The position numbers were made by a program, and so were the translations under genes. The notes beneath the pieces were generated by a model. That model had not been told where the DNA came from and did no database searches. It worked only from the letters and a program-made list of their open reading frames with translations. From assembly GCF_003258705.1 (NCBI RefSeq), contig NZ_CP029480.1, forward strand, positions 1,860,001 through 1,924,000: a stretch of 64,000 bases of DNA. The letters run 5' to 3'. This DNA is from Arcticibacterium luteifluviistationis. GTDB lineage: Bacteria > Bacteroidota > Bacteroidia > Cytophagales > Spirosomataceae. Shown one piece after another: positions 1 through 64,000 of the stretch. Each line of letters begins with the position of its first letter. Positions within the stretch are counted from its first letter, which is position 1.

Positions 1-73
1 AGTGAGAAGAGCTAAACTTTACTACTTGAGAAACAAGCACGGTAAAGCAGCTAAAATTAGAGAGCAGAAGTAA
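1..73 (+). CDS. rplS: 50S ribosomal protein L19, C-terminal fragment
   Basis: The window opens inside this gene. The last 23 codons, ending with TAA, read VRRAKLYYLRNKHGKAAKIR followed by EQK. This is the conserved C-terminus of bacterial L19 (bL19), which sits at the 30S/50S interface of the ribosome. The upstream part lies outside the window. A hairpin terminator follows about 50 bases later, so this is probably the end of its transcription unit. Confidence 0.88.
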   Translation, partial: VRRAKLYYLRNKHGKAAKIREQK

Positions 74-123
74 AATATTTAAGAATATAAGTAATAGCTT
101 TTTCATAATTTGTGTTGGAAAAT

Positions 124-149
124 GCCGCCTTGATAAGGCGGCTTTTTTT
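124..149 (+). terminator. Rho-independent terminator after rplS
   Basis: An 8-bp GC-rich stem (GCCGCCTT / AAGGCGGC) with a 3-base loop is followed at once by a run of seven T. It separates the L19 unit from dapF. Confidence 0.85.
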
Positions 150-183
150 ATGCTTAAAATTGAAATTTATTTACCTTTACAAT

Positions 184-954
184 ATGAAATTTTTCAAATA
201 TCAGGGCACAGGAAATGACTTTATCATGATTGATGATAGAGAGCAAACTTTCAATCTTTCTAAAGCAGAAATTGAAATGTTGTGCCACAGAAGATTTGGT
301 GTAGGAGCAGACGGGCTCATTCTAATTCAAGATGCAGAAGGCTATGATTTTAGAATGGTCTATTATAATGCTGATGGAGGAGAGGGTAGCATGTGTGGTA
401 ATGGTGGCCGCTGTATTGTCAGGTTTGCACATGATTTAGGTATCTTTGACAAAGAGACGAGTTTTATTGCTGTTGATGGCAAACATGAAGCCTCGGTTAC
501 TCCAGATTTAGTTTCTTTGAAAATGTCAGATACGGCTGCGGTTTCTGATAAAGACGGTTTACACTTTTATGACACGGGTTCTCCACATGTTATAAAGTAT
601 ATTGATAATTTAGACGAGCTTGATGTAGATGGAGCCGGAAGTGCTATCAGAAATAGTGAATTTTGGAAAGTAAATGGTGGTACAAATGTGAATTTTGTGG
701 AGGCTATTGATGAGCAAAGAATTAAAGTACGTACATACGAAAGAGGGGTAGAGGCAGAAACCTTTTCTTGTGGAACAGGAGTGACGGCATGTGTTCTGGA
801 TAGGTTTGTAGTGGCTGCTTGTCAATCACCTATCGCCATTGTTACCAAAGGAGGTGACTTAGAAGTCTCTTTTCATGTTAATGCTGACCATTCATTTACC
901 AATATTTACTTGATAGGCCCTGCAAAACGAGTTTTCGAAGGAGTTTTAGCCTAA
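184..954 (+). CDS. dapF: Diaminopimelate epimerase
   Basis: Converts LL- to meso-diaminopimelate, the last step before lysine and the source of the peptidoglycan cross-linking residue. It is a cofactor-independent enzyme with two cysteines. The first is in MCGNGGRC (Cys71) and the second in FSCGTGVTA (Cys196); the N-terminus KFFKYQGTGNDF is also typical. The 256-residue length fits the family. The reading frame is open for 24 more codons upstream, but that part overlaps the rplS terminator and does not resemble DapF, so the ATG at 184 is used. A promoter-like TACCTTTA box (172-179) ends only 4 bases before this ATG, so the mRNA may be nearly leaderless. The gene is monocistronic: about 260 bases follow before rho. 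Confidence 0.95.
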   Translation: MKFFKYQGTGNDFIMIDDREQTFNLSKAEIEMLCHRRFGVGADGLILIQDAEGYDFRMVYYNADGGEGSMCGNGGRCIVRFAHDLGIFDKETSFIAVDGKHEASVTPDLVSLKMSDTAAVSDKDGLHFYDTGSPHVIKYIDNLDELDVDGAGSAIRNSEFWKVNGGTNVNFVEAIDEQRIKVRTYERGVEAETFSCGTGVTACVLDRFVVAACQSPIAIVTKGGDLEVSFHVNADHSFTNIYLIGPAKRVFEGVLA

Positions 955-1157
955 ATGGTAGAATTTAGAACAAATCTTTGTTGAAATATATTGACTTCTA
1001 ATTTTTTTCGTTTTAACATTGCACTGGAATCTGATTAGACCTCATAGATTCCGTCTCATAAAACTAGGGTTTTGCTATTTCATAGAAATTATTCAGCACA
1101 TCCTGGTATCACCAATTTAATTTGAAATCAAATTTAACTTAAGTTTTATTGTGCGTG

Positions 1158-1186
1158 TTTGGGTCAATATCTATTGATTATCCTTC
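1158..1186 (+). promoter_or_regulatory. Candidate rho promoter
   Basis: TTTG (1158-1161), 17 bases, then TATCCTTC (1179-1186), which approximates the Bacteroidota consensus TTTG-N17-23-TAnnTTTG with one mismatch at the last base. The start codon of rho is 27 bases downstream. This is inference from the motif only. Confidence 0.4.
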
Positions 1187-1213
1187 GCCAACTTATTTTA
1201 TAAAATCATTTAC

Positions 1214-2791
1214 ATGTATCAAGAATCGGATTTAAAGTCTAAGCTTTTACCAGAGTTGAAGGCAATCGCAGGAGACTTAGGAATAGACGTTAAGGGCCTC
1301 AATAAAAAAAGTATTACTGACCAAATCCTTGAAAAGGGTAATGCTGATGATTCTCCGAAGAAAGTAGAGTTAAAGCCTGTGGCAGATAAGCCAAAAGAAG
1401 AAACTCCTTCTAAAAGACCAAGAACTAGAAAACGAATTCAACGAGATGGTAACGATGCTGCTGCCCCAAAGAAAGAAGAAACGGTGAAGCAGGATGAGGA
1501 AGATGATATTGATTTGTCAGATTTAGAAGAGGAGATTCCAGATATTACGGATGAAGATTTAGGCCTTTCTGACGATGGAGATGAAGAGGAGGACATGGAT
1601 CCTGCAGAGAAGAAAAAGAGAGATGAATATTCAAAAGGCATAAAACGTCAATTCAATAATTTAATTAAGGAATTTGACGGACTAATTGATAATGAAGGAG
1701 TATTAGAAATAATGTCTGAAGGAAGTTACGGCTTTTTGAGGTCTCCTGATTATGATTATTTAGCCAGTCCAGATGATATTTATGTATCACCATCCCAAAT
1801 AAAGCTTTTTGGCTTGAAAACAGGTGATACTATAAATGGTACTGTTAGACCACCAAAGGATGGTGAAAAGTATTTCGCATTATTGAAAGTTATTTCGGTA
1901 AACGGAAAAACTTCTGAAGAAATAAGAGATAGAGTTCCTTTTGAGTATTTAACGCCTTTGTTTCCTGAAGAACAAATTAAGTTAAGCACCAAGCCAGACA
2001 TAATGTCTACTAGAGTTTTGGATCTTTTTGCTCCAATAGGTAAAGGACAAAGAGGGATGATTGTGGCTCAACCTAAAACAGGTAAGACTGTTTTATTAAA
2101 AGAAATAGCGAATGCTATTACAAGGAACCACCCAGAGATATATCTTATTATTCTTTTGATAGATGAGCGTCCTGAAGAGGTTACGGATATGGCCAGAAGC
2201 GTAAGAGCGGAGGTTATTTCTTCCACTTTTGATGAAACAGCAGACAAGCATGTTAAGGTTTCTGGAATGGTGCTAGAGAAAGCGAAAAGGCTTACGGAGT
2301 CTGGGCATGATGTAGTTATTTTGCTAGATTCAATCACACGTCTGGCAAGAGCTCATAATACAGTGGTGCCATCATCTGGTAAAATCTTATCTGGTGGTGT
2401 GGATGCTAAAGCACTTCACAAGCCTAAAAGGTTTTTTGGAGCCGCTAGAAATATTGAAAATGGTGGTTCTTTAACCATTATTGCTACAGCACTTATTGAT
2501 ACAGGTTCTAAAATGGACGAGGTTATCTTTGAGGAATTTAAAGGTACCGGTAATATGGAGCTTCAATTAGATAGAAGGCTGGCTAATAAACGAGTTTTCC
2601 CATCTATTGATATTATGACTTCCGGTACTAGAAGAGAAGACTTATTGATGCATAAAGACGAACTGAATAAGGTTTGGCTTCTTAGAAAATATGTATCAGA
2701 TATGAATGCTATGGAAGCTATGGAATTTTTACTGGGTAAGATGAAAGGGACTAGAAGCAATGAAGAGTTTCTTATGACTATGAACAGATAA
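1214..2791 (+). CDS. rho: Transcription termination factor Rho
   Basis: Hexameric RNA helicase/ATPase that ends untranslated transcripts. Domains in order: an N-terminal Rho_N-like helical region (about 1-45), a highly charged linker (about 50-150) with a basic stretch followed by a very acidic one, a cold-shock-type RNA-binding domain (about 155-235, [20 protein letters not shown]), and the RecA-like ATPase. The P-loop is AQPKTGKT (around 285-292), Walker B is [14 protein letters not shown], and the Q/R-loop region contains [20 protein letters not shown]. At 525 residues it is about 100 longer than E. coli Rho (419); the excess is the charged linker, as in many Bacteroidota. A hairpin terminator follows. 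Confident assignment. Confidence 0.97.
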
Positions 2792-2816
2792 ATTCCGGTT
2801 AAGATTATATTATTTG

Positions 2817-2858
2817 CAGGTCAGCTTCTCTAAATTAGAGGATCTGACCTGTTTTTTT
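2817..2858 (+). terminator. Rho-independent terminator after rho
   Basis: Stem CAGGTCAG / CTGACCTG (2817-2824 / 2844-2851) enclosing a smaller CTCT/AGAG hairpin, followed by seven T. Confidence 0.8.
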
Positions 2859-2971
2859 GTGCGGCTATGTATTTTTACAATGATAATTGATATATTTATA
2901 ATGCTGATAGTGAAGCTTTCACGATTAGTGAACTTTTTTTTTAACTCAAACCTTTAAAACCCCTAAAAATC

Positions 2972-3511
2972 ATGAACAGAATCTTGATTCCACTACTTAT
3001 AGTGTTGTGGTCTCTTCTGTATAGTTGGTTTTGGAATTGCGAGCGGAAACCTCACTGTTCTACTGGAGAATATGATGGCAATAATATGGCCGTTATAGCA
3101 CCAGCTGAACCAGAGGTAGAAGTCGTAGAGCCGGCACCTATTACAGAAGAAGCGGCAGCTGAAGAGTTGCTTTTCGAGCCTTTAGATGTTTATTTTGAAA
3201 CTGCAAAGTCTAGTATTACGCACACAGAAGAAATAGATAATTTCTTATCAACAGCGAAAAAGTATTTGGCAGCACATCCTGACAAAAAACTTAGTATAGT
3301 TGGCCATACAGATAGTGATGGAACTGATGTTACCAATGATAGACTTTCTTTAGTAAGAGCTAATCTTTTAAAAGATTTCTTGGTAAAGGATGGCTTTAAT
3401 GCTAACCAATTAATTACTTCTGGAAAAGGAGAAATGATGCCTTTGGCTTCGAATGATACTCCTGAAGGAAAAGCAAAAAATAGAAGAGCTACGGTAAAAT
3501 TGGCTCGATAA
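2972..3511 (+). CDS. Membrane-anchored OmpA-family protein
   Basis: A 179-residue protein with one N-terminal hydrophobic segment (about 4-20), a short Pro/Glu-rich linker (about 45-70, rich in PAEPEVEVVEPAP) and a C-terminal OmpA-like peptidoglycan-binding domain (about 75-179). The domain shows the usual motif: GHTDSDG, then NDRLSLVRA, then KNRRATVKL near the end. No lipobox precedes the cysteine at residue 23, so I infer an uncleaved membrane anchor rather than a lipoprotein. It probably ties the envelope to the cell wall from the inner membrane or periplasm. The next gene, another small membrane-anchored protein, begins 26 bases downstream in the same direction, so the two are probably co-transcribed. 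The specific role is unknown. Confidence 0.8.
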   Translation: MNRILIPLLIVLWSLLYSWFWNCERKPHCSTGEYDGNNMAVIAPAEPEVEVVEPAPITEEAAAEELLFEPLDVYFETAKSSITHTEEIDNFLSTAKKYLAAHPDKKLSIVGHTDSDGTDVTNDRLSLVRANLLKDFLVKDGFNANQLITSGKGEMMPLASNDTPEGKAKNRRATVKLAR

Positions 3512-3537
3512 TCAAGATAAACTTTAAAACTAATACG

Positions 3538-4167
3538 ATGGACAATATAATATGTTTATTCACTAATTTCCCTTGGGATATATTTTTACTCTGGTTGATC
3601 CCTTTGATATTGCTTTGGTGGTGGCTACAAAAGCAGATCAATAGATATAAAACACATGCTTCAGAACTTCAAGATAGAATCAATTTCTTAGAAGGGGAGT
3701 TAGAAGCTTGCCGAAAAAGTAAAGTTTCAGGCGGAAATTCAGCAAGTGCAGATGTTAGCGGTTACAAAGCTACTATTAGCAAGTTAGAAGCTGATTTGGC
3801 TGCATGCAAGAAAGCTGGTATAGCTGCTGCGGCGGCAGGTGCAGCAGCCGGTGCAGTTGCAGCAAGTGCTGGTGTTTCTACTCCTGTAGCATCCATGGCT
3901 CCTAAGCCAACTAAAAAGGACGACTTGAAGGTTGTAGAGGGAATAGGGCCTAAAATTGAAGGACTATGTCACAATGCAGGCATTTATACTTTCGGTGACT
4001 TGGCAAGTGCTTCTGTGGAAACACTCAAAGGGATTCTTGCAGCAGCTGGTTCAAGATATCAAATGCACGATCCTACCACCTGGCCTGATCAGTCGGCATT
4101 GGCTAGAGATGGGAAGTGGGATGAATTGAAAAAATGGCAAGATGAGCTAAATAAAGGTCGTAAGTGA
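3538..4167 (+). CDS. Membrane-anchored coiled-coil protein with C-terminal helix-hairpin-helix domain
   Basis: A 209-residue protein. An N-terminal hydrophobic segment (about 13-30) with several Trp is followed by a predicted coiled coil (about 33-92), an Ala-rich flexible stretch (about 95-120) and a C-terminal domain (about 127-209) with DDLKVVEGIGPKIEGLCHNAGI. That motif is the helix-hairpin-helix fold often labelled 'predicted flap endonuclease-1-like 5-prime DNA nuclease' in automatic annotation. No nuclease active site is visible, so the domain probably only binds DNA or protein. Paired with the OmpA-like gene upstream; a shared bidirectional terminator follows. A job linking the membrane to nucleic acid or to the wall is a guess. 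Confidence 0.75.
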   Translation: MDNIICLFTNFPWDIFLLWLIPLILLWWWLQKQINRYKTHASELQDRINFLEGELEACRKSKVSGGNSASADVSGYKATISKLEADLAACKKAGIAAAAAGAAAGAVAASAGVSTPVASMAPKPTKKDDLKVVEGIGPKIEGLCHNAGIYTFGDLASASVETLKGILAAAGSRYQMHDPTTWPDQSALARDGKWDELKKWQDELNKGRK

Positions 4168-4185
4168 TTTCTTTAGCTTTAAAGT

Positions 4186-4220
4186 AAAAGAGCCGACTCA
4201 ATTTTGAGTCGGCTCTTTTT
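4186..4220. terminator. Bidirectional terminator between convergent genes
   Basis: AAAAGAGCCGACTCA and TGAGTCGGCTCTTTT form a long stem with A- and T-runs on both sides. It can stop transcription from the HhH gene on the plus strand and from aroK on the minus strand. Confidence 0.85.
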
Positions 4221-4237
4221 GTTATTACTAGTTGGGT

Positions 4238-4765
4238 CTACCTATTAGCTAATTTAGGAAATTGAGCTTCTAAAATCCATAGAATAGTGCTTGCATCTGT
4301 ATCTCCTTCAATGATAATGGAAGCTGTTCTGAAAAGATCTATTCTTTTATTGTAGGTATCTGTAAGGGTTTCTAGAAGGTTCTCATTTTCCAATTTGAAC
4401 ATTGGTCTATTGTTTCTTCTTGAAGTCCTCATTCGTTCTTCTAATTTATCTGGAGAAACATCTAAGAAAATACTTACTCCATTTTCTTTAATGTAGTCCA
4501 TGTTATCAAAGTAACATGGTGTTCCTCCACCTAAAGCTATAACGAGCTTATCATCTACAGGTATTTTCTTTAATTGTTCGGATTCTTTTTTTCTGAAATA
4601 CTCTTCGCCTTCTAGCCTGAAAATCTCATCAATTTTCTTTCCCTCACTTACCTCAATTTTACGGTCCAAATCAATGAAATCGTAATTGAGTTCTTTCGCT
4701 AAATTTCTTCCTAATGTGCTTTTACCTGACGAAGGCATGCCTAACATAAAAATATTAGTGGTCAT
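4238..4765 (-). CDS. aroK: Shikimate kinase
   Basis: Phosphorylates shikimate to shikimate-3-phosphate with ATP, the fifth step of the chorismate pathway. The P-loop is GMPSSGKST (9-17), followed by the shikimate-binding DLDRKIE with Asp34-type residues, and ALGGGTP further on (about 78-84), and the lid region RTSRRNNRP. At 175 residues it has the normal family length. It lies at the 3-prime end of a minus-strand run with the DoxX-type and DUF1599 genes; the 27-base gap to the upstream gene suggests an operon. Confidence 0.94.
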   Translation of the reverse strand: MTTNIFMLGMPSSGKSTLGRNLAKELNYDFIDLDRKIEVSEGKKIDEIFRLEGEEYFRKKESEQLKKIPVDDKLVIALGGGTPCYFDNMDYIKENGVSIFLDVSPDKLEERMRTSRRNNRPMFKLENENLLETLTDTYNKRIDLFRTASIIIEGDTDASTILWILEAQFPKLANR

Positions 4766-4792
4766 TCTTTAAATCTTTGTCTTTGTTCTTGA

Positions 4793-5908
4793 TTAATGGT
4801 TTAATAATTCTAAAACCTTCTTTTCGCTTGGAATATTGTGGCTACTCCATTTTCCTTTTACAACACCATCTTTCAACAAAATAAGAACTGAATTTGTTCT
4901 CGCCATTGCTTTTAAAACCTTCTCATCCGTATTATATAGTTCATCAGGGATAAGGTTGTCTTCGTATTTGGTTTTGATATCTGAGAGGATTTGCGAGGTT
5001 AGGAGCATACTTTCTATGTTAGCCTTTCCTAGTTCTTCTGAAAAAGTTTTAATAGCTGCTAATTCCGAATTCGTTGTTTTTTCAAATTTCTTGACAATTA
5101 TAAAGAGTTTGTTTCCTTTCAATGACTCCTCTGTCATATCATTGCCCTCTATGTCACTTACGCCAAAGTCTGTAATTTTTGGGCTTAGTAAACTTTCGTT
5201 AAGTATTTCAGACGAAAGGTATTTGTATTTCGTGGTATCCATCAAATACTCCATTGAACTCATTTCCTCATCATTGATTTTGTCTAGGAAGGTATACTCT
5301 ATTTCAGGCTTAACTCCCGTAGGTTTCATTTGTTCAGGGAGACTTAAACCTTTAGCATAAGGTAAAAAATCAAGGAGAGGAAGGTATCTTTTGGCATAAA
5401 TGCCAATGCCGAAAGCAAGTAAAGTGGCAATTAAAGTAGCTTGCTTTGCAAAAGAGGTTTCTTTAAAAGTTTTCCTATAAAAGAAAATGATAAGAATAAC
5501 CGCCAAGCTTATGATGTCCTTATAAAAAGAATGCCAAGGTTTTAATTTTAAGAAATCGCCAAAACACCCACAGTCTGTTACTTTATTAAAAAAAGCTGAG
5601 TAGAAAGTGAGAAAAGTAAAGAAAGTCATTAGAAGAAGCACAATCCAAGAGGTCTTCTTCATTTTAAACGAAAAAAGTAAGGCTACGCCCAATATCAATT
5701 CAGAAGCACAGAAAATTAAAGACAGGAGTTGGCTTTGATGAGCAAAGAATTCAAAAAGTCCTGAGAAGGCCGGTAGGTCTACCGCAAAAACTTCAAAATA
5801 TTCCTGGAGTTTAAGTCCTGTACCATATGGGTCCACCACTTTTACAAAGCCAGAAAAGATAAATTCTAACCCAACAAGTACCCTAGCAATATTTGCAACT
5901 AATTTCAT
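4793..5908 (-). CDS. DoxX/MauE-type membrane protein (BT_3928 family)
   Basis: A 371-residue protein. The N-terminal half (about 1-165) has four or five hydrophobic segments with a DoxX-like start (VGLEFIFSGFVKVVDPYGTG) and a cysteine pair in VTDCGCFGDF, as in MauE/DoxX redox-related membrane proteins. The C-terminal half (about 190-371) is soluble and resembles a thioredoxin-like fold without a CxxC motif. The family is a recognised Bacteroidota group commonly found next to DUF1599 and folP, as here. Its ATG overlaps the stop of the upstream DUF1599 gene by 4 bases, so the two are translationally coupled. A role in quinone- or thiol-linked redox chemistry is inferred from DoxX/MauE relatives and is not shown by the sequence. 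Confidence 0.8.
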   Translation of the reverse strand: MKLVANIARVLVGLEFIFSGFVKVVDPYGTGLKLQEYFEVFAVDLPAFSGLFEFFAHQSQLLSLIFCASELILGVALLFSFKMKKTSWIVLLLMTFFTFLTFYSAFFNKVTDCGCFGDFLKLKPWHSFYKDIISLAVILIIFFYRKTFKETSFAKQATLIATLLAFGIGIYAKRYLPLLDFLPYAKGLSLPEQMKPTGVKPEIEYTFLDKINDEEMSSMEYLMDTTKYKYLSSEILNESLLSPKITDFGVSDIEGNDMTEESLKGNKLFIIVKKFEKTTNSELAAIKTFSEELGKANIESMLLTSQILSDIKTKYEDNLIPDELYNTDEKVLKAMARTNSVLILLKDGVVKGKWSSHNIPSEKKVLELLNH

Positions 5909-6441
5909 GCTTCACTTTTTTGATTTTGCAGATGTATTAAACAGAAAACCGCATAATTAATAATATCTTGATATCCAGCTTTTATCCCTTCAGAGATAAG
6001 AGTTTTTCCTTCATTATCTTCAATCTGCTTTATGCGTAAAAGCTTCATCAAAATAATGTCCGTCATGCTGCTTACTCGCATATTTCTCCAAGCCTCGCCG
6101 TAGTCATGATTTTTGTTGAATAACAATTCCATAACTTCTTCTATCTGGTTTTGGTAAGCTTCTGGCAGGTCAGTACTCTGGTCTCCCTTTTCATCTATCA
6201 AAATTAAGGCCATTACACAGTAATTAATGATACCTATAAACTCAGAAACCTGCCCTTCATCTACTTTCGAGAAGCCGTTTTCTTGTAATGTTCTAATTCT
6301 TTGGGCTTTGATGAAAATTTGGTCTGTAATAGAAGGTAATCTTAAGATTCTCCAAGATGTACCGTAATCAATATTTTTTTTGGTGAAAATATCGCGACAG
6401 TTACTAATAATGCCTTTGTATTCGTTTTGCGTTTCTTGCAT
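5905..6441 (-). CDS. DUF1599 domain protein (nucleotide modification associated domain 1)
   Basis: A 178-residue soluble protein with two copies of the DUF1599 repeat. The first spans about 15-85 (KKNIDYGTSWRILRLPSITDQI) and the second about 105-170 (NKNHDYGEAWRNMRVSSMTDII). Each has the signature DYG-x-x-WR followed by S(I/M)TD. The biochemical function is not established; the Pfam name reflects its presence in phage nucleotide-modification contexts. It overlaps the DoxX-type gene by 4 bases and is divergent from folP, an arrangement typical of this phylum. Confidence 0.85.
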   Translation of the reverse strand: MQETQNEYKGIISNCRDIFTKKNIDYGTSWRILRLPSITDQIFIKAQRIRTLQENGFSKVDEGQVSEFIGIINYCVMALILIDEKGDQSTDLPEAYQNQIEEVMELLFNKNHDYGEAWRNMRVSSMTDIILMKLLRIKQIEDNEGKTLISEGIKAGYQDIINYAVFCLIHLQNQKSEA

Positions 6442-6473
6442 CTTTCGGGAATGAAGCTTTTTTTGTTGCTTTG

Positions 6474-6481
6474 CAAAGCTA
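6474..6481 (-). promoter_or_regulatory. Candidate -7 box for the DUF1599/DoxX/aroK unit
   Basis: The minus strand reads TAGCTTTG here, a perfect match to TAnnTTTG, 32 bases upstream of the DUF1599 start. I see no convincing -33 TTG, so this is only a candidate. Confidence 0.4.
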
Positions 6482-6539
6482 TAAAATAAAGGTAAATAAA
6501 TGCCTTAAAATTACTTAGGGAAGTACATTCTTTAGATAA

Positions 6540-7361
6540 ATGAAAAAATGGATAAACATTGGTGGTAAGCTAATCAATTTTGAGAAACCCAAAATTATGG
6601 GAATCCTTAATGCAACCCCTGATTCATTTTATGAAGAAAGTAGGGTTTCTAATCAAAACGCCCTTGAAAAAAAGATAGCCTTAATGATAACAGATGGCGT
6701 CGATATTCTAGATGTAGGTGGTTATTCCACTCGGCCAGGAGCTGCAAGTGTAGAAACGGAAGAAGAGGTTAATAGAATAGTGCCTGTAATTGAATTTATA
6801 AAGTCGCGATGGCCTGATATCATGATTTCAATAGACACCTTTAGGGCCGTTGTAGCAGAAGAAGCCGTGAAAGTAGGTGCTAACATAGTTAATGATGTCT
6901 CAGGGGGCGATTTAGATGAACGAATGTTTCAGGTAGTAGCAGACTTGAGAGTACCTTATATCCTTATGCATATGCGTGGAACTCCTAAAACGATGAGCAG
7001 CTTAACATCATACAGTAACATTACGCTAGATGTTATAAAAGAATTACAATTAAAGGTTGAAAAACTGAAGAAGGCGGGTGTTTATGATATAATTGTAGAT
7101 CCTGGTTTTGGTTTTGCAAAAACTTTGGAGCAGAATTATGAATTATTAGGGCATTTAGAATTCCTGCAAATTTTGGAATTGCCAATATTAGTTGGTCTCT
7201 CCAGAAAAAGGATGGTATGGAAAAAACTGGGTATTTCTCCTAAAGATTCACTGAATGGTACCACGGCGTTGAATGGGAAAGCCTTATTTAAAGGTACATC
7301 TATTCTTAGGGTTCACGATGTAAAACAGGCTGTAGAGCTTAGGAAAGTGTATTTTTTTTAG
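6540..7361 (+). CDS. folP: Dihydropteroate synthase
   Basis: Condenses p-aminobenzoate with dihydropterin pyrophosphate in folate synthesis and is the target of sulfonamides. The TIM-barrel motifs are all present: GILNATPDSF near the N-terminus (about 21-30), DVGGYSTRPGA (about 59-69), SIDTF, NDVSGG, MHMRGTP, DPGFGFAKT and the C-terminal SRKRM. The 273-residue length is normal. It is transcribed divergently from DUF1599 and followed by about 120 bases without a gene. Confidence 0.96.
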   Translation: MKKWINIGGKLINFEKPKIMGILNATPDSFYEESRVSNQNALEKKIALMITDGVDILDVGGYSTRPGAASVETEEEVNRIVPVIEFIKSRWPDIMISIDTFRAVVAEEAVKVGANIVNDVSGGDLDERMFQVVADLRVPYILMHMRGTPKTMSSLTSYSNITLDVIKELQLKVEKLKKAGVYDIIVDPGFGFAKTLEQNYELLGHLEFLQILELPILVGLSRKRMVWKKLGISPKDSLNGTTALNGKALFKGTSILRVHDVKQAVELRKVYFF

Positions 7362-7482
7362 GCAAGGTCTTTGCTTCTGTAAGCCGTAAAATAATTTTCT
7401 TGATTTTTAGTATTAAAACCTTTCACCACATCACATAAAACCTATATCTTTACCCTATCCATAAAAATAAAAAAGCTCTTAA

Positions 7483-9576
7483 ATGAAAAATTATACTTAC
7501 GTGTTAGCCAAGAAAATGATTCTGGCTTTTCTGGTGGTCTTTGCTTGGTCTGGCTCAAGCTTGATGGCTGTCGCTCAGGCACCTTCTGTACCACCAACTG
7601 GTGTTCACTTTGATTTAAGTGGTAACGGTTTGGATGGCAAAGTGCTCTGGACAATGAGTCCAGTGACAGGTTCCAACGAATTTATAGTGGAACAAAGTAC
7701 TGACAATGGTGCTACATGGGGAGTAATTGGTGGAGCTGTGCCTTATACAGGTGCAGAAGACTATCAACTTGCTATAACAGGATTAACAAATGGTACCACT
7801 TATATTTGGAGAGTGAAAATTCAATCTGACGATGGAGGACTAACGCTATCTTCTCCTGTTTCTACAGATAACACTGCTTTTACTTATAACTCAATAACTG
7901 GTTCGGCCACGGTTACGGAACTAAATAAAACCTCAACAGCTATCACCATTAATTTGGTTGATGGTGTTACAGGAGAAGCAGGTTATAAGCTTTATGTTAA
8001 GAAGAGTGGTGCGGCCACTTACGGGGCACCTTATAAGACTTTTACAATGTCTTCTTCTGAGCAGGCTGTAACTATTTTCGGTTTAGACCCAAATACATTT
8101 TATAATATATATGCACAGGCTTATCAAGGAACTAGTGGGAAAGTAAGTAATACTATAAGCGTTAAAACAAATAGAGCTTTACCTCCAAAACCAGCTACTT
8201 TAACTTATAGAGACTTATGTCCAGAAAAAGTTACTATAGATTTTACTTTTGATGATATTAGTCAATTTGACGAACTAGAGTTAAAAATGAATGGTGCAGT
8301 TGTAAGAGTTGGTCAGGCAGATACCAAATCATTTACAATGACAGGTCTAAACCCTGGAACGGATTATAATTTTGTAGTTTTAACTAGAAACGAAACAGGT
8401 ATTGCTAATTCAAATACACTTTCTGTTCGTACTCCTGCTTACTTGGCTCCAGATGGTCCTTCGAACATCACGGATCCTTATGATATCACTACTAATTCGA
8501 TGACTATTTCATGGACGAATGGTCAAGAAGATTTAGTTTGTTTAAATAAGATACGTAACGAAATAAACTTTTTTGTTCACATTGTTAATAGAGATGGCAC
8601 TGAGGAAGATAGAACTTATTTTACTTTCCCTGGTGAAACATCTTTTACTATTCCCGATTTGCAAATGAAAGCTACGGTTACTACCACGCTTTCATCGTAT
8701 AATACGACCCACAATCTTAGAGGCTTCGGTGAAAGACAAGTTACAGGCGTTACTTTAGGACCACCTATTACCCCTGTTGATTTGGGAGCTACGCCACAAA
8801 CAAATCATTTAGGTGATGAGGAAATATTAGTTACTTGGAATGAGTATGCTGATGATGAAGACGGAAGTATTGTAGAATTGAAAGTTGGTGATGGAGATTA
8901 TAAAGTGATTGGAACGATAAAAGCCAATATCGCAATCTTTACCTATAAGCCAGTTCAAGAAGGTGTAACTTATACTTTCAGAGTTAAGGCTTTCAATCAG
9001 TATGGAGATTCTAACTATTCTGAAGAAGCTACTGCTACTCCAGACTATTCAACTGAACCAAATGCTCCTTATAACTTAAATGCCATGTTAAATGGTACAA
9101 CTGCTGTTCTAACATGGTTAGACGATGCTAATAACGAAAGTGGATTTGAAGTTCAAAAGTCATCTGATGCTGGAGTTACATGGGAGAAGATAGGAGAAGT
9201 AGGAAGAAACGTAAATACTTTCTCTGATGACGCTATTGTATCTGGTACTACTTACTGGTACGGTGTGAAGTCTATGAATAGTGTTGGAAGTTCTGATTTG
9301 GTAACAACTAAGTTTACTTTTGGAGACGCTGGTACAGTTGGTGTTATTAATGTTTATCCTAACCCAACAGTTGACTTCTTAAACTTAAGAATGGACAATA
9401 CTAAAGCGGCTACAGTTTCTGTAATTAATCAAAGTAACAGAAGAGTACTAAGTAAAACAGTTGATTTTGAAAACGGAGAAGTGAGTTTAGATGTTTCTAA
9501 CTTTACTCCTGGTGCTTATCAAGTAGTTATTATAGCTGGTGATAAGAAAGTTTCAAGAAAGATTTATAAGTACTAA
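7483..9576 (+). CDS. Secreted multi-domain fibronectin type III protein with T9SS type A sorting domain
   Basis: A 697-residue exported protein. A signal peptide (about 1-31, ending near AVAQ) is followed by about six fibronectin type III-like repeats (about 35-620). Repeated signs are ITGLTNGTTYIWRVK, FGLDPNTFYNIYAQA, MTGLNPGTDYNFVV and VQEGVTYTFRVKAFN. The last 75 residues form a type IX secretion sorting domain: VINVYPNPTVDFLNL, central strands, GAYQVVIIAGDKKVSRKI at the end. T9SS would carry it across the outer membrane and anchor it on the surface or release it. Likely an adhesin or matrix protein; no catalytic domain is visible. A strong terminator follows. Confidence 0.88.
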   Translation: MKNYTYVLAKKMILAFLVVFAWSGSSLMAVAQAPSVPPTGVHFDLSGNGLDGKVLWTMSPVTGSNEFIVEQSTDNGATWGVIGGAVPYTGAEDYQLAITGLTNGTTYIWRVKIQSDDGGLTLSSPVSTDNTAFTYNSITGSATVTELNKTSTAITINLVDGVTGEAGYKLYVKKSGAATYGAPYKTFTMSSSEQAVTIFGLDPNTFYNIYAQAYQGTSGKVSNTISVKTNRALPPKPATLTYRDLCPEKVTIDFTFDDISQFDELELKMNGAVVRVGQADTKSFTMTGLNPGTDYNFVVLTRNETGIANSNTLSVRTPAYLAPDGPSNITDPYDITTNSMTISWTNGQEDLVCLNKIRNEINFFVHIVNRDGTEEDRTYFTFPGETSFTIPDLQMKATVTTTLSSYNTTHNLRGFGERQVTGVTLGPPITPVDLGATPQTNHLGDEEILVTWNEYADDEDGSIVELKVGDGDYKVIGTIKANIAIFTYKPVQEGVTYTFRVKAFNQYGDSNYSEEATATPDYSTEPNAPYNLNAMLNGTTAVLTWLDDANNESGFEVQKSSDAGVTWEKIGEVGRNVNTFSDDAIVSGTTYWYGVKSMNSVGSSDLVTTKFTFGDAGTVGVINVYPNPTVDFLNLRMDNTKAATVSVINQSNRRVLSKTVDFENGEVSLDVSNFTPGAYQVVIIAGDKKVSRKIYKY

Positions 9577-9595
9577 TAGTACAAGACTTTAAATT

Positions 9596-9627
9596 AAAAG
9601 GTCGACCAAATGGTCGACCTTTTTTTA
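9596..9627 (+). terminator. Rho-independent terminator after the FN3 protein gene
   Basis: AGGTCGACC / GGTCGACCT perfect stem with a 4-base loop, preceded by A-rich sequence and followed by seven T. Confidence 0.85.
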
Positions 9628-9632
9628 TGCCC

Positions 9633-9640
9633 TATTTTTG
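9633..9640 (+). promoter_or_regulatory. Candidate -7 box for the thiolase/ligase unit
   Basis: TATTTTTG matches TAnnTTTG and ends 8 bases before the ATG at 9649, directly behind the preceding terminator. If it is used, the transcript would start within a few bases of the start codon. No clear -33 element is visible. Confidence 0.35.
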
Positions 9641-9648
9641 TGTTAGTT

Positions 9649-10770
9649 ATGGCAAATAATGTATTCATTTATGATTGTTTAAGAGTTCCTTCTGGTAAAA
9701 AAGGAGGACTTTATAAAAAAGTCTTGTGTGAAAATCTGACTAGTTTTCTTGTAAATCAATTGCTGGAAAGAAATCAAAAAGCAAAGTCTATAGTAACCGA
9801 ACTTGTTGTAGCTAATAGCATTGGCACTATGGGGAACATGGCTCGATATGCGGCTTTAGGTAGTACTTTATATTCTTCAGTGCTTAGTTCTACTGTCGAC
9901 CTTCAATGTGGCGGTACATATCAAGCCATTAAGCATGGCGAAGCCCTAATAGCGGCTAATAGGAGTCAAGCTATTATAGCTGGTGGCATGGAGAGCAATT
10001 CTTTAATGCCAACTAGGATTTATAATAAAAATGACCCTCGTTATACAGAAAATAGTCATATAGGTGTAGCCAGTTTTTCTCCGAATGGAAACATTGATTT
10101 AAAGCAGGCAGCTGAGAATTTAGCTTTGAAGTATGGTTTAAGTAAAAAACAAATGCATTTATGGACTTTGAATAGTCATAAAAAGGCTAGCCAATTTGTA
10201 GGTAGTGATTTGTACCTTAAGCATATCTTGGCATATGAAGGAAATACTACAGGCGAACAGCTAATTAGAAAGGATTTGACCTTTGAAAGTTTAGAGCGTT
10301 TACAGTCAAAGAACCTTATTGATAGAACCAACTCTGCAGACTATCATGATGGTGCAGGACTTGTTCTTTTGGGTGGAGAAAATTCGTTTTCTTCAAAGCC
10401 GCTAGCCCAAATAGTAGATATAGAGATTATAGGAATCAAGCCTAATGTCGCTCCCGAAGGATGTATTCTAGGGGCAGAGTCATTATTGAGGAAGAATGGT
10501 CTGAGTATTGATGATATTGACATCTTTGAGATTAATGAGTCATTTGCTTGTAAGCCTTTGGCATTTATGAAGTATTTTAATCTGGATGAAGGAGTGATAA
10601 ATGTTCTAGGAGGGAATTTGGCATTCGGACATCCTTTTGCAGCCTCAGGAGCTTTGAATCTTATTAATCTTTTATGTGCTTTGAAACTTAGCGGGAAGAA
10701 GTATGGTTTAGTTTCTGCTGGAGCTGCGGGTGGCTTTGGCTGTGCTATTTTAATTGAGAACATCGATTGA
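9649..10770 (+). CDS. Thiolase-family enzyme with an atypical C-terminal active-site motif
   Basis: A 373-residue thiolase-fold protein, slightly short for the family (about 390). The acylated Cys is conserved in TVDLQCGGTYQA (Cys87); NESFA (Asn296) and the His of FGHPFAASGA (His328) are also present. The usual second catalytic cysteine, in the C-terminal C-x-GGG-x-G motif, is replaced: GLVSAGAAGGFGCAI aligns without gaps and puts Gly358 at that place. The frame is open for 13 codons further upstream, but that part encodes the preceding terminator hairpin, so the ATG giving MANNVFIYDCLRVPSG is chosen. Its stop overlaps the start of an AMP-dependent ligase gene. Normal thiolytic or Claisen chemistry is therefore uncertain; it may be a specialised condensing enzyme. 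The substrate is unknown. Confidence 0.82.
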   Translation: MANNVFIYDCLRVPSGKKGGLYKKVLCENLTSFLVNQLLERNQKAKSIVTELVVANSIGTMGNMARYAALGSTLYSSVLSSTVDLQCGGTYQAIKHGEALIAANRSQAIIAGGMESNSLMPTRIYNKNDPRYTENSHIGVASFSPNGNIDLKQAAENLALKYGLSKKQMHLWTLNSHKKASQFVGSDLYLKHILAYEGNTTGEQLIRKDLTFESLERLQSKNLIDRTNSADYHDGAGLVLLGGENSFSSKPLAQIVDIEIIGIKPNVAPEGCILGAESLLRKNGLSIDDIDIFEINESFACKPLAFMKYFNLDEGVINVLGGNLAFGHPFAASGALNLINLLCALKLSGKKYGLVSAGAAGGFGCAILIENID

Positions 10771-12029
10771 TAACAAAGAGAATACTTAATAATGCAAAAC
10801 TGTTTCCAAATAAAGACGCTGTTGTCTTTAACGGGACTACTGTCTCTTATGGGGACTTAGCCAAAAGTATTCATGGGAAAGTATTAAACGGAAATGATTC
10901 TAGTGGAATAGGTTTTGTTTTTAACACTAATCCTGTTGAAACTTTATGTAGCGTTTTAGCTTCAAATCTTCTAAAAAGACCAGTTCTAGTTGTTCCCGAA
11001 GACTTTCCAAAGAGAAATCTTGATAAGCATACCGAAACAGGAATTCCTTCTGACGCATTTATTGGGATTCTTACATCAGGAAGTTCAGGTAAACCAAAGA
11101 CTGTTTGGAAAAGTAATGACAATTGGGAATTAGCCTTCAAACATCAAAGCGAGGTTTTTAGTGTAGGAAAAGAAGACAAGGTTTTCGTATTAGATGCATT
11201 GTCATATTCGGCAAATTTGAATGCCGCTTTACATATTCTTTGGGAAGGTGGTACTTTAGTTTTGGGCCAATTGAAAAAGGCGAACAAGTGGCAGCAGATG
11301 CTTGAAGAAAGAGAAGTGACATCTTGCTTTTTAGTTCCGTCGCATTGTCAATTGCTCCTTCAAGATGGATTTGTCAATGAAAATATAAAATCTTTAGTAA
11401 CCGCAGGTGAAAAGCTTCCTGCTAAAATGGCTAAAGAACTTTTAGAACATTTCCCGAAAACTATACTTACAGAGTATTATGGTGCTGCCGAGTTAGGGCA
11501 TATTACTTATCATCAAAACGCTGATATTTATAATTTCCCACATTCTGTAGGGAAACCTTTTCCTCAGGTTAGGGTAGAGGTTAAGGACGATAAAGTTACG
11601 GTTTCAAGTCCTTTTGTTTCTTCGGAATATAAAGAGAATGGTACCGTAGATGATTTAGGTTACTTTGATAAGGGAGATAGGCTTATTTTGAAAGGTAGAT
11701 CAGGCCGTATGTTTAATAGACGTGCCCTGAATATTTATGCTCAAGAAATTGAGAATATAGCCCTAGAGTTTGATTCTGTAGAAAAAGCGGTTCTGGTAGA
11801 AAGCGAAATAAATCAACGCCTAAGTTTATATTTCACTACCAATAGTAAGGCTTTAGGAAATGATGAAGAGGAACTTGCAGCATTTTTACGTGAGTGTTTG
11901 CCAAGTTCTAAAATGCCAAGTTTTGTAAAAGAGCTTAAGGAAATTCCGCATTCAAATGCCGGAAAGGTTGATTTCCGTGCATTGAGTAAAATGTCTGGTG
12001 AAGATAAAATCATGAACATCGCTTCATAG
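10767..12029 (+). CDS. AMP-binding (acyl-CoA synthetase-like) enzyme, short form
   Basis: A 420-residue member of the ANL adenylating family. Core motifs in order: A3 LTSGSSGKPKT (102-112), A5 EYYGAAELG (236-244), A7-like DDLGYFDKGDRLILKGRS (295-312), and the A10 lysine in SNAGKVDF (Lys400). Only about 100 residues precede A3, against 150 or more in typical acyl-CoA synthetases, so the N-terminal subdomain is reduced. Translation probably starts at TTG (10767), whose bases overlap the TGA stop of the thiolase gene (TTGA), a translationally coupled arrangement. The pairing suggests that it activates an acid whose acyl-CoA is used by the thiolase-like enzyme. MenE-like or fatty-acid ligases are the closest general types; the substrate is unknown. 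Confidence 0.82.
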   Translation: MITKRILNNAKLFPNKDAVVFNGTTVSYGDLAKSIHGKVLNGNDSSGIGFVFNTNPVETLCSVLASNLLKRPVLVVPEDFPKRNLDKHTETGIPSDAFIGILTSGSSGKPKTVWKSNDNWELAFKHQSEVFSVGKEDKVFVLDALSYSANLNAALHILWEGGTLVLGQLKKANKWQQMLEEREVTSCFLVPSHCQLLLQDGFVNENIKSLVTAGEKLPAKMAKELLEHFPKTILTEYYGAAELGHITYHQNADIYNFPHSVGKPFPQVRVEVKDDKVTVSSPFVSSEYKENGTVDDLGYFDKGDRLILKGRSGRMFNRRALNIYAQEIENIALEFDSVEKAVLVESEINQRLSLYFTTNSKALGNDEEELAAFLRECLPSSKMPSFVKELKEIPHSNAGKVDFRALSKMSGEDKIMNIAS

Positions 12030-12056
12030 ATTTTAAATTTACTAAACAAACATATT

Positions 12057-13973
12057 ATGCTTCGTATTATACTTATTATGACTCTAGTGAGTCTACACTC
12101 CTTTGGGCAAGATAGCCTACAACTTGAACTATCAGAAATAAAGGTTTCGGCTAATATTAACCAATCGGAAATTATTAAAACAGCTAGAAATGTTTCGGTG
12201 ATTTCTGCCGAAGAAATAGCTAAGTCTCCTACGAAAACGATTGATGGTATTTTACAATATGCCCTTAATGTGGATGTAAGGTCACGTTCACCGTTTGGTG
12301 TACAGGCTGATATTAGCATTAGAGGAGGGCATTTTGACCAAACCTTGGTAATGATAGATGGAGTTAAAATGAATGACCCGCAAACGGGGCACCATACGCT
12401 TAATTTGCCTATTCCGGTAGAGCTAATTGAAAGAATAGAGGTTTTACAAGGAGGAGCCTCTAGAGTTTACGGTCCAAATGCATTTTCTGGTTTGATTAAT
12501 ATAATAACCAAAACTTCTGCCAAAGGAGCTTCAAGTGTTGGAATAGCTGGCGGTGAAAATGGACTTTATAAACTGGACGGAACGTTGGCTTTGCAGGGCA
12601 AAAAAACGAATAGCTTTGTTTCTTTATCAAAAGTGCATTCTGATGGGTATTCTTATAATACGGCTTTTGACAGATCTTCTATTTACGCTAAAACAACAAT
12701 TGAGAGCAAAAAAGGTTTTTTGACATTACAAGGAGGAATCATGGACAATGATTTTGGGGCATCAAACTTTTATCATCCTAAGTTTTATGATCAATATGAA
12801 GAAACGGGGAGTAGATTTTTGGCTTTATCTAAGACGCATAACTTTTCGAATAAACTATCTGGTACGCTGATAGCGTCAATCAGAAATCATAAAGACTTAT
12901 ACGATTTTAACAATTATATCGATAGTCCTCAAACCTATAGTAGTGTTAATTTTCATAAATCTAATGTAATTGACTTAGAATGGAAAATGAGGTATTTGTC
13001 TGATTTTGGTGCGAGTTCAGTGGGAGTAGAATGGCGTCAAGAAGGAATTATAAGTAATAGACTTGGTGACGAGGTCTCGGAGCCAAAGGAAGTTAAAGGG
13101 TATTCTGGCATTTTTTATGATAAAGCAAAGATTAGACAAAATTTTAGTGCTTATCTGGAGCAGCAGAAAACTTTTGGGAAGTTGATGCTCTCTGGCGGAG
13201 CTTTGTTGAATTTTAATTCTCAATTTGGAACAAAGCTTTATCCAGGTTTGGATGCTTCTTATGCGGTGTCAACTGGCTTATCAGTATATGGTACGGTCAA
13301 TAAATCCTTACGATTTCCAACCTTTACAGAGATGTATTTAAATACGTCAACAGTAAAGGCTGACCCAAATTTATTGCCAGAAAAGGCTATTAATTATGAA
13401 GTGGGTGTTAAGAGATTTACTTCCTGGACTAATTTTACGGCATCAGTATTTTATAAACAAACCACAGATGCGATAGATAAAATTAAAAGACCAAATTTGG
13501 AAGTGCCTACCATGGAGAATATTGATAATATAAATATGGCAGGACTAGAGTTGGTTGGTCAATTTGACTTAGCTAAGAAGTTAAACAATTCTAATTTCTG
13601 GTTTCAGAAGCTTCAATTTAATTATGCTTATTTAGTGGCAGACAGAAAAGAAATTGATTTTCAGTCTTTTTATACACTTAACTTTTTAAAGCATAAATTT
13701 GGTGTAGGAACCTTTTATAGGCTTACAAAAGATGTATCGGCCTCTGTTTTTTATACTTATAAGCTACGCAAAGGAAATTTTCAATTAGATGGAGAATCAC
13801 CTTTACAAAACTATAAACCTGTTCATTTGGTTGATGTAAGAGTAGACTATACACGAAAGCGTTTTAAGGTTTTTGTAGATGCAAATAACCTTCTTAACTA
13901 CGAATACTTTGAGTTTGGTTTTGTGGAACAGCCAAGAAGATGGTTAAGTGGTGGAATTAAATTGACTTTTTGA
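12057..13973 (+). CDS. TonB-dependent outer-membrane receptor
   Basis: A 638-residue receptor. A signal peptide (about 1-17, ending SFGQ) is followed by the TonB-box region and plug domain (about 40-150, with ADISIRGGHFDQTLVMIDG and VLQGGASRVYGPNAFSGLINI) and a 22-strand-type barrel to the C-terminal aromatic residue (GGIKLTF). There is no N-terminal carboxypeptidase-like domain, so it resembles the BtuB/CirA type and not SusC. It begins 27 bases after the ligase gene in the same direction and may be its operon partner. Transport substrate unknown; no riboswitch is visible upstream. Confidence 0.9.
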   Translation: MLRIILIMTLVSLHSFGQDSLQLELSEIKVSANINQSEIIKTARNVSVISAEEIAKSPTKTIDGILQYALNVDVRSRSPFGVQADISIRGGHFDQTLVMIDGVKMNDPQTGHHTLNLPIPVELIERIEVLQGGASRVYGPNAFSGLINIITKTSAKGASSVGIAGGENGLYKLDGTLALQGKKTNSFVSLSKVHSDGYSYNTAFDRSSIYAKTTIESKKGFLTLQGGIMDNDFGASNFYHPKFYDQYEETGSRFLALSKTHNFSNKLSGTLIASIRNHKDLYDFNNYIDSPQTYSSVNFHKSNVIDLEWKMRYLSDFGASSVGVEWRQEGIISNRLGDEVSEPKEVKGYSGIFYDKAKIRQNFSAYLEQQKTFGKLMLSGGALLNFNSQFGTKLYPGLDASYAVSTGLSVYGTVNKSLRFPTFTEMYLNTSTVKADPNLLPEKAINYEVGVKRFTSWTNFTASVFYKQTTDAIDKIKRPNLEVPTMENIDNINMAGLELVGQFDLAKKLNNSNFWFQKLQFNYAYLVADRKEIDFQSFYTLNFLKHKFGVGTFYRLTKDVSASVFYTYKLRKGNFQLDGESPLQNYKPVHLVDVRVDYTRKRFKVFVDANNLLNYEYFEFGFVEQPRRWLSGGIKLTF

Positions 13974-14009
13974 CGTAGTAGAAAGAAAAAGGTTATAGGA
14001 AAATAGTGC

Positions 14010-14017
14010 TACTTTTG
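14010..14017 (+). promoter_or_regulatory. Candidate -7 box for queD-lpxB
   Basis: TACTTTTG is a perfect TAnnTTTG match, 17 bases before the ATG at 14035. No clear -33 TTG is present. Confidence 0.35.
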
Positions 14018-14034
14018 CAGAAATTCAGGTGAAA

Positions 14035-14445
14035 ATGATTCGAATAACTAGAAGAGAGAACTTTAATGCAGCCCATAGGCTTTTCAACCCTAAGTGGTCT
14101 GAAGAAAAGAACTATGAAGTTTTTGGGCCTTGCAGTAGGCTTCATGGGCATAACTGGACTCTTTATGTTACAGTTGCCGGGGAGATAGACGAGGAGACGG
14201 GCTTTGTGATGGATCTTAAAAAATTGAAAGATTTAGTTCGAGAGGTGATTATCGATAAGGTAGATCATACGTACTTGAATGAAGATGTAGACTTTTTAAG
14301 AGGGAAATTGCCAAGTACTGAGATATTTTCTAGAGAAATATGGAGGCTACTAAGTCCTATTCTTAAAGATAGGTATGGTGTAGAGTTATTTGAGATTAAG
14401 CTTCACGAAACAGAAAATCATTTCGCCCAATATTTCGGCGAATAG
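14035..14445 (+). CDS. queD: 6-pyruvoyl-tetrahydropterin / 6-carboxytetrahydropterin synthase
   Basis: Acts on dihydroneopterin triphosphate; in bacteria the usual product is 6-carboxytetrahydropterin, the second step of queuosine (7-deazaguanine) synthesis. Zinc-binding histidines are seen in FNAAHRLF and LHGHNW, the catalytic cysteine in GPCSRLHGH, and the C-terminal ETENHFAQYF is typical. ATG 14035 gives 136 residues; GTG 14029 two codons upstream is equally possible. It ends 4 bases before lpxB, so the two are an operon by spacing only. Other queuosine genes are not in the window, so biopterin-type activity cannot be ruled out. Confidence 0.88.
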   Translation: MIRITRRENFNAAHRLFNPKWSEEKNYEVFGPCSRLHGHNWTLYVTVAGEIDEETGFVMDLKKLKDLVREVIIDKVDHTYLNEDVDFLRGKLPSTEIFSREIWRLLSPILKDRYGVELFEIKLHETENHFAQYFGE

Positions 14446-14449
14446 TATT

Positions 14450-15562
14450 ATGAAGTATTTCATAATTGCTGGCGAAAAATCTGGTGATTTACATGGTGGA
14501 AATTTAGCCAAAGAGCTAAAACTACAAGACTCATCTTGCATGATGCAAGGGTGGGGTGGTTCTGAAATGAGGTCTGCAGGAGTAGAACTACTTCAAGATT
14601 ATTCGGAGTTAGCCTTTATGGGCTTAGACTTTCTAAAGCATTTTGGAAGAATTAGAAAGCTTTTTATTGGCTGTAAAAAACAAATTTTGAGCTATGATCC
14701 AGATGTGCTTATTCTCATTGACTATAGTGGTTTTAACTTGAGAATAGCCAAATGGGCAAAGAAGAATGATATTAAAGTAGTGTATTACATTGCCCCTAAA
14801 ACTTGGGCATGGAATGCTTCGCGAAATAAGTCAATCAAGAAATTTGTAGATAGACTCTTAGTCATTTTGCCTTTTGAAGAAAGCTATTTTAAAGAGCATG
14901 GTATTGAAACACTTTATGTGGGAAACCCATTAGTGGAACGCATCAATGCCTTTGTGCCTGACACCGCTTTTAAAGATACTATTCCTGAGGGTTATGACTC
15001 TGTCGTGGCTCTATTGCCAGGCAGTCGAAAAAAAGAAATAGAAAGAGTCTCAGAAGAGTTGAAAAAGGTGGCTAGGCAGTTTAAGCATACGTTATTTGTG
15101 GTGGCCGCGATTTCTGAAGTTGAACAATCGCTTTATAAATGTTTTGAATGCATTCCAAATTCTATTTTGGTTTTTGACAAAACGTATGATATTCTCAGTG
15201 TAGCTGATGCTGCCATTGTGACTTCAGGAACAGCGACTTTAGAAACGGCACTTTTCAATGTACCGCAAATAGTAGTTTATAAAGCGGATAAGTTGACCTA
15301 CTTCATTGGAAGTAGAATGGTTAAGATTAAACACATCTCTCTTGTCAATTTGATTTTAGACGACTTTGCGGTGCCAGAACTCATTCAGCAGGAATTTAAC
15401 TCTGGAATGATAAAAAGTCATCTTAAAGAATTGCTTTTTGATACTAAAAAGAAAGAAAATCAGTTGGGTAATTATAAAAAACTTAAGCTCGTTTTAGGAG
15501 AAAGAAAGGCTTCTAAATCGGCGGCGGTAAGTATACGGGAATTCCTTAAAATAGAACAATGA
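14450..15562 (+). CDS. lpxB: Lipid-A-disaccharide synthase
   Basis: Joins UDP-2,3-diacylglucosamine and lipid X to make the lipid A disaccharide; peripheral at the inner membrane. GT-B fold (GT19) with the diagnostic N-terminus YFIIAGEKSGDLHGGNL, then LIDYSGFNLRIAKWAK, YYIAPKTWAWN, LLPGSRKKEI and the acceptor motif VTSGTATLETAL. The frame opens 20 codons earlier inside queD, but the conserved N-terminus begins at the ATG at 14450. The 370-residue length is standard. Its stop overlaps the ATG of the following lipoprotein gene by 4 bases (ATGA). Confidence 0.95.
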   Translation: MKYFIIAGEKSGDLHGGNLAKELKLQDSSCMMQGWGGSEMRSAGVELLQDYSELAFMGLDFLKHFGRIRKLFIGCKKQILSYDPDVLILIDYSGFNLRIAKWAKKNDIKVVYYIAPKTWAWNASRNKSIKKFVDRLLVILPFEESYFKEHGIETLYVGNPLVERINAFVPDTAFKDTIPEGYDSVVALLPGSRKKEIERVSEELKKVARQFKHTLFVVAAISEVEQSLYKCFECIPNSILVFDKTYDILSVADAAIVTSGTATLETALFNVPQIVVYKADKLTYFIGSRMVKIKHISLVNLILDDFAVPELIQQEFNSGMIKSHLKELLFDTKKKENQLGNYKKLKLVLGERKASKSAAVSIREFLKIEQ

Positions 15563-16044
15563 AAAAACTAATTATTGCATTTTTATCAGTAGGCTTTTTA
15601 ATGACATCTTGTAAAAAAGATGAAGAAGTAAAAGCGGAAGCAAAACCAACTTTAGAGTTATTAACGAGTAATAGTTCTAAGTCATGGAAAGTGAAAGATG
15701 GTATTGCCAAGCAAAATGGACTTGAGGTGAACTTAATAGCCTCTCAAAACCCTTGTGTTACAGACAATATTATTACGTTGGCAAGTGATTTTACCTATGA
15801 TTTTCTAGAAGGGGCCTCTAAATGTGATGCAAATGACCCGAATTTAATACTTTCTGCATCATGGAGTCTTTCTCAAGATGAGTCTATCATAACAATAGAT
15901 AAATTCATTTTCTTGGGTAGAACAGTTGATAATCCTGCTTTTGTATTGTCAGAAGTAACGGAAACTACCTTTTCAGGTACTACAACGCTTACTTTAGAAG
16001 GAGAAACGTTTGATGTAGATGTGACCTTTGAAGTGGTTAATTAA
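15559..16044 (+). CDS. Small lipoprotein, lipocalin-like, function unknown
   Basis: A 161-residue protein with a lipoprotein signal (FLMTSC, Cys18-type lipobox) and a Lys/Glu-rich tether, then a beta-strand-rich domain with alternating hydrophobic residues (SSKSWKVKDG, ITLASDFTYDF, SWSLSQDESIITIDKF, TTTLTLEGETFDVDVTFEV). The SKSWK...W-x-x pattern resembles lipocalin-like lipoproteins of Bacteroidota. It overlaps lpxB by 4 bases and is probably translated with it, but no functional link is evident. Confidence 0.7.
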   Translation: MKKLIIAFLSVGFLMTSCKKDEEVKAEAKPTLELLTSNSSKSWKVKDGIAKQNGLEVNLIASQNPCVTDNIITLASDFTYDFLEGASKCDANDPNLILSASWSLSQDESIITIDKFIFLGRTVDNPAFVLSEVTETTFSGTTTLTLEGETFDVDVTFEVVN

Positions 16045-16062
16045 ATAAGTGTTTATTAATAC

Positions 16063-16077
16063 TTAGAATAATTCTAA
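16063..16077. promoter_or_regulatory. Perfect palindrome upstream of sufB (candidate operator)
   Basis: TTAGAA-TAA-TTCTAA, a 6+6 perfect inverted repeat with a 3-base spacer, lies just upstream of the presumed -33 element of the sufB promoter. Such a site would suit an Rrf2/IscR-type or Fur-type dimer. The identity of the binder is inference. Confidence 0.45.
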
Positions 16078-16079
16078 TT

Positions 16080-16111
16080 TTGAGAACATATTCTGCCTAA
16101 CCTATGTTAGG
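16080..16111 (+). promoter_or_regulatory. Candidate sufB promoter with overlapping inverted repeat
   Basis: TTG (16080-16082), 20 bases, then TATGTTAG (16103-16110), a near match to TAnnTTTG. The -7 element is embedded in a second perfect inverted repeat, CCTAAC-CTAT-GTTAGG (16096-16111). Transcription would start near 16117, after the TTG at 16112, which supports the ATG at 16142 as the sufB start. Confidence 0.45.
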
Positions 16112-16141
16112 TTGCTGAGTGATATCATTAAGAAAGAGAGC

Positions 16142-17587
16142 ATGAGAAAAGATTTAGAGCTGCTAGAAGAAGTTACTGGCACCGATTATAAATACGGTTT
16201 TTACACAGATATAGAAGCTGACGAGGCTCCTCCAGGTTTGGATGAGAGTATTGTACGTTTTATATCGGCTAAAAAGAAAGAGCCAGAATGGATGCTTGAT
16301 TGGCGACTAAAGGCTTTTAAAATATGGCAAGGAATGACGGAGCCAGAATGGGCAAATGTCACTTACACCAAGCCAGACTTTCAAGCTATAAAGTATTACT
16401 CTGCTCCAAAGCAAGTAAAAACGCTCGATAGTATGGACGAAGTAGATCCTGAGTTAAGAAAGACTTTTGAGAGACTTGGGATTTCTTTAAATGAACAAAA
16501 AAGGCTTTCTGGTGTAGCAGTTGATGCAGTTATTGATTCGGTTTCTGTAGCTACTACTTTCAAAAAGGAATTAGGCGAGAAAGGAATTATTTTCTGTTCT
16601 ATGTCTGAGGCTATTGAAAATCACCCAGATTTAGTGAAGAAGTACATGGGCTCTGTGGTCCCTGTTAAAGATAATTTTTATGCAGCTTTAAATGCAGCTG
16701 TATTTTCTGATGGTTCTTTCTGTTATATTCCTAAAGGAGTAAGATGCCCAATGGAGCTTTCTACTTACTTTAGAATTAATGCGGCAGGTACAGGCCAGTT
16801 TGAACGTACTTTGATAGTGGCTGACGACGATTCTTATGTAAGTTACCTAGAAGGTTGTACTGCACCGCAGAGAGATGAAAATCAATTACACGCAGCTGTG
16901 GTTGAAATTTATACTGGAGAAAACGCTGAAGTAAAATATTCAACTGTTCAAAACTGGTATCCAGGAGATAAGAACGGTCTAGGAGGAGTGTTCAACTTCG
17001 TTACAAAAAGAGGTTTATGCTTCGGTAAGAATTCTAAAATTTCTTGGACACAAGTAGAAACAGGTTCTGCCATTACTTGGAAATATCCTTCAGTTATTTT
17101 GAAAGGTGATAATTCTATCGGTGAATTTTATTCTGTTGCGGTAACTAATAACTATCAACAAGCAGATACGGGTACCAAAATGATTCACTTAGGTAAGAAC
17201 ACTAAGAGTAGAATTGTTTCAAAAGGTATTTCTGCTGGTAAAAGCCAAAACTCTTATAGAGGTTTGGTTGACATCTCAAAAAGGGCTGAAAATTCTAGAA
17301 ACTATTCTCAGTGTGATTCTATGCTTTTGGGAGACCAATGCGGAGCTCATACATTCCCATATATTGAAGTGAATAACTCTACGGCTTCTGTGGAGCATGA
17401 GGCTACTACTTCTAAAATTGGTGAAGACCAGTTGTTTTATTGTAACCAACGTGGAATTGATACTGAGGCGGCAGTTGCCTTAATTGTTAACGGTTATGCC
17501 AAAGAGGTTTTGAAACAATTACCAATGGAATTTGCTGTAGAAGCTCAAAAACTTCTTGAGATTTCCTTAGAAGGCTCAGTAGGTTAA
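16142..17587 (+). CDS. sufB: Fe-S cluster assembly protein SufB
   Basis: Scaffold subunit of the SufBCD complex, which builds and transfers Fe-S clusters. Recognised by [24 protein letters not shown] at the N-terminus, the beta-helix core (YISYLEG-type [14 protein letters not shown]), and the C-terminal [20 protein letters not shown] containing the conserved Cys region, followed by the [16 protein letters not shown] motif. The longest frame begins with TTG at 16112, but the family N-terminus and the promoter position favour ATG 16142 (481 residues). Unusually, sufC, sufD and sufS do not follow: a terminator and an unrelated DUF5694 gene come next. Confidence 0.95.
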
Positions 17588-17615
17588 TGTGTAAACTGAA
17601 ATTTTATTAATATTA

Positions 17616-17645
17616 AAAAAGCTGTCGTAAAGACGGCTTTTTTAC
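17616..17645 (+). terminator. Rho-independent terminator after sufB
   Basis: A-run, stem GCTGTC / GACGGC (one G-U pair) with a GTAAA-type loop, then seven T-rich bases. Confidence 0.75.
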
Positions 17646-17659
17646 TTTAATTAGAAGCT

Positions 17660-18505
17660 ATGATTAGAGTGCTCACATTTTGTTTAATGCTTATTCCTTG
17701 CTTTGTTAATGGGCAAGGTCATAATAAAATCGAGGCTCTAGTACTGGGTACTTTTCATTTTGGTGAAACACCAGATTTTCGTTCGAGTAACTACGACGAC
17801 GTTTTAAAGCCTAAAAGGCAAAGAGAAATAATGCAAGTGGTGAAGAAACTTGCAGCTTATAAACCAGATAAAATCTTTGTAGAAAATACGCCTGAGGCAC
17901 AGGCCTTTTGGAACAATGTTTATAGAGAATACCATCAAAGAATTCTTCCTAGCAGTAAGACAGTCCTTCAAAATGAGATTTTTCAAATTGGAATTCGAAC
18001 AGCTAGTCTTTTAAAACTCCCTTCAGGAGTTATTTGTATCAACTATATGAACGACGCTCAGAAAAAAGCGAGTTCGGTTGAAAAAAAATGGCTAGACTTT
18101 ACGGAAGAGGTTAATAATAAGAAACCTGATTTCAATTCTTTCTTCAAATCGAACTCATTGGCCTCTACTAATTTTAAAAATTATTTGGAGGAGCATGAAA
18201 GCTGGAAAAACTTGCGTTTGAAAGACCATTTGGTGAAAATGAATGAAGAGGAGAGTCTGAGAAACCTTCAATATTTCAATGTTCTGGCGTGGATGGATAA
18301 TAACACAAATGGGGTAGGAGCTGAACTTGCCTCTATGGAATATTTTAGAAACCTTAAGATTGTCCAAAACTTATATAAGAAGCTTGACAATGGCGATGAT
18401 AGAATACTAATAATTTTTGGAGCAGCTCATGCCCAAATCCTATCCGATATCCTAAAGAGTCATCCTGTCTTTACTTTAGTACCAGTTTCGGAGGTTTTGA
18501 AGTAG
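17660..18505 (+). CDS. DUF5694 family secreted protein
   Basis: A 281-residue protein with a signal peptide (about 1-19, FVNGQ). The motif VLGTFHFGETPDF near the N-terminus (LGT-x-HF), PDKIFVENTPE, and the C-terminal IFGAAHAQILSDIL place it in the DUF5694 / TraB-like group, whose conserved GTxH and Glu residues resemble those of TIKI/PrgY metalloprotease-like proteins. Any enzyme activity is inferred from that resemblance. It is a single gene between the sufB terminator and a convergent SirB1-like gene whose stop is only a few bases away. Confidence 0.78.
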   Translation: MIRVLTFCLMLIPCFVNGQGHNKIEALVLGTFHFGETPDFRSSNYDDVLKPKRQREIMQVVKKLAAYKPDKIFVENTPEAQAFWNNVYREYHQRILPSSKTVLQNEIFQIGIRTASLLKLPSGVICINYMNDAQKKASSVEKKWLDFTEEVNNKKPDFNSFFKSNSLASTNFKNYLEEHESWKNLRLKDHLVKMNEEESLRNLQYFNVLAWMDNNTNGVGAELASMEYFRNLKIVQNLYKKLDNGDDRILIIFGAAHAQILSDILKSHPVFTLVPVSEVLK

Positions 18506-18507
18506 GC

Positions 18508-19344
18508 TTAGCCTAAAAGCCTATCATAAACGAATTTGATTTCTTCCACTTTAGCAGTTTCCGAGTTTTTCTTAAATGATACCATCAAATTAAGAAGTGA
18601 CCTACGCACTATCTCTAAATTGGAACAAGGCTCGTAAAACATATCTTGCTCTTCTATTTTCATTTGTTTTAAGTATGTACCAATATCTTTCTTGCTGAAA
18701 ATAAGTCCTTTATTGAAGACATTGATGTAAAACTGAATCTGAGAAGATTTATAAGTTAGTATAAAAAGGCTAGGTAGATTCACTCCAAAAATAGGCAATC
18801 CAAGACGCTGAGCTACCAAAAGGTAAATAACACAGAGTGAAATAGGGTTCCCTTTTTTAGTCTCTAAAACCTGGTTTATTAGTGAATTAGCAGGTGAATG
18901 GAAATTTTTGGTGTTGGCCGCGAATTTATATTTGTCAAAGAAAATGTTATTTAAAATCTTGATAGCATCTTGTGGATGTATTTCATCTCTTAGCTGAAGC
19001 CAAGCTTCAAAGTAAATTTGGTTTATCTCCATTTTTAAAGTGTCAAACTCTAAATCTGGATACTGATATCTTGCCACTAACCACATTCCCTCTAAAAGGT
19101 CATGTTGCCTTTCGGTTTTCCACTCAATAAGTTTAGATGTAAAAGTATCATATTGAAGGTCATGGATAAGGTCTTCAATTTTTTTCTGGATTGAAGTATC
19201 TAAGGCGTTTGTTTCCCAATGATTTTCGAGATAGGGAATGATATCATCACCTAAATTTCTAATTTCTTGTTCTACATGAGATAAAACCTCTTCATCAGTG
19301 TCTTCCAGTAGAGAAACAAGTGCTTTTATTTCATTTTCGGACAT
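18508..19344 (-). CDS. Transglutaminase-like SirB1 family protein
   Basis: A 278-residue cytoplasmic protein. An N-terminal helical region (about 1-60) resembling HEAT-type repeats precedes the SirB1/transglutaminase-like domain (about 80-260), recognised by NSLINQVLETKKGNPISLCVI-type sequence and LGLPIFGVNLPSLFIL. The histidine usual in the P-GH-F motif of SirB1 proteins is replaced (PSLF), so catalysis is doubtful. The C-terminal RRSLLNLMVSF is typical. Function of the family is not settled. Convergent with the DUF5694 gene (2-base gap) and divergent from galE. Confidence 0.75.
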   Translation of the reverse strand: MSENEIKALVSLLEDTDEEVLSHVEQEIRNLGDDIIPYLENHWETNALDTSIQKKIEDLIHDLQYDTFTSKLIEWKTERQHDLLEGMWLVARYQYPDLEFDTLKMEINQIYFEAWLQLRDEIHPQDAIKILNNIFFDKYKFAANTKNFHSPANSLINQVLETKKGNPISLCVIYLLVAQRLGLPIFGVNLPSLFILTYKSSQIQFYINVFNKGLIFSKKDIGTYLKQMKIEEQDMFYEPCSNLEIVRRSLLNLMVSFKKNSETAKVEEIKFVYDRLLG

Positions 19345-19413
19345 AAGCTCGTAGTTATATATTGAAATTTAGTAAGTCTTCAGAAAACAACAAACTTAAA
19401 TTCAAAACTTTCC

Positions 19414-19421
19414 TATTTTTG
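19414..19421 (+). promoter_or_regulatory. Candidate -7 box for galE-rfbB-rfbA
   Basis: TATTTTTG, a perfect TAnnTTTG match ending 15 bases before the galE ATG. No clear -33 TTG. The predicted 5-prime leader would be under 10 bases. Confidence 0.4.
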
Positions 19422-19436
19422 TCAAAACGTTTTTAT

Positions 19437-20453
19437 ATGAATATACTAGTAACTGGAGGGGCCGGATTTATTGGGTCACATACTGTGGTAGAATTGGTTG
19501 CCGCAGGTCATAAACCTATAATTATTGATGATTTCAGTAATTCAGATAAATCGGTTTTGACTGGTTTGAGAAACATATTGGGATATGATGTTGATTTTGT
19601 GGAGGGAGATTGCAACGATGAAAGCGTTTTAAATAAGGTATTCACAGATTTTAGTATTGACGGAGTTATACATTTTGCTGCCGCCAAAGCAGTGGGAGAG
19701 TCTGTAAAGCTACCGCTCAAATACTATGAAATGAATGTGGGTTCTTTGATTACATTAATCAAAGTGATGGAGGCTCAGAAAGTTTCAAAGCTTGTTTTTT
19801 CATCGTCTTGTACGGTATATGGAGAACCCGATATAGTTCCTGTAACTGAAGAAACACCGAGAAAACCTGCTAATTCTCCTTATGGTAATACAAAGACTAT
19901 TGGAGAGGATATACTGAGAGACTCGGTTATTTCTGGTGGGAATTTTCAATTTGTAGCTTTAAGATACTTTAATCCAGTAGGAGCACATGAGTCTGCTGAA
20001 ATAGGTGAATTGCCTAATGGAGTTCCTAGCAACTTGGTGCCGTACATAACGCAGGCAGCCATAGGTTTAAGAGATAGTTTAACTATTTTTGGAGATGACT
20101 ATGATACTGCTGATGGAACTAACATAAGAGACTTTATCCATGTAGTAGATTTGGCTAAGGCTCACGTTACGGCATTTGAGTATCTTAATAAAGCACCTGA
20201 AAACTTTTACGATGTATTTAATGTAGGTTCAGGGCAGGGTAACTCTGTTTTAGAGCTAGTTAAAACTTTTGAAAAGGTGAATGACTTAAAGTTAAACTAT
20301 AGTATAGGAAATAGGAGAGACGGTGACACCGTTAAAATTTATGGCGATGTAACTAAAGCCAATAAAATATTAAATTGGAAAACTGAAAAAACACTAGAAG
20401 ATGCATTGAAAGATGCATGGAGGTGGGAGTGCAAACTAGCAAAACAAAAATGA
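19437..20453 (+). CDS. galE: UDP-glucose 4-epimerase
   Basis: Interconverts UDP-glucose and UDP-galactose using bound NAD. Short-chain dehydrogenase fold: NAD motif TGGAGFIGS (6-14), catalytic Ser/Tyr/Lys in SSSCTVYG and YGNTK, and the GalE-type RYFNPVGAHESAEIGE and GTNIRDFIHVVDLA. The open frame starts 25 codons earlier but the family begins at this ATG (338 residues). Its stop overlaps the rfbB start (ATGA), so the two are co-translated; together with rfbA they form a sugar-nucleotide operon for surface polysaccharide. Confidence 0.94.
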   Translation: MNILVTGGAGFIGSHTVVELVAAGHKPIIIDDFSNSDKSVLTGLRNILGYDVDFVEGDCNDESVLNKVFTDFSIDGVIHFAAAKAVGESVKLPLKYYEMNVGSLITLIKVMEAQKVSKLVFSSSCTVYGEPDIVPVTEETPRKPANSPYGNTKTIGEDILRDSVISGGNFQFVALRYFNPVGAHESAEIGELPNGVPSNLVPYITQAAIGLRDSLTIFGDDYDTADGTNIRDFIHVVDLAKAHVTAFEYLNKAPENFYDVFNVGSGQGNSVLELVKTFEKVNDLKLNYSIGNRRDGDTVKIYGDVTKANKILNWKTEKTLEDALKDAWRWECKLAKQK

Positions 20454-21502
20454 GTAAAAGTATTTTAATAACAGGTGGTGCCGGTTTTATTGGTAGCCAT
20501 GTAGTAAGACTTTTCGTTAACAAATATCCAGATTACACCATTGTCAATTTAGACGAATTGACTTACGCAGGTAATTTAGAAAACCTAAGTGATCTTCAGG
20601 ATGCTCCAAATTATATTTTCGAAAAAGGAGATATTGTTGATGCCGAGCAAATGGAAGCTCTCTTTTCAAAGTATAACTTTGACGGAGTTATTCATTTAGC
20701 AGCTGAATCGCATGTAGATAGGTCTATTACAGACCCAATGGCTTTTGTGATGACTAATGTTATTGGAACTGTTAACCTCCTTAATACGGCAAAGAAAAGC
20801 TGGGCTGGCAATTTTGAGGACAAGCTATTCTATCATGTTTCTACTGACGAGGTTTATGGTGAACTTCATGACGCAGAAACTTTCTTTTTAGAAGACACAA
20901 GCTACGACCCAAGGTCTCCTTATTCAGCATCAAAAGCAAGTTCAGACCATTTTGTGAGAGCTTACAATAGCACTTACGGTTTACCAATAGTTATATCTAA
21001 TTGTTCTAATAATTACGGGCCAAATCATTTTCCTGAGAAATTGATTCCTTTGATGATAAATAACATCAAAAACAAAAAGCCATTACCTGTTTATGGTAAA
21101 GGTGAAAATGTGAGAGATTGGCTTTACGTTTTAGATCATGCTAGAGCCATTGATATGATTTATCATAGTGGTAAAATAGGAGAGACTTTTAATATAGGTG
21201 GAAATAACGAGTGGACTAACATAGATTTAGTTCACTTATTATGTGATACTATGGATAAGAAATTGGGTCAAGAAGTGGGTAGCTCTAGAGAGTTGATAAC
21301 TTATGTTACCGATAGGGCAGGGCATGATTTGAGGTATGCTATTGATGCCACTAAGCTGATGGAAACCTTAGATTGGGAGCCTTCTGTTACTTTTGAAGAA
21401 GGTCTTGATAAAACGGTAGACTGGTATTTAAATAACTGGGATTGGATTTCTAACATCACTTCTGGCGACTATCAGAAGTATTACGAGAAAATGTATAATT
21501 GA
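20450..21502 (+). CDS. rfbB: dTDP-glucose 4,6-dehydratase
   Basis: Second step of dTDP-rhamnose synthesis, making dTDP-4-keto-6-deoxyglucose. Motifs: ITGGAGFIGSHV (6-17), HLAAESHVDRSI with its characteristic ESHVDRS, STDEVYGEL with the DE pair that distinguishes dehydratases, YSASKASSDHFVRAY with the catalytic Tyr-Lys, and NCSNNYGP. The start is the ATG inside the end of galE; 350 residues is normal. Precedes rfbA by 26 bases. rfbC and rfbD do not follow, so the remainder of the rhamnose pathway is elsewhere or another 6-deoxy sugar is made. Confidence 0.95.
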   Translation: MSKSILITGGAGFIGSHVVRLFVNKYPDYTIVNLDELTYAGNLENLSDLQDAPNYIFEKGDIVDAEQMEALFSKYNFDGVIHLAAESHVDRSITDPMAFVMTNVIGTVNLLNTAKKSWAGNFEDKLFYHVSTDEVYGELHDAETFFLEDTSYDPRSPYSASKASSDHFVRAYNSTYGLPIVISNCSNNYGPNHFPEKLIPLMINNIKNKKPLPVYGKGENVRDWLYVLDHARAIDMIYHSGKIGETFNIGGNNEWTNIDLVHLLCDTMDKKLGQEVGSSRELITYVTDRAGHDLRYAIDATKLMETLDWEPSVTFEEGLDKTVDWYLNNWDWISNITSGDYQKYYEKMYN

Positions 21503-21528
21503 TTCGTCAATAAAAAATAATTGAAATA

Positions 21529-22389
21529 ATGAAGGGAATAATATTAGCAGGAGGGTCTGGGACTCGCTTACATCCGTTGACTTTGGCAGTTAGTAAACAG
21601 TTAATGCCGGTTTATGATAAACCAATGATTTACTATCCGCTATCTATTTTAATGTTATCGGGTATTAAAGAGATTCTGATTATCTCTACGCCACATGATT
21701 TACCTCACTTCGAAAAATTATTAGGGGATGGTTCTCAAATTGGCTGCGAAATTTCTTACGCAGAACAGCCTAGTCCAGATGGCCTTGCTCAGGCATTTAT
21801 TATTGGAGAAGATTTTATAGGTTCTGATAGTGTAGCACTTATTCTTGGCGATAATATCTTTTACGGCTCAGGCTTGAGTAAATTATTGCAATCTTGTGCA
21901 GAACCAGACGGAGGAACCGTTTTTGCCTATAAGGTAAATGATCCAGAAAGATACGGAGTAGTTGAGTTTGATGATGACTTCAAAGCGGTATCTATAGAAG
22001 AAAAACCGGAGGAGCCTAAAAGTAATTATGCTGTGCCTGGTTTATACTTTTATGACAACAGTGTAGTAGAAGTTGCCAAGAATATAAAACCTTCGCCACG
22101 TGGAGAACTAGAGATTACTGATATCAATAGAGTTTACCTAGAAAAGGGGAAACTTAATGTAGGAGTAATGAATAGAGGAACTGCTTGGTTAGATACAGGT
22201 ACGTTTAATTCCTTAATGCAAGCAGGTCAGTTTGTTCAGGTTATTGAAGAACGCCAAGGCGTCAAGATTGGAAGTATAGAAGAGGTAGCTTACCGAATGG
22301 GTTTCATCTCTAAAGAACAATTAGAAGACATTGCCAAGCCGCTCGTAAAGTCGGGTTATGGTCAATACCTTCTAAATATTCTTAAGTAG
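21529..22389 (+). CDS. rfbA: Glucose-1-phosphate thymidylyltransferase
   Basis: Makes dTDP-glucose from dTTP and glucose-1-phosphate, the substrate of RfbB encoded just upstream. Nucleotidyltransferase signature [16 protein letters not shown] (3-18), [21 protein letters not shown] with the metal-binding Asp, [20 protein letters not shown] and [11 protein letters not shown]. Normal length (286). Last gene of the galE-rfbB-rfbA operon; the convergent NTF2-like gene starts its stop codon 8 bases beyond. Confidence 0.96.
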
Positions 22390-22397
22390 GTTTAATC

Positions 22398-22916
22398 TTA
22401 CCAACCGTCATCTACAGCAGCCTCTACTTTCTTTTTAGGGGCTGTTTTTGTTTTTGGGGCAGATGGAACGCTTGCACTTACTTGGCCTGAAGAGCTTAGG
22501 CTTTCGTCAGATTCAATTCTGGAATAGACACGGCTTACTATTTTCCATTCACCATTGATTTTCAAAAGATTTAAGAGGTCAATGATTTTAGAAGATGGGT
22601 AAACGGTTTCCGTAATAGCTGTTGCAGCTATTCCCGCGTAACTCCAAGACAATACACTCGTTTCTCGTGACATCGTTTTACCAGGAGTGATTTTGGATGC
22701 TAAACTTTCTACAGACATTCCTATGACGGTTCCGTTTCTACCAATAGAGCGTTGAATGGCGTCTGCCACAAAAGCACCTTTAAATTGATTAATGTCACCG
22801 TTGGTTCCACCGTCTAGGTAGTCATTAACAGCTGTTAGAATGCCCTGTTCGTCAGATTGGGCATAGGAAAGAGTAGTGCAAAAGAGGAGTAATAGGGATA
22901 AAATTAGGTTTTTCAT
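22398..22916 (-). CDS. Secreted NTF2-like (lumazine-binding-like) protein
   Basis: A 172-residue exported protein. A signal peptide (about 1-19, ending SYAQ) is followed by an NTF2/SnoaL-like domain (about 22-135): GILTAVNDYLDGGTNGD, a central strand region, and the closing KINGEWKIVSRVYSR typical of putative lumazine-binding family proteins. The C-terminal tail (about 140-172) is rich in Ser, Pro and Lys and ends in DDGW. No catalytic role can be assigned. Convergent with rfbA. Confidence 0.72.
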   Translation of the reverse strand: MKNLILSLLLLFCTTLSYAQSDEQGILTAVNDYLDGGTNGDINQFKGAFVADAIQRSIGRNGTVIGMSVESLASKITPGKTMSRETSVLSWSYAGIAATAITETVYPSSKIIDLLNLLKINGEWKIVSRVYSRIESDESLSSSGQVSASVPSAPKTKTAPKKKVEAAVDDGW

Positions 22917-23011
22917 AGTATTTCTGATTGTGAAATTTATAACGCTTTGTTAAACTTCGATATTTCATTTGGGATTACAGTGACCAATCTTTTTTTTCTC
23001 GTCTAATAGTT

Positions 23012-23019
23012 TATATTTG
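23012..23019 (+). promoter_or_regulatory. Candidate -7 box for the BON-LysM gene
   Basis: TATATTTG, a perfect TAnnTTTG match 36 bases before the ATG. A poly-T stretch lies where the -33 element would be, without a G. Confidence 0.4.
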
Positions 23020-23055
23020 TAATAATTCAAACAATAAATTAAATCAAAGAAAACT

Positions 23056-23502
23056 ATGGGATTAATGTCATTTTTTAAGGGTGTTGGCGAAAAGATTTTT
23101 CCTTCTGCAGAAAAAGAGCCAGAAGTAAAAGCAGCAGCCTTATTGGCCCACGTACAGGGATTAGCCCTGCCATTTAAGAAATTAAGTATTAAAGTAGCCG
23201 AAGATATAGTTACAATTGAAGGTTCAGTAGCTGAGCAGGTGGATGCAGAGAAAATCGCTATTGCGGTTGGAAATGTTGAAGGTGTAGCTTCAGTTAATAA
23301 TCTTTTAGAAGTAGAAGTTCCTAAAGAAGAAGCAAAATTTCATACAGTAGAAAAAGGTGATACTTTAGGTGGAATTGCTAAGACTTTTTACGGTAATGCT
23401 ATGAAGTATCCTGTGATTTTTGAAGCTAATAAGCCAATGCTCTCTAACCCTGATAAAATCTATCCTGGTCAAGTATTGAGAATTCCTGCTTTAGAAGATT
23501 AA
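23056..23502 (+). CDS. kbp: BON and LysM domain protein (Kbp/YgaU-like)
   Basis: A 148-residue protein without a signal peptide. A BON domain (about 25-92; LSIKVAEDIVTIEGSVAEQVD, VEGVASVNNLLEV) is followed by a LysM domain (about 96-146; HTVEKGDTLGGIAKTFYG, IFEANKPMLSNPDKIYPGQ). Size and domain order match E. coli Kbp (YgaU), a cytoplasmic potassium-binding protein; the same function here is inference. Single gene closed by a strong terminator. Confidence 0.85.
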   Translation: MGLMSFFKGVGEKIFPSAEKEPEVKAAALLAHVQGLALPFKKLSIKVAEDIVTIEGSVAEQVDAEKIAIAVGNVEGVASVNNLLEVEVPKEEAKFHTVEKGDTLGGIAKTFYGNAMKYPVIFEANKPMLSNPDKIYPGQVLRIPALED

Positions 23503-23524
23503 TCAAAGAGATTTTGATAAGTTC

Positions 23525-23558
23525 AAGACCGCTTCCATTTGGGAGCGGTCTTTTTTTT
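23525..23558 (+). terminator. Rho-independent terminator after the BON-LysM gene
   Basis: AAGACCGCT(TCC) / (GG)GAGCGGTCTT stem with ATTT loop and eight T. Confidence 0.85.
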
Positions 23559-23619
23559 GCCAAATTGTTAATGAAAATGATGTTTAATATTGAGTAATTA
23601 AAGTCTGATATTTGTACTT

Positions 23620-24138
23620 ATGGATATAAAATTAAGAAGTAAGCTTTCTAAGATAAAAACCTTCGTTTTTGATGTGGATGGTGTTTTTACAGATGGTAGG
23701 TTGATCGTAACTGATTTAGGTGTAGATAGGGTTTTTAATGTTAGAGATGGCTATGCCGTTGCAATGGCAATAAAAGCAGGATATAAAACGGCTGTTATCT
23801 CAGGAGGAAAACAAGATAACATCAAAACACGCTTAGGTGGTCTTGGAATTCATGAGATACATTTGTCGGTGAGTACGGATGGTAAACTTGCCGTTTTTGA
23901 GAACCTTTTAAAAGAATGGAATATTTCTGCAGAAGAGGTACTATATATCGGCGATGATATTCCAGATTTACTTCTTATGAAAAATACTAAGGTTTTTAAA
24001 GCTTGTCCTGCTGACGCAGAACCCGAGGTAAAAGAAGTAGCGGATTATATTTCTCCCGTGAATGGAGGTGCTGGAGTGGTGAGAGATGTTATAAAGCTTG
24101 TCATGAAAGAACAAGACAAATGGATGAAAGTATTTTAA
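23620..24138 (+). CDS. kdsC: 3-deoxy-D-manno-octulosonate 8-phosphate phosphatase (KdsC-type HAD)
   Basis: HAD-superfamily C0 phosphatase that releases KDO for lipopolysaccharide. Motif I is FDVDGVFTDG (17-26), motif II is VISGGK, and motif IV is YIGDDIPDL; there is no cap domain, as expected for tetrameric KdsC. The 172-residue length is typical. Monocistronic, closed by a hairpin. A near-consensus GATATTTG box lies about 10 bases before the ATG. Confidence 0.9.
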   Translation: MDIKLRSKLSKIKTFVFDVDGVFTDGRLIVTDLGVDRVFNVRDGYAVAMAIKAGYKTAVISGGKQDNIKTRLGGLGIHEIHLSVSTDGKLAVFENLLKEWNISAEEVLYIGDDIPDLLLMKNTKVFKACPADAEPEVKEVADYISPVNGGAGVVRDVIKLVMKEQDKWMKVF

Positions 24139-24142
24139 AAAA

Positions 24143-24170
24143 AAAGACGGCCTAAGAGCCGTCTTTTTTT
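24143..24170. terminator. Terminator after kdsC
   Basis: AAGACGGC / GCCGTCTT stem, 6-base loop, A-run before and T-run after. It lies between convergent genes and can serve both strands. Confidence 0.82.
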
Positions 24171-24195
24171 GCTATTAAATAAGTAGAGATGGGTA

Positions 24196-25110
24196 CTATA
24201 AATTCTCAATAGCACCATGAAATTTTCTAGAAACACCGATTGGGTTTGAAAACTTAGCAACATGAACTAAGTATCCAGCTCCATTTCCTTCGGCTTTGTA
24301 TAATGCTTGAGCATTAACGAAATGATTTTTGTCAAGCTCAATGAATTGGCCATATCCATTAACTTCTTTAAGCACATCAGCCGCAGAAATATCTAAGGTC
24401 TTATTTACTGTACCTAAAATGTTTTGGTAAACAAATTCAGACTTATATTTTTCAATATTGACAGAGATTAATTGATTTGGTACTATACTAACTTTATCAT
24501 TTGACCCTGAAAAAACTAAAACAGGAAACGGGTTACTATTAGATGATTCTGGAACGGAATAACTTTGAATTCTCTGATTAGTACTTTCTGCCTTGGTTTG
24601 AAATTTCTTTCTTAGCATGCTTTCTTTAATAAAAGCAATGAAAACTCCGATGACAGAAGCGGCTACCGTGAACTGTAAAAGGAAGACAGGTAAGTTAAAA
24701 TTTGTTAAACCCGTTTGGTTTCCCAAAACCATAACCATTAGTCCAATAAAGAAAGAACGCATGGCGTAAAGTGAAATTTCTTTCATTACTGTCCAGCTAG
24801 AATTTTCAAAATAGCTTTTAAATAGACTTGGGAGTAGGAAATCGGAAATGACTAAACCCATGAACCCTGAAATAGCGGATAAAGCTATTAGGATAGTTTT
24901 GTTTTCGTTGGAGTAGTTATTTATTCCAAATGGCTCTATAAAGTGATATAGGCCATATATAAGACATGCAACTATTCCAGCGTTAATTAAACTCTTGTAA
25001 CTAAGAACGTTTGATTGAAGAGGATTTTTGCTTTGAGCTATGATTCTGTTGATGGTATTACTCACAAACTGTATAACCTGTAGCGGAAAACTTAAAATTG
25101 ACTTTATCAT
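24196..25110 (-). CDS. Membrane-bound LytTR-type DNA-binding protein
   Basis: A 304-residue protein. Four hydrophobic segments (roughly 42-60, 75-95, 112-132 and 140-162) are followed by a basic linker and a C-terminal LytTR-type DNA-binding domain (about 200-300: VSIVPNQLISVNIEKYKSEFVYQ, then LDISAADVLKEV, QFIELDKNHFVNAQALY). It has no receiver domain, so it looks like a one-component regulator tied to the inner membrane, probably sensing through the membrane part. Signal and targets unknown. Convergent with kdsC, divergent from the FKBP gene. Confidence 0.75.
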   Translation of the reverse strand: MIKSILSFPLQVIQFVSNTINRIIAQSKNPLQSNVLSYKSLINAGIVACLIYGLYHFIEPFGINNYSNENKTILIALSAISGFMGLVISDFLLPSLFKSYFENSSWTVMKEISLYAMRSFFIGLMVMVLGNQTGLTNFNLPVFLLQFTVAASVIGVFIAFIKESMLRKKFQTKAESTNQRIQSYSVPESSNSNPFPVLVFSGSNDKVSIVPNQLISVNIEKYKSEFVYQNILGTVNKTLDISAADVLKEVNGYGQFIELDKNHFVNAQALYKAEGNGAGYLVHVAKFSNPIGVSRKFHGAIENL

Positions 25111-25273
25111 AAATATGTGATTGATTAGTAAGTGATTTTCAAAAACTATACCAACTACGTAAAACCGGAGGTAAAAGTATTTTCAGTAGAGCGTAATTTT
25201 TTAGGTATTTATTGTGTTAATTAGTAAGGAATCATTTAGGTTCAAAAATAAAATAAACCAATTTAAAAGTAAA

Positions 25274-25939
25274 ATGAGTAAACCTCTTTCAGTTATTATA
25301 GCCACCATACTTCTTTTTAATAGTGTCATCTCTAATGCTCAAGTGAGTTTAAATTCTGAATTAGATTCTTTAAGCTATGCTATAGGGGTAAATATAGGAG
25401 AGAGTTTAAAAGCTCAGAATGTTCAGCCTACCACTGAGATATTAAATCAGGCTATTAAAGATGTATTAAATGGAAGCCAATTAACAATGGAATCTGCAAA
25501 TTGTGGTGCGTTTATTCAAAATTACTTTCAAAAGGCCGCTTCAAAAGTTGGAAATGAAAATCTAGCTGCGGGAAATGCTTTCTTAGAAAAAAATAAAACT
25601 CGTGAAGGAGTATTAACTACTGGCAGTGGTTTGCAGTATGAGATTTTGACCCAAGGTACAGGAGAAAAACCTTTGAGTACTCAAAAAGTTAAAGTTCATT
25701 ACCACGGAACGCTGATTGACGGTACAGTATTTGATAGTTCGGTAGAGCGAGGCTCTCCAGCTACTTTTGGCGTAACTCAAGTAATCAAAGGATGGGTAGA
25801 AGGGCTTCAGTTAATGCCAGTAGGTTCAAAATGGAAGTTTTACATACCTGCAGATTTAGCGTACGGCCCTAGAGGTCAAGGGAAAATTGCACCAAATTCA
25901 GCATTGATTTTTGAAGTGGAATTGTTAGAGATATTATAA
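25274..25939 (+). CDS. FKBP-type peptidyl-prolyl isomerase, secreted
   Basis: A 221-residue folding catalyst of the FkpA/Mip type. A signal peptide (about 1-22, SNAQ) leads to an N-terminal helical dimerisation region (LDSLSYAIGVNIGESLKAQ) and a C-terminal FKBP domain (about 120-221) with VKVHYHGTLIDGTVFDSSVERG, QVIKGWVEGLQLMP and IPADLAYGPRGQGKIAPNSALIFEVEL. The frame is open for 20 codons further upstream, but the signal peptide begins at the ATG at 25274. The prc-like protease gene starts 42 bases downstream; the two probably serve periplasmic protein quality control together. Confidence 0.9.
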   Translation: MSKPLSVIIATILLFNSVISNAQVSLNSELDSLSYAIGVNIGESLKAQNVQPTTEILNQAIKDVLNGSQLTMESANCGAFIQNYFQKAASKVGNENLAAGNAFLEKNKTREGVLTTGSGLQYEILTQGTGEKPLSTQKVKVHYHGTLIDGTVFDSSVERGSPATFGVTQVIKGWVEGLQLMPVGSKWKFYIPADLAYGPRGQGKIAPNSALIFEVELLEIL

Positions 25940-25981
25940 TAAGAGTAGCCATGCTTCTTATTCAACCATATAAATAATAAA

Positions 25982-28042
25982 ATGAAGAGAATACTTATAG
26001 TTTGTGGGGTTTTGTTCTACAGTGTTTTTGGCTTCGCCCAAAACAACTACGGGAAATACAGTTATGATGACTTGGAGCCTTCTGAAACGCAGCATAAAGT
26101 GGAGCAGTTTGTGACGCAGTTTTTGAATAACTACCATTATCAAAAATTCAATGTTGATGATGAACTGTCAACAAAGGTGTTTAATAACATGATTGAAAGC
26201 ATAGACGGTGGACATTCATACTTTACGCAGTCAGATATTGAAGAATTTGAAAAGTATAGATTCCTGATTGATGATGCATTGCTCTCCGGTGATTTGGAAA
26301 TACCTTTTGAAATATTCAATAAGTATAGACGAGTTTACAAAAAACGTTTTGACTATGTCATGAACTTTCTCGACAAACCTTTTGACTTCACATCAAACGA
26401 AATGTATAGTGTGGATGAGGAAGAAAAGGATTGGGCTTATTCTGAAGAGGATTTAGATAAGGAGTGGGATAAAATAATCACAAGTCAAGCTTTAAGTTTA
26501 AAATTGAGCGGAAGCTCAGATAGTGCTATTGTGAGTACACTGAAAAGGCGTTTTGATAGATATGAATCGAGAGTGGCAAAGTGGCATTCTGAAGATATTT
26601 TTCAGACATACATGAATTCCTTTACAAGAGCCATTGACCCTCATACCAGCTATATGATTCCTAGAACTGCTGCTCAGTTTAATATTGACATGAGCCAGTC
26701 TTTGGAAGGTATAGGAGCTAGGCTTCAAAATAATGATGACTATGTAATGATTATGGATATCATTCCTGGTGGACCATTATTCAAAACGCAGCTTGCTAAT
26801 AATGACGATTATATACTTGGTGTAGCACAGGGAGACGATGGTGAGTTCCAAGACATTGTGGGCTGGTTAACAGATGATGCCGTTAATTTAATTAGAGGGA
26901 AAAAAGGTACGGTGGTTAGGTTACTTTTAAAAGCTAAAGAAGCACCTATTAATTCTGAGCCAAGAGAAATAAGAATAGTACGAGATAAAATAAAATTGGA
27001 AGAGGCTGTGGCTTCTGCTGAGGTTTTAGAACTGAAAGACGGGGATAGCGTTTATAAAATAGGTCTTATCGATATTCCGATGTTCTATAGAGATTTTGAT
27101 GGAGCGAGAAGTGGAGACGATTTTCAAAGTACAACCAAAGATGTGGATGTGTTCTTGAAAGATTTCAATTCAAAAGGTTTAGATGGGGTAATTATTGATT
27201 TAAGAAATAATGGTGGAGGTTCGCTTACTGAAGCTATTAATCTTACAGGTCTTTTCATTCCAAATGGTCCTGTAGTACAGCGAAGAACAGGAAAAGGGAG
27301 AATTGATGTAGAGAAAGATAATGACACCTCAGTTTCTTATAGTGGACCTTTATTAGTACTTCAAAATAGACATTCTGCATCGGCATCTGAGATTTTTGCA
27401 GGGGCTATTCAAGATTATAATCGAGGTTTGATAGTAGGGGAGCAGTCTTTCGGTAAAGGAACCGTTCAGCAGTTGGTAAATCTTGATCAGTTCTTACTTT
27501 CGCCTAGAGTTGCTTCTAGAAAAGGAGCAGCATCAAAAGGTATTGAGGAAGAAGAAAGATATGGTCAACTAAAACTTACTACTGAGAAATTTTACAGAAT
27601 TACAGGTAACAGTACACAGAACAAAGGAGTGGTGCCAGATATAGCTTTACCAACGCCATGGGATTCGGAAGAAAGTGGCGAAAGTAGTATGGAAAGTGCT
27701 TTGCCGTATGACCAAATTTCAAGCTCTACCTTTACTAAAGAGAATACAATTACTATCGAAGTTTTATCAAAAATAACAAACCAGTATAACGAGCGTCTTT
27801 CAACAGACGAGGAGATGAAATTACTAGTTAAAGATATTGAGCTTTATAAGAAACAACGTGAAATAAAGGAGTATTCTCTTAACTACGAAGTAAGACTGAA
27901 AGAGAAAAATGATAACGAAGAGGTTATTTCTGCTATCAAAAAGTTAAGAAAAACTAAAGAAGGAGACGATAGAGCAAACGACGTTTATTTAGTAGAAGCT
28001 CAGAAAATCCTTAAAGACTTAATAGCTTATCAGGAACAGTAA
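25982..28042 (+). CDS. prc: Carboxy-terminal (tail-specific) protease, S41 family
   Basis: A 686-residue periplasmic serine protease. A signal peptide (about 1-20, FGFAQ) is followed by an N-terminal helical domain, a PDZ domain (about 215-330; GIGARLQNNDDYVMIMDIIPGGP), the S41 catalytic domain with NGGGSLTEAI and the Ser-Lys dyad in HSASASEIFAGA (Ser467) and SFGKGTVQ (Lys492), then a C-terminal DUF3340-type helical tail. The layout matches E. coli Prc/Tsp. Likely operonic with the FKBP gene. A bidirectional terminator separates it from lon. Confidence 0.93.
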   Translation: MKRILIVCGVLFYSVFGFAQNNYGKYSYDDLEPSETQHKVEQFVTQFLNNYHYQKFNVDDELSTKVFNNMIESIDGGHSYFTQSDIEEFEKYRFLIDDALLSGDLEIPFEIFNKYRRVYKKRFDYVMNFLDKPFDFTSNEMYSVDEEEKDWAYSEEDLDKEWDKIITSQALSLKLSGSSDSAIVSTLKRRFDRYESRVAKWHSEDIFQTYMNSFTRAIDPHTSYMIPRTAAQFNIDMSQSLEGIGARLQNNDDYVMIMDIIPGGPLFKTQLANNDDYILGVAQGDDGEFQDIVGWLTDDAVNLIRGKKGTVVRLLLKAKEAPINSEPREIRIVRDKIKLEEAVASAEVLELKDGDSVYKIGLIDIPMFYRDFDGARSGDDFQSTTKDVDVFLKDFNSKGLDGVIIDLRNNGGGSLTEAINLTGLFIPNGPVVQRRTGKGRIDVEKDNDTSVSYSGPLLVLQNRHSASASEIFAGAIQDYNRGLIVGEQSFGKGTVQQLVNLDQFLLSPRVASRKGAASKGIEEEERYGQLKLTTEKFYRITGNSTQNKGVVPDIALPTPWDSEESGESSMESALPYDQISSSTFTKENTITIEVLSKITNQYNERLSTDEEMKLLVKDIELYKKQREIKEYSLNYEVRLKEKNDNEEVISAIKKLRKTKEGDDRANDVYLVEAQKILKDLIAYQEQ

Positions 28043-28059
28043 TTAGCTCTTGATTAAAC

Positions 28060-28093
28060 AAAAAAAGACTTCCATTTGGAAGTCTTTTTTTGT
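28060..28093. terminator. Bidirectional terminator between prc and lon
   Basis: AAAAAAAGACTTCC / GGAAGTCTTTTTTT with ATTT loop; works in both directions between convergent genes. Confidence 0.85.
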
Positions 28094-28100
28094 TTAATGC

Positions 28101-30572
28101 TTATTCATCTTTTGGCTTTGGTAAGATAAACTCAATTGCGTTATCAACCTTGGTTTTGAGTAAGGCTACTTCGAGCACTTCTGGAACCAAATCCACATAG
28201 TGGAATTTCAAGCCCTTGGTGTATTCTTCACCTATTTCTTCTACATCTTTCTGGTTTTTATAACAAAGAATAATTTCTTTAATATTAGCTCTTTTGGCTG
28301 CTAATATTTTCTCTTTGATACCTCCCACAGGAAGAACTTTACCTCTCAGTGTAATTTCACCAGTCATAGCCAAGTTGTTCTTTATTTTACGCTGTGTAAA
28401 AATAGAAGCCATAGACGTTAACATGGTAATACCAGCAGATGGGCCATCTTTAGGCACAGCACCCTGTGGTACATGAATATGAAGATCGTAATGTTGGAAA
28501 ATTCTATAATCTATGTTCAGACTGTCAGAATTAGATTTAAGATAAGACAATGCTGTCATGGCAGATTCTTTCATTACATCACCTAACTGGCCAGAGAGTG
28601 TCAATACACCCTTACCTCGGCTCAAATTAGACTCAATGAATAAAATATCACCACCTACTGGAGTCCATGCCAAACCTGTTACCACACCAGCCATTTCATT
28701 GCCCTCGTAGAGGTCTTTGTCAAATATTGGCTGACCTAGTAGTTCTTCTATGTCTCCTGCCTTTAGAGAGGAATTGTATTCTTCCTCCATAGCTATTGCT
28801 TTAGCTATTTTTCGTACTACCGTACCAACTTTTTGCTCTAAAGCCCTAACGCCAGATTCTCTTGTATATCCTTCTACTAATTTTGTCAAAGCATCTTTGC
28901 TAAGTTTAAGGTCCTTAGCTGTCATGCCGTGTTCCATAAGTTGCTTTGGAAGTAAATGCCTTTTCGCTATTTCTACCTTTTCAGCTACGGTGTATCCAGT
29001 AAGCTCAATAATCTCCATTCTGTCTCTAAGAGCAGATTGAATAGTATCAAGCGAGTTGGCAGTAGCAATAAATAGAACCTTTGACAGGTCATAATCAACT
29101 TCTAAGTAGTTGTCTTTAAAAGCACTATTTTGTTCGGGGTCTAATACTTCCAATAAAGCACTAGAAGGATCACCTCTTTGGTCTCTTGAAATTTTATCAA
29201 TTTCGTCTAAAACAAAAACAGGATTGGACTTTTTAGCTTTGTTTATGTTCTGAATTATTTTGCCGGGCATAGCACCGATATAGGTTTTTCTATGACCTCT
29301 AATTTCAGATTCATCATGGACACCACCCAATGCCATTCTTACATATTCTCTTCCTAATGCTTTCGCAATAGATTTTCCTAATGAGGTTTTACCAACACCT
29401 GGAGGGCCGTAAAAACAAAGAATAGGAGCCTTCATGTCTTTTCTTAACTTAAGAACAGCTAAGTATTCAATGATACGCTCTTTTACTTTCTTTAAGCCAT
29501 AGTGGTCTTCATCAAGAATCTTTTTCGCTCTTTTTAAATTGAAGCTATCTCCGCTAGAGTCATTCCAAGGTAAGTCAGAAAGTAATTCAGCATAACCTAC
29601 AGCTACAGCATATTCTGGAGCCATAGAGTTTAATCGCTGGATTTTATTTAATTCTTTATTAAAATGCTCGTTTACTTCTGGAGACCATTTCTTTTTGGCT
29701 CCTTTCATACGAAGTTTCTCAATTTCCTGGTCAGGAGAATCAGAACCCAATTCTTCTTGAAGTACTTTTATTTGCTGACGCAAATAGTACTCTCGCTGTT
29801 GCTGATCAATGTCGGAGCTAGCTTTTGACTGAATGTCTTTCTTGATTTCTAAAACTTCAACTTCTTTAAGCATGTGTTCTAGAAGCTTATGGGCTTGTTC
29901 TCCACCATCATAAGTTTCCAAAAGTAATTGCTTTTCAGAAATGTCAATATTTAGATTTGAAGAAAGAAAATGCGTTAGAAATATTGGCGATTCAATGTTA
30001 TTAATAGCCAACTGAGCATCCCTTGGTATTTCAGGGTTCAGGTTTAAAATATTGGCTGCAGTATCTTTTAGTGTAGAAATTAAAGCTTTAGTCTCTTTTT
30101 TCTTTCCATTCGGAAAAGAGTCAGTAATATACTCTACAGCCGCAGTTAAATAAGGGTTAGTTTTTAAGATACTAGTGATTTTGAATCTTCTTCTACCTTG
30201 AACTATGATGGTTACATTACCATCAGGAAGCACTATCATCTTTAAGATGTTTCCTACAGTTCCTATTTTATAAAGGTCATCTTCTTTAGGCTCTTCTTTG
30301 GTTTGTTTTACTTGAGAAATAATTCCCAATGTTCTATCTCCTCTGTATGCCTTTTTAACCAAACGAATTGCTTTAGTACGCGTAACAGTTACCGGGATTA
30401 CAATTCCAGGGAAAAGTACGGTATTCCTAAGCGGTAAAAGCGGTAAATTTTCAGGAAGGTTTTCATCACTTTCCATAACCTCATCTGGCGAGGCTATCTC
30501 TATCATTTCCACGTTTTCTAAATTCGCACTGGGATTCGCAAACTTTTCCAGTAATTCAAAATCTTTATTCAT
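28101..30572 (-). CDS. lon: ATP-dependent protease Lon
   Basis: Hexameric AAA+ protease that degrades misfolded and regulatory proteins. Domains in order: LON substrate-binding domain (about 40-240; [19 protein letters not shown]), coiled-coil region, AAA+ module with Walker A GPPGVGKT (389-396) and Walker [11 protein letters not shown], and the LonP domain with catalytic Ser712 in [10 protein letters not shown] and Lys753 in PVGGIKEKI. At 823 residues it is full length. Monocistronic; a good promoter lies about 70 bases upstream. Confidence 0.97.
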
Positions 30573-30641
30573 TAAATAGTATAGTCTTAAACGTGGTATG
30601 CCAGTCTGTCATATTGAATGTGCAAAAGCCACTCGATTTAT

Positions 30642-30671
30642 CAAATCTATAATTATTAGCTAAAATGACAA
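30642..30671 (-). promoter_or_regulatory. Candidate lon promoter
   Basis: On the minus strand: TTG, 19 bases, TAGATTTG, a perfect match to the Bacteroidota promoter spacing and -7 box. The leader to the lon ATG would be about 65 bases. Confidence 0.55.
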
Positions 30672-30710
30672 GCTTAATGCCAAGTGGGTGTTATCGGCTA
30701 TTTTGTCATA

Positions 30711-31469
30711 TTATAACCGCATCGAAACGCCTTTTTTCTGTAAATATGACTTGAGGTCAGTAATTCCAATCTCTTTAAAATGAAATATGGAAGCAGCCAA
30801 ACCAGCATCTGCATATCCTGCGGTAAATACATCAAAAAAGTGTTCCATGTTTCCTGCTCCACCAGAAGCAATTATTGGAATGCCTGCATTCCTAGAAATA
30901 GTTGAAGTGAGTTCTAGAGAAAAACCATCTTTGGTACCATCAGCGTCCATAGATGTTAAGAGTATTTCACCTGCACCGCGTTCCTCTACCTCTTTTGCCC
31001 ATGAAATGGTCTCTTTATCAGTAGCTGTTCTGCCTCCACGAGTATGGACCACATGCTTTTTCCCATCTACAAAGCGGGTGTCAATTGCCACCACAATACA
31101 CTGACTACCGAACTCTTGAGCTAGTTCAGTTATCAGTTCTGGATTCTTTACAGCAGATGAGTTAATAGAAATTTTATCAGCTCCAGCGTTTAATAGGGCA
31201 GTAACATCAGCTACAGAACTAATTCCGCCACCAACAGTAAACGGAATATTTATAGTGTGGGCTACTTTGTTGACCAATTCTAATAAAGTCTTTCTGCCAT
31301 CTACAGTTGCTGTTATGTCCAGAAAAACTAATTCATCAGCTCCGCTTTTGGCATATAAATCGGCTAGCTCTACGGCATCTCCTGCATCTCTTAAATTAAC
31401 AAAGTTGGTTCCTTTTACAGTTCTTCCTTCTTTTATATCTAAACAGGGTATAATTCTTTTGGTCAGCAT
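30711..31469 (-). CDS. hisF: Imidazole glycerol phosphate synthase cyclase subunit
   Basis: TIM-barrel partner of HisH: uses ammonia from HisH to close the imidazole ring of imidazole glycerol phosphate and releases AICAR. Motifs: [19 protein letters not shown] (catalytic Asp11-type residue), [27 protein letters not shown] (second catalytic Asp), [11 protein letters not shown] and IIASGGAG. The 252-residue length is normal. Its start overlaps the end of the GNAT gene by 7 bases. hisIE, which often follows hisF, is absent here: about 140 bases later comes lon. Confidence 0.96.
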
Positions 31470-31921
31470 GTGCTAGTTTTGTTTTTATAAACCTCGTTGT
31501 CAATTTTTTGCATAAACAAGTTCGGGTTTTCTAATTTCTCCCAACCAGTTTTTGAGTAAAGATTATGAGCGTCTTTGGTTGCGAGCATCCATCTTCTTAA
31601 ATTTTTAAGTGTTGGAATTTCTTTAAGGCTATTAATCATCCATTCTGCATAACCATGGCTCCTTTCGGTTTCAATAATAAATACGTCAGCTAAGTAAGCA
31701 AACGATGCATAGTCAGTAATTAATCTACAGAATCCTATTTGCTCTTTATTCTTATATAATCCTAAACTTAAGGAGTTTTCAATTCCTTTTTTGACAGTTT
31801 CTTTTGGAATCCCTTTGGACCAATAGCTTTGGCTCAAAAAAGAATGAATTAGATCAATGTCTAAAAGGCATTGGTCAGAGCTAAGTAACAGATTGTCCTT
31901 GATTTTTTCAAACTTTTCCAT
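31463..31921 (-). CDS. GNAT-family N-acetyltransferase inside the his operon
   Basis: A 152-residue acetyltransferase-like protein. The core contains [18 protein letters not shown], the beta-4 strand [20 protein letters not shown] with the acetyl-CoA loop pattern R-x-x-G-x-A, and [10 protein letters not shown] at the C-terminal side. It overlaps hisA by 14 bases upstream and hisF by 7 bases downstream, so it is made together with the histidine enzymes. The substrate is unknown; no step in histidine synthesis needs an acetyltransferase. The family resembles small GNATs such as those labelled YitI-like. Confidence 0.82.
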
Positions 31922-32648
31922 GGTTACGAAGAATGAAGGCCTTTATCTGTTCTAGTGAAATTTTATTTTCATAAATAGCCTTTCCTACTATGACTCCATG
32001 AAGGTTTTGGCTAGCTAATTTTTCTATATCACTCATTTCAGAAACACCACCACTTGCAATAATATTTATTTCAGGAAACTGTTTTTTTAGTTTGGCATAT
32101 AATTGATAAGAAGGACCTTCTAATAAGCCGTCTTTATCAACATCCGTACTTATAATGTATTTGACACCCTGTGCCACATAGTTTTTAACAAACTGATAGA
32201 TGTCTACCTTAGTGTCTTCTTCCCAGCCGCTAATTGCAATTTTTTCATTTTTTGCATCTGCCCCTAAAATGATTTTATCGCCACCAAATTCATCTAACCA
32301 AGATCCGAATGTTTCTGGAATTTTGACAGCAATGCTACCACCAGTAACTTGTTTGGCTCCATAATCAAAAACCTTTCTTAAGTCTTCGTCGGATTGTACG
32401 CCACCACCGAAGTCAATGGTGAGTCCAGTTTGCGTAGCAATTTTTTCGAGAACCTTGTAGTTGACAACTTTTTTTGCCTTTGCTCCATCTAGGTCTACCA
32501 AGTGAAGTCTTGTTATTCCGTTGTCTTCAAACTGCTTCGCTACTTCGTCAGGTCTTTCGTTGTATATTTTCTTTGTGCCGTAATCTCCTTTAGTTAATCT
32601 TACACATTTACCTTCTATTATATCAATGGCCGGAATAATTTGAAACAT
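31908..32648 (-). CDS. hisA: Phosphoribosylformimino-AICAR ribotide isomerase
   Basis: Fourth step of histidine synthesis, the Amadori isomerisation of ProFAR to PRFAR, which feeds HisHF. Related to His[21 protein letters not shown] with catalytic Asp8-type residue, [36 protein letters not shown] with the second catalytic Asp, and [10 protein letters not shown]. 246 residues, normal. It starts 6 bases after the hisH stop and overlaps the GNAT gene by 14 bases. Confidence 0.96.
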
Positions 32649-32654
32649 GCTAAT

Positions 32655-33245
32655 TTACTTTTTTAAAAAATTACGAAAAATTTGCTCACCTACGTCACCA
32701 CTAATTTCTGAGTGAAACTGGCAGGCGTAAAAATTGTCTTTTTGTAAAATGGCCGAGTAAGGAACTATATAGTCAGTCGTGGCCACTGTATCTTCACATA
32801 TTGGTGCATAGAAAGAGTGATTATAGTAAACATACTGGCCTTCCTCAATTCCCTTTAGCAAGTCTGACTTATAATCAAAGATGTTATTCCATCCCGTTTG
32901 GGGGATTTTATGGTCTTCTTTTTTTTGGAATTTAATAATGTCAACATCAAAAACACCTAAGCAAGCTGTATCTCCCTCTTCAGAGTAATTGCAGAGGAGC
33001 TGCATGCCAATACATGTAGCCAAAAATGGCTGTTTTAGGGTTGGTATAAGTTTGTCGAGTCCGTTTTCTCTCAAGCTTCTCATGGCTGTGGATGCTTCAC
33101 CAACTCCAGGGAAAATGATTCTTTTAGACGCCGATAGCTCTTCAGGGTCGTCTGTTAGGTTATAAGAAACGCCTATTCTGTCAAGAGCATACATGACGGA
33201 CATCACATTACCCGCGTTATATTTTATGATACTTACGTCTGCCAT
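32655..33245 (-). CDS. hisH: Imidazole glycerol phosphate synthase glutaminase subunit
   Basis: Class I glutamine amidotransferase that supplies ammonia to HisF. Catalytic triad: Cys78 in FLATCIGMQLL, His178 and Glu180 in CQFHSEIS; the N-terminal KYNAGNVMSVMYAL and the oxyanion PGVGEASTAM are also visible. The frame allows an ATG seven codons upstream, but that ATG lies inside a TAATTTTG promoter box, and the family start MADVSIIKYN fits the internal ATG at 33245 (196 residues). First gene of the hisH-hisA-GNAT-hisF unit; hisG, D, C and B are not in the window. Confidence 0.93.
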   Translation of the reverse strand: MADVSIIKYNAGNVMSVMYALDRIGVSYNLTDDPEELSASKRIIFPGVGEASTAMRSLRENGLDKLIPTLKQPFLATCIGMQLLCNYSEEGDTACLGVFDVDIIKFQKKEDHKIPQTGWNNIFDYKSDLLKGIEEGQYVYYNHSFYAPICEDTVATTDYIVPYSAILQKDNFYACQFHSEISGDVGEQIFRNFLKK

Positions 33246-33263
33246 ATTATATTCAATGAGTTT

Positions 33264-33271
33264 CAAAATTA
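33264..33271 (-). promoter_or_regulatory. Candidate -7 box for the his genes
   Basis: TAATTTTG on the minus strand, a perfect TAnnTTTG match, 18 bases before the chosen hisH ATG. A matching -33 TTG at the right spacing is not apparent. Confidence 0.4.
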
Positions 33272-33350
33272 GAGTAAACTAATTCAATAGGAAACTGGAT
33301 TTTCGACCTTAGTGATATTGTCCTATCAAAACTTGATATAACAAAATAAA

Positions 33351-33370
33351 ACCCGACAATGTTGTCGGGT
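33351..33370 (-). terminator. Strong minus-strand hairpin with T-rich tail
   Basis: ACCCGACAA / TTGTCGGGT, a 9-bp perfect stem, followed on the minus strand by TTTATTTTG. It has terminator form for minus-strand transcription, but no recognised gene ends within 280 bases upstream and a better terminator for that gene lies at 33573-33603. Confidence 0.6.
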
Positions 33371-33572
33371 CTATTTGTTCGCTAAATTTGTCAGGAAAAA
33401 AATCTTTATAATCGGATAGTTATATTCTTATATTAGTCTACGAAATTAATCGTTTGAAACGAAATTAACAATCTTCTTTGAAATTTTAAAGCCCTAATGA
33501 GTTCAAATATTGATTTGTTACCCGCTGTTTTTCAGCTGGTAAAACCGTTCAATAAATATTTGTAGGCAAAAA
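33371..33572. other. ORF-free stretch between two minus-strand terminators
   Basis: About 200 bases without a credible reading frame. It holds a hairpin (minus strand CCAGCTG-AAAAA-CAGCGGG, near 33523-33541) and a 9-base direct repeat CGAAATTAA (33441-33449 and 33460-33468). It could encode a small RNA ending at the 33351-33370 hairpin, but no clear promoter is visible. Confidence 0.3.
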
Positions 33573-33603
33573 AATAAAGCACTGAATGATACAGTGCTTT
33601 ATT
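33573..33603 (-). terminator. Rho-independent terminator of the LytTR gene
   Basis: AATAAAGCACTG / CAGTGCTTTATT, a 12-bp perfect stem with a 7-base loop, followed on the minus strand by seven T. It lies about 45 bases past the stop of the LytTR gene at 33650. Confidence 0.85.
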
Positions 33604-33649
33604 ATTAGTAACCCAAAAAGTAAAAATTATTATCTTATCTGACCTATTT

Positions 33650-34132
33650 CTAGACCGTTTTTATTCTTGTTTTCATTCTAATTGTTGATCCTACATTTTG
33701 CCCATTGGCTGTAAGAAACTTGCGATAACTCTTTCTGAAATCTGCTGCTTTTCTTCTTGAAATTTCAATTACCTCATCTTTAATATAAATTTCACCCCCT
33801 CGACAATTGAATCTTAAGTCTTTTACATGATCAAAATTTACCATAAATGATCGGTGTGGTCTTACAAAGTTTACCACATCTTCTAACTCTTCTTCAAAAA
33901 TCCTCAGTGTTTTACTACTGATGACATTATTGCCGTCTTTAAGTTTAAAAACTGTGTAGTTTTTTGCACTTTTTAAATATATGACGTCATTCAAATTTAG
34001 GATTTTTTTACTTCCAGCTACTCTAAGTTCCATTTCTCCCAAGGAAGATAATGTAGCACCTTCTAAAGTAAACATTCTTTGAGAATCTACCTTAACCGGA
34101 TCGTAGCTCTTTATTTGTAATAATTTGGTCAT
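33650..34132 (-). CDS. LytTR-domain DNA-binding protein without receiver domain
   Basis: A 160-residue protein that is almost entirely a LytTR DNA-binding domain (about 40-135): LNLNDVIYLKSAKNYTVFKLKDG, VNFVRPHRSFMVNFDHVKDL, VIEISRRKAADFRKSYRKFL. The first 35 residues and the basic C-terminus (MKTRIKTV) have no recognised domain. With no sensor or receiver part it may be controlled by partner proteins or by its amount. It lies 195 bases downstream of a LytS/LytTR two-component pair on the same strand and may act with it, though the gap holds an inverted repeat and suggests separate control. Confidence 0.82.
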   Translation of the reverse strand: MTKLLQIKSYDPVKVDSQRMFTLEGATLSSLGEMELRVAGSKKILNLNDVIYLKSAKNYTVFKLKDGNNVISSKTLRIFEEELEDVVNFVRPHRSFMVNFDHVKDLRFNCRGGEIYIKDEVIEISRRKAADFRKSYRKFLTANGQNVGSTIRMKTRIKTV

Positions 34133-34174
34133 ACTATTTGGAAAACTTTCTTGACAATTTTAGTTGCGATGAAG

Positions 34175-34201
34175 TTATTCAATCTGTTTATGATTGAATA
34201 A
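34175..34201. promoter_or_regulatory. AT-rich perfect inverted repeat upstream of the LytTR gene
   Basis: TTATTCAATC (34175-34184), 7-base loop, GATTGAATAA (34192-34201), a 10-bp perfect stem 43 bases upstream of the LytTR gene start on the minus strand. No T-run follows on either strand, so an operator or a leader structure is more likely than a terminator. Confidence 0.4.
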
Positions 34202-34328
34202 TTATAGTTGCAACATACCTAAAGTAAGTAATGTCGATCAAGCTAGATTCTATAACTGGTATGAAGATGGAGATAACTGGCGGTGTTGTTTTTTGCTTTA
34301 ATTCAAAAACACTCTTTTTGAGGCTTTT

Positions 34329-35078
34329 TTAGTGTTTTAGCCAATTTAAAAATTCAGGTTTTTTCCTACGTGAAACGGGGATTTCCTTACCTGATTCTGT
34401 GATGACATAACCGCCCTCGCCTTTTACATATTTCTTGATGTATTCTTTGTTTACTAGGTGAGAGTGGTGTGTTCTGAAAAAGTTGTAGTCGGTGAGAAGT
34501 TCTTCAAAGTATTTGATGCTTCTAGATACAAGAACTTGTTTTCCTCCTGCCAAAGTTATTATAGTATAGTCCTGTGAGGCTTCGCAATTAACTATTTGTC
34601 CAACTTGAACCATCTCAAGACCATTCATTACGGGAAGAGGTATTTTGTTGGTAGAATCTTTCGGTGACTTTATGTTGTCAAGGAGGTTTTGAATTTGATT
34701 AGCACTGGACTTAGAGTTGAATCGTTCTACTGCTTTTGTAACGGCCAGCTGTAATTCTCCAATATTAATAGGCTTTAAAAGGTAGTCTAATGCACTAAAC
34801 TTAATGGCAGTAATGGCATATTGGTCAAAACCTGTAGTAAATATGACTTCAAAATCAATTTTTTCAAATAGTTCAAGCATATCAAAGCCGGTTTGATGAG
34901 GCATTTCAATATCCAAGAAGACTATTTGAGGTTTTGTTTTTAAAATTAACTGATATCCTTCTTTCGCAGAATTTGCAGTTCCTAAAATCTTCAAATCTTC
35001 ATCAAGAAAATTCTCAATGATGGTTTTTAAAGTATCAATACTCCGGTTTTCGTCATCAATAAGTACACAGGTAGGCAT
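34329..35078 (-). CDS. LytTR-family response regulator
   Basis: A 249-residue regulator. The N-terminal receiver domain (about 3-120) has the acidic pair DDE (8-10), phospho-acceptor Asp56 in VFLDIEMP, and Lys in DYLLKPI. The C-terminal LytTR domain (about 150-249) contains FFRTHHSHLVNKEYIKKYV and EIPVSRRKKPEFL. It directly follows the histidine kinase gene (stop and start share a base), so the pair is a two-component system. The target genes are unknown; LytTR sites are usually short direct repeats. Confidence 0.92.
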   Translation of the reverse strand: MPTCVLIDDENRSIDTLKTIIENFLDEDLKILGTANSAKEGYQLILKTKPQIVFLDIEMPHQTGFDMLELFEKIDFEVIFTTGFDQYAITAIKFSALDYLLKPINIGELQLAVTKAVERFNSKSSANQIQNLLDNIKSPKDSTNKIPLPVMNGLEMVQVGQIVNCEASQDYTIITLAGGKQVLVSRSIKYFEELLTDYNFFRTHHSHLVNKEYIKKYVKGEGGYVITESGKEIPVSRRKKPEFLNWLKH

Positions 35079-36238
35079 TATTCCATGTTTTTAGGGAATT
35101 TTACAATCACTATAGTTCCGACATCTTGAGACTCGTCTGATGAAAAAACATCATTTACCGAAAATTCAATATTACTGTTGTTTAATCTATTATAAGTAGC
35201 CAATCTTTCTTCGGTAATTTTTAGCCCCTGAGACTTATAACCTTTTCTAGAGGCTTGCTGAATTTTCATTGACACTTTTCGTCCTACGCCATCATCTTTG
35301 ACAGTGCATGTAATGTAAGAGTCTTCATCAGTAAAGCTAACTTCTAAATTACCTTTATTCTCTTTATACCGCAAACCATGATTTATTGCATTTTCCACAA
35401 AGGGTTGAAGTAGCATGGTTGGTATTTCGGTCATAGTGTCAACTGTTTTTTCGATACTGATTTTGTAATCAAATTTGTTTTGAAAACGAAGGTTTTCCAT
35501 TTCTACATAAAGCTCTAGAAGAGTAATTTCTTCCGAAATGGAGATGTATCTATTCCTTGACGAATCCAAAAACATTCTAATTAAATGGGCGAATTTGGTT
35601 AGATAGCTATTGGCTTTTAAAGTGTCTTGAGATATGACATAGCTTTGAATGGAGTTTAAGGCGTTAAAGATAAAGTGCGGGTTCATTTGAAGTTGGAGTG
35701 TTCTTAACTCCAAGCCGATTATCTTTTTCTGTTGTTCTTTTTCTTCTTCTTCTTGGCTCTTAATATACTTTTCTCGTCCATAAAGCATACTGAAAAGACA
35801 TATGAAACCGAGGCCCCAAAACCACCAAGTTTTATACCACGGTTTATTTATAACGAGCTTAAAAGCAATTTTTGTTGTCTCTGTATTGTTTTCGGAATCC
35901 ATGAATTGAAATTCATAGTTACCTGCCGGAAGGTCGAAAATTGTAATTATTGGGCTGCTTAGAGGTTTCCAGATGGAGTATTTGGAACTTGCAATTTCGG
36001 GGTCAAAAAGTCTATATCGACAGGTGTTGGGGAAGGGTAGTTTATCACCAATAATGATTTTTATATTATTATGGTAATAATCAGTGTTGAAAATAGAATC
36101 TACAGGAACTTCTCTTCCTGAAATTTCTACTTTTTCTATAAAAATATTAGGCCCTTTAACTTGAGTTTTCTCTTGAGCAACAACTATGCTTACTGTAGCC
36201 AGAAAGAGAAATACCAAATTAAAGAGCCTATATCTCAT
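35078..36238 (-). CDS. LytS/YehU-type sensor histidine kinase
   Basis: A 386-residue membrane kinase. A signal peptide (about 1-21) precedes a short periplasmic region (about 25-130) with a Y_Y_Y-like ending (FDLPAGNYEFQFMDSE), one transmembrane helix (about 137-153, WGLGFICLFSMLYG), a coiled coil, and the His_kinase domain with LQMNPHFIFNALNSIQSYV (phospho-accepting His) and HATPase_c motifs PTMLLQPFVENAINHGLRY and VKDDGVGR. Typical kinases of this sort have beta-propeller repeats before the Y_Y_Y part; here they are missing, so it is a short form. Followed immediately by its response regulator. Confidence 0.92.
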   Translation of the reverse strand: MRYRLFNLVFLFLATVSIVVAQEKTQVKGPNIFIEKVEISGREVPVDSIFNTDYYHNNIKIIIGDKLPFPNTCRYRLFDPEIASSKYSIWKPLSSPIITIFDLPAGNYEFQFMDSENNTETTKIAFKLVINKPWYKTWWFWGLGFICLFSMLYGREKYIKSQEEEEKEQQKKIIGLELRTLQLQMNPHFIFNALNSIQSYVISQDTLKANSYLTKFAHLIRMFLDSSRNRYISISEEITLLELYVEMENLRFQNKFDYKISIEKTVDTMTEIPTMLLQPFVENAINHGLRYKENKGNLEVSFTDEDSYITCTVKDDGVGRKVSMKIQQASRKGYKSQGLKITEERLATYNRLNNSNIEFSVNDVFSSDESQDVGTIVIVKFPKNME

Positions 36239-36241
36239 GAT

Positions 36242-38005
36242 TTATGTTAATGAAAGTTCCTCTTTAATAGAACTTACTTTGTTTTTTAGAGACTCCAAGG
36301 TTTCTTTAAAAAGTGACTTGTCTTTTAACTCACCTTTTACACCAACATAGAATTTGATTTTTGGCTCAGTGCCAGATGGTCTACATGTAAATTTGGTGCC
36401 ATCATTAGTGAAAAACTGAAGTACATTAGAGCTTTCAATACCTAAACCAGTAGGGATAGGTTCTGAAGTTCCTGTCTCTAAGTTGGTTCGCTTTAAAGAC
36501 TTGTAATCATCCATTCTAATTACTGTACTTCCCGCTAATTCTTTTGGAGGATTTGCTCTGAAGTCCGCCATCATTTGTTGGATTTCTTCAGCACCTGTTT
36601 TTCCTTTTTTAGTAACAGAGAATAGACCCTCATAGAAGAAACCGTACTCTTTATACATTTCAGCTAAGAAATCAAAAAGGCTGATACCGTTATGTTTTGC
36701 ATAAGCAGTAAGTTCGGCTATAATAGCACATGCCGCTACAGCATCTTTATCTCTCACTTTATCTCCTATTAGGTAGCCGTAGCTTTCTTCTCCACCACCT
36801 ATGAAGGTTTCTTTTCCTTCTGTTTCTCTTATAACTTGAGCTATGTACTTGAAGCCTGTAAGCGTGTTATAACATTTTACACCAGCTTTTGCAGCCATGG
36901 CGTCTATTAATTCGGTGGTTACAATAGTTTTGGCTACGTATTCTTTTCCAGTTAGTTTTTTAGCTTTTTTCCAAGCCTTCAATAGATAAAAAACGATAAG
37001 ACTAGCTGCCTGATTTCCATTAAGAAGTTGCCATTCGCCAGATGGGTCTTTTACAGCCATTCCTACTCTGTCGGCATCTGGGTCTGTTGCCATAACTAGA
37101 TCAGCATCTATTTCTTTCGCTAATTTCAAAGAAAGGCTCATTGCTTCTTTCTCTTCTGGATTAGGATAAACCACCGTAGGGAAATTGCCATCAGGCTTAG
37201 CTTGCTCTTCTACTATATGTACGTTTTCAAAACCCAGTTGCTTTAAAGCATCAGGTACCATCGTGATTCCTGTACCATGTATAGATGAGAAAACTATCTT
37301 TAAATCAGATTGCTTCCTGTTAATTCTTGGCGAAACACTTATACTTTTTACAGCTTTAAGGTATTTTTTATCTAAAGCAGGTCTAATTACTTTAAGTCGT
37401 TTTTTTATACCTCTAAATTTAATTTTGCTAATAGTAGTGATAGCGTTAACTTCATCTACAATGTTTTTATCATGCGGAGCTACTACCTGTGAGCCATCAT
37501 TCCAGTAAACCTTATAGCCGTTATATTCTCTTGGATTGTGAGATGCTGTAATTACTAAACCCGTTTGACAGCCTAGCTCTCTTACTGTAAAAGATAATTG
37601 TGGAGTAGGTCTTAGTTCAGGGAAAACATATGCTGTGATTCCGTTTGCAGAAAAAATATCTGCTGCAATTTGAGCAAACTCAGGAGAGAAGTTTCTACTA
37701 TCGTAGGCTATGGCTGCTTTAAGATCTTCACCTTCAGGATAGCATTTATTTATATAATTTGCTAACCCTTGTGTGGCAGCACCTACGGTGTATTTGTTCA
37801 TTCTATTTGAACCCACGCCTATTTCACCACGCATTCCACCAGTCCCGAATTCTAAATTTTTGTAAAACGAATCGGTTAGTTGACTAATGTTTTTTTCTTC
37901 TATCCATTTATTGATAGTGGCTTTAGTCTCGTCGTCATACTTTCCTTTTAGCCACTTTTTTATATTCTTTTCAGCCGTTTTATCTAAATTTAGTTCTTCT
38001 AGCAT
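36242..38005 (-). CDS. Phosphoglucomutase/phosphomannomutase family protein
   Basis: A 587-residue alpha-D-phosphohexomutase interconverting hexose-1- and 6-phosphates. Phosphoserine loop TASHNPREYNGYKVY (Ser155), metal loop DPDADRVGMAV, sugar-binding GGGEESYGYL and phosphate-binding CRPSGTEPKIKFY. The N-terminal GTGGMRGEIGVG is characteristic of the PGM2/PgcA-like class (about 580 residues) and not of the shorter PMM or GlmM class. It ends 3 bases before the histidine kinase start, so it may be co-transcribed with the two-component genes. Confidence 0.93.
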   Translation of the reverse strand: MLEELNLDKTAEKNIKKWLKGKYDDETKATINKWIEEKNISQLTDSFYKNLEFGTGGMRGEIGVGSNRMNKYTVGAATQGLANYINKCYPEGEDLKAAIAYDSRNFSPEFAQIAADIFSANGITAYVFPELRPTPQLSFTVRELGCQTGLVITASHNPREYNGYKVYWNDGSQVVAPHDKNIVDEVNAITTISKIKFRGIKKRLKVIRPALDKKYLKAVKSISVSPRINRKQSDLKIVFSSIHGTGITMVPDALKQLGFENVHIVEEQAKPDGNFPTVVYPNPEEKEAMSLSLKLAKEIDADLVMATDPDADRVGMAVKDPSGEWQLLNGNQAASLIVFYLLKAWKKAKKLTGKEYVAKTIVTTELIDAMAAKAGVKCYNTLTGFKYIAQVIRETEGKETFIGGGEESYGYLIGDKVRDKDAVAACAIIAELTAYAKHNGISLFDFLAEMYKEYGFFYEGLFSVTKKGKTGAEEIQQMMADFRANPPKELAGSTVIRMDDYKSLKRTNLETGTSEPIPTGLGIESSNVLQFFTNDGTKFTCRPSGTEPKIKFYVGVKGELKDKSLFKETLESLKNKVSSIKEELSLT

Positions 38006-38082
38006 TGCTTGTATTACAGTTTATATAAAAATTTAGACAAGATATAGAAGCCATTCTGGTATTCAAAAACATTTAGAATTTA

Positions 38083-38115
38083 TTGAGAGCATTGATATTA
38101 AATAGACTAGTTTTG
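38083..38115 (+). promoter_or_regulatory. Candidate promoter of the riboswitch-btuB transcript
   Basis: TTG (38083-38085), 22 bases, TAGTTTTG (38108-38115), matching TTG-N17-23-TAnnTTTG. Transcription would begin around 38120, right at the 5-prime edge of the riboswitch. Confidence 0.5.
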
Positions 38116-38288
38116 CGGCAGTTTTTGGTGCTTTTGGATTCAATATCCAATTTGCCTAAGAGGGAATCATGTTTAAAGCATGAGCTGTCGCCGCAACTGT
38201 TCGGTGTCAATACTTGAAACCACTGTCCACTGTCATGTTTATGATGGGAAGGAAAAATCAAGTGACACCAAGCCAGGAGACCTGCCAA
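38115..38288 (+). ncRNA. Cobalamin riboswitch
   Basis: Conserved B12-riboswitch blocks appear in order: TTGGTGC (38126-38132), GCCTAAGAGGGAATC (38154-38168), the B12 box GAGCTGTCGCCGCAACTGT (38182-38200), CCACTGTCCACTGTC (38220-38234), GGGAAGG (38246-38252) and GCCAGGAGACCTGCC (38272-38286). The ends GGCAG and CTGCC can close the P1 stem. It binds adenosyl- or another cobalamin and would switch off the downstream receptor gene when B12 is plentiful. About 95 bases lie between its end and the ATG and hold a candidate expression platform. Confidence 0.93.
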
Positions 38289-38352
38289 AAATTATTCTTT
38301 TCAGTCTGTTACGGTGTATGGCAGTTGATGAGCGGAAGTCTAATTTTTTATT

Positions 38353-38384
38353 TCAGCTAATTCGCTGAGCAAATTATTTTTTTA
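38353..38384 (+). promoter_or_regulatory. Candidate expression platform of the cobalamin riboswitch
   Basis: TCAGC-TAATTC-GCTGA hairpin followed after a few bases by an AT-rich stretch with seven T, ending directly at the btuB ATG. It could act as a weak terminator or hide the start codon. Inference from position and shape. Confidence 0.4.
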
Positions 38385-40322
38385 ATGTTTACATTTTTTA
38401 GAAAGAGCTTAATACTAAGCGTGTGCTTTATCGCAACCTCAGTAATGGCTCAAAAGACTTTGGAAGAAGTCAATGTTGTTACCACTAAATTACCCCAGAA
38501 ATCTTCTCAGTTGGCAAAGTCAATGATAGTTTTGGGCGATTCCGTTATTAGAGCTCACGCTGGTTGGTCAGTTTCTGATTTACTACAAAAACAAGTGGGT
38601 ATTAATGTAGTAGGAGCTGGGCAGCCTTTGGGTAGTATCCAAAGTTTGTTTTTGAGAGGAGCAAGTTCGGGTAAAACACTAATTCTTCTTGATGGCGTTC
38701 CTCTCTATGACCCATCTTCTACCGAAGGGAATTATGACCTTAACCTTATCAATCTTCAATTTATAGAGCGTATTGAAATACTTAAAGGTGGTCAGTCTAC
38801 TCTTTATGGTTCTGATGCAGTAGCTGGAGTGATAAACTTTATCAGTAAAAAAGGTTCTAAAAAGCCATTTACACCTTATGGTAAGCTTTCATATGGTAGT
38901 TTTAATACGCTTGATTTAGGTCTTGGTGTTAATGGAGATTTAGCAGGCTTTAATTACAACCTTGGTTTTAATAAGGTGAAAAGTGACGGTTTCTCGTCTG
39001 CTGTTTCAAGTTTAGCTACAGAAGAAAATGATGGTTTTGACCGTACTAGTCTTAATGCCCAATTATCAAAACAATTTGGAGAAGTAACGGTAAGAGCTTT
39101 CGGAAGACAAACAGATTATACAGCAGACCTAGATGCTGGTGCCTTAGTAGATGAGAAAGATTATGTGTTTAACTCTGAAAACTTTCAAGTAGGAGTAGGG
39201 GCAGACTGGGTTAAAGAAAAGTTTCAGTTGCATTTTAATGCTCATACTTCACAAGTAGATAGAACCTTTGAAGATGATTCTAGTTTTGTGGCGGAAAGTG
39301 CTTTTGCAAAATACTCGTATTCTACTTTCGGAAGTAAGTCAAACTTCTATGATTTATATGCTCAATTTTTTGTGAATGAAGATATTAAAATTCTTCTAGG
39401 TGCTGATTTAAGAAATCAGAGCATTGCTCAAACGTACTATTCTGTTAGTGCTTTTGGCCCATTTGAAGATGTGCCTCTTCTTTATGACGATACTAAAATT
39501 GATAATTTCAGTGTTTACTCGGCTGTTGATGTTTCTGTTAATCAAAAAGTGGGAATAGAATTAGGTGGAAGATTAAATTCTCATTCTGAATATGGAACAA
39601 ACTTCTCTTATTCTCTGAATCCTTATTTTAGAGCAAATGAAATGATAACGGTATTTGGAGTTTTAGCTACTAGCTATAAAAACCCAACGCTTTATCAGCT
39701 TTACTCGCCTTACGGAAACTTAGATCTGGTACCTGAAACCTCTAGAAATATTGAACTTGGCTTTAAATACAATAATACGGAAAAAGGGAGTTCGGCTTCA
39801 GTGGCATATTTTAATAGAAGAAATGAGGATAAAGTGACATTCTTGTCTCTTGATACCCCGCCTTACGGTCAATATATAAATATTGATGAGCAGCAAACAA
39901 GTGGAATTGAGCTATCAGCTAGTCAGCAAGTAGGTCCAGTTTCTTTACATGGAAATTATACTTTTCTTGATGGTTTTAATAGTTTATTAGCCGAAGAGGA
40001 GCAAGAGTATAACCTAATAAGAGTTCCAAAAAACTCTTTGAACTTAGGAGCTTCTCTTAGCTTATGTGAAAAGTTAAGCATTGGTCTTGATTACCAATTT
40101 GTAGGTGAAAGAACAGATGGTTTTTATGACTCTAATCTATTTCAAACAGTAGCTGTAGACTTAGATGCTTACTCTTTAATTGATTTAAGTGTAAGCTATT
40201 TGATTAAACCAAATTTCAAGGTTTTTGCAGCAGGCTCAAATATCTTTAATACGGATTATACCGAAGTTTACGGGTACAATTCTCGACCTGCCAACTTTAA
40301 AATAGGCTTGGCTTATAACTAA
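38385..40322 (+). CDS. btuB: TonB-dependent receptor, probable vitamin B12 transporter BtuB
   Basis: A 645-residue outer-membrane receptor. A signal peptide (about 1-22, SVMAQ) is followed by a TonB-box-like stretch, the plug domain (about 40-150; IQSLFLRGASSGKTLILLDGVPLYDPS and ILKGGQSTLYGSDAVAGVINF) and the barrel, ending in an aromatic-rich strand (FKIGLAYN). General plug sequence matches the BtuB group, and control by a cobalamin riboswitch directly upstream makes B12 or another corrinoid the likely cargo. No btuF, btuC or btuD is in the window. Terminator shared with the convergent haloperoxidase-like gene. Confidence 0.88.
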   Translation: MFTFFRKSLILSVCFIATSVMAQKTLEEVNVVTTKLPQKSSQLAKSMIVLGDSVIRAHAGWSVSDLLQKQVGINVVGAGQPLGSIQSLFLRGASSGKTLILLDGVPLYDPSSTEGNYDLNLINLQFIERIEILKGGQSTLYGSDAVAGVINFISKKGSKKPFTPYGKLSYGSFNTLDLGLGVNGDLAGFNYNLGFNKVKSDGFSSAVSSLATEENDGFDRTSLNAQLSKQFGEVTVRAFGRQTDYTADLDAGALVDEKDYVFNSENFQVGVGADWVKEKFQLHFNAHTSQVDRTFEDDSSFVAESAFAKYSYSTFGSKSNFYDLYAQFFVNEDIKILLGADLRNQSIAQTYYSVSAFGPFEDVPLLYDDTKIDNFSVYSAVDVSVNQKVGIELGGRLNSHSEYGTNFSYSLNPYFRANEMITVFGVLATSYKNPTLYQLYSPYGNLDLVPETSRNIELGFKYNNTEKGSSASVAYFNRRNEDKVTFLSLDTPPYGQYINIDEQQTSGIELSASQQVGPVSLHGNYTFLDGFNSLLAEEEQEYNLIRVPKNSLNLGASLSLCEKLSIGLDYQFVGERTDGFYDSNLFQTVAVDLDAYSLIDLSVSYLIKPNFKVFAAGSNIFNTDYTEVYGYNSRPANFKIGLAYN

Positions 40323-40323
40323 A

Positions 40324-40361
40324 AAAAAGCTCGTCTTGGTTTTACTAAGACGAGCTTTTTT
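40324..40361. terminator. Bidirectional terminator after btuB
   Basis: AAAAGCTCGTCTT / AAGACGAGCTTTTT long stem with A- and T-runs on both sides. Confidence 0.85.
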
Positions 40362-40379
40362 CTGACTTTTTGGAGTTTT

Positions 40380-41750
40380 CTAAAATGCCATTCTAACAGC
40401 AGTACTGTCGGTAACTGGTATATTATTTAGATTAATATTTAAAATATTGTTGCCAATTTTTTGTCCTTGTTTTGAGCCGTTTTCGGCAGACATTCGATAG
40501 TGTATTCCCGCATAAATAGGTGCTACTTCGGCCTCCTTTACATAATTAGTGAAGTTTTTATAAGCTCTTTTTTTAGATTTATCGTATTGAGATGTAACTT
40601 CAAAAGTATACACTTCACCAAACTCATTTGCTAAAATTGTAGCAACTGCTGCTACCAATGAGGACTCTTCAGAAGTATAATCTGGAGCTGGAAGTGCATC
40701 TTGGTTTGGAGACCAATTTGGGTCTATTGCTTGATTGATATAAGTTTCTGGTCTCATTAAATTATTGGTAAACTTACTTTTCCAAGAGTTTACCAAAGCA
40801 TCATGCATGGCAAAGGTTGTTTTCAAGTAAAGCTCCAGTGCCTTGTCAAGTTTATAATTTTCTTTGTTAATCAAGTTTGCAACTAGAGCAAGTTGGTTTC
40901 CAGCTTGCGTAGCTGAAAGGTGTGGCATTTCCCAGAAATTCATGATTTCTTCCTGACCAGTACTTAGGGAGTTGACCGTTAGGTAAGTGTCATAAGCTTC
41001 AGCAAAAAAAGTAGAATTCTCGTCAAACGAAAAGGGTTCTGCCGCTGGTGCTATGGAAGAGCTATTAGCTTTGACAAAACTTCTTACTTCACCCCATTTT
41101 GGTAAAAGTGGTCTGTTTTTATCACCTGTTGGTTTCCAAGAAGAAACCGAATTGAAAAGAGAATTACTGAGCGGGTAGTTATTGTCATAAGCTAAGTGGC
41201 CTCCGTCAGTTTTAGAGTAATTCCAAACGGCGTTTGCCATTTCTGCTCCAAATCTGATAGAACGCTCAATGGCATCTGTACCCACACCAACTTTTAAAGC
41301 ATCCTCATATTTCTTTTTGAGGTCATCCATTTTTGTTTTGTTAACATCGCTGGTGGTGCCATAAAGGTTTTTCATCAAAGTATGCTGTGATGCATTAACG
41401 GCTATTGGCCAGTTATACTCTTGATTTTTTTCAATCTCGGGGATATTATCAAAACCTTCTAACTGACCGGCAAGGCTTTGTTTTCCTGAGATTCCGGGAA
41501 CAGCAGACTCATAAGCGGCCAAGGCAAGGTAAGCCATAGTTCTCGCAGCTACTGGAGCTTCATATCCTGGAGTTGCTTTTATTAACTCTAGCTGAAGTCC
41601 AGCATATTCATTTAGAATAGTGGAAGAGTAAGTAGAAACGGGTGTTGAAATTTCTTCTTGAATTGGTTCAGCGTCTTCCCCACCTTTATTACATGAAGTA
41701 GTAAGTATAAGTGTCAATCCTACGAGTAGAAATGATTGTATTTTAGTCAT
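40380..41750 (-). CDS. Vanadium haloperoxidase-like lipoprotein with degraded active site
   Basis: A 456-residue lipoprotein (TTSC lipobox, Cys20-type) of the PAP2/vanadium-dependent haloperoxidase superfamily. The first vanadate/phosphate-binding element is intact: Lys326 and Arg333 in KFTNNLMRP with the canonical 7-residue spacing. The second, normally PSGH with the catalytic histidine, reads TSEE (359-362). In the third, SR-x4-x-H, the arginine is replaced by proline (APIYAGIH, Pro411) while the final His417 remains. The fold is probably kept but haloperoxidase or phosphatase chemistry is unlikely. Homologues in Bacteroidota are often near SusC/D-like genes; here the neighbours are btuB and dnaG and seem unrelated. 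Confidence 0.8.
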   Translation of the reverse strand: MTKIQSFLLVGLTLILTTSCNKGGEDAEPIQEEISTPVSTYSSTILNEYAGLQLELIKATPGYEAPVAARTMAYLALAAYESAVPGISGKQSLAGQLEGFDNIPEIEKNQEYNWPIAVNASQHTLMKNLYGTTSDVNKTKMDDLKKKYEDALKVGVGTDAIERSIRFGAEMANAVWNYSKTDGGHLAYDNNYPLSNSLFNSVSSWKPTGDKNRPLLPKWGEVRSFVKANSSSIAPAAEPFSFDENSTFFAEAYDTYLTVNSLSTGQEEIMNFWEMPHLSATQAGNQLALVANLINKENYKLDKALELYLKTTFAMHDALVNSWKSKFTNNLMRPETYINQAIDPNWSPNQDALPAPDYTSEESSLVAAVATILANEFGEVYTFEVTSQYDKSKKRAYKNFTNYVKEAEVAPIYAGIHYRMSAENGSKQGQKIGNNILNINLNNIPVTDSTAVRMAF

Positions 41751-41876
41751 TAGACTATCAGTTTAATTCGTCAAGAAATAGACAAATACCTTGCCAGAGC
41801 CCCCATTAGATTATAGCATATGGTATGTTTTTTTGATTTCATCAGTAAGATGTTATTATCCCAAGATGTTAAACAG

Positions 41877-41884
41877 TAATTTTG
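41877..41884 (+). promoter_or_regulatory. Candidate -7 box for dnaG
   Basis: TAATTTTG, a perfect match ending 3 bases before the ATG at 41888. If used, the dnaG mRNA would be leaderless. No -33 TTG at suitable spacing. Confidence 0.4.
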
Positions 41885-41887
41885 AGT

Positions 41888-43855
41888 ATGATTCCTCAGG
41901 ACACCATTCAGCAAATTTTACAAGCCGCAGATGTGGTAGATGTAGTTGGCGATTTTGTTTCATTAAAGAAACGAGGTGCCAACATGATTGCTTGTTGCCC
42001 TTTCCATAACGAAAAAACACCGTCATTTTCAGTTTCGGCTACTAAGCAGATATATAAATGTTTTGGCTGCGGAAAAGGTGGAGATGCCGTAAGGTTTATA
42101 ATGGATTTAGAGGGTCTAAGCTATCCAGAAGCCTTAAAATGGTTAGCAAAAAAATATGGTATTGAAATAAAAGAAAAGGAGTATACGGATGAAGAACTCC
42201 TAGCTCAAAATGAAAGAGATAGTCTTTTTATAGTGACTGAATTTGCTCAGAAATACTATGCAGAGCAGTTAAAGTCAGAAGAGGGTAGAAGTATAGGGTA
42301 CAGTTATTTTAAGGAAAGAGGTTATAACGACGCCACCATTGAAAAATTTGGTTTAGGTTATAGTCCTGATTCCTGGGGTATGTTTACTAAACATGCTTTG
42401 AAGAAAGGCTTTTCCTTGCCAATCTTAGAAAAAGCGGGACTTACTATTATTAAAGAGGGTAAAGACCCGATTGATAGATTTAGAGGAAGGGTAGTTTTTC
42501 CCATCAATAATGTTGCTGGTAAACCCATAGCTTTTGGTGCTAGAATTCTAAAAGCCAACCCCAAATCACCTAAATACCTAAATTCGCCAGAAACGGATAT
42601 CTACCATAAGAGTAGAATTGTTTATGGTATTTATACTGCGAAAAATGGCATAAGAAATGAAGACAACTGTTACCTAGTGGAGGGTTATACAGATGTAGTT
42701 TCTTTAAATCAAGCAGGAATTGAAAATGTAGTGGCTTCTTCTGGAACCTCACTTACCAAAGAACAAATTCAGCTAATTAGGCGATTCAGTACTAATATTA
42801 CGGTTTTATATGATGGTGATGCAGCAGGTATAAATGCTTCTTTAAGAGGAACCGATATCATATTGGAAGAAGGCTTGAATGTTAGGGTGGTAGTTTTTCC
42901 TGATGGAGAAGATCCTGACAGTTTTGTTCAAAGCGTGGGTTCAGATGCTTTTAAGACTTATGTAAAAGAAAAATCAAAGGATTTTATCCGATTTAAAACC
43001 GAGATTAGTTTAGAAAGAGTAGGGAATGACCCAGTGGCAAAAGCGGGTTTGATTACTGAATTGGTAGAAACTATTACTAAAATTCCTGATGCCATTAAAC
43101 GGGCGGTTTTTTATAAAGAAGTAGCTACACTCTTACAAATAGACGAGGCTGTTTTAATAAATGAAGGGAATAAGCTTTTAAGGAAAAGTACCAGCGATAA
43201 GAATAGATCAAATAATAGGTTTCAGCCTCCGCCTTCAGATGGCGATTTACCTCCAGATGATTTTTTCTTAGGTCCTCCAGATGAGGCGTCAGGGTCGCCA
43301 GTAAATAAAGAGGAGCAAAGTCTCCTTTCTGGTATTTCGTATAAAGAAGAGCTTTTTGTTAAAGACTTGGTGTGTTATGGCAGTGCCGTAATAGAGAAAG
43401 ACGAAGAGACTGGGGAGGAGGTTCGTTTGGCAGATTATGTCTTGCATGAAATAGGTGAAGCAAAGTTTCAATCTGTTCAGTTAAACAAGATTCTTGAATT
43501 ATATAGGGATGAATATGAGGCTGGTAGGCTTCCTGAAACTTCGTTTTTTACTTCACACCCTGATGAACAAGTGCAGAAAAAGGTTGTGGATTGGCTTTCT
43601 CCACCTTATGAATTAAGTGAAAGCTGGAAGAAATACGAAATTTTCATTCCAAACTATATTGATAGCCTTGATGATTTAAGCTATCGGAATATTCTTAGAA
43701 TAAAAAAGGAGCGGTTTGAGGGGGACTATATGAAATTGATTGAAAAACTATCTTCAATAGAAGACGCTGATGAGCAGGAAGAATTATTACTCCAGGCAAT
43801 GAAAATAAAGAAACTTGTTCAGAAATTAGCGGACCAGCTAGGCTCAGTGATTTGA
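41888..43855 (+). CDS. dnaG: DNA primase
   Basis: Makes RNA primers at the replication fork. CHC2 zinc ribbon with ligands Cys37, His40, Cys58 and Cys61 (CCPFHNEKTPSF and YKCFGCGKGGD), RNA polymerase core with YGIYTAKNGIR, TOPRIM domain with LVEGYTDVVSL (Glu265) and LYDGDAAG, and a C-terminal helicase-interacting region (about 470-655) after a Pro/Asp-rich linker (PPPSDGDLPPDDF). The frame could start two codons earlier at TTG, but that codon is part of the promoter-like TAATTTTG. 655 residues. The last 12 bases overlap the convergent gene at 43844. Confidence 0.96.
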   Translation: MIPQDTIQQILQAADVVDVVGDFVSLKKRGANMIACCPFHNEKTPSFSVSATKQIYKCFGCGKGGDAVRFIMDLEGLSYPEALKWLAKKYGIEIKEKEYTDEELLAQNERDSLFIVTEFAQKYYAEQLKSEEGRSIGYSYFKERGYNDATIEKFGLGYSPDSWGMFTKHALKKGFSLPILEKAGLTIIKEGKDPIDRFRGRVVFPINNVAGKPIAFGARILKANPKSPKYLNSPETDIYHKSRIVYGIYTAKNGIRNEDNCYLVEGYTDVVSLNQAGIENVVASSGTSLTKEQIQLIRRFSTNITVLYDGDAAGINASLRGTDIILEEGLNVRVVVFPDGEDPDSFVQSVGSDAFKTYVKEKSKDFIRFKTEISLERVGNDPVAKAGLITELVETITKIPDAIKRAVFYKEVATLLQIDEAVLINEGNKLLRKSTSDKNRSNNRFQPPPSDGDLPPDDFFLGPPDEASGSPVNKEEQSLLSGISYKEELFVKDLVCYGSAVIEKDEETGEEVRLADYVLHEIGEAKFQSVQLNKILELYRDEYEAGRLPETSFFTSHPDEQVQKKVVDWLSPPYELSESWKKYEIFIPNYIDSLDDLSYRNILRIKKERFEGDYMKLIEKLSSIEDADEQEELLLQAMKIKKLVQKLADQLGSVI

Positions 43856-44503
43856 GGTTAAATACTTTTTAACATTGTTGTGAAATTGGCTAATGATCAT
43901 TTCATGCAAAATAGGATAGAGCTTTTCATCTCTGAATTTTGAGTCACTCTTATACCGAGTGTCGTGGATAACCCGAGTTCTGTTCTCATCTATTTTTTCA
44001 AATCTTATATACTGCGATCCTGAAGATTTTCCCCCATCTACATAACATAACTTAACCATTTTCTCTTCTGGAGAAACTTTGCTTACATAATGTGTAACGG
44101 CTAATTTGAAAAGGCCAAACAATAATTTGATTACTATAAAAATAAGCTGGTCATCTTTTAAACCATCATACTTATCTCCTTCGTAAGAAATGTTTCTAGG
44201 TTGTTTGTCGTAGGCAAAAGAGAAAGAAAGTTTGCTACCAGACCATGAGATAGATGGCGGTACATTCATATAGCCATTCCATGTGGTTTCTATGTCAAAG
44301 TCTAAATCGTAAGACTTACTATGCAAATAATAGTCTTTATGAATGGCTTCAATGTAACACATAGAATTTAAACCTTCTAGGTCAGCGAAAGTCTCTAAGT
44401 TCCTGTCTTTTAGGTAATTGATTGTTTCTTCTGAATTTATTTTACTTCGGTTAATCAAAGTTTCGGAAGATATTTTACTTGTAGTACTTTCTAAGGGCAT
44501 CAA
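43844..44503 (-). CDS. Hypothetical protein, possibly SRPBCC/START-like
   Basis: A 219-residue soluble protein I do not recognise. It has no signal peptide. Visible features: alternating beta-strand pattern in the middle (PSISWSGSKLSFSFAYD), a long hydrophobic helix-like stretch (about 121-137, LIFIVIKLLFGLFKLAV), then strands ending RVIHDTRYKS and a C-terminal amphipathic helix (YPILHEMIISQFHNNVKKYL). Strands closed by a long C-terminal helix suggest an SRPBCC-like fold, but this is only a guess. ATG and the next codon are both Met (MMPL), so the start may be one codon later. It overlaps the end of dnaG by 12 bases. Confidence 0.6.
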   Translation of the reverse strand: MMPLESTTSKISSETLINRSKINSEETINYLKDRNLETFADLEGLNSMCYIEAIHKDYYLHSKSYDLDFDIETTWNGYMNVPPSISWSGSKLSFSFAYDKQPRNISYEGDKYDGLKDDQLIFIVIKLLFGLFKLAVTHYVSKVSPEEKMVKLCYVDGGKSSGSQYIRFEKIDENRTRVIHDTRYKSDSKFRDEKLYPILHEMIISQFHNNVKKYLTSNH

Positions 44504-44744
44504 TAATGAGTCTAGTAGGTAATGGTTGACTAGGAGGCAATATGCCTTAAATTATCGAAAAAAACCAAATGGTTTTATTATTTTAAATTACGTGTTTAGT
44601 TAACTGGCTGTTGCGTTGTGAAAAAAAATACTAGAAAATTGAAAGGGCGATAAGACTAAATTATATTGCGAAAATATGCGATTGACGCAGCTTTACCAGA
44701 AAGTTTATGTCAATAAATCAAATTAAACCTTAAATAAACAAATA

Positions 44745-47324
44745 ATGAGATTTCAAAAGGCGGTACTCGTTGCCGTATGTTTCTTTATATTCTTTGGAGC
44801 TACCGCTCAAAAGAAAAAGAAGAAAAAAGAAATGGAAGCCATGGCTCAGGCTGTTTCCGATAGCTTGGCAAAAGCTAAAACGCCAGAAAAGAAAAAGGAA
44901 GAGAAAAAAGGACCTAAAGAGTTCAAAGACTTTATTGATAGTACAGCCGTAAGTCAAGGTGGGCTTTTTAATGTTCATTTAATGAATGATAAATGGTACT
45001 TCGAAGTTTCAGATTCACTTATAGGAAGAGAAATAATGACGGTTTCTCGTTACTCCCAAACAGCCGCCGGTGGTTCTATATATGGTGGAGAATTAGTAAA
45101 TAGACAAGTAGTGAAATTTGAAAAAGGACCAAAAGATCAACTGTTCTTAAAGTCTATTTCATACATCATCATGAGCCCTGATAGTACGAAGCCTATTGCC
45201 ACGGCTGTTAGAAATTCTAGTGCCGATCCTATTATTGGAGCTTTTGAAATAAAGGCGATAAAAAATGATTCTGTTTCTGGTTTGAAATCATACGTGATTG
45301 ATATGACTTCAACATTTGATGGAGATGAGCAGGTTTTCTCGCTCAGTTCAATTGATAAGCAAAGACTTAATATTACAAGCATTAAAAAAGACAGGTCTTA
45401 TATAGAAAGTATCAAAACTTACCCTATAAATACGGAAATCAGAACTGTCAAAACTTTTGGAGTATCACCACCAAGGTTGCAATTGAAGCCATCTCCTTCT
45501 GTAGGTAACTATTTGCCAGCTTCTAGGGATGCCGGTGTGGTTACTATGGAGTTTAATACGTCATTTTTGGTGCTGCCAAAGGTACCTATGCGTAAAAGGT
45601 TTTTTGATGCTAGAGTAGGGTACTTTGCTAATCAGTACAGTGTTTTTGAGGAAGAGTCTCAGAAAGCCGATTCTGATGTGTTTGCGGTTCGCTGGAGATT
45701 AGAGCCAAAAAGTGATAGCGATGCGGAACGTCAAAAAAATGGTGAACTGATAGAGCCTGCCAAGCCAATTGTGTATTACATTGACCCAGCTACGCCGGAC
45801 AAGTGGAAACCTTATATTAAAGCTGGTATTAATGATTGGAATGTCGCTTTTGAGCAGGCGGGATGGAAAAACGCTATAAGTGGAGAGTATTGGCCAGAAG
45901 GTGATACTACCATGAGCTTAGAAGATGCAAGATTTTCGGTAGTACGTTATTTTGCTTCGCCAATTTCTAATGCCTACGGTCCTAATGTACATGACCCTAG
46001 AAGTGGCGAGATACTAGAAAGTCATATTGGCTGGTACCATAACGTAATGAGATTATTAAGAAACTGGTATCTTGTTCAAACGGCTGCCGTAGACCCAAGA
46101 GCTCGTCAAATGGAGTTTGATGATGATTTGATGGGAGAGTTAATTCAGTTTGTGTCTTCTCATGAGGTAGGGCATACTTTAGGGCTTAGGCATAATATGG
46201 GAGCATCTTCGGCTACGCCTGTTGAGAAGCTTCGTGATGATGCATGGTTGGCAGAAAACGGACATACTTCTTCCATAATGGATTACGCCAGATTTAATTA
46301 TGTGGCTCAGCCAGAAGATAGCGTTACTCATCTTTTTGCGGGAATAGGGGCATATGACAAATGGGCTATCAAGTGGGGTTATAGTTATTTTGCTGATGCA
46401 GAAAATGAAGACCAAGAGAAATTGCTTTTAAACGAATGGACTAAGGAAGCAAACAAAACACCAAACCTAAGATTTGGGACAGAAATAAGCCCGTATGACC
46501 CAAGATATCAAACAGAAGATTTGGGCGATAATGCTATGCTGGCCTCTTCATATGGTATTAAAAACTTAAAAAGAATAATACCTAATCTAGAAAAATGGAG
46601 TGAAAAAGAAGCGGAATCTTATAAAGAGTTAGATGAACTTCATGGTCAGGTAGCTACGCAGTTTAGAAGGTATATGGGACATGTTACTAAGAATATTGGT
46701 GGCGTTTACGATACCCAGAAAACTTATGACATGGAAGGAGAGCAGTTTTTAGTAGTACCAAAGGCAAAACAAAAAGAAGCTGTAGCGTTTTTAAATAGTC
46801 AATTATTCAATACTCCAGAGTGGCTTTATCCATCTTCTATTTATAGTAAGACAAAAGCTGAAACTGGTCTGGAAGAAATAAAGAGTATGCAAGCCAGAGT
46901 GGTAAGTCAAATCTTAAATGGAGAAAGACTTGCAAGGCTTATGGAGTATAGTGCCCAAAATGTAGCTAATTATTCAGTAGATGAGTTATTGACAGATTTA
47001 GAGGACGGTATTCTTTCTGAAATAAAAAACAGAAAAGCTGCTGACCAGTACAGAAGAAACCTTCATAAGGTTTATGTGTCGGAACTTATTGATTTATTGA
47101 CTCCAGGGAAGGCTGTTTTACGTTCTATTCCTGTAGGAGTTACTTACGGTTACAAGGGAACAACTATTGACCTAAGTCAGACGGACCTTCCGTCAATAGT
47201 TAGAGGACATTTGGTCTTGTTGAAAGCAAGGCTTACTGCTGCTCAAAGAACTAGCGATAAATTGACAAGCTATCACTATAAAGATTTATTAGAAAGGGTT
47301 ACGCTTGCTCTAGACCCTAAATAA
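44745..47324 (+). CDS. Large secreted zinc metalloprotease (DUF5117/DUF5118/DUF4953 type)
   Basis: An 859-residue exported protein. Signal peptide (about 1-22, GATAQ) and then a striking run of six lysines. After a Lys/Glu-rich stretch come the DUF5118- and DUF5117-like regions (about 55-310) and the metzincin-like catalytic domain with HEVGHTLGLRHN (His473, Glu474, His477 and the third His in the extended HExxHxxGxxH motif), followed by SSIMDYARFNYVAQPED, the Met-turn-like SIMDY. The C-terminal part (about 600-859) is helical. Common in Bacteroidota; the physiological substrate is unknown. Monocistronic with a terminator. Confidence 0.9.
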   Translation: MRFQKAVLVAVCFFIFFGATAQKKKKKKEMEAMAQAVSDSLAKAKTPEKKKEEKKGPKEFKDFIDSTAVSQGGLFNVHLMNDKWYFEVSDSLIGREIMTVSRYSQTAAGGSIYGGELVNRQVVKFEKGPKDQLFLKSISYIIMSPDSTKPIATAVRNSSADPIIGAFEIKAIKNDSVSGLKSYVIDMTSTFDGDEQVFSLSSIDKQRLNITSIKKDRSYIESIKTYPINTEIRTVKTFGVSPPRLQLKPSPSVGNYLPASRDAGVVTMEFNTSFLVLPKVPMRKRFFDARVGYFANQYSVFEEESQKADSDVFAVRWRLEPKSDSDAERQKNGELIEPAKPIVYYIDPATPDKWKPYIKAGINDWNVAFEQAGWKNAISGEYWPEGDTTMSLEDARFSVVRYFASPISNAYGPNVHDPRSGEILESHIGWYHNVMRLLRNWYLVQTAAVDPRARQMEFDDDLMGELIQFVSSHEVGHTLGLRHNMGASSATPVEKLRDDAWLAENGHTSSIMDYARFNYVAQPEDSVTHLFAGIGAYDKWAIKWGYSYFADAENEDQEKLLLNEWTKEANKTPNLRFGTEISPYDPRYQTEDLGDNAMLASSYGIKNLKRIIPNLEKWSEKEAESYKELDELHGQVATQFRRYMGHVTKNIGGVYDTQKTYDMEGEQFLVVPKAKQKEAVAFLNSQLFNTPEWLYPSSIYSKTKAETGLEEIKSMQARVVSQILNGERLARLMEYSAQNVANYSVDELLTDLEDGILSEIKNRKAADQYRRNLHKVYVSELIDLLTPGKAVLRSIPVGVTYGYKGTTIDLSQTDLPSIVRGHLVLLKARLTAAQRTSDKLTSYHYKDLLERVTLALDPK

Positions 47325-47349
47325 TTAGACTATTATTACTTGTCTTAAA

Positions 47350-47380
47350 ATATGCCACAGTTTCTGTGGCATATTTTTTT
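47350..47380 (+). terminator. Rho-independent terminator after the metalloprotease gene
   Basis: TATGCCACAG / CTGTGGCATA perfect stem, 3-base loop, T-run. Confidence 0.85.
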
Positions 47381-47450
47381 GTACTTTGGCTAATCAAAGG
47401 CACGATTTTTGCATAGTTTCCCGTTAGAGTCTTAACTAAAAAAAGGACGA

Positions 47451-50027
47451 TTGAACCGCTTACTTACATCATTTTTTATTCTTATTTCATGCATGTCTTT
47501 TGCCCAAAGTGGCAACTGGCAGGTAGATAAATTGGCGAAAGATTACGCCAAACTGTCTTATCAGAGGGTGATTAGCGATGCAAAAGGGATTTTGCGAAGA
47601 GATAGTTCTTTGGATGAAGAACAGAAGAAAGAAGTGCTTAGTAAGTTGGCCTATTCTCTCTATAATATTAATGATTACAAACAGGCCGAAGAGTACTTTT
47701 CTACTTTGGCATCATTAGTGAGGGGCAGCACAGAATCAGGAAATGATATACTTGAGAAGTATGCGAAGGTCTTGGCTGGAAACGGAAAATATGAGCAATC
47801 TTCAAATGTTTGGTCAGAATATGGAGCGAAGAGCCCAAACACTAGAGCGGATGATTTTAAGGCTTTACAATCCAATATTCAAGCTTTAAAACGAAATTCA
47901 AGTAGTTATCAAACCTACTACCTGCCAATCAATACAAACAATGCAGATTTTAGTCCAACTAAATATAATGATGGGTTAGTTTTTGTTTCTGCTAGGGCTA
48001 AAAATTCACCAATAAAAAGAGTTTTTGCGTGGGATTATTCACCGTTTTTAGATCTCTTTTTTATTGATAATGAAAAGCAACTAGAAACGGAAGATGGTTC
48101 TATGGGGGCTGGTTTAAGTTCTAGTGACCTTGACGAGGTAGCTCTTGATAATTTGACAACAGATTCGTATTCCGCAAATGATGGACCTACCCTTAGTTTT
48201 AAAACGGCTATGGGTTTTCAAACAAAACCACAATTAGCTTCTGATGAGTTTAGTGGTAAGTTGAACTCAAGCTATCATGAAGGGCCATGTCAGTTTTTTG
48301 AAAATGGTGAGCGGGTTATTTTTACAAGAAATGGTATCAAAAACCTTAGCTATGAGTCTGATGATGGTTTAAATAGAGTGCATCTTTATCTAGCGAAAAA
48401 AACTACTAGGGGGTGGGCTAATCTAGAAGGCTTCCCATTTAATGACGGGAATTATTCTACAGGGCACCCAGCTTTTATGCCGGGTGAGAAAATCCTTTTC
48501 TTTGTGTCCGATATGCCTGGAGGGTATGGTGGAACCGATATTTACTATTCAAAGTTAGAGAACGAACAGTGGCAGACACCTCAAAATGCAGGTTCTGATA
48601 TAAATACAGATGGAAACGAAATGTTTCCATTTATTGATGAGAGTAGTATTCTTTACTTCTCGTCTGATGGGCACCCTGGCTTAGGAGGCTTAGATTTGTT
48701 TACCATTACATTAGATGAAAATGGCAATGTAGCAAGTGGACTTCATAATCTTGGAGAACCTTTAAATTCGTCTTCTGACGATTTCGGGATTCTTAGCGAT
48801 AAAGATTTTACGAAAGGGTATTTTAGTAGTAATCGTAAAAGAGGAGGTTCTGATGATGATATTTATAGGTTTACCAGAACGGGTGATAAGTTAGGCTGTA
48901 AAGATGCTTTACTTTCTGTCATAACGGACGAAAAACCGATTGCTGATTTAGAATTCTTTTACTACGAATTAAGTGATAAAGATAATGTGAAGAAAGGTAA
49001 GACAGATGCCAAAGGGCAAATGGCGTTATGCCTTAATGCGGAGTCCATTTATTACTTTGAATTTGCTGATGAAAGTTATGTTACCAATCAGAAGTATATT
49101 GATACCAAAGGTATTTCTGATTATAGAGTAAATCCTATTGATATTGTTTTAGAAAAGACTCAAGATGCCAATATTCTAAGGCCGCAGGTATTAGTTATGG
49201 GAAGGGAGAAAGACCTTTCTAGGATTGATAAATATAGAGGGGTGATATTTTTGGGAGATATGGAGAAGCCTGTGGAAGGTGTAAGAGTTCGTTTTGTTAA
49301 TAAATGTACCGGACGAGCTTCCGAAGTTGTAACCTCCAGAGATGGTAAGTATAGTTTTGACAGAGACCCCGCATGTGACTATGAGTTTATAGCCATAAAA
49401 TCGGGTTTTGCTACAAACTACGAGTTTGTGCCAATGGAAGATAAAAGAGTGATAAGGGGAAATCCTTCCGTCTCGAGTAATTCTAGTTCTAGAGGTAGTG
49501 GAAGTAATTCAAGCTCTAGTTCTTCAAGTTCTAGCTCCAGATCTGGGTCAGGAACTGTAGGTTCTTCTTTAGGGAAATCGGGTAGTGGTTCATCATCAAG
49601 TTCTGATGTGTCTAAGCGTTCTTCTAATTCGTTTTTTGACCCTCGAATTTTTAAAGTGGGGGACTTTGTTAAGCTTGATAATATTTATTACGAGACAAAA
49701 GACTTTAGTTTAGCATCTGCTGCACAAAAAGACTTGGACCAACTGATATTGGTTATGGAATCATATTCAGATATGGTTATTGAAATATTTTCACATACTG
49801 ATTCGAGAGGGACCTTAAAAAGTAATTTACTTCTTTCTCAAAAGAGAGCTGACGACGTAAAAGCTTACCTAGTAAGAAAAGGCATAGCTTCTTCTAGAAT
49901 AAAGGCTGTAGGTATGGGAGAGAAATATCCAGTCAATAAATGCAAAGACGGTGTACAGTGTACCGAAGCGGAATATCGCCGTAATAGAAGGACTGAGTTT
50001 AAGATTTTACAGATAGAAAGAATCTAG
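47451..50027 (+). CDS. PorE-like OmpA family protein with TPR, PD40 propeller and CRD domains
   Basis: An 858-residue exported protein. Translation starts at TTG (47451), since only that start gives a signal peptide (about 1-18, CMSFAQ). Domains: TPR-like repeats (about 25-125), a WD40/PD40 beta-propeller (about 160-475; FSPTKYNDGLVFVSAR, GTDIYYSKLENEQW, GGLDLFTITLDENG), a carboxypeptidase-regulatory/CNA-B-like fold (about 590-660), a serine-rich linker (about 675-725), and a C-terminal OmpA peptidoglycan-binding domain (about 740-858; FSHTDSRGTLKSNLLLSQKRADDV). This order is that of PorE, the periplasmic T9SS component that binds peptidoglycan, but similar OmpA/PD40 proteins are numerous in the phylum. 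No PorP/SprF gene is adjacent. It overlaps ssb by 4 bases tail to tail. Confidence 0.85.
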   Translation: MNRLLTSFFILISCMSFAQSGNWQVDKLAKDYAKLSYQRVISDAKGILRRDSSLDEEQKKEVLSKLAYSLYNINDYKQAEEYFSTLASLVRGSTESGNDILEKYAKVLAGNGKYEQSSNVWSEYGAKSPNTRADDFKALQSNIQALKRNSSSYQTYYLPINTNNADFSPTKYNDGLVFVSARAKNSPIKRVFAWDYSPFLDLFFIDNEKQLETEDGSMGAGLSSSDLDEVALDNLTTDSYSANDGPTLSFKTAMGFQTKPQLASDEFSGKLNSSYHEGPCQFFENGERVIFTRNGIKNLSYESDDGLNRVHLYLAKKTTRGWANLEGFPFNDGNYSTGHPAFMPGEKILFFVSDMPGGYGGTDIYYSKLENEQWQTPQNAGSDINTDGNEMFPFIDESSILYFSSDGHPGLGGLDLFTITLDENGNVASGLHNLGEPLNSSSDDFGILSDKDFTKGYFSSNRKRGGSDDDIYRFTRTGDKLGCKDALLSVITDEKPIADLEFFYYELSDKDNVKKGKTDAKGQMALCLNAESIYYFEFADESYVTNQKYIDTKGISDYRVNPIDIVLEKTQDANILRPQVLVMGREKDLSRIDKYRGVIFLGDMEKPVEGVRVRFVNKCTGRASEVVTSRDGKYSFDRDPACDYEFIAIKSGFATNYEFVPMEDKRVIRGNPSVSSNSSSRGSGSNSSSSSSSSSSRSGSGTVGSSLGKSGSGSSSSSDVSKRSSNSFFDPRIFKVGDFVKLDNIYYETKDFSLASAAQKDLDQLILVMESYSDMVIEIFSHTDSRGTLKSNLLLSQKRADDVKAYLVRKGIASSRIKAVGMGEKYPVNKCKDGVQCTEAEYRRNRRTEFKILQIERI

Positions 50028-50491
50028 AATGGTAGATCGTCCTCATCTTGGCCGGTAATCATTTGAGATGCTGGTTCTGCTGGTTTAGTAGCAGTATTCT
50101 GATTAGCGTAGGTGTTTCCACTGTTATTGTTTTCGGGGCTGCTTGGGCCGTTAGAAGGGCCTCTTCCGCCTAACATTTGCATAGAGTTGGCTCTGATTCT
50201 AATCCCAGTTTTTTCTAGGCCGTTTTGGTCGGTCCATTTTTCGTTTTTTATTTTTCCTTCAATATATAGAGGATCTCCTTTTTTTACGTATTGCTCTACT
50301 ACGTTGGCTAACCCTTCCCAAATTTCTATTCTATGCCATTCAGTTTGGCTTTGCTTTTGGCCGGTACGGTCTGTATAAGTTTCGGTTGTTGCTAATGAAA
50401 AGTTTGCAACTTTAGCTCCACTCGGAAGAGTTCTTATTTCAGGGTCTCCGCCCACATTGCCTATAAGGAGTACTTTATTTAATCCAGCCAT
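50024..50491 (-). CDS. ssb: Single-stranded DNA-binding protein
   Basis: Protects ssDNA and recruits repair and replication proteins. OB-fold (about 3-105) with LNKVLLIGNVGGDPEIR, TEWHRIEIWEGLANVVEQYVKKGDPLYIEG and ENEKWTDQNG-like strands; then a flexible Gly/Asn/Ser-rich tail and the acidic C-terminal tip GQDEDDLPF, which is the protein-interaction signature. 155 residues. A TATCTTTA box on the minus strand (50516-50523) is a possible promoter. Downstream of mutY on the same strand, 38 bases away. Confidence 0.96.
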   Translation of the reverse strand: MAGLNKVLLIGNVGGDPEIRTLPSGAKVANFSLATTETYTDRTGQKQSQTEWHRIEIWEGLANVVEQYVKKGDPLYIEGKIKNEKWTDQNGLEKTGIRIRANSMQMLGGRGPSNGPSSPENNNSGNTYANQNTATKPAEPASQMITGQDEDDLPF

Positions 50492-50528
50492 AGTATTGAT
50501 TCACTTTATGATTTCTAAAGATACATCT

Positions 50529-51563
50529 CTATATATTATTGTCCAATAAATACTTTTCAATAAGTCTGTGTTTCGGTAATTGCTCAATATTGTAGCTAGA
50601 ATAGAAGCTTTCTGAAATTGTTTTCTCCAAAGTGTTGATTTCAATAGGCCAAAACTTAGCATAAATGTTTTGGTGGCTAAGAACCTGTTTCGAGCTTGTG
50701 GGGTTGCCTATTTTTTTGATGTCATTAAGCCAGCTAGGAAAGTTTTCTTCTAATATTTCCATGTCTTCTGTTGCGGAAATTGTTTCTATTAAAAAGAATT
50801 CGAAAAGTCCGTTCCAAACATCACTGCCTTCTCTCTTATTTAAGTAAAGGCTGTTATTATGATTGATGACTAGATAATTAAAGTACCTATTTCTGCTCTT
50901 TTGTTTTTTTAACTTTACCGGATACTTATCGTGGCTTTTGTTTTTATATGCTCCGCAATGGTCAATTATTGGACATATTGAACACTTTGGGTTTCTTGGT
51001 AAACATACGCGTGCTCCTAATTCCATTACACCCTGATTGTAGTCGGCTGGGTTTTCAGGAGAGATGAGGTCTTGAGCTATCGTCGCAAATTCCTTTATTC
51101 CTTTAGAGCTATTAATAGGAGTGTCGATTTCGTATATTCTTGAAAGAACTCTGTATACGTTGCCATCTACTACTGCTCGGTTTTCACCAAAGGAAATGGA
51201 GGATATAGCCGCAGCTGTGTAAGCTCCTATTCCTTTAAGCTTTATTAGCTCTTTGTATGTGCTTGGGAACACTCCGTTTAAATTGTTGCTAACGTGTTGG
51301 GCGGTGAAATGAAGGTTTCGGGCTCGAGAGTAGTAGCCTAGTCCTTGCCATGTTCTTAATACTTCATCTTCGCTGGCGGTAGCCAAATCGTTAACTGTTT
51401 TGAACTTTTTGACAAACTCATTATAGTACGGTAATCCCTGTTCAACCCTTGTTTGTTGAAGAATTATCTCTGATAGCCATACTTTATAAGGATCTTGTGT
51501 TTTTCGCCATGGTAAGTCTCTTTTGTTTTTCTGATACCATCCAATAATTTTTTTTGAAAGCAT
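50529..51563 (-). CDS. mutY: A/G-specific adenine DNA glycosylase
   Basis: Removes adenine mispaired with 8-oxoguanine. HhH-GPD fold with catalytic Glu in LSEIILQQTRV, helix-hairpin-helix LKGIGAYTAAAISSISF, catalytic Asp in VVDGNVYRVL, and the [4Fe-4S] cluster with C-x6-C-x2-C-x5-C in CLPRNPKCSICPIIDHC. A NUDIX-like C-terminal domain (about 225-344) recognises 8-oxoG. 344 residues, normal. Divergent from the HU gene and just upstream of ssb. Confidence 0.95.
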   Translation of the reverse strand: MLSKKIIGWYQKNKRDLPWRKTQDPYKVWLSEIILQQTRVEQGLPYYNEFVKKFKTVNDLATASEDEVLRTWQGLGYYSRARNLHFTAQHVSNNLNGVFPSTYKELIKLKGIGAYTAAAISSISFGENRAVVDGNVYRVLSRIYEIDTPINSSKGIKEFATIAQDLISPENPADYNQGVMELGARVCLPRNPKCSICPIIDHCGAYKNKSHDKYPVKLKKQKSRNRYFNYLVINHNNSLYLNKREGSDVWNGLFEFFLIETISATEDMEILEENFPSWLNDIKKIGNPTSSKQVLSHQNIYAKFWPIEINTLEKTISESFYSSYNIEQLPKHRLIEKYLLDNNI

Positions 51564-51646
51564 AAAGCAATAAATATTCTTGGTTTCTGTTGCTATTCTG
51601 ATAACTAACTTGTAGTAAATAAACTAGGTGAAAATATCATTATAAA

Positions 51647-51679
51647 TTTGTGTGTGTAAAATCTATTGGGCTATCTTTG
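51647..51679 (+). promoter_or_regulatory. Promoter of the HU / TPR / mini-protein unit
   Basis: TTTG (51647-51650), 21 bases, TATCTTTG (51672-51679), a full match to the Bacteroidota housekeeping promoter. Predicted leader about 65 bases before the GTG start. Confidence 0.65.
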
Positions 51680-51752
51680 CGAACCCATAAAAATATTGAG
51701 ATGATAAATCATCTTAATAATCTCTTAATTATAACTAAATTATTTTAATAAA

Positions 51753-52037
51753 GTGACTAAAGCAGAAGCAATTGCAGTGATATCTGACAAAACTGGAATA
51801 GATAAGGCCAGTGTATCAACAACACTAGAAGCCTTTTTTGTAACAGTAAAAGACACATTAGGAAGCGGAGAAGCTCTATATGTTAGAGGGTTTGGAAGTT
51901 TTGTCAACAAGAAAAGAGCCGCTAAAAAGGCCAGGAATATTTCAAAGAAAACAACGGTAACAGTACCTGAACATCATATCCCTAGCTTTAAACCAGCTAA
52001 GGAATTTGTTGATATGATCAAAACTAACATCAAATAA
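51753..52037 (+). CDS. HU/IHF-family DNA-binding protein
   Basis: A 94-residue nucleoid protein that bends DNA. It starts at GTG (51753), giving MTKAEAIAVISDKTGIDKASV. Diagnostic region: GEALYVRGFGSFVNKKRAAKKARNIS, where GFGSF and the following basic arm are the family signature; the proline at the arm tip is seen in TVPEHHIPSFKPAKEF. Single promoter upstream; the TPR gene follows after 5 bases. Confidence 0.94.
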   Translation: MTKAEAIAVISDKTGIDKASVSTTLEAFFVTVKDTLGSGEALYVRGFGSFVNKKRAAKKARNISKKTTVTVPEHHIPSFKPAKEFVDMIKTNIK

Positions 52038-52042
52038 TTATT

Positions 52043-52861
52043 ATGTCTGGCGGATTAGCACCTAGAGGTCACTTTGGAATCATCTTATTGATAGGTATTT
52101 TACTTTCAATAGGCTTATACTTTTTGCCCAAAACCGTAATTAGTACCGATGGTGAATCAAAGGGACAATCCGCCAGTACTTCTTCAGAATCTGAAGATAC
52201 TGAAAGTCACACGGTTCTTAGCCCTGAGCAAGAACAAACACTTACATCAATAAAAACTTCCGAAAACCTGACGGAAGTAGAAATGAACCAGAGTTTGGTT
52301 GATTTTTTTAGAGAGCAGAGCATTTTTGATAGTGCGGCTTACTATTCAGGTATTTTGGCAGAGACTAGTAATACAGAGGCTAGCTGGTTAGAAACGGCCG
52401 ATTTATATTATCAGGCATATTCGTTGACCTTAAGTCCTATTAAAAGAGAGGAGTTTGCCGAGAAGGCAAGAGGGGTCTATCAAAAGGTTTTAGAGATTAA
52501 TCCAAACCAGCTTCAAGCAAAAACGAATATTGCGATGACTTATACCACATCCAGTTCACCGATGCAGGCTATTTTGATGCTAAGGCAAGTGCTGGATGAG
52601 GATCCAAAGTTTATACCCGCTATAATGAGTATGGGTGCCCTCTCTATGCAGTCTGGGCAGTATGATAAAGCAGTGTCTAGGTTTCAGCAGGTTTTGGGGC
52701 TGTCACCTACTAATATAAATGCAAAATTGGGTCTTGCTTACAGTTTAATAGAAACTGGAGAAAAAGACCAAGCGAAAGAGATTCTTATTGAAGTTTCAAA
52801 GTTTGATGTTGGCGAAGTATTGCAAAATGAAATCAACAACACTTTGAAAAGTTTAAACTAA
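52043..52861 (+). CDS. Membrane-anchored TPR protein
   Basis: A 272-residue protein. One transmembrane segment near the N-terminus (about 12-28, FGIILLIGILLSIGLYFLP), then a Ser/Glu-rich stretch (about 38-75) and tetratricopeptide repeats (about 90-268) with patterns such as ARGVYQKVLEINPNQLQAKTNIAMTY-type and QYDKAVSRFQQVLGLSPTNINAKLGLAYSL-type units. Probably a protein-interaction scaffold facing the periplasm or cytoplasm. Only 5 bases separate it from the HU gene, so they share a transcript. No specific role is known. Confidence 0.82.
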   Translation: MSGGLAPRGHFGIILLIGILLSIGLYFLPKTVISTDGESKGQSASTSSESEDTESHTVLSPEQEQTLTSIKTSENLTEVEMNQSLVDFFREQSIFDSAAYYSGILAETSNTEASWLETADLYYQAYSLTLSPIKREEFAEKARGVYQKVLEINPNQLQAKTNIAMTYTTSSSPMQAILMLRQVLDEDPKFIPAIMSMGALSMQSGQYDKAVSRFQQVLGLSPTNINAKLGLAYSLIETGEKDQAKEILIEVSKFDVGEVLQNEINNTLKSLN

Positions 52862-52970
52862 TAATTACTTTTGCGGTTCGATAATAACTAACCTTTTCCC
52901 AAAGGAGTTGTTGTCAAAGAAATTATTTTAAAAAATTGCCCAGTGGGATAGGGTATTTAGCTAATAGATT

Positions 52971-53060
52971 ATGCCTTGCGGAAAGAAAAGAAAAAGACAT
53001 AAAATGTCTACTCACAAAAGAAAGAAGCGTTTAAGAAAAAATAGACACAAGAAGAAGTAA
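52971..53060 (+). CDS. AURKAIP1/COX24-type basic mini-protein (mS38-like), 29 residues
   Basis: The frame encodes 29 residues starting MPCGKKRKRHKMSTHKRKKR and ending RHKKK; about two thirds are Lys or Arg. It matches the short Bacteroidota proteins named AURKAIP1/COX24 domain-containing, homologous to mitochondrial ribosomal protein mS38, whose hallmark is KKRKRHKM...HKRKKRLRK. A ribosomal role is likely from the family and its composition. Its position between the HU/TPR genes and the RNase E/G gene is typical. A hairpin terminator follows. Confidence 0.85.
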   Translation: MPCGKKRKRHKMSTHKRKKRLRKNRHKKK

Positions 53061-53103
53061 TCTTCTTTTGCAACTATAGATTTCAATCTTCTTAAGTAAA
53101 CTA

Positions 53104-53155
53104 GCAGTTAGCAGAGGAGCTATTCAGATAGATCTACCTGTTAACTGCTTTTTTA
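53104..53155 (+). terminator. Rho-independent terminator after the mini-protein gene
   Basis: GCAGTTAGCAG / CTGTTAACTGC, an 11-bp stem with one G-U pair and a 23-base loop, followed by a T-run. It separates this unit from the RNase gene. Confidence 0.75.
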
Positions 53156-53198
53156 TTATTGTATAATACAATTTATCACCCTTAATTCTAACTCAAAT

Positions 53199-54755
53199 TT
53201 GAGCAACGAATTATATATAAGTTCCACGCAGAAAGGCGAGCGGATAGCTCTTTTGCAGGACAAGCGTCTTATTGAATACCATTTCGACAACGCAGAGAGT
53301 CACTTTGCCGTTGGAGATATATATTTAGGGACAGTAAAAAAAGTAGTTTCGGGCTTAAATGCCGCTTTTATTGATATTGGTTATGAGAAAGACGCCTTTC
53401 TTCATTACCATGACCTCAGCCCGAATATTAAGTCGTTAAACGCCTACACCAAAGGTATTTTGAACAAGAAGCCATTCAGTACAAAACTGAAAGGTTTTAG
53501 AATGCAGCCTCAAATTGATAAACTTGGTAAAATAACAGATGTACTAACAAAAGGGCAACCTATTTTAGTGCAAGTAGTTAAAGAACCAATTTCTTCAAAA
53601 GGGCCAAGGCTTTCTTGTGATATATCGATTGCTGGTCGCTATGTGGTTTTAGTACCATTTGCGAATGCTGTTAATATTTCAAAGAAAATTACCAGTAAGC
53701 AAGAGCGTCAAAGGCTTCACAAATTACTATACTCTGTCAAACCAGAAAATTTTGGTGTGATTGTTCGTACTGTAGCCGAGAATAAAGATATTCAGGATTT
53801 ACAGCGTGATTTAGAGGAGTGTGTAGAAAAATGGGAAGCTGGGATTAGAGCATTGAAAAGTGCGAAATCGCGTGATAGAATAGTTACCGAAATGGATCGT
53901 GCAGCTTCTCTTTTGAGAGATATGCTGAATGATGATTTTGATAACATCGTGGTGGATGACAAAGACAACTTTGACAAAATCAGTTCATTTCTTCAAAGCA
54001 TTGCTCCTGAAAAAGCGAAGATTCTTAAGTATCACAATAACACTAAATCAAAGCTGTACGAACACTATGGCATTGAGAAACAGCTAAAATCTTGCTTCGG
54101 GAAGTCGGTTAGTTTACCTAGTGGTGGTTATTTAATTATTGAGCATACAGAAGCTTTACATGTTATTGATGTTAATAGTGGAAATAAGTCAACCAAAGAG
54201 GATGACCAAGAAGCTACAGCAATCAATGTTAACAAAGAAGCCGCCAAAGAGATAGCCAGACAGTTACGCCTGAGAGATATGGGTGGAATTGTGGTAGTTG
54301 ATTTCATTGACATGAAAAAGGCTCAAAACAGACGTGAAATAAACGAAGTTTTGAAGGCGGAGATGAAAGGAGATAGATCAAAGTATACTATTCTTCCTAT
54401 AACTAAATTTGGCCTTGCTCAGATTACACGTCAGAGAGTTAGACCGGAAATGAATATTATTACCAAAGAGAAGTGCCCTACTTGTAGTGGAACTGGTAAT
54501 ATTCAGGCTAGTATTGCTGTCACAGATACTATTGAAAACAATTTGGAGCATTTGATGGAAAAGCAAAATGAGTCTGGCGTGAGCATGATTCTGCATCCAT
54601 TTATATATGCTTATTACAAAGAGGGTTTGGTATCAAGACAGATGAAATGGTTTTTTAAATATAAGAAATGGATAAAACTTACTAAAGATACCTCTTTAGG
54701 AGTAACAGATTTCCACTTTCTGAATTCACACGGAGAAGAAATAGAGCTAGCTTAA
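53199..54755 (+). CDS. rng: Ribonuclease E/G family protein
   Basis: A 518-residue endoribonuclease for rRNA maturation and mRNA decay. It starts at TTG (53199; MSNELYISSTQKGERIALLQ). S1 RNA-binding domain (about 35-130; GDIYLGTVKKVVSGLNAAFIDIGYEKDAFLHY), the DNase I-like catalytic domain with HVIDVNSGNKS and GIVVVDFIDMKK (metal-binding Asp residues), and the zinc-link KCPTCSGTGNI at about 424-434. The C-terminal scaffold of RNase E is absent, so it is an RNase G-type enzyme. Terminator follows. Confidence 0.93.
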   Translation: MSNELYISSTQKGERIALLQDKRLIEYHFDNAESHFAVGDIYLGTVKKVVSGLNAAFIDIGYEKDAFLHYHDLSPNIKSLNAYTKGILNKKPFSTKLKGFRMQPQIDKLGKITDVLTKGQPILVQVVKEPISSKGPRLSCDISIAGRYVVLVPFANAVNISKKITSKQERQRLHKLLYSVKPENFGVIVRTVAENKDIQDLQRDLEECVEKWEAGIRALKSAKSRDRIVTEMDRAASLLRDMLNDDFDNIVVDDKDNFDKISSFLQSIAPEKAKILKYHNNTKSKLYEHYGIEKQLKSCFGKSVSLPSGGYLIIEHTEALHVIDVNSGNKSTKEDDQEATAINVNKEAAKEIARQLRLRDMGGIVVVDFIDMKKAQNRREINEVLKAEMKGDRSKYTILPITKFGLAQITRQRVRPEMNIITKEKCPTCSGTGNIQASIAVTDTIENNLEHLMEKQNESGVSMILHPFIYAYYKEGLVSRQMKWFFKYKKWIKLTKDTSLGVTDFHFLNSHGEEIELA

Positions 54756-54774
54756 GCTGAAATAAAATATTTTA

Positions 54775-54809
54775 AAGTCCTGTTGGTGCTCACCAACAGG
54801 ACTTTTTTT
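54775..54809. terminator. Terminator between rng and the lipoprotein gene
   Basis: AGTCCTGTTGGT / ACCAACAGGACT long stem, 4-base loop, T-run; lies between convergent genes. Confidence 0.85.
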
Positions 54810-54811
54810 GT

Positions 54812-55963
54812 TTAATAGTCGTCGTAGAACCTTTTAATTCGAGAGGTGAATTGTTCGTAAATTGGTCTACTAAATTCAATAAATAATTGTTGTGGTGCTG
54901 GAGGTACTTCTTCTTTGTTCTTAGTTAATGCTAGCTCCTCATCCGTTAAGGCACGTTCGTCACCATTAAAACTAGCCCATTTGTTAATCCAAGTAAATTC
55001 TCCTGGGAATTCTTCCTTCTTTAAGAGTTTATCATTTTGGAAATTAAATATTTCCATGGTCAATAGACCTTTCGATGTGACAATCTTTTTGTTGTCATAG
55101 AATTTGGCTTTTACTTTTGCGTAAATATCCACTTTCTCTCCTTTAACTGTGGCGGTTCCGGTTTTTACACTGTCCACACTTGTTAGTGTTGTTTCTTTTT
55201 TCTCAATGAAGGTTTCACCAACTATGAAATCGGCAAATTCTAATCTTACCACGTGGTCGGGTTCTAACTTGGTAGCTTTTGCTTCTGAAGGAGAGTAGAA
55301 TCTAATAAATTTGTTAATACGTTTGTTTTCCCTAAGAAATTCATCAATCTGCTCCTGAAAGTATTCATGGCTTAGTTGGTATGTTCTAGAATTAATGGTG
55401 GGTTGTTCCACTACTACATGATAAGAGCCTGCATCCAAGGCTTCATCCATTTTAGTTCTAGTGTCTTTAAAGTTTGGAGCAAATTGGAATAACTCTTCAA
55501 AGGAGTTGAAAGCTTCCCTTCCAGCCTCTATAGTTCCTGTGTTCAGCATATTGTTGGCATAGCTATATCTTTCGTTAGCAGCTAAGTCTCTTGTAGCCTC
55601 AGCCTCTTTAAAGTAGGAAGTAGGGCTAACTGCTCTTCTACAAGCAGTGCACCTTGCAATGAGGTCATGCATTTTATTAAGTTTAGAATAATCTTCTAAA
55701 ACTCTTTCCCACCTAAATTGTTGGTTGGCATTTTTTGCAGAACTAATATCTGCTAGTAAATCTTGTTTAGCATAGGAGTAAGCCTCAGGCAAAACAGCCA
55801 AAGACTTTTCGTTGTCAATGTCTTTATTAAGCTTATCTACAGATTGAAGAACTGCATTATAGTAGTCGCCCTTGTCAAGAGCTTTTGTTCCACTTTTACT
55901 ACAGGATAAAATGAAAAGCGAGGCAGTTAATAATATTATTGACCTTTTTAAGATAGCTTTCAT
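54812..55963 (-). CDS. Lipoprotein of unknown function
   Basis: A 383-residue lipoprotein with lipobox ILSC (Cys21-type) after a hydrophobic signal. The N-terminal half is helical (GDYYNAVLQSVDKLNKDIDNEKSL-type, TPR-like units to about 170), with a CTAC pair (about 104-107). The C-terminal half has strands (VVRLEFADFIVGETFIEKK, KVDIYAKVKAKFYDNKKI) and ends with an aromatic, basic tail. I do not recognise it; the TPR-like part suggests protein binding. It stands alone between the RNase and DM13 genes. Confidence 0.72.
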   Translation of the reverse strand: MKAILKRSIILLTASLFILSCSKSGTKALDKGDYYNAVLQSVDKLNKDIDNEKSLAVLPEAYSYAKQDLLADISSAKNANQQFRWERVLEDYSKLNKMHDLIARCTACRRAVSPTSYFKEAEATRDLAANERYSYANNMLNTGTIEAGREAFNSFEELFQFAPNFKDTRTKMDEALDAGSYHVVVEQPTINSRTYQLSHEYFQEQIDEFLRENKRINKFIRFYSPSEAKATKLEPDHVVRLEFADFIVGETFIEKKETTLTSVDSVKTGTATVKGEKVDIYAKVKAKFYDNKKIVTSKGLLTMEIFNFQNDKLLKKEEFPGEFTWINKWASFNGDERALTDEELALTKNKEEVPPAPQQLFIEFSRPIYEQFTSRIKRFYDDY

Positions 55964-56100
55964 GATTGTATTATTAAGGTTAAGAATGATATTAGAATCA
56001 ATTTACTTCATATTAATTTCAATAATCAAAATTAATGAAGTGCTTAACAATTTATTAAAATCAAGAAAGGATTTTATATAACGGTTTAAAATAGTGGGTT

Positions 56101-56541
56101 TTACTGTGTAATAGAAAGTACTGCTGTACCAAAATTAACCTTGAATAACTTACACCAGATTAAAACTGAATTCTGTTTAGAAAGGTCAATCTCTGCGGGT
56201 AAAGTATATTCTAAATTTCCATTATCAACGGTATTGCTGATTTCTACAAAATTCTGTGCTTTAGTATTTTCTGCTAAATATACCCTTAGGTCTGGACCTG
56301 AATCTGTTTTAAAATTTATGAAACGAAGTTTCTTTACTCCGTTTTCTTCATATACCTGAACCATTCCAGAAGTAGGGTGGGCGTCATCTACAAAATCACC
56401 AGTATATAATACCTTTATGGCATCGTTACCCATCGCAATTTCTTCTTCTGTGATAATTTCAGGTGGATTTATCTCTGTTTTATTACAAGAAAGGAATATA
56501 AAAGAGAGAAGTGTAGCTGATAAAAGTATTTTCGATTTCAT
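56101..56541 (-). CDS. DM13-domain lipoprotein
   Basis: A 146-residue lipoprotein (FLSC lipobox). The DM13 domain (about 45-146) shows VLYTGDFVDDAHPTSGMVQVY, LRFINFKTDSGPDLRVYLAE and VLIWCKLFKVNFGTAVL, with the conserved Cys and GP-D-L pattern. DM13 domains are proposed redox or haem-linked sensors, which is not tested here. Monocistronic. Confidence 0.88.
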   Translation of the reverse strand: MKSKILLSATLLSFIFLSCNKTEINPPEIITEEEIAMGNDAIKVLYTGDFVDDAHPTSGMVQVYEENGVKKLRFINFKTDSGPDLRVYLAENTKAQNFVEISNTVDNGNLEYTLPAEIDLSKQNSVLIWCKLFKVNFGTAVLSITQ

Positions 56542-56599
56542 ATTAGAATATAGAACTTTAGAGAAAGATTTTTCGTAAATAAGTGTAAACAGAATAATT

Positions 56600-56809
56600 A
56601 TGAAAAACCTATTAGAAAACTGGACAATTGTTAGATTTACGTATTTAGTAGTCTCTTTGGTTTTTATTGGTCTAGCATTTTTTTACGACCATAGCTTTTT
56701 TCTCTATGTGTTGGGCTTTGGATTTTTATTCCAAACCTTAATGAATGTTGGCTGTAGTAGCGGAAGTTGTAAGAAAACGACGCATTTTAACTACAGACGG
56801 AGGCACTAA
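56600..56809 (+). CDS. Small membrane protein, DUF2892/YgaP-TM-like
   Basis: A 69-residue protein with two membrane segments (about 12-28 and 32-50) followed by a short cysteine motif CSSGSC and a basic tail (HFNYRRRH). The arrangement resembles DUF2892 proteins, often found next to rhodaneses and sulfur metabolism genes, though none is here. Overlaps the convergent SpmAB gene by 4 bases. Confidence 0.75.
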   Translation: MKNLLENWTIVRFTYLVVSLVFIGLAFFYDHSFFLYVLGFGFLFQTLMNVGCSSGSCKKTTHFNYRRRH

Positions 56810-58044
56810 GCAAAAAACATGTAACCAATTAAAATGGCCGCCACAATGCCTATGAAATCGGCAAGTAAGCCATATTGGATGGCGTACCTTACCTTAGTTA
56901 CGCCAACAGAACCAAAATATAGAGCAACTATATAAAAGGTAGTGTCGGTGGTTCCTTGAAAAATACAAACCAGTCTTCCTATAAAGGAGTCTGGGCCGCC
57001 ATTTTCAGGTGCCATAGCTTCTAGCATTAAACCTCTAGCTCCACTTCCTGATAAAGGTCTCATTATAGCTACGGGGAGTGCTTCTACAAATCGGGTATCA
57101 ATTCCAAGGCTGCCTATGACAAAAGCTAGGGCATCCGTTACAGCGTTTAGAACTCCAGAATTCCTTAAAACACTTATAGCTACGAGCATTCCCACTAGGT
57201 AAGGAATGATTTTGACGGCTACATGGAAGCCTTCTTTAGCACCCTGTATGAAAGTGTCAAATATGTCTATTTTCTTTCTTAGCCCCCCAACAATAAAAAC
57301 AACGATGACGGAGAACAATATAAGATTACTATAAACCTTTGAGAAGCCTTCTATTTCTCCTTGGCTAAGTTTTGATAAATACCAAAGCAATAACAATATA
57401 AGAGCAGATATACCTCCAATCCAGCCTATTATGGTTTTGTCCCAAATTTTTATTTTTTGTTTGACCATTAAAACGATAAGACTTATAACTGTAGCGAAAT
57501 ATGTACTTATGAGAAGAGGTATAAATACATCAGAAGGGTCGGAGGCTCCCATGGAAGCCCTATAAGTCATGATATTTATTGGAATGAGCGTCAAACCTGA
57601 AGTTTGAAGCACCAAAAACATGATTTGTGAGTTAGATGCTGTGTCCTTTTTAGGATTGAGTTCTTGTAAGCTTTCCATGGCTTTTAGGCCAAATGGTGTA
57701 GCAGCATTGTCAAGATTCAGCATGTTGGCTGAAAAGTTCATAATCATTTGACCATGAGCGGGATGACCTTTTGGGACTTCAGGGAAAAGTTTGTTAAAAA
57801 ATGGTCCAACAATTCTCGACATAAATCGGATAGCTCCTGCCTCTTCGCCAATTTTAAGAATACCTAAGAATAAGGTCATTATACCTGTTAGAGCTAATGA
57901 TATTTCAAATCCAGTTTTTGCCGAATCGAATATTCCCGAAACTAGGGTTTCGAAAATTAGTTGGTCGTTTAAAAAGAAGTATTTAAATAATGCCACTATC
58001 ATGGCAATAATAAAGAAACCGGACCAGACGTAATTTAAAACCAT
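56806..58044 (-). CDS. SpmA-SpmB fusion, nucleoside-recognition (Gate) membrane protein
   Basis: A 412-residue membrane protein of about eight to ten hydrophobic segments. The N-terminal half resembles SpmA (GILKIGEEAGAIRFMSRIVGPFFNKLFPEVP, ANMLNLDNAATPFGLKAM) and the C-terminal half SpmB (FIQGAKEGFHVAVKIIPYLVGMLVAISVLR, PLSGSGARGLMLEAM, VCIFQGTTDTTFYIVALYFG). Bacillus has two separate proteins for spore maturation. In Bacteroidota, which do not sporulate, the fused form probably is a small-molecule transporter of unknown substrate. Confidence 0.88.
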   Translation of the reverse strand: MVLNYVWSGFFIIAMIVALFKYFFLNDQLIFETLVSGIFDSAKTGFEISLALTGIMTLFLGILKIGEEAGAIRFMSRIVGPFFNKLFPEVPKGHPAHGQMIMNFSANMLNLDNAATPFGLKAMESLQELNPKKDTASNSQIMFLVLQTSGLTLIPINIMTYRASMGASDPSDVFIPLLISTYFATVISLIVLMVKQKIKIWDKTIIGWIGGISALILLLLWYLSKLSQGEIEGFSKVYSNLILFSVIVVFIVGGLRKKIDIFDTFIQGAKEGFHVAVKIIPYLVGMLVAISVLRNSGVLNAVTDALAFVIGSLGIDTRFVEALPVAIMRPLSGSGARGLMLEAMAPENGGPDSFIGRLVCIFQGTTDTTFYIVALYFGSVGVTKVRYAIQYGLLADFIGIVAAILIGYMFFA

Positions 58045-58114
58045 AAAAAAGAAGCTGTCTTAGAATTAATTGTCGAAATTTCGAGCAAATTACTCTATAA
58101 AGCATCGAATTTTA

Positions 58115-58879
58115 ATGAATCAAGTGATTTCTTTGAAAGAAATATTATCTCTATCAATCCTTTTAGTTGTTATGATTTCTTGTGGTTCGGAAGTTGAAAA
58201 ACCAATATCGAGCCCGCCTAAAGAAAGGCTATCTGTTTTGCCTTTGGCAAAAGATTTGGAAATTGGAGAAATGGAGAAAAGTTTGCTGGCACAAGGTCTT
58301 GTTGATATTCAGAAGAACGCTCCTCTAATTTTAGTTGATTTAAAGTATTCTACTACAGATAATTTTTTCGGAAAAGATGTTTACGGAACTCTTGAAAAAG
58401 CTTTTCTTCCTGAAGCTGTTGCGAAAAAGCTTCGTCTAGCCAGCGACAGTTTAATAAGTAAGAGACCAAGCTTGAGGTTAATGGTTTTTGATGCGGTTAG
58501 GCCGCATAAGGTTCAACAAATACTTTGGGATGCTCTTGATAGTCTTCCGGTGAACGTTAGGAAAGCCTATGTAGCTGACCCCGCGGTCGGTTCTTTGCAT
58601 AATTACGGCTGTGCAATTGATTTGAGTATTTATGATGTTTCCAAAGATTCCCTGCTAGATATGGGCACTAAATATGATTATTTTGGCTACTTGGCTTATC
58701 CGAGAAAGGAAATTGAAATGCTGGCTCAAGGCTTATTAAATCAAGAGCAAATAGATAATAGGGAAGTTTTAAGAAGCATAATGATACAAGCCGGCTTTAT
58801 GCCTATAAGTAGCGAATGGTGGCATTTTAACAGTACTACCCTAGTTAGAGCCAAGCAAGATTTTAGTTTGATAAACTAA
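58115..58879 (+). CDS. VanX-like D-Ala-D-Ala dipeptidase lipoprotein (M15)
   Basis: A 254-residue lipoprotein (VMISC lipobox). Peptidase family M15D motifs: MVFDAVRPHKVQQILW, SLHNYGCAIDLSI (His and Asp zinc ligands, S-x-H-x3-G-x-A-x-D) and SSEWWHFN (catalytic Glu and third His ligand). The frame starts 15 codons earlier at TTG, but a lipoprotein signal begins at the ATG at 58115. It likely trims D-Ala-D-Ala dipeptides released during wall turnover. Vancomycin resistance genes are not present nearby, so a salvage role is more likely. Confidence 0.88.
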   Translation: MNQVISLKEILSLSILLVVMISCGSEVEKPISSPPKERLSVLPLAKDLEIGEMEKSLLAQGLVDIQKNAPLILVDLKYSTTDNFFGKDVYGTLEKAFLPEAVAKKLRLASDSLISKRPSLRLMVFDAVRPHKVQQILWDALDSLPVNVRKAYVADPAVGSLHNYGCAIDLSIYDVSKDSLLDMGTKYDYFGYLAYPRKEIEMLAQGLLNQEQIDNREVLRSIMIQAGFMPISSEWWHFNSTTLVRAKQDFSLIN

Positions 58880-59454
58880 AAGAAATCTTTCAAGACAATG
58901 ATAGAATGACTTAAAGGAGTAGCAGTGTTGTTCTTTTTTTAGTTGTCTACGAAGAAACGTCAATCCCAATCCCTTCTAGCTTTATAAATATTTGTTGACC
59001 ACGGCAAGGTGTAAGTTCAACATGCGTTTTATTTATCAGATGAACTCAATGGTTCTCTATGTATAGACTAGAGTCTGATGGGGAGCTCAAATGATTTTAA
59101 AGTCTTGGCAAAGGCATAATTAGCTTAAGCTTCCAGGTATAAAATACCTTTTAGTTTTAGTTGTTTACTTTTTTTAAGGAATGTTTTAATCCTTTCCCCC
59201 CTAATTATGAGGTAGCATTGTTCGGATTTTTATTTTATATCAGTCTAGTTGTCGTTTACAACGGAAGACTATTTTTTATAAACTTCAATTAATCTAATAG
59301 TGCCTTGTCAGCGTATTGAGCTATCAATAAGGGCTTAATGCTGAGTGGAGAGGATGTCAATAACGATAAATACGCAAGGTCTAGGGTGAAACTATCTATG
59401 ATGATTGGGTTGGGGGATTGCATTTTATCTAGTTTAATGTTCTGTTGGTTAGGA
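58880..59454. other. Long intergenic stretch without a credible gene
   Basis: About 575 AT-rich bases between the VanX-like gene and the pheS promoter. A frame from 59338 continues into pheS, but its 59-codon extension is hydrophobic, unlike any PheS N-terminus, and spans the promoter. Small hairpins occur (for example AGGTAT-AAA-ATACCT at 59133-59148 and GTTG-TCGTTTA-CAAC near 59249-59263) with no clear function. Confidence 0.5.
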
Positions 59455-59487
59455 TTGAGACTATTAATTAGTTTCTTTTTATCTTTG
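59455..59487 (+). promoter_or_regulatory. Candidate pheS promoter
   Basis: TTG (59455-59457), 22 bases, TATCTTTG (59480-59487), a full -7 match. Transcription would start near 59494, about 20 bases before the GTG start of pheS. Confidence 0.5.
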
Positions 59488-59514
59488 TGGACTTTTTACT
59501 TAAATCAAATTTCA

Positions 59515-60543
59515 GTGTTAGAGTCAATAAATAGGATACTTCAAGAGGCAGAGGAATGGAAACTTAAAAATTCTGATGATCTAGAAAAATATCGTTTAAA
59601 GTTCTTAAGTAAAAAAGGAGCTTTGAATGAGCTTTTTGAAGAGTTTAAAACGGTTTCTAAAGAGAAGAAAAGAGAGTTTGGTCAAGAGCTTAATAAGTTA
59701 AAGAATAGCTTAGATAGTAAGTATCAAGAACTACAGTCGGAGGTAGTTGAAGAAAAAGGTGAAGCGAATAAGTTTGACTTGTTTCTACCTGCGGTAGGGA
59801 ATGATTTAGGAGCACTCCATCCATTAACTTTGGTGAAAAGACGTATTACGGAGATTTTTGCTAGAATGGGATTTAGTAGTGAGGATGGTCCTGAGATCGA
59901 AACCGATAGATATAATTTTACCGCACTTAATTTTCCTGAGAATCATCCGGCAAGAGAAATGCAGGATACTTTTTTTGTTTCAAAAGGTAAGCAACAGAGT
60001 GATGACGTTTTATTAAGAACGCATACTTCAAATGTGCAGGTAAGGTTGATGGAGAATAATAAACCTCCAATCAGATCTATCATGATAGGAAGAGTTTATC
60101 GGAATGAAGCGATTTCTGCAAGAGCTCATTGTCAATTTCATCAAGCGGAAGGTTTATATATTGACAAAAATGTAAGTTTTCTTGACCTTAAAAATACTTT
60201 GCTTCATTTTGCAAAAGAAATGTTTGGAAAGGATACCAAGATTAGGCTAAGACCTAGTTATTTCCCTTTTACAGAGCCAAGTGCCGAAATAGATATTTCT
60301 TGTTTTATTTGTAAAGGAGAAGGATGTAATATTTGCAAAAAGACGGGTTGGGTTGAGATTGGTGGTTCAGGAATGGTAGATCCCAATGTGTTAGAGAGTG
60401 CAAATATTGACCCGGAAGAATACACCGGATTTGCCTTTGGAATGGGGATAGAAAGAATTGCGATGTTGAAATATGACATTAATGATATAAGACTGTTTTT
60501 TGATAATGATGTAAGGTTTTTAAATCAATTTCAAGGAGCTTAA
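59515..60543 (+). CDS. pheS: Phenylalanyl-tRNA synthetase alpha subunit
   Basis: Charges tRNA-Phe as part of the PheS2-PheT2 tetramer. Class II motifs: GALHPLTLVKRRITEIFARMGF, FNFPxxHPAREMQDTFF-type sequence (LNFPENHPAREMQDTFFV), motif 2 RVYRNEAISARAHCQFHQAEG, and motif 3 GFAFGMGIERIAML. The N-terminal coiled coil (about 10-90) binds tRNA. A cysteine cluster CFICKGEGCNICKKTGW (around 262-278) is seen in the phylum. The GTG at 59515 gives 342 residues starting MLESINRIL; the longer frame is rejected because it crosses the promoter. pheT is not in the window. Confidence 0.93.
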   Translation: MLESINRILQEAEEWKLKNSDDLEKYRLKFLSKKGALNELFEEFKTVSKEKKREFGQELNKLKNSLDSKYQELQSEVVEEKGEANKFDLFLPAVGNDLGALHPLTLVKRRITEIFARMGFSSEDGPEIETDRYNFTALNFPENHPAREMQDTFFVSKGKQQSDDVLLRTHTSNVQVRLMENNKPPIRSIMIGRVYRNEAISARAHCQFHQAEGLYIDKNVSFLDLKNTLLHFAKEMFGKDTKIRLRPSYFPFTEPSAEIDISCFICKGEGCNICKKTGWVEIGGSGMVDPNVLESANIDPEEYTGFAFGMGIERIAMLKYDINDIRLFFDNDVRFLNQFQGA

Positions 60544-60564
60544 TAAAATTTGGATTCGTTTAGA

Positions 60565-62853
60565 ATGGCATTTAAAAGAATTTTAGGGACACTATTTATT
60601 TTTCTTGGACTTTTTCAAACTGGGTTTTCTCAATTAAGTATTGGGTTTCCATCGGAGCGGGCTGTATTTCAAAGAGATAACTTTAATAAAGGTTCTATCT
60701 CTGTTTACGGAATTGGTCCAGTAAACGCTGATGCCATCGAAGGAAGGCTGGTTCCGGTTACTTCAGGCCAAGGTGTTAGTACAGACTGGCAGGTGATTGA
60801 TAGTAATCTTCTTAATGGTGCTTATTCTGGTGAAGTGCAAGGTGTAGGTGGTTGGTACAAGTTAGAGGTTAGGGCTATTGTAAATGGTAATATCTCATCA
60901 TCATCAACGGTTTATAAAGTTGGAATTGGTGAAGTATTCATGGTAGCAGGTCAATCAAATGCTCAGGGATTCTTGGCTTTCAATCCACCTGTGGGAGCTT
61001 TTGATGATAGAGTAAATGGCTACGGGTATTATGATAAGAATTCAATTACTGAAAATCCTACTTTAACAGATATACGCCACTTAGATAGAGAATTGAATAT
61101 TGGTCCTCATGGTCAAAGTGCGTGGGCTTGGGGGCAATTGGGCGATTTGTTAGCCGCTAAGCTTAATGTGCCCATTCTTTTCTTTAACGTAGCCTATGAG
61201 GGAACTACCATTGAAAACTGGGTTAGTAGTTCTGAAGGGTTGCCGACATTTAATGAAGGCTTAGGAACGGAAATAGAAGGTGGAGCACCTTATTCTTTTA
61301 TGAGGGTTATCTTACAGAATCATGTTTCTGTTTACGGTCTTAGATCCATTATTTGGATGCAAGGCGAGAATGACTTTAATACAAAACAAATTGATTATAA
61401 AAATCGCTTAAATGCGTTGGTGAAAAAGGTAACTACGGATACCGGAAAGAATATCAATTGGATGGTTAGTAGAACATCCTATATTTTTGATAGAACCTAT
61501 GGTCAAATTATTGCCGCTCAAAATGAAGTGGTGGCAGACAATAGTAATGTTTTCTCAGGCCCCTTTACAGATATAATTCAAAATCCAAGAACAGATGGTG
61601 TGCATTTGTCTTATGACGGAATATCAGAGTTGGCCCATGCTTTTGATAGAGATCTTAGTTATAGTGTAATTCAGTCAATGTCTCCTAGTTTGGGAACCGA
61701 AATTGAAGAGCTGAAGTATGCATGTACTTCTGACAATAACATAAATGTCTCAGCCGTGAAAAGTGGTTTTGTAGAATATAAATGGGCTAATGGTTCCACC
61801 GCAAATTTCATGTCTATAGTAAGTGGTGATGCTTCTGGTCTTTTAAGAGATGCGATCGGGAATTATCATTTGACAGAAAAGATAACTGTGAATGGCTTAA
61901 TGCCTCCCGCTCCAAGTGTTGTGGCTGAAAATGATGGTGTAGCTTGTATAGGTGATGATGCTAGGTTTTTTATAAATACTACCGCTAATCAAGTAGAATG
62001 GTCAGATGGTACTACGGGTTATGAGTTTTTAACTAAAACTACCGATCCTGTTTATGCTATTCAAACTGATCAATATGGATGTAAGTCTGCTAGATCTTCT
62101 ACTTTAAGGGCATCTTTTACGCCTACACCGGAACCTCCAGCGGTAACAAGTCTTTTCAATAGTTATGGTGCATGTGATGGTGAATCAATTGTACTTAAGG
62201 CTACTTCAGATAATAGGATATTTAGATGGAGTACAGGTGAATGGGGTGACCAACTTGTTATTAATGGAGTAGGAGAGAGGGAGTATAAAGTTTTAACTAT
62301 TACTGAAAATGGGTGTGAATCGGATTTCTCAGAACCTATAACCGTAAGCATATTTGAAAGACCTACGCCACCTTCATTGTTTAAGTCAGGTCCTTACTCC
62401 GTAGGTGTGTCTGACCTTGAAAATTACGATGGATTTGAATGGTACTTTGAAGGTCAATTATTGGCAGGACAAGAAGAACCAGAAGTGTTAGCAAACAAAA
62501 ATGGCTTTTATTCTGTTAAAGGTTATGAAAAGCACCCCGAACCATATACCTCTACTTGTACCTCAAATAATTCTGGATTGTTCTCATATGAAAGAAGTCC
62601 TGAACATAATGGATTGATCGTCTATCCCAATCCGGTAGTTGATGGCGAATTTTCCTTAACATCAGATGTTCCTTTGGATGCTATAGTGTCTTTAAAAGAT
62701 GCCAAAGGTAGGATTTTGATTAGTCCGTTTGCCATTACTAAATTGAGCTATCCGCAAAAAATTAAGCTCTCTGGAGAAGTGCCTTCAGGTATTTATTACC
62801 TTACGCTAGACTACGAAGGGTTGAAAAAAAGATTTAAGTTGTTTTTTGAATAG
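60565..62853 (+). CDS. Secreted SGNH (sialate O-acetylesterase-like) protein with T9SS sorting domain
   Basis: A 762-residue exported protein. Signal peptide (about 1-23, GFSQ); a SASA/CE-type SGNH esterase domain (about 115-375) with MVAGQSNAQG (nucleophile Ser131), IIWMQGENDF and the Asp-His pair in TDGVHLSYDG (Asp344, His347); three Ig/PKD-like repeats (about 385-600) recognised by KWANGST, EWSDGT and RWSTGEW; and a C-terminal T9SS type A sorting domain (about 685-762; LIVYPNPVVDGEFSL, YYLTLDYEGLKKRF). Likely removes acetyl groups from extracellular glycans. ATG 60565 is preferred to an in-frame TTG at 60550. Its end overlaps the convergent methyltransferase gene by 43 bases. Confidence 0.88.
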   Translation: MAFKRILGTLFIFLGLFQTGFSQLSIGFPSERAVFQRDNFNKGSISVYGIGPVNADAIEGRLVPVTSGQGVSTDWQVIDSNLLNGAYSGEVQGVGGWYKLEVRAIVNGNISSSSTVYKVGIGEVFMVAGQSNAQGFLAFNPPVGAFDDRVNGYGYYDKNSITENPTLTDIRHLDRELNIGPHGQSAWAWGQLGDLLAAKLNVPILFFNVAYEGTTIENWVSSSEGLPTFNEGLGTEIEGGAPYSFMRVILQNHVSVYGLRSIIWMQGENDFNTKQIDYKNRLNALVKKVTTDTGKNINWMVSRTSYIFDRTYGQIIAAQNEVVADNSNVFSGPFTDIIQNPRTDGVHLSYDGISELAHAFDRDLSYSVIQSMSPSLGTEIEELKYACTSDNNINVSAVKSGFVEYKWANGSTANFMSIVSGDASGLLRDAIGNYHLTEKITVNGLMPPAPSVVAENDGVACIGDDARFFINTTANQVEWSDGTTGYEFLTKTTDPVYAIQTDQYGCKSARSSTLRASFTPTPEPPAVTSLFNSYGACDGESIVLKATSDNRIFRWSTGEWGDQLVINGVGEREYKVLTITENGCESDFSEPITVSIFERPTPPSLFKSGPYSVGVSDLENYDGFEWYFEGQLLAGQEEPEVLANKNGFYSVKGYEKHPEPYTSTCTSNNSGLFSYERSPEHNGLIVYPNPVVDGEFSLTSDVPLDAIVSLKDAKGRILISPFAITKLSYPQKIKLSGEVPSGIYYLTLDYEGLKKRFKLFFE

Positions 62854-63377
62854 TAGTCCCAAATAACAATACCAGCCGATATACTTACATTTAAAGAGTG
62901 TTTCGTGCCAAATTGTGGGATTTCTACTATTTCATCAGATATTCGAACAATTTCATCTTCTACGCCAAATACTTCATTTCCAAAAACAAAAGCATACTTG
63001 CTTTCCGAATCGATTTTGAAATTTTCTAGCGAAGTACTCGTATTTGCTTGTTCTATAGAAATGATTTTATAATTCTCATCCTTTAATGCTTTGACGGCCG
63101 CTAGGGTGGTTTCAAAGTAGTTATGTTCTACTGACTCCGTAGCTCCAAGTGCTGTTTTCTCTATTTCTCTGTTTGGAGGCTGACCAGTAATTCCACAAAG
63201 ATAAATTTTGGTAATTCTGAATGCATCTGCCGTTCGGAAAATTGAGCCGACATTTTGAAGGCTTCGGATATTATCAAGGACTAAACAAATAGGAGCTTTA
63301 TTGCTTTTTTTGAATTCTTTTGGGCTAATTCGGCCCAACTCCTCCATGCTTGTTTTTTTTATTTCGGTAGATGGCAT
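62811..63377 (-). CDS. SpoU/TrmH-family RNA 2-prime-O-methyltransferase
   Basis: A 188-residue methyltransferase with the SPOUT trefoil-knot motifs: VLDNIRSLQNVGSIFRTADAF (motif 1), FVFGNEVFGVEDE (motif 2) and EIPQFGTKHSLNVSISAGI (motif 3, SAM binding). The short length without an extra N-terminal domain resembles TrmL/TrmH-type tRNA enzymes; the target nucleotide is unknown. It overlaps the 3-prime end of the esterase gene by 43 bases. Confidence 0.9.
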   Translation of the reverse strand: MPSTEIKKTSMEELGRISPKEFKKSNKAPICLVLDNIRSLQNVGSIFRTADAFRITKIYLCGITGQPPNREIEKTALGATESVEHNYFETTLAAVKALKDENYKIISIEQANTSTSLENFKIDSESKYAFVFGNEVFGVEDEIVRISDEIVEIPQFGTKHSLNVSISAGIVIWDYYSKNNLNLFFNPS

Positions 63378-63418
63378 AATAATTGAGTTACTTGATGTAT
63401 ACAGGAATAAGATATCAT

Positions 63419-64000
63419 ATGCGTGTTTTCACATCAATAATACTTCTCACTGCTTTAAGTTTTCAGGGAAAGGCACAAAGTACCTCAACTGACGCCAAAG
63501 CACAAAATAATGAAGCTCAAAATAATGAGATCGTTAACCAACAAATCCAGATTTCAAAAACCGTAGATGACCCAAATTGTCAAACGGATTATGGAAATGA
63601 GGTGAATGTTGTTAATACGGTCATAAAGGGGGCTTCTGAAGGTTGTTTAGAGATTAAAGCAACGGATTATATTGATCTCGGAGAATTCTTTGATTCGGAA
63701 TATGGAAGTACCTTCGATGCTCAAATAGTGAGTGAAATTCCAGGTACAGATCCTGTAGATCCTGGCACAGATCCAGTAGACCCAACTCCAGATACTGAAA
63801 AGCAATGTGAAGACTTTTCGAATCATGGTCCCTCTAATCCCCACCTCTATGCACAGTCTTCTTCAAACTCTTTTGTGGGTGATTTAGTAGCAAAGTACAC
63901 TCCAGAATATAAAATTGAAGGTTTAACGGATTGGAAGTTATTGACTACTGCTGGATCAGTTATTCCCGGTTCCGATAAAAAATATCATTATTATAAAGAA
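63419..64000 (+). CDS. Secreted protein, N-terminal part (runs off the window)
   Basis: The first 194 codons of a larger gene with no stop before the window end. A signal peptide (about 1-20, MRVFTSIILL...GKAQ) is followed by a Gln/Asn-rich stretch, then a short segment ATDYIDLGEFFDSEYGSTFDAQIV that has the form of the GxGS-x-F-x-A unit common in exported Bacteroidota proteins, a Pro/Asp-rich linker PGTDPVDPGTDPVDPTPDT, and a new domain. I cannot name the family; an Rhs/YD-repeat or adhesin-type surface protein is possible. It is divergent from the methyltransferase gene by 41 bases. Confidence 0.72.
   Translation, partial: MRVFTSIILLTALSFQGKAQSTSTDAKAQNNEAQNNEIVNQQIQISKTVDDPNCQTDYGNEVNVVNTVIKGASEGCLEIKATDYIDLGEFFDSEYGSTFDAQIVSEIPGTDPVDPGTDPVDPTPDTEKQCEDFSNHGPSNPHLYAQSSSNSFVGDLVAKYTPEYKIEGLTDWKLLTTAGSVIPGSDKKYHYYKE

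Follow-up and report, generated by a model that had tools for sequence, protein, structure and literature searches.

The window, a stretch of 64,000 nucleotides from the genome of Arcticibacterium luteifluviistationis, encodes a thiolase-fold protein which lacks the second catalytic cysteine of thiolases. This loss is a fixed trait of the protein family and neither a slip nor chance, as the cysteine is missing in all 21 distinct orthologues (Gly in 13, Pro in seven and Ser in one). The gene is followed by genes for an AMP-forming acyl ligase and a TonB-dependent receptor, and this order is constant in 21 of 21 genomes. We propose with moderate confidence that the three genes represent a biotin-acquisition cassette of bacteria apparently unable to make biotin. 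The initial annotation had suggested a dedicated condensing or acyl-transfer module with an unspecified substrate; the constant gene order and the fixed cysteine loss uphold an acyl-activating and acyl-transfer module, to which the receptor is now added, while its substrate may be narrowed to biotin or a carboxylic acid bearing the biotin ring, owing to the resemblance of the pair to YhfS/YhfT, the BioY neighbours of the latter and the lack of detectable bioA and bioB in the genomes that carry the cassette.

Gene layout and catalytic residues

The likeliest start of the thiolase gene is the ATG at 9649, and its stop codon occupies positions 10768-10770. The ORF coordinates bear out the initial observations that the ligase begins with a TTG codon (10767) inside the thiolase stop (TTGA) and that the receptor lies 27 bases downstream of the ligase (Table 1). 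Pfam profiles identified both thiolase domains (PF00108 and PF02803) in the first protein, an AMP-binding domain in the second, for which the C-terminal ligase domain scored slightly under the cut-off, and Plug and beta-barrel domains in the receptor. The -7 promoter element of Bacteroidota has the consensus TAnnTTTG, and as the similar element TATTTTTG is located 8 bases before the thiolase ATG, the cassette is probably transcribed from a promoter of its own, its first gene being leaderless or preceded by a very short leader. By eye, a comparable arrangement of hairpin and -7 element was seen upstream of the orthologous cassettes L024, L025 and L131, and hairpins precede the cassette in some orthologues.

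Table 1. Positions in the window of the cassette genes, the upstream elements and the codons discussed in the text
Feature	Position	Strand	Basis
Terminator-like hairpin with T run at the end of the upstream T9SS/Fn3 gene	9596..9626	+	read from sequence
TATTTTTG, fits -7 promoter element TAnnTTTG	9633..9640	+	sequence; consensus
Thiolase-fold ORF, 373 aa, without second catalytic Cys, YhfS-like	9649..10770	+	ORF, profiles, alignments, predicted structure
Codon of nucleophile Cys87	9907..9909	+	Cys in 21/21 distinct members
Codon of Asn296	10534..10536	+	Asn in 19/21; C or S in two
Codon of Ser298	10540-10542	+	Ser in 21/21 distinct members
Codon of His328, GHP motif	10630..10632	+	His in 21/21
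Codon of Gly358, place of the general acid/base Cys	10720..10722	+	alignments
AMP-forming acyl ligase, 420 aa, YhfT-like, internally shortened	10767..12029	+	ORF, profiles, alignment
Third cassette gene, TonB-dependent receptor with weak resemblance to BtuB	12057..13973	+	ORF (ATG 12057), profiles, orthologue census

The ligase had been thought to lack about 50 or more N-terminal residues, which proved incorrect, as its N-terminus falls within about two residues of those of the three YhfT-like ligases displayed from an alignment of six. The shortening is internal and affects mainly the stretch from the N-terminus to the P-loop, a second gap occurring later in the sequence, such that the protein measures 420 residues as compared to 481-497 for six YhfT ORFs (61-77 residues shorter). 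The ligase should be active, since it retains the P-loop, the Y-G-x-x-E motif and the late Gly-Lys. Its structure model, built with two sequences, was too poor for use (pLDDT 47).

Gly358 of the thiolase-fold protein had been assigned to the place of the general acid/base cysteine, and in three HMMER alignments to solved thiolases it indeed falls on the Cys of the C-x-GGG-x-G motif. Cys87, Asn296 and His328, which had been read as retained, are located in the right motifs and are conserved in 21, 19 and 21 of the 21 distinct members, respectively; these correspond to 22 rows of the family, from which L125 was dropped for all counts as it duplicates the thiolase of L031. The two departures at Asn296 occur in L131 (Cys) and L134 (Ser), indicating that this oxyanion-hole residue is replaceable within the family. 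The second cysteine is kept in all 79 other thiolases among the best of the matches listed (76 by alignment and three by reading the frame on), and is retained by the two other thiolases of the organism's own genome. Cys365, named beforehand as a residue that might occupy the catalytic position, fails as a replacement, as Cys is present there in just one of the 21 members. Cys301 was rejected as a substitute (Cys in two of 21), and a dead enzyme was set aside as Cys87 and His328 are invariant. Cys87 is the sole cysteine conserved in more than 60% of the family members.

The AlphaFold2 model of the protein (pLDDT 91.5, pTM 0.92) predicts a complete T1 thiolase fold, and a structure comparison of the model returned 3ss6 in the first of many tied rows (Z 53.6, rmsd 1.8, 364 residues aligned). 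The protein narrowly passes the cut-off of the general thiolase profile TIGR01930 (245.3 as against 240.55 bits). It resembles T1 thiolases such as those of Z. ramigera and B. anthracis (3ss6) in its whole predicted fold and in Cys87, Asn296 and His328, but differs from them in the absence of the general acid/base Cys. A thiolase fold with altered catalytic motifs has also been described for the type 1 thiolase-like protein MsTLP1; however, according to the part of that report available, TLP1 has lost the CXS, GHP and CXG motifs, whereas the protein in the window has lost the CXG Cys only (PMC3406046).

Relation to YhfS and YhfT

The best specific profile for the thiolase-fold protein is PRK06690 (YhfS), albeit by a small margin and with a score (186.6-187.6 bits) far below the curated cut-off of 498; the same profile scores the two Cys-bearing thiolases of the own genome higher (263.4 and 224.7 as compared to 186.6 bits), which speaks against kinship with YhfS. 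The ligase is matched best by PRK07638 (YhfT), at 154.6 bits as compared to 97.1 for the next profile, and is far under the curated cut-off. For comparison, six YhfS genes that score over the cut-off were collected from 34 genomes of a Bacillus family. All six encode Gly at the position of the second Cys, within the motif G-S-[GA]-GG-x-G, and the motif A-x-F-[S/A]-P is present in these six and in 19 of the 21 members of the window family, while it is found in none of the 79 other thiolases listed. A BioY-like gene, YhfT and YhfS lie in a row at all six loci, with YhfS directly last; BioY was identified by Pfam in both loci scanned, and the remaining four are 52-64% identical to one of those. 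At one of the six (L187, positions 5293-6055, minus strand) two dehydratase genes of the MaoC/FAS1 type come after YhfS.

The two systems are alike in the adjacency of a thiolase-fold and an AMP-ligase gene, the Gly at the second Cys, the A-x-F-[S/A]-P motif and the ligase profile; they differ in that the order of the pair is reversed, and in that the Bacillus-family loci carry a BioY-like gene where the window has a TonB receptor. YhfS/YhfT are likely kin of the window pair by these sequence features. In a FastTree phylogeny of 108 rows, still including the duplicate L125, the two Cys-less groups split from the rest with a support of 0.48, and in IQ-TREE runs on 59 selected rows the same split received support values of 93 (quick run) and 95/93 (careful run), all of these trees being unrooted. 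The 59 rows leave out eight of the 22 family rows (L125, L119, L120, L122, L123, L127, L128 and L134, the last of which is a divergent row and not a copy), the lactic-acid-bacterium rows L044, L076, L092 and L095, and every second of the remaining other thiolases, and both data sets are without L021, one of the own genome's two ordinary thiolases. The simplest reading of these trees would be a single loss of the Cys before the two Cys-less groups separated.

YhfS and YhfT have been associated with biotin through their regulation. In the accessible part of a study on S. aureus, the yhfS-yhfT promoter is described as repressed by BirA and biotin (PMC6391492), and an excerpt of a review lists bioY, yhfS and yhfT as BirA-repressed in both B. 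subtilis and S. aureus (PMC11089781). As summarized in a section of another review, YhfT forms acyl-adenylates and no CoA thioesters, the acyl group being passed to ACP, and in B. subtilis YhfT has also been tied to the 3-hydroxy fatty acid supply for surfactin (PMC10988940). YhfS itself appears as a putative acetyl-CoA acetyltransferase in the same excerpt of the S. aureus study (PMC6391492), and elsewhere, in literature likewise available in part, as an HMG-CoA synthase. For the protein labelled in PMC3686787, the sequence is thiolase-like, and its lack of the Cys speaks in favour of re-annotation. None of the literature excerpts retrieved by our search describes the Cys loss or an enzymatic role in biotin metabolism for YhfS/YhfT.

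Distribution of the cassette and of biotin genes

With the first five orthologues as queries and a cut-off of E <=1e-90, thiolase matches were obtained in at least 21 of 222 genomes of the bacterial family to which the organism belongs, representing at least 7 of 36 genera; these census counts are lower bounds. Wider samples yielded at least one of 395 genomes for the phylum, this being the organism's own genome only among the candidates scored (alignment query, E <=1e-70), and at least three of 291 for the order (single-protein query, E <=1e-60). One further record, a Siphonobacter MAG, came from a named collection, and its thiolase is identical to one of the 21. The receptor has orthologues in at least 23 of the 222 family genomes at E <=1e-120, comprising the 21 cassette genomes and two more: in one of these (G419) the contig ends inside the ligase, and in the other (G273) the receptor is without a thiolase-ligase pair beside it. 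By eye, this last receptor (L171, 8615-10525) is abutted by WbsX-like and other glycosyltransferase-like genes. The receptor's best NCBIfam match is the vitamin B12 receptor BtuB (TIGR01779), with 132.9 bits, and the cut-off of that profile (599.7) was not reached. Upstream of the cassette, a T9SS/Fn3 protein is encoded in the window and, by eye, the same kind of protein at L024 and L025, while other genomes have glycosyltransferases, an ECF sigma factor with its anti-sigma factor, or a sensor kinase; as these upstream genes vary, the three genes can be regarded as a unit.

Within the family, bioB was detected in 133 of 222 genomes (E <=1e-80) and bioA in 109 of 222 (E <=1e-100), and neither in any of the 21 cassette genomes; neither gene was found in the two additional receptor genomes either. 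The exclusion of bioB and cassette gives a Fisher p of 9e-10 by genome, in which relatedness overstates the independence of the counts; by genus it amounts to 0 of 7 as compared to 20 of the 29 others (p 0.0014), where genera may again be related and the counts not independent. The cassette is not required by every bioB-less genome, since neither bioB nor the receptor was found in 66 of the 222 genomes. The 222 family genomes yielded no BioY, and passage of the substrate across the inner membrane is therefore unexplained. Scanning 30 proteins encoded around the cassette in eight genomes, including four receptors, revealed no recognisable biotin gene. A search upstream of the window thiolase for a BirA-box-like site gave none, the best stretch having 7 mismatches to the operator of Bacillus, from which that of the host may differ in kind. 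The same scan upstream of the Bacillus-family BioY genes was clear in three of six (0, 1 and 0 of 200 shuffles scoring as well), weaker in two (32 and 30 of 200), and returned no site in one (194 of 200).

The link to biotin is one that we infer from genomic evidence, and a module for uptake and activation of fatty acids or other carboxylic acids that is unrelated to biotin is a possible, though in our view unlikely, alternative, in which the lack of bioA and bioB would reflect the shared ancestry of the cassette genera. It is favoured by the generality of the AMP-ligase and thiolase families, by the activity of YhfT in the supply of 3-hydroxy fatty acids for surfactin as given in the review section cited above (PMC10988940), and by the presence of the cassette in few genera (at least 7 of 36). 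On the other hand, cassette and bioB are disjoint by genus (p 0.0014), and the likely kin of the pair lie behind BioY-like genes at six of six loci and are, in the accessible part of the S. aureus study, published as BirA targets (PMC6391492).

Proposed route and alternatives

In the thiolase mechanism the nucleophilic Cys becomes acylated. The handling of the enolate proton falls to the second Cys, as described in the part of PMC3406046 available, and as only this residue is lost the protein would remain a former of acyl-enzyme, from which we infer that its chemistry is altered. In the reading that we favour, a biotin-acquisition cassette, the TonB receptor would move a carboxylic acid with the biotin ring (biotin itself or a shortened vitamer) through the outer membrane, and the YhfT-like ligase would adenylate the carboxylate of the imported acid. 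The acyl group of the acyl-AMP may then be handed to Cys87 of the YhfS-like protein and from there to an acceptor, which could be CoA, ACP or another molecule. This path is proposed because the protein appears to remain an acyl-enzyme former and because YhfT, in the review section cited above, yields acyl-adenylates and no CoA thioesters. With the loss of the Cys that handles the enolate proton, the YhfS-like protein would be expected to carry out no ordinary Claisen condensation or thiolysis, but acyl transfer or, at most, a decarboxylative condensation.

Decarboxylative condensation of the type performed by ketoacyl synthases needs no enolate-forming base. A condensing enzyme of this kind, in which the acyl group on Cys87 would be extended with malonyl-CoA or malonyl-ACP, is improbable in our estimate. 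The retention of the nucleophile and the oxyanion-hole residues alongside the loss of the second Cys agrees with such a role, as do the two dehydratase genes after YhfS at L187; however, dehydratases occur at that one of six loci only, the protein is predicted to fold like an ordinary T1 thiolase, and a reductase was not recognised among the scanned neighbours. A more elaborate version, to which we give a still smaller chance, is biotin repair, whereby imported biotin catabolites with a shortened side chain, of the bisnorbiotin type, would be activated on the ligase, loaded on Cys87, extended by two carbons decarboxylatively and finished by fatty-acid enzymes or MaoC-type dehydratases such as those at L187.

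Supply of pimelate or a pimeloyl thioester for biotin synthesis is highly improbable: yhfS-yhfT of S. aureus is under BirA alongside the bio operon, according to the excerpt of PMC6391492, yet neither bioB nor bioA was found in any of the 21 cassette genomes, where pimeloyl would be a dead end in the known route. As both genes were undetected, it is more likely that the imported acid comes with the biotin ring in place.

An ordinary thiolase whose lost Cys is replaced by another residue, such as Ser298, seems just as hard to sustain. In its favour, all 21 members have Ser298 as compared to Ala in all 79 other thiolases listed, this place carries Cys in SCP2-type thiolases, and the TIGR01930 cut-off is passed; however, serine is a poor base and YhfS, which is also Cys-less, has Ala at this position in six of six sequences. 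Ser298 could serve in tuning the active site.

In the literature excerpts available, yhfS-yhfT is known as a BirA target, and apart from the part played by YhfT in surfactin the functions given are putative only. The findings presented here count against the pimelate idea and against the automatic annotation of such proteins as 'acetyl-CoA acetyltransferase'. Biotin repair, if true, would represent an undescribed route of biotin salvage common to Firmicutes and Bacteroidota. The absence of the thiolase base from YhfS, combined with the occurrence of a Bacteroidota counterpart only in genomes without detected bioA or bioB, turns the role of the pair into a testable question, which is sharpened to which acid is activated and to which recipient Cys87 passes it on.
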